A stretch of 35,280 nucleotides of DNA from Phycisphaerae bacterium (GTDB lineage Bacteria > Planctomycetota > Phycisphaerae > UBA1845 > PWPN01): positions 1 to 35,280 of the forward strand of contig JAAYDF010000174.1 in the NCBI GenBank assembly GCA_012729395.1, read 5' to 3'. Below are positions 1-35,280 of the stretch, piece after piece. The stretch's first letter is position 1, and the number at the start of each line of letters is the position of its first letter. The notes beneath the pieces were generated by a model, which ran no database searches, had not been told where the DNA came from, and saw only the letters and a list, made by a program, of their open reading frames with translations. The position numbers were made by a program, and so were the translations under genes.

Positions 1-130
1 GGCCTAAGCCGAAATCATACGCGAACGCGAGGCTCAACACCAGCAGTGCGGCCTGCGCGAGCGGTTAAACTCCGCGCGTCATGACCCCTCGCCGCACGGC
101 AGTACCATTCATCCTGACACCATTTTTTGA

Positions 131-160
131 TCGACAGGTCCGGTGAGGCTCCCCTATCCT
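131..160 (+). promoter_or_regulatory. possible promoter of the radical SAM gene
   Basis: TCGACA (131-136) and TATCCT (155-160) are separated by 18 bases. Transcription would begin close to the ATG at 167, giving a leaderless message if that ATG is the start. Both boxes are only moderate matches, so this is a weak call. Confidence 0.3.
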
Positions 161-1345
161 ATCTGTATGCGTAACCGTTCGGACACCGGCGTGCATGGCA
201 TAGGCAGTGAGCAATCCTCGCGACAGGCGGGCGGCCCGCCACGGCTTGTGTTCTGGGAAACCACGGCCGGGTGCAACCTGGAATGCGTTCACTGCCGTCG
301 GCTGGACGTATCGCGCGAGCTGATGCGCAGCGATCTGACCACCGCGGAGGGCATGCGACTGATCGAGCAAATCGCGGCGGTGGGTCGGCCGATCCTGGTG
401 TTCTCCGGCGGCGAACCGCTGATGCGCCCGGATCTTTTCAAGCTGGCGGCCCACGCCCGGAACCGCGGACTGATGACCGCCTTGGCCACCAACGGCACGC
501 TGATCGATCGCAACCTGGCCGGCCACATCGCCACCGCCGGGTTCGACCGCGTCAGCGTATCGCTCGACGGCGCCGACGCCGATACGCACAATCAGCTTCG
601 CGGCCAACCGGGCTCCTTCGAGCGAGCCGTGGATGCTCTGGACTACCTGCGGCACGCGAGCGTATCGACCCAGATCAACTGCACCATCGCCAGGCACAAC
701 CAGCATCAACTGGCCGACGTGGTCAAGCTCGGCGAACGCATGGGCGTCGTGGCCGTGCATTACTTCCTCTTGGTCCCGGTCGGCTGTGGCGAGCAAATCG
801 CCGAGGGGCAGATGCTCGACGCCCGCGAGATCGAGGACCGGCTACTGGAAGTCTGGCATATCGAGCAGGGCACGGCATTGCAGATCAAAGCGACCTGCGC
901 CCCCCACTACTACCGCGTCCTCCGCCAGCAGGGCAAGGCGTTGCGGCAAACCGGCGGGCATCCGGGCTCGCGGCCGGGCGGACACTCACCCGGCCACCCC
1001 GGCAACACCGACTCGGGCCGTCTGCACACCGCGACCCGCGGGTGCCTGGCTGGCACGGCCGTCTGCTTCGTCTCGCACGACGGCAAGGTCTTCCCCTGCG
1101 GCTACCTGCCCGTGGCCGCCGGCGACATCCGCCGACAGGACTTCGCCGAGATATGGTGGCATAGCAAGGTCTTCGCCGATCTTCGCGACCCCGACAAGCT
1201 CGGCGGAAAATGCGGACAGTGCGAGTTCAAGTACGTATGCGGCGGCTGTCGCGCCCGGGCCTTCTACCAGTACGGCGACTTCCTGGCCGAGGAGCCGTTC
1301 TGCGAGCACCAACCGGCCCACACCGCGCCATCCGGCGATCATTGA
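143..1345 (+). CDS. radical SAM/SPASM protein, AhbC/AhbD/NirJ-like (heme pathway type)
   Basis: This is a 400-residue radical SAM enzyme. The [4Fe-4S] cluster motif CNLECVHC (Cys44, 48, 51, counted from the GTG at 143) follows a strand PRLVFWETTAG, and FSGGEPL is the usual SAM-binding GGEP motif. The C-terminal 110 residues form a cysteine-rich SPASM-type domain (CLAGTAVCFVSHDGKVFPCG, then CGQCEFKYVCGGC and a last Cys near FCEH) that would hold auxiliary clusters. The general layout matches the enzymes of siroheme-dependent heme and heme d1 synthesis (AhbC, AhbD, NirJ), which act on porphyrins in the cytoplasm. I cannot tell which member it is, and peptide-maturing SPASM enzymes remain possible. 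No other heme gene is in the window. The start is uncertain: GTG at 143 has a poor ribosome site, and an in-frame ATG at 167 fits a possible leaderless promoter. It converges on the outer-membrane gene. Confidence 0.85.
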   Translation: MRLPYPICMRNRSDTGVHGIGSEQSSRQAGGPPRLVFWETTAGCNLECVHCRRLDVSRELMRSDLTTAEGMRLIEQIAAVGRPILVFSGGEPLMRPDLFKLAAHARNRGLMTALATNGTLIDRNLAGHIATAGFDRVSVSLDGADADTHNQLRGQPGSFERAVDALDYLRHASVSTQINCTIARHNQHQLADVVKLGERMGVVAVHYFLLVPVGCGEQIAEGQMLDAREIEDRLLEVWHIEQGTALQIKATCAPHYYRVLRQQGKALRQTGGHPGSRPGGHSPGHPGNTDSGRLHTATRGCLAGTAVCFVSHDGKVFPCGYLPVAAGDIRRQDFAEIWWHSKVFADLRDPDKLGGKCGQCEFKYVCGGCRARAFYQYGDFLAEEPFCEHQPAHTAPSGDH

Positions 1346-1449
1346 TCCCGCCCGGTCCCCCTTCCGAGGACGCCCAGCACGCACCGTCCATCCGGACGGC
1401 GCTCGCATCGAAGATGAGTCATGCTGGCTCAGTCAGCCAATCTCGCGGG

Positions 1450-2508
1450 TCAGCCGCCCCAGGTCCAGGTCACGTTGAGCCCACCCCAGAACTCGTCTTG
1501 GGTCGTCCCATCGCTCTCGGCCGTACCGAGTGCGTCGCTGAAACACAGGAAGCCGTTGAGACCGACGCCACCCGCCCACTTCGGCAACTGGAGCAATGGC
1601 GTGAGATCGTAATCCACGTTGAGCGAGACCTGCTGGTTGGCCAGACGCAGGTGGCCCGGGTTGGACAAACCCAGATAGCGCTTGAGCAAACCGCCGTCTA
1701 TGCCCAGCGAGTAGCCGGGCGTGATCGTCAGGTAATCGATCCACGGAACCTCGAATTCATGGCTGATGCCCAACTCCATCCAGACCGCTCCCGCGCCTGC
1801 TCCAACATCCTGGGCGAACAGAAAAGTCGGTGAGAGCACCGCGTCCTCGTTGTCGGCCAAGAGCCACTGCCACATCCACGCGTCGTTGTGGGCCAGTTCG
1901 AACCACCATTCCACCGTCCGGTCGTCGTTGTTGTTGCCACGGGCGTCGTCGTCACGCAGCAACTTGGCCAGATTGGGATACGTGTAGAACGAAAGACCCA
2001 AGGTCACATCGGTGTGGATGGGATCGACGGCATGGCTCCACCAGATGGTGTAGTCGATCTCCTGAAGGTTATCGCCGCCGGCGTACGGATTGATCTTGTC
2101 CTGATCGGCGTACCACTCCCACCAGGTATCGAAGCCCAGCGTGCCCAAGTCGCCCAGCCCCAAAGCGTTCAGATCGAACGACAGGGAGGTGGTTAACTGG
2201 TGGTTCAGTTTCTCGCGTCCCTCCTTGTCGTGCTCCGAGTAGTTGATGCCGCGGTAGACATAATCGGTGACCAAGGTATAGGTCAGGCTCAGGGTCACAG
2301 GAAAGGATTCCTCGACCTCCTCCACCTCGGCGACATCTGTCCGCTCGGCGATCGGGGCCGCGGGCTCGGGCGCCGGCTCCGTCTGAGCCAGCGCAATGGC
2401 CCCGGGATCGAGTCCCGCCAGCAGTCGGGGAGAGCCAGCCTGCGCGCTCGAGATCGAAGCGACCACCAGAACACCCCCGAGTGTCATGAGCACGCCATAC
2501 CTCAACAC
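1450..2508 (-). CDS. exported outer-membrane beta-barrel protein, function unknown
   Basis: A 352-residue protein with a clear signal peptide (residues 1-24, ending SSAQA). A low-complexity Pro/Ala/Glu linker (about 40-67) follows, then alternating aromatic and polar strands to the end, for example TLSLTYTLVTDYVYRGI, DYTIWWSHAV and VTLGLSFYTY, with short Asp/Asn-rich turns. This is the pattern of an outer-membrane barrel. The N-terminal strand resembles the start of TorF-like putative porins, but I do not assign a substrate. The last residues are TWTWGG, so the usual terminal aromatic is two residues in. The GTG start at 2508 is supported by a near-perfect ribosome site, AAAGGAGGT, seven bases upstream. 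The small exported protein at 2636-2821 lies 127 bases upstream on the same strand and may be cotranscribed. Confidence 0.75.
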   Translation of the reverse strand: MLRYGVLMTLGGVLVVASISSAQAGSPRLLAGLDPGAIALAQTEPAPEPAAPIAERTDVAEVEEVEESFPVTLSLTYTLVTDYVYRGINYSEHDKEGREKLNHQLTTSLSFDLNALGLGDLGTLGFDTWWEWYADQDKINPYAGGDNLQEIDYTIWWSHAVDPIHTDVTLGLSFYTYPNLAKLLRDDDARGNNNDDRTVEWWFELAHNDAWMWQWLLADNEDAVLSPTFLFAQDVGAGAGAVWMELGISHEFEVPWIDYLTITPGYSLGIDGGLLKRYLGLSNPGHLRLANQQVSLNVDYDLTPLLQLPKWAGGVGLNGFLCFSDALGTAESDGTTQDEFWGGLNVTWTWGG

Positions 2509-2635
2509 TGGCCAGACCTCCTTTCAGAAGATCTCGTCGGCCGCACGGGCGCACAAACAGAGCGTACCAGCGCCCGGGCAGCCGGTCTCTTCCCTCAGCG
2601 GTACCCGGACTTCCGTCGAGCGCCGCCGAATACCT

Positions 2636-2821
2636 TTACCACGAAGTGGGTCCGCCGGCGTCGAAGCCCGGAACCAAACGCAGAATCGCGAAGATGACCG
2701 TCCGGTTGACGATCTCGCCCCACTTCGCCGCCCAGAAGTTGTCCGGGAGGCAGCTCGAACCCATCAACACGCTGCCAGTGGCCAGCATGGACATGACCTT
2801 CAGATACAATCGTGCCTTCAT
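2636..2821 (-). CDS. small exported or lipoprotein-like protein, 61 aa
   Basis: A 61-residue protein starting MKARLYLKVM with a hydrophobic core (MLATGSVLMGSSC) and then CLPDNFWAAKWGEIVNRTV, a second hydrophobic stretch (IFAILRLVPGF) and a short polar tail. The Cys at about residue 24 could be a lipidation site, but the box before it (MGSSC) is a weak lipobox match. Small proteins with an N-terminal signal followed by a CLP(D/E)NF-like motif recur in Phycisphaerae; this is from memory of the group and no function is known to me. The start is supported by AGGAG about seven bases before the ATG at 2821. It lies upstream of the barrel protein gene on the same strand. Confidence 0.6.
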   Translation of the reverse strand: MKARLYLKVMSMLATGSVLMGSSCLPDNFWAAKWGEIVNRTVIFAILRLVPGFDAGGPTSW

Positions 2822-3636
2822 CGCAATCTCCTTTGACTCTGTCTTGTTGAATGCGCGGTCCGGACTCGCCCGGCCCTACCAGGCAGAACACCACTCACCC
2901 CGCCCCCCGCCGCGCCAACGGAGCCGAGGTCAGGCTTGGCAGTTTACCAATGCTGCCATCATCGGCAAGGGGCGGGTCATCTCAGCAGGAAAAGCCGGTA
3001 GCTCTTGCCGCCGCATGAACTTAACAGTGCCTGACGCTCGCTCGGACAACTCCCCGCTCCGCTCCCGCCTCGCGCCCCACCGAGCACCGCGACCGCGATC
3101 GCAACTGCCGCGACAGAGCCACGGTTCGGTTTCACGCACCATCCTTGCCGCGACGAGCGCGGATCGGACAGCGCGTCCTTGTCGTGTTCCTTATTACTCA
3201 GCATGCCAGCCGATCAAAACCTTTCCCGGTAAGTTCTCGCCTCGACCCAACATCATGCGGACTATGACATTACACATCGCCGCGACACCCGCAAGAGGCC
3301 GCGACCCAACCCAACCCGCTGCCCAACAAATGTGCGTCACGGGAGACTGTGCCTTGATCGCGGGCGAAACGACGCGCGGCACGGCCAGCAACCGGGCATG
3401 GGGGTATCGTGCGTAACACCGGCCGGTGCCGTGCTCGACGACAGCGGCGCGTGCCGCGATCTCAGCGTGACAATCAGATGCTCGCACCGCAAAGACCGCA
3501 CGGACGCACCACGGCCCAGGGGAGATATTGCGAGGTTGCCGAAGATATGGGCAAGAGTGGCACCGTCCTCTTGTCGTCGGCATCCTCGCTGTGATAGCCA
3601 ACCGCTGATTCAGGATCCCGCGTGTCGTCACGGTGA
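2822..3636. other. long non-coding stretch
   Basis: I see no credible gene here on either strand. Open frames crossing it (for example minus strand 3194-3871) are rich in Arg, Cys and Ala without domain structure and have no ribosome site. The stretch separates the minus-strand small-protein gene from the plus-strand SET gene, so promoters of both should lie here; only the SET promoter is recognisable. Confidence 0.5.
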
Positions 3637-3664
3637 TTGAAACTGCGACGCGCTCCGCTATACT
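3637..3664 (+). promoter_or_regulatory. sigma70-type promoter of the SET gene
   Basis: TTGAAA (3637-3642) and TATACT (3659-3664) are separated by 16 bases, a good housekeeping-sigma promoter. The start codon of the SET gene is at 3839, so the untranslated leader would be about 170 bases. Confidence 0.5.
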
Positions 3665-3838
3665 CCCCCCCTTTCGCCTCGGACCGGGCCGAAGCAAAAG
3701 CGAAGCTCCATGCGACGAGAAGGCATCGTGTTCAGTTGAGGAGCCATTCCCGGCGATGGCCATGAGGCAGCAATCAAGACATGCAGTCGCAAGCCGCCGG
3801 GGCACGCGACCGCGAACAACACAGCAGGTGACAGCGAT

Positions 3839-4177
3839 ATGGGCATTGAAGTTCGTCCCAGTCCCATCCACGGGCTAGGGGTATTCGCCACACGGACGTT
3901 TAGCAAAGGGGAATGGATTGGGCGATACGCGGCCCGCAAGACGGATCGGGACGGGACCTACGTTCTCTGGGTGTACGATGAGGACCGCAAGCTGGTCAGC
4001 GGTTACGACGGCTACGGTCGACTGCGTTATCTGAACCACCACTCTCAGCCCAACGGGGAGATGGACGGCCTGGACCTCTACGCCCTGCGGACCATTCGCC
4101 CGGGCGAGGAGATCACCATTCACTACGGCGACGAGTGGGCCGACTCGGACGATCTCGGTCAACCGGCCGCCGGCTGA
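3839..4177 (+). CDS. small SET-domain protein (putative lysine methyltransferase)
   Basis: A 112-residue stand-alone SET domain. Visible motifs are GLGVFA (12-17, the SAM-binding N-terminal loop), RYLNHHSQPN (63-72, the R-hydrophobic-xNHS-x-PN core of the active-site pseudoknot) and GEEITIHYG (89-97, where the usual form is GEELTxDY). It would use S-adenosylmethionine to methylate lysine on a protein; the target is unknown. Pre- and post-SET cysteine clusters are absent, as is normal for short bacterial members. AGGTG lies about eight bases before the ATG, and a promoter is predicted at 3637-3664. The C-terminus (DSDDLGQPAAG) looks disordered. It stands alone, convergent with phoH. Confidence 0.85.
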   Translation: MGIEVRPSPIHGLGVFATRTFSKGEWIGRYAARKTDRDGTYVLWVYDEDRKLVSGYDGYGRLRYLNHHSQPNGEMDGLDLYALRTIRPGEEITIHYGDEWADSDDLGQPAAG

Positions 4178-4202
4178 TGCGAGCCCTCTCACTGCCATCG
4201 GG

Positions 4203-5498
4203 TTATAGCAGGTTGGCGGCGAGCTCGGCGAGCGGGCTGCGTTCGCCCTTGTGCAGTTCGACGTGGGCGGCGACGGCTTGGCCGCGGAAGCGGTTGACCA
4301 GGTAGGTGAAGCCGTTGCTGTCGCCGTCGACATAGGGGTTGTCGATCTGGTAGGGATCGCCGGTCAGAACGATTTTGGCATCTTGGCCCATGCGGGTGAT
4401 GACGGTTTTGACCTCGAGCGGGGTGAGGTTCTGGGCCTCGTCGACAACCACGAAGCGGTGGGAGATGGATCGCCCGCGGATGTAGGTCAGCGGCTGGATC
4501 TCCATGAGGCCGGACTCGAGTAGGCGGGCGGAGTCGCTGTAGCCGCGGACCGGGCCGCCGGTGTCGAGCAGGAAATCGATGTTGTCCAGGACGGGCTTCA
4601 TCCAGGGATCGAGCTTCTGGGTGACATCGCCGGGGAGATAGCCCAGATCTCGCCCGAGCGGAAAGATCGGGCGAGCAACGAGGGCACCACGATACCGCTT
4701 CTGCTGTAGCGCGAGGTGAAGGGCGGCGGCGACGGCGAGTAGCGTCTTGCCTGTGCCGGCCTTGCCCATCAGGGTGACGAGCTGGAGGCGCTCGTCGAGC
4801 AGAGCGTCGATAGCGAAGTACTGCTCTTTGTTGCGGGGCTTCACCCCGTGCAAGCCGCCTTTGGGTTCGATCAAGGCGATAAGCCGCTGGCCCTCGGGAT
4901 CGACTCGGGCGAGGGCGCTGGCTTTGCTGCCGTTGTTGACTCGGAGCAGCCAGTACTCGTTGGGGGCGGCCGGCTCTGGCAAGGGCATTTCGCCTTGGGT
5001 GCGGAACTCGGCCAACTGCTCGGGGGTGAGCAGGCACTCTCGGTAACCGCTGGGTACATCGGACAGTAACACACGGTCGGACTCGTAATCCTCCGCCCGC
5101 AGGCCAATGGCGTCGGCCCGGATACGCAAGTTGATATCCTTGGTGACGATGATCACCGGGAGTTGAGGCTCGCGCTGCTGCACTTGCTGGGCGACGCGGA
5201 GGATCTCGGTATCGCCGTCGATTTTGCCGGTGAACGCTCGGTCGGGTTCGCAGAGAACCTTGAGGTACCCGCCGTTCTCCAACTCGACGCCTTGAGCGAG
5301 GCTTCGCCGGCCGCGAAGGGCATCAAGCAACCGCCCTACCGCGCGGGCGTTGTAGCCGCGGTCGGTCATCTCCTTCTTGAACCGGTCGATCTCGCTGATA
5401 ACGCTGATGGGGATGATGACCGTGTTGTCGGCAAAGGAGAAGATCGACTGGGGGTCATGAATCAGGATATTGGCATCCAGGATGTAGTTCTTGCGCAT
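4203..5498 (-). CDS. phoH: PhoH family ATPase with N-terminal PIN domain (PhoH2 type)
   Basis: A 431-residue two-domain protein. Residues 1-145 are a PIN ribonuclease domain with its acidic residues in place (Asp8 in LDANILIHD, Glu36 in ISEID, Asp96 in GDTEI, Asp121 in VTKDINLR). Residues about 215-431 are the PhoH P-loop ATPase with Walker A GKAGTGKT (245-252) and Walker B VVVDEAQN (350-357), followed by LTGDPYQID, a helicase-like motif. Known PhoH2 proteins are RNA helicase/ribonucleases. The frame is open upstream to 5651, but the ATG at 5498 is preferred: homology begins exactly there and a strong promoter ends just upstream of it. The gene is the last on its strand before the SET gene and appears monocistronic. 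Confidence 0.93.
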   Translation of the reverse strand: MRKNYILDANILIHDPQSIFSFADNTVIIPISVISEIDRFKKEMTDRGYNARAVGRLLDALRGRRSLAQGVELENGGYLKVLCEPDRAFTGKIDGDTEILRVAQQVQQREPQLPVIIVTKDINLRIRADAIGLRAEDYESDRVLLSDVPSGYRECLLTPEQLAEFRTQGEMPLPEPAAPNEYWLLRVNNGSKASALARVDPEGQRLIALIEPKGGLHGVKPRNKEQYFAIDALLDERLQLVTLMGKAGTGKTLLAVAAALHLALQQKRYRGALVARPIFPLGRDLGYLPGDVTQKLDPWMKPVLDNIDFLLDTGGPVRGYSDSARLLESGLMEIQPLTYIRGRSISHRFVVVDEAQNLTPLEVKTVITRMGQDAKIVLTGDPYQIDNPYVDGDSNGFTYLVNRFRGQAVAAHVELHKGERSPLAELAANLL

Positions 5499-5507
5499 AG
5501 ATTGAGC

Positions 5508-5535
5508 AGTATAGCCGCGCTCCGCGGGCTGACAA
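5508..5535 (-). promoter_or_regulatory. phoH promoter, predicting a near-leaderless mRNA
   Basis: Read on the minus strand, TTGTCA (5535-5530) and TATACT (5513-5508) are separated by 16 bases. Transcription would start about six to seven bases later, two to four bases before the phoH ATG at 5498. No ribosome-binding site fits between. Confidence 0.6.
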
Positions 5536-5630
5536 GCGAGCTCCGGGCTCGATGCCGGAGTCCGATGGGCAACGGGATGCAGAATGGTCGATCCCATGCT
5601 TGCTCCTCGGATACGTTGCATGCGAAAACC

Positions 5631-5653
5631 CTGCTCACAGAGCAGTGCCACAC
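5631..5653 (-). repeat. 23-bp dispersed palindromic repeat, copy 1
   Basis: The minus strand of this 23-bp segment is identical to 24614-24636. Its core CTGCTCTGTGAGCAG is a perfect 6-bp inverted repeat around TGT. In both places it lies on the far side of a 117-bp REPIN-like element. Confidence 0.6.
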
Positions 5654-5704
5654 ATTACATCGGCCGGTCCGTCCGTCGGAGGCGAGAACATCCGTGCGGA
5701 ACGA

Positions 5705-5762
5705 GCGGCGGCCAGGTCATTCACCGCGTGCTGCGGCGGCCAGGCCGTTCACGGCGCGTGCT
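5705..5762. repeat. two-copy tandem repeat, about 29 bp
   Basis: Units 5705-5732 and 5733-5762 both begin GCGGCGGCCAGG and end GCGTGCT, with two extra bases and a few changes in the second. The second unit runs into the first bases of the 117-bp element. Confidence 0.55.
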
Positions 5763-5877
5763 AGAGCATTTCACGCAATGGCGTAGCGGCCGCCGCCCCT
5801 GGTGGCCCGCGAACTCGCAAGGAACACGCCGGTCGCCACGGGGGGCGACCGCTACGATGGGGCGTGAATCGCTCTAG
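5761..5877 (-). repeat. 117-bp REPIN-like element, copy 1
   Basis: This segment is the reverse complement of 24482-24598 with a single mismatch in 117 bases. The ends are imperfect inverted repeats (26 of 34 bases) beginning CTAGAGC. Each half contains a GTAG tetranucleotide followed by a hairpin (for example CGGTCGCC, six-base loop, GGCGACCG), the layout of two inverted REP units. The TAG stop of the TPR gene (5874-5876) lies inside its terminal CTAG. Confidence 0.8.
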
Positions 5878-7556
5878 TGTCGGCTCATCGCGACGCGAGC
5901 TCGGTCCGCTTGGGCGCTGTTGGGAGCCATCTCGCAGATGCGTTGCCACATGGCTCGAGCCCGATCGATCATCCCGATGTTCTCCAGGGCCAAGGCAAGG
6001 TGCTCGCGGAAATCGATGTTCTGCGGGTTGCCAGCCACGGCCTGCTCGAAGTGCTCGACCGCCATGGCGAACCGCTGCTTGTCGGCGAACATCGTTGCCA
6101 GCCGGTAGTGCAGATCCAGAAACTCCGGGTTCAGTTTGAGTGCCTGCTGTAGCGTCTCGATGGCGTCATCGGTGCGGCCAGTCTCATAGAGCGCCAACCC
6201 GAGCTTGATCAAGGCCTTGACGTAGACCGGGTTGATGTCCACCGCCCGCTGGAAATGAACGACGGCCTCCTCGATGCGTCCGCGTTGTCTGAGCAACAAC
6301 CCAAGTCGGTAATGGATATCAGGATGATTGGGGTGATCCTCGGCCGCCTGACGATGACGTTCGATCTGCTGTTCAATGAGATCATCGAGGCGATCTTCCG
6401 GTGGGCCGGCCACTTCCGGCGGAGCGACGCCCAGATAGCGGTCCACCTCCTGCTGCACGCCGCACTTGAGATGAAGCCTGGCAATCTCGGTGTACAGGAG
6501 CGTGCTGTTGGGCTCGATGCTCGACGCCAGGTCGAGATTCGAGAGGGCCTCGGGCTCGCGGCCGGCCTCGAACTGCGCCACCCCCAGGCCCACATATCCG
6601 GTCAGCAGGCGATCATTAAGCTCGATGGCCCTCGCGAAGTGAGTGGCCGCGTCGGTGTACCGGCCGGCCCGCAAATGCTGCGTCCCGATTTTAACCCAGG
6701 CTTCAAGATAGCCGGGGTGCAGGTCGACCGCCTTGCGGTAGGCCTGCAGGGCGCCTTCCTCGTTTCCGGCCCGGGCGTACAGGTCGCCGAGGCGGACGAG
6801 GTTGTCGGCGGAATCCGGCTGCCGCTGAATCTGGATGTGCATTTGCTCGATGGCTTCGCGAAGCAAGCCCGCCTGCTCGTACGTGTCTACCAGGTCGGTG
6901 CGTACCTGCCAGTTGTCCGGCTCGATCGTCAGGGCATTCTCGAAGCTGCGGATGGCGGAATCGGGGTCCTCGTTCCGAAGGTACAGGTTGCCCAGGGTCA
7001 GATGGAGATCCACGTCGCACGGATCGTCCACCAGCATCTCCTCGTACTGGATGATCGCGTCCGCGAGCCTGTTCGTCAGCACGAAGATGGCCGCCAATCG
7101 CTCCCGAGCATTCTGCATACCCGGGCAATCCTCGATGGCCCGTTCATAGGCGACGATCGCCCCATCGAGGCATCCCTGCTTCTCATGACAGAAGCCGAGC
7201 CCGAACTGGATGACTGCGTCTCGGGGGTTCAGTGCGGCCGCGGCGAGTAACTGGGCCGACGCCTCATCGAGAAGCCCCAGATCTTCGCAGCAACAAGCCG
7301 CGGCGACGCGGGCCAGCACGCACGACGGACTTTGCCGAACGGCCTCGAGAAACGCTTCGCGTGCCCGACTGGGGTTCCCCTCGGCCATATAGACCGAACC
7401 GAGGTCCAGATACAGGTCTACCTGGCCCGGCGTCTGCTCCAGAAGATCGTTCAGCGTCCGGCGGTCATGGCACACCTCTCGCCTGATGCGCTCGGCAAAC
7501 GCGTCGGACAGCTTGCCGATCCAACCCCTCCCAAGCGTCTCCAGCAGGTACGACAT
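5874..7556 (-). CDS. TPR-repeat protein, 560 aa
   Basis: Almost the whole protein is tetratricopeptide repeats, helical 34-residue units with the usual small residues and Pro at the unit ends. Examples are DLYLDLGSVYMAEGNPSRAR near residue 50, LHLTLGNLYLRNEDPDSAI near 180, and the C-terminal HYRLGLLLRQRGRIEEAVVH and LHYRLATMFADKQRFAMAVE. I estimate at least ten units. There is no signal peptide or membrane segment, so it is probably a cytoplasmic protein-interaction scaffold; the partner is unknown. Start at 7556 has an AGAGGGA ribosome site, and it follows the other TPR gene by 10 bases, so the two form an operon. Its stop codon is inside the REPIN-like element at 5761-5877, so the insertion may have set or changed the last codons. 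Confidence 0.85.
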   Translation of the reverse strand: MSYLLETLGRGWIGKLSDAFAERIRREVCHDRRTLNDLLEQTPGQVDLYLDLGSVYMAEGNPSRAREAFLEAVRQSPSCVLARVAAACCCEDLGLLDEASAQLLAAAALNPRDAVIQFGLGFCHEKQGCLDGAIVAYERAIEDCPGMQNARERLAAIFVLTNRLADAIIQYEEMLVDDPCDVDLHLTLGNLYLRNEDPDSAIRSFENALTIEPDNWQVRTDLVDTYEQAGLLREAIEQMHIQIQRQPDSADNLVRLGDLYARAGNEEGALQAYRKAVDLHPGYLEAWVKIGTQHLRAGRYTDAATHFARAIELNDRLLTGYVGLGVAQFEAGREPEALSNLDLASSIEPNSTLLYTEIARLHLKCGVQQEVDRYLGVAPPEVAGPPEDRLDDLIEQQIERHRQAAEDHPNHPDIHYRLGLLLRQRGRIEEAVVHFQRAVDINPVYVKALIKLGLALYETGRTDDAIETLQQALKLNPEFLDLHYRLATMFADKQRFAMAVEHFEQAVAGNPQNIDFREHLALALENIGMIDRARAMWQRICEMAPNSAQADRARVAMSRH

Positions 7557-7566
7557 TCGTCCCTCT

Positions 7567-8814
7567 TCACTTCTGCAAGGCTTCCATGGCTTCCCTGGCT
7601 GCCTGGTAGTCTTCGTTTAGGTCGAGAGCCCGCTCAAAGGACGCCCACGCCTGGTCCCATTTTCCCCCGGCATGAAACAGCCGGCCCATCAGATAGTGCA
7701 CGTCCGGGTAATTCGCTCCCGCGCGGACGGCCTGTTCGAGCCTTTCGACGCCCATGGCCCACTGCTCGGTCTGGCCGTAGAGTTCCGCCAGCAACACGAG
7801 GGCTTTGACGTACCGCGGGTTAAGCTGCACGGCCTGCTCCGCGTGAGCGATGGCATTGAGCCGTTGATCCAGCCTCCGGTACACCTCGCCGCAGTGGTAG
7901 TGCAGGTCGGCGAACTCGGGGTGTTCCTGCAATACACGCTCCAGCGTGGCCGCCAGCGTCGAGAACACCTCGCCGTCCACTTCGCTTTCCGGCAGCGAAA
8001 GGAAGGCGGCGACGAAGTCCGGCTCGGCCACAATCGCCTTTCCCAATTGATCGAGCGACGCGTCATCCAACTGGGCGATGGACACCGGCGTTTGCCAGGC
8101 CACCTCCCGCCAGCGCCCGCCTGCCATCTGGGATTGTGCCAAAAGGCTCAACTGAAACGCGATCCGGGCGTTGAGCGGATCCAGCGCGTGAGCCGCCTCC
8201 AGGTACTGCACGGCTCGCTGATGACGGCCTCGCACGGCACAGAGTTGGGCAAGCCGTTCGTGGGCCCCGGCGTGGGCGGGCTCGTAAGCGATCGCCATTT
8301 CGAGCGACCGTTCCGCATCGATCCAGTCCTCGTCCGCCGCCAGCATGACGCCCAACTGGTAATGCAACTCCGCCTGGTCCGGTTGGCGCACGAGGCCTTC
8401 ACGCAATGTGGCCATGGCTTCGAGCTGGCTGCCCTGCTTGTACCGAGCCAGAGCCAGACGCACGCGCAGGGTGATGTCATCCGGATCGTGCTGGAGCATG
8501 TTTTCGAGTTCTCGGACCGCCAGGTCATACTGCTCGCAGCCCACGTGGCAGGCGACCAGGAATCGGGCGAAGCCCCCGCCGGCCGAGTTCAGCCCTGCTG
8601 CCGCCTGGAAGTGGTGGGTGGCTTCTCCGTACCGCTGTTTCTTGAACAGCCGGACCGCCAGGTGATAGTGCGCCTGCCCCAGGTAGTACCGGATCAGCAG
8701 GTCCTGCGCTTCATTGCGCGGCACCACCAATGGGCTGAGCAATTCGATGGTCTTTTCGTATCGGCCGGCATGGTATGCCGACATCCCAAGCCGATAGCAC
8801 TGCTGCTTATTCAT
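7567..8814 (-). CDS. TPR-repeat protein, 415 aa
   Basis: A second TPR protein, first gene of the two-gene minus-strand operon. The N-terminus, MNKQQCYRLGMSAYHAGRYE, starts directly in a TPR helix. Later units include LIRYYLGQAHYHLAVRLFKK, LHYQLGVMLAADEDWIDAER and VHYLMGRLFHAGGKWDQAWA, with the last one ending a few residues before the C-terminus. A less regular segment (about 225-265) separates two TPR blocks. No signal peptide is seen. The frame is open from 8841, but the ATG at 8814 is preferred because GAGGATCGC provides a ribosome site at the right distance and homology starts there. The role is probably scaffolding together with the downstream TPR protein; no enzymatic motif is visible. 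Confidence 0.85.
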   Translation of the reverse strand: MNKQQCYRLGMSAYHAGRYEKTIELLSPLVVPRNEAQDLLIRYYLGQAHYHLAVRLFKKQRYGEATHHFQAAAGLNSAGGGFARFLVACHVGCEQYDLAVRELENMLQHDPDDITLRVRLALARYKQGSQLEAMATLREGLVRQPDQAELHYQLGVMLAADEDWIDAERSLEMAIAYEPAHAGAHERLAQLCAVRGRHQRAVQYLEAAHALDPLNARIAFQLSLLAQSQMAGGRWREVAWQTPVSIAQLDDASLDQLGKAIVAEPDFVAAFLSLPESEVDGEVFSTLAATLERVLQEHPEFADLHYHCGEVYRRLDQRLNAIAHAEQAVQLNPRYVKALVLLAELYGQTEQWAMGVERLEQAVRAGANYPDVHYLMGRLFHAGGKWDQAWASFERALDLNEDYQAAREAMEALQK

Positions 8815-8986
8815 GCGATCCTCGCCAGAATGGACGGCCACATCCCGTGCGGCCTCACGCTGCAGGCAGATCCCGAACGATCCTCTCCCGGGTGGAGAGG
8901 ACGTGAGAAGTCCCCACGGGGTAAGTATCGGTCAGGGACAGGGGCGCGATGAGGAAGCGAAAACGATACTGAGAAAACGGGTTAGG

Positions 8987-9015
8987 TTCACATGCTGGCC
9001 TGCTCATCCGATAAT
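8987..9015 (+). promoter_or_regulatory. promoter of the lipoprotein gene
   Basis: TTCACA (8987-8992) and GATAAT (9010-9015) are separated by 17 bases. The leader to the ATG at 9147 would be about 125 bases. Confidence 0.45.
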
Positions 9016-9030
9016 ACCCGAAGGTATCAT
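9011..9030 (+). promoter_or_regulatory. inverted repeat overlapping the -10 box, candidate operator
   Basis: ATAATACC (9011-9018) and GGTATCAT (9023-9030) form an inverted repeat with one mismatch and a CGAA centre. It covers the -10 box and the expected start of transcription, where a repressor would block the polymerase. No regulator gene is adjacent. Confidence 0.35.
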
Positions 9031-9146
9031 GGTGAGACATTGCCTGGGTCTGTTGCCTCGGGGAGCACCCCTGCCACCCGGCCGGCGGGTCGACCGAGAA
9101 TAACATCATGCGATTGTCGCCGGCTGACCACACGGAGTGACAAGTC

Positions 9147-10142
9147 ATGCGAGGATGGAAGTTATCTGTGGGCGGGCTGCTCTTGGGGATGCACATTCTG
9201 GGGTGCGGCAAGGATGTGCCTTCAGGCGCACCGCCGGCCGCCAGCCAACCCGGCATCGCCGACCGGCCCGTGATCGCCTTCGTGGCCGCCGCGCCGAATG
9301 ACCCCTTGTGGCCGGTACTCAAGACCAGCGCTGAGCTGCATCTGCAACAATGGGACGCGTTCGAGGTGCGGTTCCTTGTCCCCGAGAAGGACGAGCCGCA
9401 AAGTCAGGCGGATCTGCTGGCGGCATTGAGCGAACCGCGGCTGCGTGGCCTGTGTATCCACATTCGCGACGCCGCCGCCGTTCAGAAGCAGCTTGAGCGA
9501 CTGCAGCAGAGCGGCGTGTCCATCGTATCCATGATACAGCCGGCACCGACGAACTGCCGTGTGGCTCACGTCGGCCTCGACGAATCGGCTATCGGGCGGG
9601 CCCTCGCCGACGCGACGGCGGATCTGCTCGGCAAGCACGGCACCATCATGCTCATCCACGCCGGGTCCGATCACCCGGCCTTCGGCCTGCGGCTCATGGG
9701 AATGCGCGAGAGACTTCGCATCCATCGGCAACTTGAGGCTCTCGCACTCATCGACTGCCAGGCTGATCCACAGGTCGCCTTGGCCGCCATTCAGGACCGA
9801 TCCCAGCGGTATCCGCGTTTGTCCGCCTGGGTGGCGTTGGACGACTGGCCGCTGCGCGGGCTCACCTCGGATAACCCCTTGCCTCCGAATACCCGCCTCA
9901 TTACCTTCGGCGGCCTGCCCCATCAATGGCCATTGCTCCGCAGCGGCGTCCTCCCGGTGCTCGTGGCGGCCGACTACGGCCAACTCGGAGGCAAGGCCCT
10001 GCAATTCTGCGAGAACGCCATCCGCAATACCAACCCGCAGCGACTCCCGGATCACTATATCGCCCCACTGCGTACGCTTCGGCCCGAAGACCTCGATGCA
10101 TATGAACGCGACTGGCGGACATGGGCGGGACAAGGCCAATAG
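9147..10142 (+). CDS. lipoprotein related to periplasmic sugar-binding proteins
   Basis: A 331-residue protein with a lipoprotein signal: basic start, hydrophobic core and lipobox ILGC with Cys20. After a Pro/Ser/Ala linker comes a fold resembling the type I periplasmic-binding/LacI family: VIAFVAAAPNDPLWPVLK opens it, then LRGLCIHIRDAAAVQKQL, SIVSMIQPAP, VAHVGLDESAIGRALADAT and ADLLGKHGTIMLIHAG, close to the ribose-binding type. Such proteins bind sugars or signals outside the membrane for an ABC transporter or a sensor. No permease or ATPase gene is next to it, so transport is not shown. GGAG lies nine bases before the ATG at 9147. It is divergent from the TPR operon and converges on the CYTH gene. 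Confidence 0.75.
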   Translation: MRGWKLSVGGLLLGMHILGCGKDVPSGAPPAASQPGIADRPVIAFVAAAPNDPLWPVLKTSAELHLQQWDAFEVRFLVPEKDEPQSQADLLAALSEPRLRGLCIHIRDAAAVQKQLERLQQSGVSIVSMIQPAPTNCRVAHVGLDESAIGRALADATADLLGKHGTIMLIHAGSDHPAFGLRLMGMRERLRIHRQLEALALIDCQADPQVALAAIQDRSQRYPRLSAWVALDDWPLRGLTSDNPLPPNTRLITFGGLPHQWPLLRSGVLPVLVAADYGQLGGKALQFCENAIRNTNPQRLPDHYIAPLRTLRPEDLDAYERDWRTWAGQGQ

Positions 10143-10176
10143 GCAGCCAGGCGGCAGGTGACCCCCCAGAGATGAC

Positions 10177-10743
10177 CTACGGCAGCGCCAGCGCGGTCAT
10201 CGACAGGTTGCGGCCGCGGCAGTAGTCGACGAGCAGGGCAACGTAGCTTGGCCGAACGTGCGGACATCGGTCCAGACCCAACCGCTGCCGCACACGGCCT
10301 ATCGCCGCTTCATCCGGGCCCTCGATCTCAACATAACAGCCGAGGTGCGGGACTTCGTCCAACTCTACGTGGCAGTCATCCAGCAACCACGTCTCCCGCC
10401 GCTTCTCGAAACAGATGAACTCGACAAAGCCCAGGGCTGCCAAGAGCGAAGCGGCGGCGGCGGCGTCATCCAGGCTGATCTGGATCTCCTCGCGGCTCTT
10501 GTACGGTGAAGTATCGGGCGGCCCCTTGTAAGTCAGCGTGGGTTCCGGAGCTTGTCCCGATTCGCGGCGACAACTGCGGACCCGCAGTCCGCGCTCGCCG
10601 CGGCGCAGTCGGCCGTCGGGCGTGTCGAAGAGCCGATTGGTCTCCACAACGCGGCCCTGACAAGTCGCCCCTGCAACAATCAGCCGCTGCCGAACCGTTT
10701 CGTGGTCCTCGACCTTCAGCTTGGCTTCGATCTCGCGAGACAT
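10177..10743 (-). CDS. CYTH-domain protein (class IV adenylate cyclase/triphosphatase fold)
   Basis: A 188-residue single CYTH domain. The signature EIEAK is at residues 4-8, followed by the expected run of charged strands of the triphosphate tunnel: RLFDTPDGRLRRGERGLRVR, PTLTYKGP, REEIQ, CFEKRRETWLLDDCHVELDEVPHLGCYVEIEG. Members bind triphosphates with metal ions and act as triphosphatases or, in the CyaB group, as adenylate cyclases; the sequence alone does not decide. The length is normal for the CyaB group. AGGTG lies about five bases before the ATG. It follows leuS on the same strand after a gap of 273 bases, so it probably has its own promoter. Confidence 0.85.
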   Translation of the reverse strand: MSREIEAKLKVEDHETVRQRLIVAGATCQGRVVETNRLFDTPDGRLRRGERGLRVRSCRRESGQAPEPTLTYKGPPDTSPYKSREEIQISLDDAAAAASLLAALGFVEFICFEKRRETWLLDDCHVELDEVPHLGCYVEIEGPDEAAIGRVRQRLGLDRCPHVRPSYVALLVDYCRGRNLSMTALALP

Positions 10744-10772
10744 CTGGTCACCTGACGCCGCAATCGTGCGGG

Positions 10773-10838
10773 GGTGTAGCTACACCACAAAGCGGTCAAC
10801 ACGTAGCGGGGTAGTCTTCTCATCGCGAAGCGGTCAAC
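10773..10838 (-). promoter_or_regulatory. palindrome and direct repeats upstream of the CYTH gene
   Basis: GGTGTAGCTACACC (10773-10786) is a perfect 14-bp palindrome 30 bases before the CYTH start. Upstream, AAGCGGTCAAC occurs twice (10790-10800 and 10828-10838), 38 bases apart. Regulatory use is an inference; no clear -10 box was found at the right distance. The rest of the 10744-11016 gap shows nothing recognisable. Confidence 0.35.
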
Positions 10839-11016
10839 CCTATCGCGGGCGCTCTCGCGGCACCGCATATGTTCTCGATTCCTGATCTCCGCTTTAGATT
10901 TATCAAGAACTCCATCGCTGTCCGGCAGAGTCCGCGACTCCAATCCAAGATCACGGATCCCAGATCGGGGTTGTGCGGAAACCTCCATTCCGCGTTCTCA
11001 TCCTTCACATGTTCGC

Positions 11017-13902
11017 TCAGTTCGCCACGATGTTGACCAGCCGCCCCGGGATGCAAACCACTTTGCGAACGGTTTTGCCGGTCAGCTCGGCGACAATGCG
11101 TTCGTCGGCCAGGGCGACCTCCCGCATCTGCCCCTCGTCGGCCGAGGCGGGCAGGGTGATGCGGGCCTTGATCTTGCCCATGACCTGGACAACGATCTCG
11201 ACCTCGGCTTCGACGCACAAGGCCTCGTCGTAGGCGGGCCATCGCTCGACACTGATCGACCGATGCCAATGCGAGCCGCGCAGCCGCTGCCACAGTTCCT
11301 CACACAAGTGCGGGGCAATGGGTGCAAGAAGCTTGAGGAAAGTTTCGGCGACCTGACGCGGCACCGCGCCACCCGACAGGGCGTTGTTGAGCTCGATCAG
11401 CGCGGCGATGGCGGTGTTGAACCGCAGATTGTGCATATCGAACGTGACCCGCTTGACCGTCTTGTGCAGCAGGCGATGGAGGCGATCGTCCGGTGCCTCC
11501 TCAACCACCATGATCGAGCCATCCTCGGCCACGAAGCGGCGCCACACGGCCTGCAAGAAGCGGCTCATGCCGACGATGTCCCGCGTGCTCCAGGGCTTGC
11601 TCGCCTCCAACGGCCCCATGTACATCTCGTAAGCCCGCAGCGTGTCGGTGCCATAGTTGTGGCAAATGTCGTCCGGAGCGACGGCGTTCTTGAGGCTCTT
11701 GCCCATCTTGCCGAGCGAACGAGTCACCGGCTCGCCTGTGGATTTGCGAATGAAGCGGAGATCCTTGCCCTCGCCCTGCTCCTCGATGTCGTTGACATCG
11801 ACGTACATGCCGCGAGCATCCTGGTAGGCGTAGGCCTGGATGTAGCCTTGATTGAACAGTCGGCCGAAGGGCTCCGGCGAGCTGACGTACCCGAGATCGT
11901 AGAGCACCTTATGCCAGAACCGGGCGTAAAGCAGATGCAGGACCGCATGCTCGGCTCCACCCACATAGAGGTCCACGCCCCCGCCGACCGGCCCGCCGTC
12001 GCACGGGGCCATCCAGTAGTCCTCAACCTCGGGCGCGACCAAGGCGTCATCGTTGTGCTTGTCGAGATAACGCAGGTAGTACCAGCAGGAACCAGCCCAC
12101 TGGGGCATGGTGTTCAACTCGCGGCGAAATGCCCGCACCGGCACGCCCGCCGGCGCGTCCTGGCCCGGCCGGACCAGCTTGACCGAACCCGCCTCGGTCA
12201 TATACCCGCGCACGTTCGCCCAATCGGTCGCCCGACCCAGAGGTGGAGCCGGCGGGGCATTCGGATCGTCTGACGCCTGCGGGCGGTAGTCCTCGATCGT
12301 GGGTAGCTCGACCGGCAGCTCGCTTTCGTCGAGAGCGAAGACCTGCCCCGTGGCCGCGTCGTGCAGAATGGGGAACGGCTCGCCCCAGTAACGCTGCCGG
12401 CTGAACAGCCAGTCGCGCAGCTTGTAGTTGACCGCCCCCTTGCCCAGGCTTTCGCTTTCCAACCATTCGGTGATCTGCTTCTTGAACTCCGCGGTGGTCA
12501 GGCCGTCAAATCGGCCCGAGTTCACCGCGATGCCGTCGCCCACGTAGCCGCGCCAATCCTCGTTGCCCGGCGGCTGCACCACCTGCACGATCGGCAGGTT
12601 GTACTTCAGCGCGAACTCATAGTCGCGGGTGTCGTGGGCGGGCACGGCCATGATCGCTCCGGTGCCGTAGCCCATCAGCACGTAATCGGCAATCCAGATC
12701 GGGATGCGCTCGTCGTTCACCGGGTTGATCGCGTAACCGCCGGTGAACACACCCGTCTTCTCCTTGGTTTCCGCCGTGCGGTCGAGGTCGCTGCGGTGCC
12801 GGGCCTGCTCGACATACGCCTGCACCGCGGCCCGCTGCTCGTCGCTGGTCACCACGTCCACCAGTTCATGCTCCGGCGCGAGGACCATGTACGTCGCACC
12901 GAAGAGCGTGTCCGGCCGGGTAGTGTAGACGCGGATGACCTCTTCACTGTCTTCGACGGCGAAATCGACCTCGGCGCCTTCGCTGCGGCCGATCCAGTTG
13001 CCCTGCATGAGCCGAATCGCCTCGGGCCAGTCGACCAGCTCGAGGTCGCGCTCGAGGCGGTCGGCATAGGCGGTGATGCGGAGCATCCACTGACGAAGCG
13101 GACGGCGATAGACGGGGTGATTGCCGCGATCGCTCCGGCCTTCGTTGGTGACCTCTTCATTGGCCAGCACGGTTCCCAGGGCCGGGCACCAGTTGACCGC
13201 CACCTCATCGAGGTAGGCGAGACGGTGGGCATCGAGTACGTCGTGCCGTTCCTCGGGCGTCAGTTGGCTCCAGGTGCGTGTGCCCGGTGGCAGGCCGACA
13301 AACTCCTGCAAACCCGTGCTCGCCCCAGCCACCGGTACCAGCTCGCCGTGTGGGCCAACCACCCTGTTCTCACACTCCAGACTGTGGATCAGCTCGGCGA
13401 GCGGACGGGCGGTATCCTCCTCGGGATCGTACCAACTGTTGTAGAGTTGCAGGAAAATCCACTGCGTCCACTTGTAGTAAGCGACGTCGGTGGTGGCGAT
13501 TTCGCGGTCCCAGTCATAGCCCATGCCCAGCCGCTGGAGCTGGGCCCGCATGTTGGCGATGTTCTTGGCGGTGGTCTCACGTGGGGGCACGCCGTGCTCG
13601 ACGGCGTATTGCTCGGCGGGCAGGCCGAACGCGTCGTAGCCCATGGGGTGCAGCACGTTGAAGCCGCGCATCCGCAGATACCGCGAGAAAATGTCCGTCG
13701 CGATGTAGCCCAGCGGGTGCCCGACGTGCAGGCCGACACCGCTGGGGTAGGGGAACATATCCAACACGTAGAACTTCGGCCGGCTGGCGTCGAAGTCCTC
13801 GTCGCCCGGCTGCGGCGTGCGGAAGGTTCGGTTCTCGATCCAGTGCTTCTGCCACTTCGCCTCGAACGCGGCAAAGTCGTAATGGCCCGTGGGTGTGCTC
13901 AT
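11017..13902 (-). CDS. leuS: leucyl-tRNA synthetase
   Basis: A 961-residue class I aminoacyl-tRNA synthetase that charges tRNA-Leu in the cytoplasm. It starts YDFAAFEAKWQKHWIENRTF, typical of LeuRS. The HIGH motif is HVGH (59-62) within FPYPSGVGLHVGHPLGY. The editing (CP1) domain is seen in VYTTRPDTLFGATYMVLAPEH and YGTGAIMAVPAHDTRD. The KMSKS loop reads KMGKS (732-736), with Gly in place of the first Ser. The C-terminal part holds the anticodon-binding helices and the final LeuRS domain (VQVMGKIKARITLP). It is about 100 residues longer than the E. coli enzyme, in part from a segment around residues 170-230 (CENRVVGPHGELVPVAGAST) that I do not recognise from other LeuRS. The ATG at 13902 has a GGGA ribosome site. 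Confidence 0.97.
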   Translation of the reverse strand: MSTPTGHYDFAAFEAKWQKHWIENRTFRTPQPGDEDFDASRPKFYVLDMFPYPSGVGLHVGHPLGYIATDIFSRYLRMRGFNVLHPMGYDAFGLPAEQYAVEHGVPPRETTAKNIANMRAQLQRLGMGYDWDREIATTDVAYYKWTQWIFLQLYNSWYDPEEDTARPLAELIHSLECENRVVGPHGELVPVAGASTGLQEFVGLPPGTRTWSQLTPEERHDVLDAHRLAYLDEVAVNWCPALGTVLANEEVTNEGRSDRGNHPVYRRPLRQWMLRITAYADRLERDLELVDWPEAIRLMQGNWIGRSEGAEVDFAVEDSEEVIRVYTTRPDTLFGATYMVLAPEHELVDVVTSDEQRAAVQAYVEQARHRSDLDRTAETKEKTGVFTGGYAINPVNDERIPIWIADYVLMGYGTGAIMAVPAHDTRDYEFALKYNLPIVQVVQPPGNEDWRGYVGDGIAVNSGRFDGLTTAEFKKQITEWLESESLGKGAVNYKLRDWLFSRQRYWGEPFPILHDAATGQVFALDESELPVELPTIEDYRPQASDDPNAPPAPPLGRATDWANVRGYMTEAGSVKLVRPGQDAPAGVPVRAFRRELNTMPQWAGSCWYYLRYLDKHNDDALVAPEVEDYWMAPCDGGPVGGGVDLYVGGAEHAVLHLLYARFWHKVLYDLGYVSSPEPFGRLFNQGYIQAYAYQDARGMYVDVNDIEEQGEGKDLRFIRKSTGEPVTRSLGKMGKSLKNAVAPDDICHNYGTDTLRAYEMYMGPLEASKPWSTRDIVGMSRFLQAVWRRFVAEDGSIMVVEEAPDDRLHRLLHKTVKRVTFDMHNLRFNTAIAALIELNNALSGGAVPRQVAETFLKLLAPIAPHLCEELWQRLRGSHWHRSISVERWPAYDEALCVEAEVEIVVQVMGKIKARITLPASADEGQMREVALADERIVAELTGKTVRKVVCIPGRLVNIVAN

Positions 13903-13947
13903 GTCGATTCCCGCCGTGATCTACACCGTCTTGGAGCTGCGGTGCCA

Positions 13948-13985
13948 GGGATTCCTTCGCGGCGGCCTGACCGCCGCGGAACCCC
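13948..13985 (-). promoter_or_regulatory. strong hairpin in the leuS leader
   Basis: On the minus strand, GGGGTTCC then GCGGCGG pairs with CCGCCGC and GGAATCCC across a five-base loop, with a three-base bulge. It lies about 45-80 bases before the leuS start. No run of T follows, so a plain terminator is unlikely; a leader structure or a palindromic repeat are both possible. Confidence 0.4.
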
Positions 13986-14111
13986 GGTATGTTACCGGCG
14001 ATCCCAGGAGCGGGCAAAAAAGCCATGCGCCGATCGGGGAAAGGGGGAGTGATGCGTACTGAGTACCGAGTGATGAGCGGGAAGCGAGAAACGGAAGGCG
14101 AGAAGCCAGAA

Positions 14112-14245
14112 GCGAGCCCGGGACGCAAGTCCCCGGGTGTGAAAGCGAGCGATAACAAGCGCGCGAGCCAAGGACGCAAGTCCCCGGACGTGAAAGCGAG
14201 CGATAACACACACGCGAGCCGGGGACGCAAGTCCCCGGGTGCACA
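14112..14245. repeat. 51-bp tandem repeat, 2.6 copies, with GCAA-loop hairpins
   Basis: Units begin with GCGAGCC at 14112, 14163 and 14214, an exact 51-base period; the third is cut off after about 32 bases. Each contains GACGCAAGTCC; in the third, CCGGGGAC-GCAA-GTCCCCGG is a perfect 8-bp stem with a GNRA tetraloop, and in the others the stem is shorter or bulged. The array fills most of the gap between leuS and the RDD gene (13903-14273). The remaining DNA (about 14040-14110) is full of short words such as GTACTGAGTACC and shows no gene. Confidence 0.75.
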
Positions 14246-14273
14246 GCGTTCTTGTGCAAACCCTGGACGGGTT

Positions 14274-14993
14274 TCAGATCCCGGCCGGCGTGGTCGCCTC
14301 GTCGGCCCCCGCCATCCACTCCGGAGGAACCTCGATCCCGCACTCGGGGCATCGGCCGCTGATGTTGCCCGTGAGGTTGTAGCCGCAGGATCGACAGTAC
14401 GGGCCGGGCAAGACGTAAGGCACGCGATGCCGATAACGCTTGCGGATGACCATGGTGTTGGCCCAGCGGTCGCCCCAGCGCTGTCCCTTCGCCATCGTCA
14501 GGATGATGACCACGACGCCGATCAGCGGTATCAGCAGGGGCAGGTTGCGTTTGAGGGATCGACCCAGGCCGATGGGCTCCCGACTGTAGGCATCGACGAC
14601 CTGAATCCCGAAAAGCGCCTTGCCCGGCGATTGGCCGGAGATACCGTCTCTGGCCAGCAACATCACATAGTAGCCTATCGAACTGAGGATCGCTCCCAAG
14701 TGGAGTAGTGGCGCGTTCCCCGGTGAGGCGGGGAGCATCACGAGCAAGAGCATGATCCCTTGCTCAAGCAGTGAGATGATGAGGTTGTCCACCAGGTAGG
14801 CGGCATGGCGCCGGTAGGCCAAGCTGTTTCGGCACTTTTTGCAGACCCGCACACCATAAAGAGCCTTGAAATTCCAGTACTTCGGCAGCGGGCGGGAGCA
14901 GATCGGGCACAAAGGCACGACGGGAACGCCGACTCCCTGAGCCGCGGATTCACCGACAGCAACGTCACTCGTCGTGGTCGCAGGTTCACACAT
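14274..14993 (-). CDS. RDD-family membrane protein with two zinc-ribbon segments
   Basis: A 239-residue integral membrane protein. Residues about 28-60 hold a CxxC...CxxC zinc motif (CPICSRPLP, CKKCRNS). The RDD domain follows: RRHAAYLVDNLI opens the first membrane helix with the Arg and Asp residues that name the family, then GQSPGKALFGIQVVD and RWGDRWANTMVIRKR. Two to three hydrophobic helices are visible, including LLIPLIGVVVIILTMA. The C-terminus is a second zinc ribbon, CRSCGYNLTGNISGRCPECG, which I know as frequent in Phycisphaerae membrane proteins. RDD function is mostly unknown; some are ion exchangers. The frame opens at 15086, but the ATG at 14993 has GAGG nine bases upstream and matches the start of the folded part. 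It lies between the V-ATPase operon and leuS on the same strand. Confidence 0.82.
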   Translation of the reverse strand: MCEPATTTSDVAVGESAAQGVGVPVVPLCPICSRPLPKYWNFKALYGVRVCKKCRNSLAYRRHAAYLVDNLIISLLEQGIMLLLVMLPASPGNAPLLHLGAILSSIGYYVMLLARDGISGQSPGKALFGIQVVDAYSREPIGLGRSLKRNLPLLIPLIGVVVIILTMAKGQRWGDRWANTMVIRKRYRHRVPYVLPGPYCRSCGYNLTGNISGRCPECGIEVPPEWMAGADEATTPAGI

Positions 14994-15128
14994 GGTTGAA
15001 GCCTCGTGGGTGCATGACCCGTAGGTCGGGCCGTCGCCCGATGCCTGACAGGCCCAGAGTGTTACCTGCAAGTGGCCGCGATGCAAGTCTCGACGACTAC
15101 AAATCAGGGGTGGAGGGAAGCTGGTTCA

Positions 15129-15200
15129 AGCAGAGCCGCGCCCGTCAGGAAGCGGTAGTCCTTGTCCGGGCTATCGCACCCTCACGGTCGCGGCTCTGCT
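15129..15200. repeat. 12-bp perfect inverted repeat downstream of atpK
   Basis: AGCAGAGCCGCG (15129-15140) and CGCGGCTCTGCT (15189-15200) are perfect inverted repeats enclosing 48 bases, which contain further short inverted words. It lies 52-123 bases beyond the atpK stop, where a transcript end is expected, but there is no T-run. I recall similar GCAGAGCCGCG-ended hairpins scattered in planctomycete genomes; only one copy is in this window. A smaller inverted repeat (TCGGGC, GCCCGA) lies near 15030. Confidence 0.6.
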
Positions 15201-15251
15201 AAGTCGCGATCTGGTTGGCCGCGGTTCGATGGAACCTTCTGGGGCCTGATC

Positions 15252-15815
15252 TCAGCCGGCTGTAGCCGCTTGGACGGCCTCGGGGAGGCTCGGGATCATG
15301 CCCAGCATGAAGACCATGGTGAAGATACCGACGGTCTCGACGACACCCATGGCGATGATGAGGAAGGCGAAGCCCTTGCCCTCACCCTCACTGAGGCCGC
15401 GGATACCGGCCGCACCGATCACGCCCTGCATCCAAGCGGAGAGCATCTCGCCCAAGCCGGTGGCGATCCCGATACCGAACAACAGGCCCGCCTCCGCGAC
15501 GGCCACTTCGGTATTCTCGAAGACCGACCGCATCTTGTTCATCACGATCATCGCGTATAGCGTCTGGCTGATGGGCATGCCCAGCAGAATGATGTAGGTG
15601 AAGCTCAGATTGCGGCCCGCCTTCGCTTCCTTGGCCCAGGCACCGGCGGCCGCCTGACCCGCCACGCCAATGCCGATCGCGCTGCCCAGGGCCCCCATAC
15701 CCAGCGCCAGCACGCCGCTCATCTCGCCCATGAACCGCCAGAAAGTGTCCGTGGCGCCGAGAATCCCCGACAGGTCCATGGTCGCCAGACTTGCCATTGC
15801 CAGATTAGATGTCAT
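15252..15815 (-). CDS. atpK: V-type ATP synthase subunit K (proteolipid ring)
   Basis: A 187-residue double-hairpin proteolipid forming the membrane rotor ring. Four helices are visible at about 32-57, 72-95, 104-137 and 148-173. The first hairpin has no carboxylate; the second carries Glu160 in MGVVETVGIF. Aligned by eye with Enterococcus hirae NtpK, the Na+ ligands Thr64, Gln65, Gln110 and Glu139 correspond to Ser83 and Gln84 (in MPISQTLYAM), Gln130 (in AWMQGVIGAAGI) and Glu160, so Na+ binding is plausible. The frame is open from 15872, but the ATG at 15815 has AGGAG nine bases upstream and starts two bases after the atpI stop. Residues 1-30 form a short N-terminal extension before helix 1. 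Confidence 0.92.
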   Translation of the reverse strand: MTSNLAMASLATMDLSGILGATDTFWRFMGEMSGVLALGMGALGSAIGIGVAGQAAAGAWAKEAKAGRNLSFTYIILLGMPISQTLYAMIVMNKMRSVFENTEVAVAEAGLLFGIGIATGLGEMLSAWMQGVIGAAGIRGLSEGEGKGFAFLIIAMGVVETVGIFTMVFMLGMIPSLPEAVQAATAG

Positions 15816-15817
15816 CG

Positions 15818-17578
15818 TCAGTTCTCCTGAATCGCTTGCTTGACAAAAGGACTGTAGGGGTACCCGGTCCACTGCATTCCAAGGTTATTGGAAAACTCCA
15901 ACATATTGAGCCGCACTCCGTGGGCGAACAGCGCGATCATCGCCAGCCCCAGGTTCAGGCCGTGCCCGAACAACAGAACGGCAATCGTGAGTGGCAGAAA
16001 GCCGACCCCCAGTGCCAGCTCATTGAAGCTGCTCGACAGAACACCGCTGGCCAACCCAACGGCCATCAACCGCACGTAGCTGATCACATCCGAGAAAGCC
16101 GACAGGGCCCCGAGGGGGAACCCCGCCAAACCCAACAACAGCCGCTTGGCGACATTGGGCACCGGCTCACTGAACAACACGATCAACGCCACGCCCGCAA
16201 TCAGCAGGCCGTAGGTGATATCGCCAACCGGCTCGTTCAACACAAAGAAGCCCACCACCCCAAACACACCCCAGATGAACGTCGCCCAACCTACCTTGCC
16301 CAGGAACCGCTGGTCCGGGAAGAACCTCAACGCCTGCCAAAGCTGGGCTACCGTCAGGTGGATGACCCCCATGATGAAACTGATCTTCATCATCAAAGAC
16401 CGCGACTCGTCCGTCAGATCCACGGAAATCAGCGGTTCGTAGAGCAAAACACCAAAGAACGTCGCACAGACAAAGCCCCAGGCCAGCGAGGTCGCCCCCA
16501 CCACCAACAGCAGGCGGGTGAACTGCACCCCCAGCGCCTTGCTCGCCTTGCGGTAGAAAATCGACAGAGCGACCAGCAAGACCGACCCATATCCGCCATC
16601 GCCGATCAGAAGGGCCGCGAAGATCGGCAAGGCGATCATGAACGGCGCGGAAACGTCAAACTCGCGGTAGCCCGCCACCGTGCCGAGGACTTTGAACAGG
16701 CCCTCGATCGGCTTGGCAAACCTGGGATAACGGATCAGCGTTGGCGGGTCCTCCTCCGGACCCGGCTCGACCATCTTCACCGCCGCGGCCAAGCCCGCCC
16801 GCCCCAGATCGCCTTGCAGCGAGGGCGCCGCGTCAGCCGGCATCCAACCTTGCAGGGCGAACAAGTGGTCATCTGTCATCGCCCCGCGCAAGGCGCGCGT
16901 GTAATCGGCCTGCTGCCGCAATTCCGTCAAGTGATTCTCGATAGCGGGACGCAGACCGGCCAGCTCATCAAGTCGCTGGGCATCTCCCTTCATCGCCGCC
17001 TGGATTTCCGCCGCTTCCGCTCGAATCGACGGTGCGTCGCGGCTCGGCAAGGGGACCGGCTGTGCCGCCTTGGGCACATGCACCTCTCGCCGCCGGTCTA
17101 TCGCCGCCACCAGCGTCCTCCGCCCGGAGACGGAACCGACCGGCTGCACGCACTCGGCCTGAATCTCGTCAACCAACTCCTGGGGCACGGCGAAGAAATG
17201 CACATTCAACCCCGCCTGCCGCAAGGCCTCGAACTGCTCGACCCGCACATCGCCCCAGATCGCTACGGATTCCAGCAGCCGCTCCAACGCCGCCAAACGA
17301 CTCTGCCGTTCCGCCGTCCGCCGCTGAATATCCAGAACCTCGTGCACCGCACCCGCGGGTTCGAGCTCAGGAGCCTGGCCGGCCGGCTCGAGTCCCCCCA
17401 GAATCTGAAGCACCCGCTCCACATCCCGAATGCCGGTGACCGTCTTCTCGTCCAACACCGCCTTCGCGGGCTCCAGAGGTGACAGGTGGATCACCCCCAG
17501 ATCACGCAATGCCTCCAGCAACCGGTCGCGGTCACCGCGCCGGGCTACGAGGAACATCTTGGCCATGGGTACGATCAT
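15818..17578 (-). CDS. atpI: V-type ATP synthase subunit I (stator/membrane a-type subunit)
   Basis: A 586-residue subunit that links the stator stalk to the proteolipid ring and forms the ion channels. The first half (to about residue 300) is soluble and rich in coiled helices (VERVLQILGGLEPA, RQSRLAALERLLES); the second half has about seven membrane helices, such as FAALLIGDGGYGSVLLVALSIF, FVCATFFGVLLYEPL, TFIWGVFGVVGFFVL and ITYGLLIAGVALIVLFSEPV. The conserved channel helix region is seen as FSDVISYVRLMAVGLASGVLS, where the Arg in YVRLMA is the residue facing the rotor. It starts at 17578 with an ATGA overlap with the atpD stop, indicating translational coupling. Confidence 0.92.
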   Translation of the reverse strand: MIVPMAKMFLVARRGDRDRLLEALRDLGVIHLSPLEPAKAVLDEKTVTGIRDVERVLQILGGLEPAGQAPELEPAGAVHEVLDIQRRTAERQSRLAALERLLESVAIWGDVRVEQFEALRQAGLNVHFFAVPQELVDEIQAECVQPVGSVSGRRTLVAAIDRRREVHVPKAAQPVPLPSRDAPSIRAEAAEIQAAMKGDAQRLDELAGLRPAIENHLTELRQQADYTRALRGAMTDDHLFALQGWMPADAAPSLQGDLGRAGLAAAVKMVEPGPEEDPPTLIRYPRFAKPIEGLFKVLGTVAGYREFDVSAPFMIALPIFAALLIGDGGYGSVLLVALSIFYRKASKALGVQFTRLLLVVGATSLAWGFVCATFFGVLLYEPLISVDLTDESRSLMMKISFIMGVIHLTVAQLWQALRFFPDQRFLGKVGWATFIWGVFGVVGFFVLNEPVGDITYGLLIAGVALIVLFSEPVPNVAKRLLLGLAGFPLGALSAFSDVISYVRLMAVGLASGVLSSSFNELALGVGFLPLTIAVLLFGHGLNLGLAMIALFAHGVRLNMLEFSNNLGMQWTGYPYSPFVKQAIQEN

Positions 17579-18249
17579 GCCGTCTCGGCCTCCCCGTCAC
17601 TGTCATCATCGTCATCATCGTCGCCGGCCGCCCCACCGGCCGCTTCGGCGCTCTCCGCCAGCTTGCTCTTGGCAATCTTGGCCCGACCCACAGCCGCGGT
17701 CATCTCGTCGCCCAGCTTGATGCGAATCACCCGAATGGCATTCTGCGACTCGGGAATCTTGACCTTCTCGAACAGATTCACACGCTGAATGATCCGGGTC
17801 AACTCGTGGTCCAGCAGGCTGTATTCCTCATCCAACACGTCCAGATGAGCCCGGTGGGCGCTCATGTCCCGCAGATCCTCAAGAGCCCGATCCACCCAGG
17901 CCGGCGTGCCGAAGAGACTGTACTTGGCCTCCGGAAACACGGCCTTCTCGAAGGCCGGCAGATTCACCCCGGCCACATTGAACCGCGATGTCTGTACCTC
18001 AGCCGGCTTGGCCCACTCCAGCAGCGGTAAGCCCGCCCGGTCCGCCAACACCGCCTCGTAACGCCGGAACACGCGCGTGGCTTCGTCCAACTCCGCCTGA
18101 AGCTTGGCTCGCCGCTCGGCCACCTCACGCAGCGTCACCTGCAACTGCTGCTGCTTGAGCTTCAGCATGGGCAGAAAACGCCGGTAACGCGTCAGCCGGT
18201 CTCGCTGGCGCTTCAACTCAGGGCGCGTCAGTTTGATCTTCGTCGCCAC
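17575..18249 (-). CDS. atpD: V-type ATP synthase subunit D (central rotor shaft)
   Basis: A 224-residue, mostly helical subunit that forms the rotor shaft inside the A3B3 head. The start, MATKIKLTRPELKRQRDRLT, is typical of subunit D (usual form: K-PTK-EL-RLK-RL). Two long coiled-coil helices occupy roughly 5-75 and 120-200, with RRVNLFEKVKIPE-like sequence near residue 175 as in other D subunits. The C-terminus is unusual: after residue 198 it becomes Ala/Glu/Gly-rich and contains seven consecutive Asp (210-216), a long acidic tail not needed for the shaft. The start is GTG at 18249. It lies 19 bases after atpB and overlaps atpI by four. Confidence 0.93.
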   Translation of the reverse strand: MATKIKLTRPELKRQRDRLTRYRRFLPMLKLKQQQLQVTLREVAERRAKLQAELDEATRVFRRYEAVLADRAGLPLLEWAKPAEVQTSRFNVAGVNLPAFEKAVFPEAKYSLFGTPAWVDRALEDLRDMSAHRAHLDVLDEEYSLLDHELTRIIQRVNLFEKVKIPESQNAIRVIRIKLGDEMTAAVGRAKIAKSKLAESAEAAGGAAGDDDDDDDSDGEAETA

Positions 18250-18268
18250 GGTCAGCCAACCCTCGCGT

Positions 18269-19570
18269 TCAACTCAGAGGCTTAGGCCAGTGCTTCTCGA
18301 TCGTCGCTCGCCGAATGCCCGTCTCCGCCGGATCGAAACACTCCGCCAAAATCGCCCAACAGCGATCCAACGCCTCGAAAAGCGGAATGTTCACCGACAA
18401 GTCCATGATCTTCTCTTCAAACAGCGCCCCATAGGCCAGTAGCTTCTTGTCCCAGTCCGACATCTCAAAGCCCATGTCACGCTTCTCACGGCTCTCGCGG
18501 CACAACGCGTAAAGCTGAATGCAGGCGTCCATGATCGAGCGATGATCGTCGCGCGTCTTGCCGTTGACCTGCTGCTTGAGCCGCGACAGCGAACCGAAGG
18601 GCTCGATACGCCCGTTTCGCAGATAGAACTGCCCCTCGGTGATGTAACCCGTATTGTCGGGCACGGGGTGGGTCACGTCGTCGCCCGGCATGGTCACGCA
18701 GGCGAGCACGGTCATCGAGCCGGCCCCGTCGAAGTCCACCGCCTTCTCATACCGCCGGGCCAACTGCGTATACAGGTCGCCCGGATACCCACGATTCGAG
18801 GGGATCTGCTCCATGACGATCGCGATTTCCTTCAACGCGTCGGAGAACGCGGTCATGTCCGTCAGCAGCACGAGCACGGTCTTGCCCTGCAAAGCGAACT
18901 GCTCGCCAACCGCCAGGCAGAGGTCCGGCACCAGCAGGCACTCGACGACCGGGTCGGCGGCGGTGTGAATGAACATGATCGCCCGGCCGAGCACGCCGCC
19001 CTGCTCGAAGGTGTCGCGGAACTTGAGGTAGTCATCGTGCCGCAACCCCATGCCGCCCAAGATGATGATATCCGCGTTGGCTTGCAGACCGACGCGGGCC
19101 AGCAACTCGTTGTAGGGCTCGCCGGCCACCGAGAAGATCGGCAGCTTCTGCGACTCGACCAGCGAGTTGAAGATGTCGATCATCGGAATACCCGTCTGCA
19201 CCATCTTGTCCGGCATCCGCCGCTTGACCGGGTTGACCGCGGGCGAGCCCAGATCAACCGGAGTCGCCTCGACCGGGCCGCGACCGTCGCGCGGTCGGCC
19301 CGAGCCGTCAAACACCCGACCAAGCAAGGCGTCCGAGAAAGGCACCTGCATCGGCTTGTGCAGGAAACGCACACGGTCGTTGTTGGCCACGCCCTGCGTC
19401 CCCGCGAACACCTGGAGACTCACCTGGCGGCCTTCCAGCCGGATGACCTGAGCCAGCGATTCGCCGCGGTCCGAAGTCAAAACCGCCAGATCGTCATAGC
19501 CCACGCCGCCGGCCTTCACCGTGACCACGTTGCCGGCGATCCGGCTGATGTCGTCGTAGTACTTCCTCAT
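18269..19570 (-). CDS. atpB: V-type ATP synthase subunit B (non-catalytic head subunit)
   Basis: A 433-residue nucleotide-head subunit. The start [20 protein letters not shown] and motifs such as [68 protein letters not shown] and [20 protein letters not shown] are diagnostic of V/A-type B. As expected for B, no Walker A GxxGxGKT is present: the equivalent segment reads [13 protein letters not shown]. The regulatory-site Arg expected in B is within PSNRGYPG. The ATG at 19570 overlaps the atpA stop (ATGA). Confidence 0.96.
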
Positions 19571-21294
19571 TCCTCACGCCCCTTCGTGGCGATGAAACGG
19601 TCGATGCGCTCCAGCAACTGCCGATACTCGTCGCTGTCGCTGGCCGCGTAGTTCCAGTTCCGAAACAGATCCGAACCCCGCACCATCGTCTGGCGAGCCG
19701 TGCTCTTGTCCTCAAACCCGAAATCGAGATCCAACACCTCGAGGATCTTGTCAAAGACAAACTTCTGCCGCTCGGCCGGCGTCGCCCCGTCCACTTCGTC
19801 GTAAGCATTCTGCTGGAGATAACAGTTGTCGAAGAAGTCCGCCTTGAGGGCCACTGTGAAGTCCTCGGTCGAGGTGCCCTCCTCGCCGACCACGGTCATC
19901 ATCTGCCGAACCTCGTTGCCCCGAGCCAACATCGACCGTACGCGCGATACCTTCGACGATTCAATGATACCGGCGTACTTGCTCCACGAATCCAGCGGGT
20001 CAATGGCCGGATAACGCCGGGCGTCACTGCGTGCTCGCGACAGACCGTGAAACGCGCCGACCACCTTGAGCGTGCCCTGGGTCACCGGCTCCTCAAAGTT
20101 GCCGCCCGCCGGACTGACCGTCCCACCAATCGTCAACGTGCCGACCTTGCCGTTGCGCAGCTCGATCGCACCCGCCCGCTCGTAAAACGCCGCGATGCGA
20201 CTCTCCAGGTAGGCCGGGAATGCCTCTTCGCCAGGGATCTCCTCCAGCCGACCGGACAACTCACGCATCGCCTGCGCCCAACGCGAGGTCGAGTCGGCCA
20301 GGAGCAGCACGTCCAGACCCATCTGCCGGTAGTACTCCGCCAAAGTGGCCGCCGTATACACCGACGCCTCGCGGGCCGCGACCGGCATCGCCGAGGTGTT
20401 GCAGATGATGATCGTCCGCTCCATCAGACTGCGACCGGTCCGCGGGTCGATGAGCTGCGGAAACTCACGCAGCGTCTCGACGACCTCGCCGGCCCGCTCA
20501 CCGCAGGCGGCCACGATCACAATGTCGATCTCCGCGTGCCGCGAGGTGATCTGCTGCAAAACCGTCTTGCCGGCACCGAACGGGCCGGGAATGCAATACG
20601 TCCCGCCACGCACGATCGGGAACATCGAGTCGATAATCCGTACCCGCGTGGTCAACGCCTCGGTGGGCATCAGACGACGGCGGGACACATTGAGCGGCAG
20701 TTTGACCGGCCAGTCCTGCTGCATCTTCACGCTGCGCGACTGCCCGGCTTCATCCTTCAGAACGGCGATCTCGTCCTCAATGGTGTAGTCGCCCGCCGCC
20801 GCCACCCGCTCGACCGTGAAGCTGCCCTGCCAGCCGAACGGCACCATGATCTGATGCTTGAAGATGCCCTCCGGCACAGAACCCAGGACATCGCCCCGCT
20901 CGACCTTGGCCCCCACCCCAATCTCAGGAGTGAACGTCCATTTCTTGTCCGGAAGCAAGCCGTGAATGTACGTGCCCGGCTGCAGGAAGAAGCCCACTTG
21001 CTCGGCCAGCTTGGGCAGCGGGTTCTGCAACCCATCGTAAATCTGCCCCAGCAAGCCCGGGCCCAGCACCACGGACAGCATCTCGCTGCGGAACTCGACC
21101 GTGTCGCCGACCCTCAGCCCGCGGGTCTCCTCGAAGACCTGCAAGTCCGCCAGGCGACCACGAACCCGCACCACCTCAGAGAGTAGCCGCACACCGTCCT
21201 GCCGAACGCAATACCCAACCGAGTTCTGCACCACGCGGGTATCCGTCTCGGCAATCACCAGGTTCCCGTGAACCGCTACGATCTTGCCAGTCAC
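19567..21294 (-). CDS. atpA: V-type ATP synthase subunit A (catalytic)
   Basis: A 575-residue catalytic subunit that hydrolyses or makes ATP. Walker A is GPFGAGKT (237-244); the Walker B segment is [18 protein letters not shown] and the catalytic Glu lies in [17 protein letters not shown]. The N-terminal barrel and the V/A-type-specific bulge domain (about 110-200, including WEFTP-like WTFTPEIG) are complete, so this is not an F-type beta subunit. The C-terminal helical domain contains [20 protein letters not shown]. The start is GTG at 21294, overlapping the preceding gene by four bases (GTGA). Confidence 0.96.
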
Positions 21295-22034
21295 CGTGTT
21301 GCCCTTTCCAGAGATAGTGACGACTCGTCCGTCGGGGTGCCGGCGGAGCCGCCCTCTTCGGCGTCAGCCACACGCTTCCACTGCCGCAACAGCATCAGTC
21401 GGGCCGCGTAGGCCGCCAGCTCGTCATCGCGAAACGAGAACCAAGCGTCATGTTCGTTCAACCACGCCCATCGGGCCCGAATCAACGCCTGCAAGCCCGC
21501 CAGCGGCGTCGAGGCCGCCGACCACTCGCTGATCATCGCGGTGAAATCCGCCTGCGGAGCACCCAGATCCGCCGCGACCAGATACTCACCCTCGTCCAAC
21601 CCCAACCGCTTCGCCCGAGCCGAGGCCAACGCGTTACGCAGGGCGACCTCAAAAGCCACCCATTGCTGCAGAAACTCGCTCCCGCACGATCGGGCCACCT
21701 GATCCGCGTGTCGAAACGCCGCCTCCAACAGATTGTCCATCCGGGAAACCAGCGTGCCCGACTCCGCCGGCTCCGCCAGATAAGGCGGCAACGGGGCCTC
21801 ATTGCGGGCCTGCGCCGCGGTCAACACTGTGGGCTCAACCGCCTTCAGTTCGCCGGCCAAAAACGCCTCTCGCTGCAGCACATCGTCGAACAAAAACAAC
21901 GCTTCCACCAAGTCGCGAGCCGGTGGGAGCGGAGCCAAATGCTCAAGCAACTGGACCGCGTCGGTCGGCGGAGTACTCCCCAGTTCGCCCAAGGTCGGCA
22001 AAGCCGAGATGTAATAGTGACGATTGAATCTCAT
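21291..22034 (-). CDS. DUF2764 protein of the V-type ATPase operon
   Basis: A 247-residue protein in the place where subunit C lies in other operons. It starts MRFNRHYYISALPTLGELG, matching the DUF2764 start (Y-Y-hydrophobic-ASLP), and is mostly helical with many Ala and Leu and no membrane segment. The same gene occurs between atpE and atpA in Chlamydia. DUF2764 proteins are thought to belong to the ATPase, perhaps as a divergent C/d-type connector between shaft and ring, but this is not shown by the sequence. The frame is open from 22112; the ATG at 22034 is preferred because it lies four bases after the atpE stop and begins the conserved part. The stop overlaps the GTG of atpA. Confidence 0.82.
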   Translation of the reverse strand: MRFNRHYYISALPTLGELGSTPPTDAVQLLEHLAPLPPARDLVEALFLFDDVLQREAFLAGELKAVEPTVLTAAQARNEAPLPPYLAEPAESGTLVSRMDNLLEAAFRHADQVARSCGSEFLQQWVAFEVALRNALASARAKRLGLDEGEYLVAADLGAPQADFTAMISEWSAASTPLAGLQALIRARWAWLNEHDAWFSFRDDELAAYAARLMLLRQWKRVADAEEGGSAGTPTDESSLSLERATR

Positions 22035-22038
22035 GGCG

Positions 22039-22668
22039 TCAGTGGTCGTCTGCCCCGGCTCGGGCCACGATCTGCCGTAACTCCGGACCCACAATCCCCG
22101 AAAGCACCTCAACCACCGAATCCAGCGTGACCTCGACCGTGCCGTCGATCACCCGGTACTCGAACCCATCCCCCTTTAACGTCCCCTGCAGGTCGATCCC
22201 CATGCCCCCCGCGGACAAATCCTTCCGCAAGGTCTCTATCGCCCATTGAACCAACTGGTCCCGCATGCTCGCGGAAACGTTGATGGTCATCGTGCCTTGG
22301 CCTTCGATATCCGCCCGGACATACTGCATGACCACCTCGCGCAGTAAATCCCCAATGAACGCGGCATCGGTTAGTTTGTCGCGAGCAGCCTCGACCAGTA
22401 TGTGGCGCAAGGCCCGACTCAATGAACCCTGCAGGCGGATGATCGTGTCGCGAGCCGCCAGCTTCAACTCGGTCTCCGCCCGGCTTAGGGTCTTCTCACG
22501 CTCCGCCTCCGCCTTGGCGATGATCTGCTTGGCCTGGGCCCCGGCGTCGGCGATCATCCGCTGCGCCTGCTCCTCAGCCTCCGCCCGAATCTTGTCAGCC
22601 GCCGCTTGGCCAGCCCGCACTCCGTCTGCCTGAAGCTTGCTGACGAAAGCCTCAATTGTCTCCGCCAT
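22039..22668 (-). CDS. atpE: V-type ATP synthase subunit E (peripheral stalk)
   Basis: A 209-residue stalk subunit, first gene of the operon. The N-terminal half is a long Ala/Glu/Lys-rich helix (IEAFVSKLQADGVRAGQAAA, ADKIRAEAEEQAQRMIADAG, AQAKQIIAKAEAEREKTLSR) forming the peripheral stalk. The C-terminal half is a compact domain with VTLDSVVEVLSGIVGPELR at the end, as in other E subunits (there usually R-ElR- near the terminus). GGAG lies about eight bases before the ATG at 22668. No separate G/H-type stalk partner is encoded nearby. Confidence 0.88.
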   Translation of the reverse strand: MAETIEAFVSKLQADGVRAGQAAADKIRAEAEEQAQRMIADAGAQAKQIIAKAEAEREKTLSRAETELKLAARDTIIRLQGSLSRALRHILVEAARDKLTDAAFIGDLLREVVMQYVRADIEGQGTMTINVSASMRDQLVQWAIETLRKDLSAGGMGIDLQGTLKGDGFEYRVIDGTVEVTLDSVVEVLSGIVGPELRQIVARAGADDH

Positions 22669-23141
22669 CGCAGGACTCCGTTCAGTACACTGCTACCCAG
22701 TTGACGCTTCGGTTCAATCCCCGCCTGGTGAGCACTACCAGGGCCGTATTTTATCGGCCCCTCTCCCGGTTGCAAGCTAACCAGAAAGAAGCCATGTGCC
22801 CGCAGGACCAACAGTTACACAACCAGATTACTTTCGGGGAACCCGCCTGCCCTGAGCACACGTTGCCTCGCTTGCCGCCCCAAACCAAACAGGTCACGCC
22901 GTCCGCTCAGGCTATCCAGTCATCGGGCCCACGCCGCAGACCGCCCCATCCCGCGGCAACCCGGCGGACACGCACTGTAGGTTGTCGGCCGATGCCGCCT
23001 TGAAGACGAGCATTTTTCGCGAAACCGCTCGCCGGGCGCCGCCAGACCACAGCGCATCCCCCCGCCAGGTCCCTTCCCCGCCTCCTGGCTCGGCGCAAAG
23101 ACCCACTGTGACGCCGATCACAGCCTCACAGAGCCAACCGA
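22669..23141. other. intergenic stretch between the V-ATPase operon and the histidine kinase
   Basis: No gene is seen on either strand. It must contain the promoter of the V-ATPase operon; on the minus strand a TTGAAC and a TGTACT occur upstream of atpE but 22 bases apart, too far for a normal promoter. The segment GGTTCAATCC (22711-22720) resembles a tRNA T-loop but has no matching stem. Confidence 0.45.
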
Positions 23142-23169
23142 TTGCATCCATTTGCTCGGCCGATACAAT
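23142..23169 (+). promoter_or_regulatory. promoter of the histidine kinase gene
   Basis: TTGCAT (23142-23147) and TACAAT (23164-23169) are separated by 16 bases. The leader to the ATG at 23201 would be about 25 bases and includes the ribosome site GGGAG. Confidence 0.55.
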
Positions 23170-23200
23170 CGCGTGACGTAAAACCGCCAGGGAGCCGCAC

Positions 23201-24451
23201 ATGCCTCAGCCGGACAAACAAGACTCGCCAGGGGCCGCGGATCCGCCGGCTCAGACACCCCGCGATCTGACCGGAAACCAACAGTACGACCAAGAGCCAT
23301 ACCGTCTGCTGGCTGAGTACTCCGCCGACATGATTGTGCGGATCGCTCCCGACGAAAGCTACTCATACGTCTCCCCCGCCAGCTACAGACTGTTCGGACA
23401 AAAACCACAGGAGTTGCTCGGCCTCTCGGTGTTCACCTTCATCCACCCGGAAGACCTTGACCGCGTGCGCGAGGCCTTCACAAGCAAGTTTGCGCTGGTC
23501 GAAGGTGGATTCATCGAGTACCGACGCCGTAAAAAAAACGGGGATTACGTCTGGGTCGAGAACTCCGTACGCATTCGGCGGCATCCCATCTCCGGCGAAC
23601 CCAGCGAACTGGTCTGCGTGGTCCGCGACATCACCGACCGTAAGCGCATCGAAGCCGAGCTCGAACATCACCGCAATCAGCTCGAATCGCTGGTCCAGCA
23701 ACGAACCACGGAACTGGAACAGTCACGGCAACAGCTGCTCCAAACGGAACGGCTGGCGTCCATCGGCACGCTGGCGGCGGGCATCGCCCACGAAATCAAC
23801 AACCCCATCGGCATGATTCTCCTGGCCGCCGAGACCGCCGAAAGCTTCCGAGACCGGCCGGATGGGGCCACCGTCATCGAGCAGTCCTTGCATACCATCA
23901 TCGAAAACAGCTGCCGGTGCGGAGACATCATCAAGAGCGTCCTGCAGTTCGCACAACGCGAAACCATGGAAAAGTGGCCCACCAAGATCAACGACATCCT
24001 TCGCCGATGCTGCCACATCATCCTGCCCACCGCCCGCAACCACGGCGTTTCACTGCACACAGAATTCGCACCCAACTTGCCGACCATCACGATCAACCCG
24101 GTCCAGATGGAGCAGGTGATCATCAACATCCTGCATAACGCCATCCAGTCCGACGAAAACGGAGTGAACATCCTGGTGCGAAGCGAGTGCGGCCCCGGAA
24201 GCATTCGGATCAGCATCCAAGACACCGGCCAGGGCATCCCTCCGGCCCATACGAACCACCTCTTCGACCCATTCTTCACCACCCGCCAACAGAAAGGCGG
24301 CACGGGCCTGGGCCTGAGCCTGGCCCACGGCATCGTCACCGACCACGGCGGCACCATCAACGTCATCAGTGAGGTGGGCAAAGGGAGTACCTTCACCATC
24401 GAGCTGCCCTTGACCACAACGCCAAACAGCGGCGAGCATTCGCCCGCATGA
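23201..24451 (+). CDS. PAS-domain sensor histidine kinase
   Basis: A 416-residue soluble kinase. After a disordered start, a PAS domain spans about 30-145 (PYRLLAEYSADMIVRI, YVSPASYRLFG, PAC end VCVVRDITDRKRIE). A short coiled coil (150-182) leads to the HisKA helix with the phosphorylated His197 in LAAGIAHEINNP. The ATPase domain has the N box IINILHNAIQSDE (Asn313), G1 DTGQGIP (341-347), the F box DPFFTTR and G2 GGTGLGLS (366-373). No membrane helix is present, so it senses an internal signal through PAS; no cofactor-binding residue can be named. No response-regulator gene is adjacent, so the partner is elsewhere. GGGAG lies eight bases before the ATG. A REPIN-like element starts 30 bases after its stop. 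Confidence 0.93.
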   Translation: MPQPDKQDSPGAADPPAQTPRDLTGNQQYDQEPYRLLAEYSADMIVRIAPDESYSYVSPASYRLFGQKPQELLGLSVFTFIHPEDLDRVREAFTSKFALVEGGFIEYRRRKKNGDYVWVENSVRIRRHPISGEPSELVCVVRDITDRKRIEAELEHHRNQLESLVQQRTTELEQSRQQLLQTERLASIGTLAAGIAHEINNPIGMILLAAETAESFRDRPDGATVIEQSLHTIIENSCRCGDIIKSVLQFAQRETMEKWPTKINDILRRCCHIILPTARNHGVSLHTEFAPNLPTITINPVQMEQVIINILHNAIQSDENGVNILVRSECGPGSIRISIQDTGQGIPPAHTNHLFDPFFTTRQQKGGTGLGLSLAHGIVTDHGGTINVISEVGKGSTFTIELPLTTTPNSGEHSPA

Positions 24452-24481
24452 CACCCCCACGGTGTCGGGTGCATCTTCTGT

Positions 24482-24598
24482 CTAGAGCGATTCACGCCCC
24501 ATCGTAGCGGTCGCCCCCCGTGGCGACCGGCGTATTCCTTGCGAGTTCGCGGGCCACCAGGGGCGGCGGCCGCTACGCCATTGCGTGAAATGCTCTAG
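24482..24598 (+). repeat. 117-bp REPIN-like element, copy 2
   Basis: Same element as 5761-5877 in opposite orientation, 116 of 117 bases identical. Left unit: GTAG (24504-24507), CGGTCGCC, loop CCCCGT, GGCGACCG (to 24529). Right unit, read on the minus strand: GTAG (24576-24573) followed by CGGCCGCC, a six-base loop and GGTGGCCCG, a stem with one bulge and one G-T pair. Between them GCGAGTTCGC is a short palindrome. It begins 30 bases after the histidine kinase stop. Confidence 0.8.
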
Positions 24599-24613
24599 GG
24601 GCAGGCCTCATCC

Positions 24614-24636
24614 GTGTGGCACTGCTCTGTGAGCAG
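24614..24636 (+). repeat. 23-bp dispersed palindromic repeat, copy 2
   Basis: Identical to the minus strand of 5631-5653. The core CTGCTCTGTGAGCAG is extended here to a perfect 8-bp stem (CACTGCTC, GAGCAGTG). It lies 15 bases beyond the 117-bp element. Confidence 0.6.
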
Positions 24637-24727
24637 TGTGGATGCACCCCCATCTTGTCGCGCTCTGCGTGCCCGGGGTTGACACACCCCCGCCGTCGGC
24701 CGGATGATCGCGAACCGGAGGTCGCCC

Positions 24728-25051
24728 GTGCCCGGTTGGCTTGAACGATATCTGCAACGGCATCAACACCCCGTCAGTCTGGGGCTGCACATCATCGGCG
24801 TGCCCATGATTGTGGCCGCCCCGGTCCTGGCGGGCACGCAACTGTACCTCGACCGCTGGGACCTCTGGTGGCGACCCGTGGTGCTCCTGATCGTCGGGTA
24901 TCTGCTGCAGTGGATCGGGCACCGCGTCGAAGGCAACGACATGGGCGAAGTCGTGCTCATCAAACGATGGCTCGGCCGGCCGTACACCGCCATCTCGCCA
25001 CGCTACCAGCGGCCCTCAAATCCTTCGTCGCCGGAGCACGCATCGGAATGA
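24728..25051 (+). CDS. Mpo1-like (DUF962) membrane protein
   Basis: A 107-residue protein of the DUF962 family, named for yeast Mpo1, an iron-dependent dioxygenase that acts in fatty-acid alpha-oxidation in the membrane. Visible motifs are WLERYLQRHQHPVSLGLHIIGVP with the conserved His residues, and LLQWIGHRVEGND with the second His and Glu; the family is usually H-xxx-GxP and QxIGHxxxExNxP, so Pro is replaced by Asp-Met here. Two hydrophobic helices (about 20-40 and 50-70) are seen. The frame also opens at ATG 24704, but GTG 24728 has GGAGG six bases upstream and homologues usually start with the WLERY segment. Substrate is unknown. Confidence 0.8.
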   Translation: MPGWLERYLQRHQHPVSLGLHIIGVPMIVAAPVLAGTQLYLDRWDLWWRPVVLLIVGYLLQWIGHRVEGNDMGEVVLIKRWLGRPYTAISPRYQRPSNPSSPEHASE

Positions 25052-25132
25052 GGCGGGCCCGACGCTACCGTGTGCGGCGGCGTTAACCTCGGGTAAGATA
25101 AACCCACAGCCCAACGCAGGCGGGATGAATGG

Positions 25133-26293
25133 ATGGACCGCATGAATCAGGCAGGAGCCACGCGAAAGGCAGCAGCAACCAGGTCGGTCTTGGTCGCGAT
25201 CCTCGGCCTTGGCTCCGCCGGTCTGGGGCTGTTCTTCGTGTACCACACCTGCTGGCCAGTCTGGGAATGGTTCGACAGCCGGCACTGGCACCAAGCGACC
25301 GCGGTCATCCACAAGGTGCGCCTCGATACCACCGGCGGCAGCTCGCCCGCCTACGAGGTCTTCTGCCGATATACCTACACCTACGACGGCCGGTCCTACA
25401 CCAACAACCGCGTCGGCCTCGGGTATGTGTGGGGACAACGTAACCTCTGGCATCAGCAGGCCTACCGCCATCTCAAGAAGGCTAACCAACAGGGCGACAA
25501 CGTGCCCTGCTTCGTCGATCCCGACAAGCCAGAGCAGGCCGTCCTGTTCCGCGAGCTTGAAGCGCTCGCCCTGCTCTACCCGGCCGTGCCCGCGGGCGTC
25601 CTCCTGCTGACCGGCTTCCTCCTGTTGACCTCCGGGCGACGCCGAAGGAGAACAATGCGCCTGGCCACCACGGACGCCCAGACCCATGCCTCTTCCAGCG
25701 CACCCAACGACCTCCCCGGCCAGCAGCCCACGGCAACGATCGCCCAGACCCCCGAAACACTCGCCGACGCAACCGGCCCGCTCACACCACCACCGGATCA
25801 GGCCCACATCCAGTCCTACCTCGATGAATGGGGCAACGAATGGGTGCGCGTCTCCTGCTGGCCCGGTGCGATGTTCGGGCTGAGCCTCTGGCTACTCACC
25901 CTGCTCTGTACGGCAGGCGTCACCCTGCTCGTCGTCTATGCCGTCCAGGGTCTCTGGCTGCTCGCCATACCCGCCACCATCCTGGCCATCATCGCCCTGC
26001 TTTTGTGGCGCCACGCGTTATCCTTCCTTGGCGCCTATCACCTCCGCCTCCACGCCGCCGACCTGCTCATCGTGCGAGAGTTCCTCTTCTTCTCCCGCCA
26101 CCGCACCCTGTCTCTGCCCTATATTCGCCAAGTCACCTACCAGTGGACGGCCACGCGCGGCCGGACCCGCTACCATGCCGTTCGCCTCTTGTTCCTCGAC
26201 GGCCGCACAGTCAAAATCGCCGACGGCATTCCTGGTGAACAGGCCGCCCAGTGGCTGGTCGGAGAAATCGCTCGCCACCTCCCCCATGCCTGA
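25133..26293 (+). CDS. DUF3592 membrane protein
   Basis: A 386-residue membrane protein. An N-terminal helix (about 18-37) is followed by an extracytoplasmic beta-domain of the DUF3592 type: WHQATAVIHKVRLD, YEVFCRYTYTYDGRSYTNNR, NVPCFVDPDKPEQAVLF, then a helix (about 143-165). A basic stretch (RRRRRT) and a Pro/Thr-rich linker (170-225) lead to a second membrane pair (about 243-295) and a C-terminal cytoplasmic segment (LSLPYIRQVTYQWTATRGRT) that resembles a bacterial PH-like domain. Function is unknown. It lies about 80 bases after the Mpo1-like gene and may be transcribed with it. ATG at 25133 is preceded by GGATGA, a moderate ribosome site; ATG at 25142 is an alternative. Confidence 0.8.
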   Translation: MDRMNQAGATRKAAATRSVLVAILGLGSAGLGLFFVYHTCWPVWEWFDSRHWHQATAVIHKVRLDTTGGSSPAYEVFCRYTYTYDGRSYTNNRVGLGYVWGQRNLWHQQAYRHLKKANQQGDNVPCFVDPDKPEQAVLFRELEALALLYPAVPAGVLLLTGFLLLTSGRRRRRTMRLATTDAQTHASSSAPNDLPGQQPTATIAQTPETLADATGPLTPPPDQAHIQSYLDEWGNEWVRVSCWPGAMFGLSLWLLTLLCTAGVTLLVVYAVQGLWLLAIPATILAIIALLLWRHALSFLGAYHLRLHAADLLIVREFLFFSRHRTLSLPYIRQVTYQWTATRGRTRYHAVRLLFLDGRTVKIADGIPGEQAAQWLVGEIARHLPHA

Positions 26294-26506
26294 TCCATCG
26301 CCCCCTCTTCGCCACACACCGCCCGCCACCCATCATCGCCGACATGCCCACGCCACCTGCGCTGTCGCCACAAGCGTGCTTCACGACGTATCCTGGCGGT
26401 CAACCTCGCCGCCATCCTCGTCTTCTCGCAGGTTCCCTGGCCACCAGACACGGCGGCCGCTGGACAACTCCGTGAGATGCTCTCGATGCTTGCGCCTCCC
26501 GCACCC

Positions 26507-27523
26507 TCATTTGCCGTCATCGCCATCCTGCCGCTGTTTGGGAACCACCGACGTCGAATGCCCCGGAAAACTCCTGCTTGCCGGATCGATGAACGCCTTG
26601 GCATGATTGACCGCCGTGGCCGCATCCCCAAAACCCGTCACAATCAGCTTCAGCTTGCCTGGGTAGCTGGCCACATCCCCCGCCGCGTAAACACCCGCAA
26701 CATTCGTCTCCATCCGGCTGCCGACCACAATGCCCTCTTTATCGAGCTCGACGCCCCAATCACGAATCGGTCCCAGGCTGCTCGAGAAACCGATGTTCAC
26801 CAGGACCCCGTCCACCGCCAACCGCTCCTCCTCCTTCGTGCGGTTATCGTAGATGGTAACCTCCTCCACCCTTTCCACACCGTCGACGCCCTTCAGCTCG
26901 TGAAACATCCTCACCTTGACCGGCGAAGCCATCAGCTTTGCGATGCTGCCTTCGTGTGCCCGAAACTTCCCCGTTCGATGAATCAAGGTGACATGCTCCG
27001 TGAATCGCAACAGGTTCAGTGCCCAATCCACCGCCGAGTCCCCCCCTCCTACAACCAGTACCCGCTTGTCACGCCAGGCCGCTAACTCGCGCACAGAGTA
27101 GCTTACCCCCCTGCCTTCATACTCCGAGCAGTTTACTCCCGGCAGCTTCTTCGGCGCGAACGCGCCCGCGCCCGCCGCAATGACTACTGCACGACTCCAA
27201 TGCGTACTGCGATTGGTTCCAATCGCCAGGCAACCTTCTTTGTGCTGTTCACAGGTTTGTACCTGCTCGCCCATGCACCACACCGGCTTATACTGGCTCG
27301 CCTGCTTCACCAGCTCATTGACCAGAGTCTTCGCCAGAACGGCCGGAAAACCCGCCACGTCGTAGATGAACTTCTCCGGATACAGGGCGATCAACTGGCC
27401 GCCCGGCTGATCCAGACTATCGACGATCTTGACCCGCAGCCCGCGCAAGCCCGCGTAATACGCGCTGAACAACCCCGCCGGTCCCGCCCCAACAATCGTC
27501 AGATCAAAAACGTCCGTGCTCAT
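26507..27523 (-). CDS. ferredoxin-NADP reductase, thioredoxin-reductase-like type
   Basis: A 338-residue flavoprotein. The FAD site GAGPAG (12-17) and the NADP site GGGDSA (159-164) are present, with the C-terminal FAD motif VYAAGDVASYPGKLKLIVTG (279 on). Where thioredoxin reductases have CxxC, this protein has YSVR (142-145), so it is the ferredoxin-NADP reductase type 2 (YumC-like) that passes electrons between NADPH and ferredoxin in the cytoplasm. The conserved C-terminal segment GFGDAATAVNHAKAFIDP also fits this group. A disordered tail (SFPGHSTSVVPKQRQDGDDGK) follows. The start at 27523 has GAGGGTG upstream. It points away from parB across a 724-base gap. Confidence 0.92.
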   Translation of the reverse strand: MSTDVFDLTIVGAGPAGLFSAYYAGLRGLRVKIVDSLDQPGGQLIALYPEKFIYDVAGFPAVLAKTLVNELVKQASQYKPVWCMGEQVQTCEQHKEGCLAIGTNRSTHWSRAVVIAAGAGAFAPKKLPGVNCSEYEGRGVSYSVRELAAWRDKRVLVVGGGDSAVDWALNLLRFTEHVTLIHRTGKFRAHEGSIAKLMASPVKVRMFHELKGVDGVERVEEVTIYDNRTKEEERLAVDGVLVNIGFSSSLGPIRDWGVELDKEGIVVGSRMETNVAGVYAAGDVASYPGKLKLIVTGFGDAATAVNHAKAFIDPASRSFPGHSTSVVPKQRQDGDDGK

Positions 27524-27770
27524 CCTGCGTCACCCTCGGCCATCCGTCGCGTGACCAGCGGCCTGTTCTCTCATTGGGCATGGCTCCAGGGTACTGAGAG
27601 AACTCAAGATGCCGGTCGCCACACCCCGGCCACCATCACGGGGCGGCGGTACCACGACCGCCAAAAGCCATCCCGCGCCGCCATCCTAGACGTTCTCCCT
27701 GCCCTTTGCACTCAGGATCACCAAAACCCGCACAACCCTCTGGATAGTGGCTCCCGCAACAAGCAGCCGC

Positions 27771-27786
27771 GGTTTCACGTGAAACA
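27771..27786. promoter_or_regulatory. parS site 1 (ParB binding)
   Basis: GGTTTCACGTGAAACA matches the widespread parS consensus TGTTTCACGTGAAACA in 15 of 16 positions. It lies 462 bases before the parB start. ParB clamps load at such sites and spread along the DNA. Confidence 0.88.
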
Positions 27787-27964
27787 GCCTGCCTCTCCGA
27801 AACCCGATGCGTAGCCAACCCACCCTCCCCACTCCGAGCCAGACGCCAACACAATGCCCCATTCGTCACTTGATTCACTGTAGAAAAGCGCAACCTACGC
27901 CTATACAGGATGTTACGCTCAAACAACCTGTCCCCCGAGCCCCCACTCCCTCGGTTTTCGTCGT

Positions 27965-27980
27965 CTGTTTCACGTGGAAC
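27965..27980. promoter_or_regulatory. parS site 2 (ParB binding)
   Basis: TGTTTCACGTGGAACA matches the parS consensus in 15 of 16 positions, the change being in the right half. It lies 178 bases after site 1 and 268 bases before parB. Confidence 0.88.
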
Positions 27981-28247
27981 AAGCGACGACCTCCACCGCA
28001 ACGACTGCCTCGCCATCGCGCGTGACGCCCTCTTCGCACGTCACCAAACGCGTGTCCATTTTGAACGCCGGCCGATCCTTCCTCAATACGCATAGCCGGC
28101 AGCACCTTTCGACCCGGCCCACCTTGCCGCCAAACGCTTGCTACCCCAACCTTCTCGCGTTAGCATGTTGCGGCGACAGCCACCGGCCCCACAGGCTTCT
28201 TTCGTGCGCAACGGGCCGGTCGAGGCCCATAGTCTAAGGAGTGTTCC

Positions 28248-29162
28248 ATGCCCCAAGCCCCTCGCCGCCTCGGCCGCGGCCTCAGTTCGATCCTCTCAAT
28301 CAACGATGAAAGCCCCCTGCCGGCTTCACCCGCAGACAGCGTTTCTCCAGCCCATCCCGAGCAACCATCCCTCCTCAAGGTTGAGCAGTTACGCCCGAAC
28401 CCTTTTCAGCCACGAAGGGACATGGGGCCCGCAGAACTCAAAACCCTGGCGGACTCCATCGCCCGCACCGGCATTATCCAGCCCATCGCGGTCCGCAGGG
28501 TCGGCGATGGCCTCTACGAGATCATCGCGGGCGAACGACGCTGGCGAGCCGCCCAGATGGCAGGCCTCACGACCATCCCCGTCTACATTCGCGAGGCCAA
28601 CGACGAGGAGGTGCTCGAGATCGCCCTGGTCGAGAATATCTTCAGGGAGGATCTCAACGCCATCGACAGGGCCCTGGCCTACAAGCGCTATTGCGACGAG
28701 TTCAACCTCAACGCGGAAGAGGTGGGGGGGCGACTGGGCGAGGATCGCACAACAGTGCTTAACTACTTGCGGTTACTAGACTTGCCGAACGAGGTCAAGG
28801 AATGGGTCGCTTCCGGGGAGCTGGCCATGGGCCATGCACGCTGCCTGCTGGGCCTGCGCGCACCTACAGAGATGATTGCCGTAGCTCGTGAATCCATGGA
28901 GAAGGAGCTTTCCGTCCGGGCTGTCGAGCGGTTGGTGCGAGAACGCCTCGCAGCACGATCGGAAGCGGCGAAGGAAAAGGCTCCCAAACAAGATAAACGC
29001 CCGGTCATCCGCGATATCGAGCAAGCCTTTGTGCGAACTCTCGGCTGCAAGGTGGAGATCAGCGAATCGAAGCGCAGGGGGCGGGGCAAGATAGTCATCC
29101 ACTACGGCAGCCTGGAGGATTTTGACCGAATCGCGGCGAAGCTGGATGTGAGCGTCGAGTAG
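28248..29162 (+). CDS. parB: chromosome-partitioning protein ParB
   Basis: A 304-residue ParB. It begins RRLGRGLSSIL, the basic ParA-stimulating N-terminus. The CTP-binding/N domain (45-140) has IIQPIAVR, GERRWRA (95-101) and ENIFREDLNAID (129-140). The parS-recognising helix-turn-helix lies at about 154-182 (LNAEEVGGRLGEDRTTVLNY). The C-terminal dimerisation domain is seen in TLGCKVEISESKRRGRGKIVIHYGS. AAGGAG lies seven bases before the ATG at 28248. Unusually, no parA (soj) or rsmG/mnmG gene is adjacent; the partner ATPase must be elsewhere. The two parS sites upstream indicate the origin-proximal part of the chromosome. Confidence 0.97.
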   Translation: MPQAPRRLGRGLSSILSINDESPLPASPADSVSPAHPEQPSLLKVEQLRPNPFQPRRDMGPAELKTLADSIARTGIIQPIAVRRVGDGLYEIIAGERRWRAAQMAGLTTIPVYIREANDEEVLEIALVENIFREDLNAIDRALAYKRYCDEFNLNAEEVGGRLGEDRTTVLNYLRLLDLPNEVKEWVASGELAMGHARCLLGLRAPTEMIAVARESMEKELSVRAVERLVRERLAARSEAAKEKAPKQDKRPVIRDIEQAFVRTLGCKVEISESKRRGRGKIVIHYGSLEDFDRIAAKLDVSVE

Positions 29163-29267
29163 GGGGGGCTGCTTGCGGCGGGGGGGCATGATCTGGCAGC
29201 AGACCATGCGGGTACGGAACCATTGAGGACGCTGCGGGCCGACGAGCCCGTCAAGGAGGTTGGCCGA

Positions 29268-30545
29268 ATGACGCAGGGCATACGAAGAACTCGGCGAGAT
29301 ATCTTGAAGCGGGGTCTGCTCGTGGGTGGGGCGGCCGTGGTGAGCCCTTACATGCTGACCTCGCGGGCGTTGGGGTCGGCGGACAAGGTTGCGGCCGGGG
29401 ATCGCCTCGCTTTGGGCTTCATCGGAGTGGGGGGTAAGGGTCTGGGGCACCTGCGGCAGTTCGTCGACCGGCCGGAGGTCCAGGTCGTGGCCGTCGCTGA
29501 CGTGTACGGTCCACATCGGGACCGCGCCGTCGCCGCGGCGGGTCCGGGCTGCGCAAGCACCAGGGATTACCGGGAACTGCTGGCAAACGAGAATGTCGAT
29601 GCAGTGGTCATCAGTACGCCGGACCACTGGCATGCCCTGCAGGCGATTCATGCCTGCGAGGCGGGCAAAGACGTATACTGCGAGAAGCCCTTGACCTTGA
29701 CCATCGAGGAGGGTCGAAGGATCTCGGCGGTGGCCCGGCAATACGGGACGGTATTTCAGGTGGGCAGCCAGCAGCGCTCGCATGGGTTGTTCCGGCGGGC
29801 GTGCGAGTTGGTCCGCAACGGTCGCATTGGCCGGCTCGAATGGATCAAGGCGCGGGTCGGGGAGGGGCCGACCTGTGCTTGGGAAGCTTCGCAGCCGCCG
29901 CCCAAGGATTTGGATTGGGATGCCTGGCTTGGGCCGGCCCCATGGGCGGAGTACTCGCCCAAGCGTTGCCTGCACAAGTTTCGCTGGTTTTACGATTATT
30001 CCGGAGGCCGACTCACCGACTGGGGGGCGCACCACAATGATATCGCCCAGTGGGCCAACGATTCCTGCCGGAGTGGGCCGGTGCGCATCGACCCGATCGC
30101 GGTGACCTTTCCAACGGCGGGCCTGTTCGAGACGGCGATCCGTTTCGAGGTGAAGTACAGCTACGCCAACGGGGTGGTGCTCTACACGGTCAGCGAGGGC
30201 AACGACGTCGAGTTTCACGGCACTGACGGGTGGTTGAAGGTGAATCGCAAGCGTATCGAGGCCAGCCATCCCGACATGGTCAAAGAGCCTCTCGGGCGTG
30301 GGGAGGCGGGTCTGCGCGAAAGCCCGGGGCACCATCGCGATTGGCTAGACTGTATTCGCTCACGTCGGCAGCCGATTTGCGATGCGGAGATCGGAGCGCG
30401 TTCGGCGGCGGTCTGTCATCTGGGCAACATCGCTCTTCGCACTGGCAGATCGCTGACCTGGGATCCGAGTACGGAGCGGATCACCCATGATGAGAATCTC
30501 AATCGATGGCTGAACAAGCCGTACCGGTCGCCATGGCATCTCTGA
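29268..30545 (+). CDS. Gfo/Idh/MocA-family oxidoreductase with Tat-type signal
   Basis: A 425-residue dehydrogenase. The N-terminus TRRDILKRGLLVGGAAVVSP is a twin-arginine export signal, so it acts outside the cytoplasmic membrane, as is common for planctomycete members. The NAD(P) fold has FIGVGGKG (51-58) and ends with the family motif EKPLTLT (139-145). The C-terminal domain contains WFYDYSGGRLTDWGAHHNDI with the conserved DWGAHH and HRDWLDCIRSRRQP, both typical of this group. The substrate is probably a sugar or sugar derivative; none is identifiable. The frame also opens at TTG 29223, but ATG 29268 has AAGGAGG nine bases upstream. It follows parB by 105 bases. Confidence 0.9.
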   Translation: MTQGIRRTRRDILKRGLLVGGAAVVSPYMLTSRALGSADKVAAGDRLALGFIGVGGKGLGHLRQFVDRPEVQVVAVADVYGPHRDRAVAAAGPGCASTRDYRELLANENVDAVVISTPDHWHALQAIHACEAGKDVYCEKPLTLTIEEGRRISAVARQYGTVFQVGSQQRSHGLFRRACELVRNGRIGRLEWIKARVGEGPTCAWEASQPPPKDLDWDAWLGPAPWAEYSPKRCLHKFRWFYDYSGGRLTDWGAHHNDIAQWANDSCRSGPVRIDPIAVTFPTAGLFETAIRFEVKYSYANGVVLYTVSEGNDVEFHGTDGWLKVNRKRIEASHPDMVKEPLGRGEAGLRESPGHHRDWLDCIRSRRQPICDAEIGARSAAVCHLGNIALRTGRSLTWDPSTERITHDENLNRWLNKPYRSPWHL

Positions 30546-30917
30546 GAGGAATTGATCGCTGGGCAGCGGCCGGCCGGCGAATTCGCAAGGCGTGCACGGC
30601 GTGGGCTCCGCGCAGGCCGCGAAGCGTAGGTACCGCAATTGAATGGAGCAACGCACGAAGCGGGCGAAGCGAGCGCGGAGAAGAGCGTTGTCTGATGACC
30701 GACCAGGCACACGACGACCGCATCTCGCGCAGGATTCTGAGCTCCCCTGGTTTGCGACAGAATGGCCGTCGTGTCGGAGTGTGCAGGCTCCGCACCGCTC
30801 CTGTGGTGATGAAGGCGCGAACGCTGAGGCGGGGCACCACCAATGAACGCGGAGGAGCGCCGATGTTTACGGAACAAGCAGCTTGGCTCGCATCGATCAC
30901 ACAGTGAGGTATGAAAC
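30546..30917. other. non-coding stretch
   Basis: No gene is supported on either strand between the oxidoreductase and the HEAT-repeat gene. The segment near 30650-30690 is made of repeated short words (GCGAAGCG, GCGCGGAG) but forms no clear repeat unit. No promoter is convincing. Confidence 0.4.
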
Positions 30918-32453
30918 GTGAGGCGTGAGAACGGGCTAACGGGCGGGCGCGGCCTTCGTGAGGCGAGGGTTTGTGGTCGGCGATGGCTGCCGATCTGCTC
31001 GATCGCGTGCGGGGTGTTATTCTGCGTGGTCGTCCCATTCGGCAGGGGGGCGGAGGCTCCCGCCTCTGCCGACGCACATGTGCTCGCCCTGGCGAGCGAG
31101 GATGAAGCCGCGGTGCGTGCCGCCGCGGATGCGTTGGTCCAAACCGGGGTGGCGGCGATACCCGACCTGGTGGAACTGCTCGACACCGGTTCGCCCGATC
31201 CAGCGGGCATGGCCTGGAAGACGCTGTTTCGGATCGTCCAGCAGGCGGATACCGCGGAGCGGCGTCAGTCCATCGCTCGCGTTCTGTTTGAGCAATTCGA
31301 GGCCCGCACGGCTGCCGCCACCCGCAACAGGCTTATCGAGCTTCTCAGCTTCGTCGGCGATGAAGAAACGGTCGACGGGCTCTACAGGTACCTGGGTTAT
31401 CCCAACGTGCAGGAGATGGTGCGTTGGGCATTGGTTCGCATTCCAGCGGGCAATGCCACGCAGGCTTTGGTGGCGGGGATGCAGATCACAGAGTGGGATT
31501 TCCGGATCGCCATCGTGCACGCGCTGGGTGAGCGAGGCGATCCGCGTGCGGCCCCGGCGTTGCGCATATTGGCCGACAGCGACGACGCGAGCATGAGCCA
31601 GGCGGCGATGCGGGCGCTTGCCCGATTGCCCGACCGTGTGTCCGTTTTCGTGCTGGGCCATGAGTGGGAGGCGGGCCGACCGGGGGCCGCGCGGATGCTG
31701 CTCCGACTGACCGAGACTTTGACCCATGCCGGCCGTACTGAAGAGGCACGATCCCTTCTGCGGCTTCTCGCCAAGTCGTCGGACACATCGGCGATTGAGT
31801 TTTGCGCGGCAGCGAGCGGCTTGGGCCGCGTGGGTGATGTCGGGGATATTCCGCAGCTTCTGGCGGCCCTGGATGACACGGCCCGCTGGCGTCGCCACCA
31901 TGCCCGCGTGCGGAGTGTCGTTCTGCCGGCGCTGGAACGCATCCATGTGCCGGCCGCACGGGAAGGTTGTGTCACCTTTTGGTGGCTCGCTGGTCCGGCT
32001 CGGATGCCCGAGGACAATGCCCGGCAGGATTGCGATCTCGACCCTGCGGCGGTCACGACCACGGCTCCGGCCGAGCTGGCAGGGAAGGCCCACGCCTGGC
32101 GACGCCATCACACCGCGGACCCGGGCGGCAAGGTCCGCGTGGATAATGCCGGCGGTGGGGCGGATCCCGGGCTGATCTACGCATACACGGAGCTGCTGGC
32201 CGAGCAGGATCAGGAAGCACGGATTCGGATGACCGGCGATGCCGTTCTCGCGGTGTGGTTGAATGGCGCACGCATCGACACAGAGCAGGGCGGGCGCGAT
32301 GCCGCCGGCAGCAAGCACGCGACGGTCAGGCTGGCGGCAGGCGTGAACCGTGTGCTTGTCAAGATGGCGATCGCCGGTGAAGACGGAGACTTTGGCGTCC
32401 GGCTGCTGGCGCCCGAGGGCGGGCCGGCGCCGGTGCGGCAGCGTTGGTGGTAA
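30918..32453 (+). CDS. exported HEAT-repeat protein
   Basis: A 511-residue protein. A basic start and hydrophobic segment (about 22-44, LPICSIACGVLFCVVVPFG) form a signal peptide or anchor. Residues about 50-345 are HEAT-like helical repeats, for example AAADALVQTGVAAIPDLVEL, FRIAIVHALGERGDPRAAPA, LRILADSDDASMSQAAMRAL and FCAAASGLGRVGDVGDIPQL. The last 150 residues are a beta-rich domain with AVLAVWLNGARIDTEQ and TVRLAAGVNRVLVKMAIAG, like the small ligand-binding domains that end many planctomycete exported proteins. It is a probable extracytoplasmic interaction protein of unknown partner. The GTG start at 30918 has GAGGT about nine bases upstream; it is the only start before the signal, so it is likely. 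The chimeric RHS frame begins seven bases after its stop. Confidence 0.7.
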   Translation: MRRENGLTGGRGLREARVCGRRWLPICSIACGVLFCVVVPFGRGAEAPASADAHVLALASEDEAAVRAAADALVQTGVAAIPDLVELLDTGSPDPAGMAWKTLFRIVQQADTAERRQSIARVLFEQFEARTAAATRNRLIELLSFVGDEETVDGLYRYLGYPNVQEMVRWALVRIPAGNATQALVAGMQITEWDFRIAIVHALGERGDPRAAPALRILADSDDASMSQAAMRALARLPDRVSVFVLGHEWEAGRPGAARMLLRLTETLTHAGRTEEARSLLRLLAKSSDTSAIEFCAAASGLGRVGDVGDIPQLLAALDDTARWRRHHARVRSVVLPALERIHVPAAREGCVTFWWLAGPARMPEDNARQDCDLDPAAVTTTAPAELAGKAHAWRRHHTADPGGKVRVDNAGGGADPGLIYAYTELLAEQDQEARIRMTGDAVLAVWLNGARIDTEQGGRDAAGSKHATVRLAAGVNRVLVKMAIAGEDGDFGVRLLAPEGGPAPVRQRWW

Positions 32454-32460
32454 GCGGTTC

Positions 32461-32592
32461 ATGGGAAGCATGACCAAGTGTCCTCGGATGCCCTTGGGCA
32501 GGCGGACGCATCAGGTGATGAACCAGGCCGCGGGCGGGTCGCGTCTGTTTGAGAACGCGGCGGATGACAAGGCCTTCGAGCGGGCGGTGGCC
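32461..32592 (+). pseudogene. 5' remnant of a REP-associated (Y1/HUH) transposase
   Basis: The first about 44 codons read MTKCPRMPLGRRTHQVMNQA, then GGSRLFENAADDKAFERAVA. This matches the start of REP-associated tyrosine transposases (typical pattern: PR-x-Y-HV-NR-xxR-LF-xxxDyxAFE-vLaEa). The catalytic HUH and Tyr motifs would lie further on and are absent, because the frame continues into RHS sequence at about 32590-32605. The piece is therefore non-functional as a transposase. Confidence 0.75.
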
Positions 32593-33933
32593 GAGTACGC
32601 GGACAACGGCGGGACGCTCACCCTGCGGCGGTCGTACGTGCACGGGCTGCAGTACATTGACGAGCGGGCGGTGATGCGGGACCATGAGGGGGATGGGCAG
32701 GATTACTACTACCTGCTGCAGGAGCTCTATAGCGTGTCGGGTCTGGCGACGAGCAACGGGCTGCGGGCGGAGCATGCGGTGTACGACGCCTACGGGCAGG
32801 CGACGCTCTACGCCTGGCCGTCGGCGGACGTGAACGGCGACGGGACGGTGAATATCTTCGACCAGGTCGCGGTGCGTGATGCCCTCAACACCATCTCGCC
32901 GCTGCGGGATGTGAACCTCGACGGCGCGGTGAACATCTTCGACCTGGTGACCGTGCGTGGCCAGCTCGATACCTCGGCCGTGGCCACCACGACCAGCAAC
33001 GTGGGCAACCCCTACTACTTCACCGGCCGGCTGACCGACACCCTCCACGCCTCCGACCTGCTGACCGCCAACGACCCTCACTTCCGCCGCCTCCAGGACA
33101 ACCGCAACCGAACCTACGACCCGAAACACGGACGCTGGCTGCAAAGGGATCAATTAGGAATCAGCCCGAGTAGTCCATTTCCTGGCATGCCCATTGATCC
33201 GACGAACCAATATGCGGATGGTGTACTCCTATACGCGTACGTGGCATCTGACCCAATTACCCGCCAAGATCCCTATGGCTTGCTTTCCGCAGACGACATT
33301 TTCGGTGCTGCCATGACATTTTGCCTTAACAGCACCGAGCAAAGGTCTTTCTATGTGGGCCTTCCTGTTGGCCCACTTGGGGAAGTAGGTGTCCAGATCT
33401 CAGTCCAGCGGCATCCTAACTCTTGCTGCTGCTGTGATGTAGCTTTGTCTGGCCAGGGAAGCATAGATGTAACTGGAAAGGTCCGAAGGGCGCTGGATGT
33501 GATACACAATCAAACCGCTCGTCGCTTTATCAAGCGTTACATGCCAACGGTAGAGGCCTCTCTCACTTTGGGCGGCACAGGAACTATCTGTCGTTCTAGG
33601 AGAGGTGGCTACAGTGGTAGCTTCTGTACAATACAGGGATCCCTTACGGGCGACTTTGGGTTTAAGAAGCCGGATGGGCGAACGAATAAGGGGGTGTGGG
33701 TGTGCATTGGACCAGTGTGTGTTAGACTGTCAGGCTCGATCGGCGGGTCACTCACTCAAGATATATGCGGCCAGAAGGGGGGCTCGAGTGCGAGCGTCAC
33801 GTTTAGCGCAGCCGTGGGAGTAAGAATCTCGGACTACCTAGTATTCGAAGGATCAATTGACCCACAGCTAGCACCGCTAGGTACATGGGATGGCTTCGCT
33901 TGGCTCTCACCTGGGAATCTGGACTGCAATTGA
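32461..33933 (+). CDS. chimeric, 5'-truncated RHS protein with internal dockerin
   Basis: A 491-codon open frame, parts in order: transposase remnant (1-44); RHS core (about 49-118: RRSYVHGLQYIDERAVMRD, YYYLLQELYSVSGLATSN, AVYDAYGQATLY); a type I dockerin (about 121-172) with two calcium loops, DVNGDGTVNIFD (123-134) and DVNLDGAVNIFD (150-161); RHS core resumes at NPYYFTGRL (183) and DPKHGRWLQRDQLG, ending with the conserved DPYGL (270-274); then a C-terminal domain (275-491) with 11 Cys including CCCC, rich in Gly and beta-strand patterns, which I do not recognise. Normal RHS proteins have long repeats and a signal peptide before this core; here they are missing and there is no good ribosome site, so it may be a pseudogene. 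Base composition drops from about 33145 onward. Confidence 0.6.
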   Translation: MGSMTKCPRMPLGRRTHQVMNQAAGGSRLFENAADDKAFERAVAEYADNGGTLTLRRSYVHGLQYIDERAVMRDHEGDGQDYYYLLQELYSVSGLATSNGLRAEHAVYDAYGQATLYAWPSADVNGDGTVNIFDQVAVRDALNTISPLRDVNLDGAVNIFDLVTVRGQLDTSAVATTTSNVGNPYYFTGRLTDTLHASDLLTANDPHFRRLQDNRNRTYDPKHGRWLQRDQLGISPSSPFPGMPIDPTNQYADGVLLYAYVASDPITRQDPYGLLSADDIFGAAMTFCLNSTEQRSFYVGLPVGPLGEVGVQISVQRHPNSCCCCDVALSGQGSIDVTGKVRRALDVIHNQTARRFIKRYMPTVEASLTLGGTGTICRSRRGGYSGSFCTIQGSLTGDFGFKKPDGRTNKGVWVCIGPVCVRLSGSIGGSLTQDICGQKGGSSASVTFSAAVGVRISDYLVFEGSIDPQLAPLGTWDGFAWLSPGNLDCN

Positions 33934-33960
33934 CTCGATCCGGGGTGCGCATTCCCAGTA

Positions 33961-33984
33961 CTGGATAGTGCGGCCTCTATCCAG
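33961..33984 (+). terminator. hairpin after the RHS frame
   Basis: CTGGATAG (33961-33968) and CTATCCAG (33977-33984) form a perfect 8-bp stem with an 8-base loop, 28 bases after the RHS stop. No T-run follows, so termination is uncertain. Further on, GTACGCAGGA occurs twice about 28 bases apart before the next gene. Confidence 0.35.
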
Positions 33985-34071
33985 CGGTACGCAGGAGCAT
34001 CCCAGGCAGCGAGCGTACGCAGGAAGTGTCTATGGTGTTTTGCACATAGCTATCACCAAGTAGGAGCCGAT

Positions 34072-34848
34072 GTGGCAGACTGCAATACCTATCGGATTAG
34101 ACGCAAGAACCTCGGGTGCTTAACCGCACTAATGCTGCTACCTAGTCTCATAGGTGTGTCCCTAGGTGCCTATTTGCTAAGCCGGGCACTCTGCATAACG
34201 AATAGCGTCAAGGACCTGCTTGTCATTGGCGGGTTAGCCCTATGGACTGCTCCCTGGTTATTGCTTCTCGGCTTTCTATGTATTCAGTGGCGCTCGGTGG
34301 TTAGTATTAGCCATCATGGACTTGAGGTACGTTCGTATCGAAACAGGTATCATATCAAGTGGCATGACATCACGATGGTGCAGGTGAGGGGTGATACAAA
34401 CAGGTTCGGCCTTTATCGAGTCGCGGCATTTAAGTCTTTGCATGGGGCGCAATTCAAAACAACAGAAGCGGATGTTAGTGGGTTTGTCGAGCTTCTAATG
34501 GCTGCCAAATGCAGACTCGATTGTGATCACTCTGGCGGCCGCTTGGGTATTAACACAGCCAGGAGTATTGGTGTGCAGCCATCGTACTGGGATTCAGTGA
34601 TTATGCCTGAAGGTCTCGACGTTGATGACGTGGAGTGGATTGCAATATCCTTACATGAGCACTTTCCGTATGTTGACCCCGTAGAGGCAACTGACCAGGA
34701 TCTTACGAAGTGGGTTCAAGGACTCATTCGTACTCCTTGCAAGCACTCCCCTTGTGTCGGCGATATGAACACGATCCGAACTGAGTGGTCTAATGTCTAC
34801 AGCACAAGGAGGCATTCACTGACACAGTTATGCACTGTAGTCTTATAG
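34072..34848 (+). CDS. membrane protein of unknown function, possible partner of the RHS module
   Basis: A 258-residue protein with two membrane helices near the start (about 17-40, LTALMLLPSLIGVSLGAYLL; about 46-73, VIGGLALWTAPWLLLLGFLC). After them comes a cytoplasmic beta segment, SVVSISHHGLEVRSYRNRYH and IKWHDITMVQVRG, of the kind seen in bacterial PH-like membrane proteins, and then a less regular C-terminal part with several Cys. No enzyme motif is present. The start is GTG at 34072 with TAGGAG upstream; the overlapping ATG at 34070 leads to an early stop. Base composition is clearly lower in G+C than the genes to the left, the same as the RHS C-terminal part. Position right after an RHS C-terminal domain suggests an immunity protein, an inference only. 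Confidence 0.6.
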   Translation: MADCNTYRIRRKNLGCLTALMLLPSLIGVSLGAYLLSRALCITNSVKDLLVIGGLALWTAPWLLLLGFLCIQWRSVVSISHHGLEVRSYRNRYHIKWHDITMVQVRGDTNRFGLYRVAAFKSLHGAQFKTTEADVSGFVELLMAAKCRLDCDHSGGRLGINTARSIGVQPSYWDSVIMPEGLDVDDVEWIAISLHEHFPYVDPVEATDQDLTKWVQGLIRTPCKHSPCVGDMNTIRTEWSNVYSTRRHSLTQLCTVVL

Positions 34849-34945
34849 CGTCCTTGCTGCTATGGCAATCACCGGGAGGTTCCTAGATCAAAGGGGCCAT
34901 CACTGATTCTTAACATTCGTTTCGGTCGATGGTATGTTCCAGGCC

Positions 34946-34993
34946 ATGCCTCGAACTGCCAGAGCGATTGAAGCCGGGTTGGTGTATCACGCG
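34946..34993 (+). pseudogene. second transposase 5' remnant (REP-associated, Y1/HUH)
   Basis: The codons from ATG 34946 read MPRTARAIEAGLVYHA, very close to the first residues of REP-associated transposases (MPR-xAR-xxxxG-xVYHV-xNR). After the His the match stops; the following LNRGN-type sequence is not found in any frame, so the gene was broken here by deletion or recombination. It is a different sequence from the remnant at 32461, so the two are not copies of each other. Confidence 0.5.
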
Positions 34994-35113
34994 GACAGAA
35001 CACGGGCTAGGTTTGGCCTCCAGGGCAAGATGCATGCGATCGTGCACGACGGGGGCAACAGGGTGGGCCTGCCCGGCGTCCCTTGCGGCCAAGACTGCGA
35101 TGAGGTTCGGCGC

Positions 35114-35235
35114 TCCTCGCGAGGAAGTACGCGTCGATGGTGCGAACCGCAAAGCGGTTCCAGACCACAGCCCGGGGTCGCGCAGCGCACCCCGGGAAGC
35201 CATGCCCGCCATCGGATCTCAACCCTGGAAGGGTT
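35114..35235. repeat. group of four perfect palindromes
   Basis: Four perfect inverted repeats lie within 122 bases: TCCTCGCGAGGA (35114-35125), GAACCGC-AAA-GCGGTTC (35144-35160), CCCGGGGT with ACCCCGGG around a ten-base centre (35171-35196) and AACCCT-GGA-AGGGTT (35221-35235). I recall similar mosaics with these words between genes of planctomycetes and other bacteria. In single-stranded DNA or RNA each would fold separately. Confidence 0.65.
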
Positions 35236-35280
35236 GCATTCCTGTTCGTCGGCGTGCGGGGACGGCCTGAGGGATGAAAC

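Follow-up and report, generated by a model that had tools for sequence, protein, structure and literature searches.

The 111-bp element and its parts

The window, by which we mean the whole stretch of 35,280 nucleotides analysed here, contains two copies of a 117-nt sequence in opposite orientations, at positions 24482-24598 (+) and 5761-5877 (-). As an earlier sequence-only reading had observed, the two are nearly the same (99% identity, one difference). Their flanks are unrelated. Both copies start with CTAGAGC and end with GCTCTAG, the terminal inverted repeats that the reading had described. The repeat is real over its 117 nucleotides, but its outermost bases are host DNA, and the mobile unit is 111 bp long: it spans 24485-24595 (+) in copy 1 and 5764-5874 (-) in copy 2. 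Each unit is bounded by a duplicated TA, at 24483-24484 and 24596-24597 (+) for copy 1 and at 5875-5876 and 5762-5763 (-) for copy 2. Among the copies compared, GAGC and GCTC are respectively the first and the last conserved bases of the element.

The ends of the element have the form GAGCRNTTCACG-N7-GTAGCG and are in inverted orientation. On the left, an outer terminal repeat (GAGCGATTCACG, 24485-24496, +) is followed after 7 nt by GTAGCG (24504-24509, +), which is at once an inner terminal motif and the 5' tag of a REP. This left REP (24504-24529, +) consists of GTAG followed by CGGTCGCC-CCCCGT-GGCGACCG, i.e., a perfect 8-bp stem with a 6-nt loop. The right REP is inverted (24550-24576, -) and consists of GTAG and CGGCCGCC..., with an imperfect hairpin (GTAGCGGCCGCCGCCCCTGGTGGCCCG) that has stand-alone relatives (e.g., L173). 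The right outer terminal repeat (GAGCATTTCACG) lies at 24584-24595 (-). Each half thus has GTAG and a hairpin, with the halves inverted, as initially described, and the tips of the element, with their TA duplication, sit 19 bp outside the REPs. The element is short, non-coding, and multi-copy. As single-stranded DNA it folds far better than dinucleotide shuffles (z of -6.2 for one strand and -4.9 for the other). A search of the window against Rfam gave no matches. Elsewhere in the window, positions 14112-14264 hold three tandem 51-nt units, the second and third sharing 86% and 63% identity with the first unit.

Dispersed copies, target sites and empty sites

The host genome is a draft of 5.74 Mb in 370 contigs. 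It contains about 60 dispersed copies of the element, with matches in at least 40 places, and three of the genomic matches are 100% identical over 116-117 nt. A longer form, of 135 bp between the TAs, has an extended first loop and breaks up the assembly at a number of contig ends. Junctions between terminal repeat and hairpin (TIR-GTAGCGG, up to 3 mismatches) occur 133 times in this genome, against 5 times with a reversed-pattern control. The element is hence not confined to the window, and identity between copies stops at its ends without extending into the flanks. A pair of near-identical copies in one window might be taken for a simple 117-bp segmental duplication within the contig; the numerous dispersed places and unrelated flanks refute this explanation, to which we attach practically no probability.

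Ten of the 19 copies with near-intact ends are flanked by TA on both sides, a dinucleotide that makes up 1.9% of those in the window. The other nine mostly have TA on one side and a changed second side. We rejected a four-base CTAG duplication, as expected of an IS5-like target, because the base just beyond the TA is not the same in the two flanks; the duplication is thus TA.

The comparison of occupied and empty sites revealed exact insertion at a single TA in two families of host repeats. Copy 1 interrupts a copy of repeat B (24467-24639, +), which reads GGGTGCATCTTCTGTC-TA-[element]-TA-GGGGCAGGCCTCATCCG, whereas two other copies of this repeat (L067 and L061) are continuous and have a single TA. 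Similarly, repeat C is occupied at one locus (L003, GTACGTGTATA-[element]-TAGCGTCCGGGGACTGGCTC) and uninterrupted at another (L217, GTACGTGTTTAGCGTCCAGGGACTGGCTC). Together with the comparison of copies, these empty sites define the unit as 24485-24595, with the TA outside. At a further locus (L016/L077), the element occupies the same position of repeat B as window copy 1 in the opposite orientation, and therefore at least two of the insertions were independent. Repeat B (core GCACTGCTCTGTGAGCAGTG) is itself abundant, with 63 genomic matches at no more than one mismatch and none in the control; in the window it is found at 24467-24482 and 24598-24639, with a fragment near 5628-5653, and it forms tandem units in contig C188. 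Repeat C (GTACGTGTTTAGCGTCCGGGGACTGGCTCTTTTTTGCCGACC) has about 20 dispersed copies in the host genome, including those at L217 and L003.

For at least seven copies, the target TA is part of a stop codon: together with the G that begins the element, it forms the TAG closing a long open frame. This is the case of window copy 2, whose TA at 5875-5876 belongs to the stop of a TPR gene (5874-7556, -), and of the copies at L008, L019, L043, L045, L046, and in the L200 frame. The TPR assignment was checked against Pfam, and the L200 frame resembles the C-terminus of FeoB by eye. Selection against insertions inside genes is enough to explain this placement.

The ends are those of IS630-family elements

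The sequence-only reading had proposed a MITE as an alternative to a REPIN, and the ends and TA duplication are indeed those of an IS630-family insertion sequence. A terminal-repeat comparison revealed that GAGCATTTCACG is identical to the ends of IS630 elements in two genomes of the same family as the host, G009 and G008, and the left outer repeat (GAGCGATTCACG) has the motif of these ends as well. In G009, TAGAGCATTTCACG forms each end of a complete insertion sequence of some 1 kb (L125:705-1706), which is flanked by TA on both sides and whose products match HTH_Tnp_IS630, DDE_3 (116 bits), and the NCBIfam IS630 model NF033545 (123 bits). Two frames overlap in this element, and the A8 run that joins them (L125 1075-1092) suggests a programmed frameshift. 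In G008, a reading frame starting MTYSMDLRERVV follows the shared 27-nt end, and the opposite end comes after a DDE_3 C-terminus; this IS630 partner is found in about 20 places, multi-copy but fragmented.

The host genome itself has a relic (L137), in which CAGAGCATTTCACG-ATTGAAT-GTAGCGATACCCG adjoins IS630 C-terminal codons. We found no other trace of the transposase, and no intact copy, in the assembled host genome, whose 370 contigs could have lost one. A match to PF13358 in this genome (C216, L122) was discarded, as it is an unrelated fragment without the ends of the MITE.

The IS630 ends in the host relic and in G008, G016, G032, and G104 share one arrangement: the outer motif, seven bases, and GTAGC(G). 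This pattern is not universal, since the autonomous copy of G009 has GTATC at that place. The MITE has the same spacing, which was exactly 7 nt in all 16 matches of the genome collection when 4-9 nt were allowed in the search. From this conserved spacing, we infer that the IS630 transposase has a putative inner binding site at GTAGCG. The REP tag GTAGCGG falls on the very bases of this inner motif. Given the IS630-type ends, the TA duplication, and the empty sites, we conclude that this unit transposed as an IS630-type MITE.

The interior is a REP doublet

The pattern of the left hairpin, GTAGCGGYCGCC-N-GGCGRCCG, has at least 230 matches in the host genome and none in the control. Among the first 30 matches in list order, 25 lack an IS630 end. 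Such REPs occur as singles, as tandem arrays (C37), and as clean doublets joined by different linkers (L161, L162), and REPs without IS630 ends are also present in G010 and G058.

A RAYT gene with the same GTAG-hairpin in its flanks had been proposed as something to look for, and we identified a RAYT-like frame of 178 codons (L094, in contig C138) with exact copies of the left REP on both sides, in inverted orientation. Its product is a homologue of E. coli TnpAREP (PDB 4er8), with HUH and W-Q...R motifs and an aligned catalytic tyrosine. However, it scores 75.4 bits against the RAYT model NF047646, just under the cut-off of 80, and it has S at the position usually occupied by N in RAYTs (YIVNSP), and its activity is uncertain for these two reasons. 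By the criteria of PMC2817692 and PMC8266576, the left hairpin is, as judged from sequence, a REP with its own RAYT. The other Y1 transposases of the host genome were set aside as cognate RAYTs, since only L094 is flanked by the exact REP. Two of them encode IS200-like TnpA proteins and are flanked by other GTAG families: L084 (C67:53261-53605), with a Y---Q--HH motif, is found amid a third GTAG-hairpin family (GTAGCCACGGGTGCAGTGAGCCGAAGGCGAACGAAACCCGTGG), and L085 (C312) lies between direct copies of a REP doublet with adjoining sequence (1163-1263 and 2261-2360).

At L014-L018, L020-L024, L166, L167, and L181, the REPs have a loop lengthened by about 22-24 bases (ACTTCGGCGAGCTCAGCCGAGC). These are found both embedded in the MITE and alone, with different stems, as if the insert had spread independently. 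Their presence in both settings suggests an exchange of sequence between the two populations. In the MITE copies L025 and L026, an extra palindrome upstream of the REP (ATCTTGACAATTGTCAAGAAGGTAG; enlarged in L025) separates it from the IS630 end.

These data bear on the first proposal made for this locus, that the 117-bp unit is a REPIN. The REP doublet was correctly recognised, and its left REP is that which flanks the RAYT-like gene. If the whole unit were moved by a RAYT as single-stranded DNA, with the CTAGAGC ends as an extension of the REPIN, one would understand the doublet layout, the perfect left hairpin, and the RAYT-like gene between identical REPs. Yet, movement of the 117-bp unit by a RAYT is not supported, because the unit has boundaries and a duplication typical of a DDE transposase: the copies end in GAGC...GCTC with TA duplicated, and removing the element with one TA restores the empty sites exactly. 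Furthermore, most genomic REPs lack IS630-type ends, and these same ends bound IS630 transposase genes. This reading is already largely refuted and, in our opinion, very improbable.

One could also regard the stand-alone REPs as decayed remnants of the MITE, which would then be the source of the REP population. The hairpin sequences common to both, and the several MITE copies that lack one end (L012, L028), go in this direction. On the other hand, remnants do not account well for tandem arrays, for clean doublets with other linkers, for the REPs around the RAYT-like gene, or for REPs without IS630 ends in G010 and G058. We consider this origin of the REPs unlikely.

Distribution in other genomes

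When 85,000 species genomes were screened for an IS630 end joined to a REP, the Phycisphaerae MAG CSMAG_386 was the only one to match (the host genome may have been left out of this set). This MAG, G053 in our collection, belongs to another family of the same order and has 67 junctions with the same architecture as the host element. Its stems, of the GGCCGAC type, agree with those of the REPs that stand alone in the same MAG. Elsewhere among 397 genomes covering the class, the junction is uncommon. There is one clear chimera in G364, with a third REP flavour, and at least three REP-like chimeras in G009; the cases outside the host genome and CSMAG_386 are weaker. The junction matches in G312, G104, and G011 were not retained, being IS630 ends or REP-free elements with IS630 ends rather than clear REP chimeras.

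The right arm of the element (GAGCATTTCAC..AATGG.GTAGCG) is similar in the host genome and in G053. This similarity in two families leads us to favour, on the available sequences, common descent of the chimeras with replacement of the REP.

The occurrence of GTAGCG within the ends of several IS630 elements, and the presence in G312 of REP-free elements with IS630 ends and GTAGCGG, raise the question of whether the element is a plain IS630 MITE, with inner palindromes that resemble REPs only through a chance GTAGCG in the IS630 end. However, the left REP is letter-identical to the REP flanking the RAYT-like gene, and REPs without IS630 ends dominate the sample of 30. Loop-extended REPs are found in MITEs as well as standing alone with another stem. 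Finally, two genomes have different stems, each matching the stand-alone REPs of its own genome. Such a coincidence of motifs seems quite unlikely to us.

An IS630/REP chimera

We conclude that the element is very probably a non-autonomous MITE of the IS630/Tc1-mariner type that encloses a REP doublet. Since the interior is a REP doublet and the ends are of the IS630 type, the REPIN and the MITE ideas were both right, and the element is a chimera. An IS630-family transposase acting in trans would bind the bipartite ends, excise the unit, and paste it at a TA. The chimera would have arisen when a REP doublet was joined to an IS630 end, or replaced the inside of such an end, with both recognition signals being kept; this fusion would have been possible because the inner IS630 motif and the REP tag share GTAGCG. 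The interior could instead have turned REP-like within the MITE, rather than having been captured from REPs. More speculatively, the internal REPs might remain open to nicking by the RAYT, and the MITE and the stand-alone populations might exchange REP sequence.

Relation to known systems

IS630-family MITEs include Correia/NEMIS in Neisseria and RUP in Streptococcus pneumoniae (named in PMC2817692 and PMC3733652). Like them, the element described here is about 100 bp long, non-coding, and dispersed, with IS630-type inverted ends, TA duplication, and a strong hairpin. Unlike them, its interior is a RAYT-type REP doublet, and the REP tag GTAGCGG shares bases with its inner end motif. It shares with REPINs and BIMEs associated with RAYTs (Bertels and Rainey 2011, PMC3116915; Nunvar 2010, PMC2817692) the two inverted GTAG-hairpins with a linker, the high copy number, and a RAYT-like gene between identical REPs. 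It differs from these in that the doublet lies within IS630 ends, and in having boundaries and a TA duplication of the DDE transposase type.

The statement in the sequence-only reading that no planctomycete family of this kind was known is outdated, as GTAG REPs and RAYTs, with many tyrosine transposases, were reported in Planctomycetes (R. baltica) in 2013 (Di Nocera 2013, PMC3733652). Our data are in line with that work regarding the presence of GTAG REPs and tyrosine transposases in this phylum. The same study described TIRtrons; around RAYT-like genes, some of its TIRs combine degenerate GTAG units with stem-loops of an unrelated kind. Those TIRs, unlike the ones described here, flank tyrosine transposase genes, and none of those we considered is described as an IS630 end that surrounds a REPIN with TA duplication. 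We found no report of an IS630/REPIN chimera in the open-access literature searched. Hence, the GTAG REPs of Planctomycetes are already published, whereas their chimera with IS630 is unreported in that literature.

The way in which REPs spread is poorly understood (PMC8266576). Here, by way of a motif of six bases held in common, REPs are found within a unit that a very different transposase has dispersed, and two unrelated DNA-moving enzymes may be able to read this one small element. We tentatively raise the possibility that the element is doubly recognised, with GTAGCG serving as the inner half of the site of the IS630 transposase and as the guide tag of the RAYT. REPs would then have gained a double-stranded, TA-targeted transposition besides their spread by RAYTs, and this coupling would have arisen or persisted in more than one family of planctomycetes, with the local REP flavour swapped in. 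A chimera built on a shared motif provides a concrete and testable route for the dissemination of REPs.
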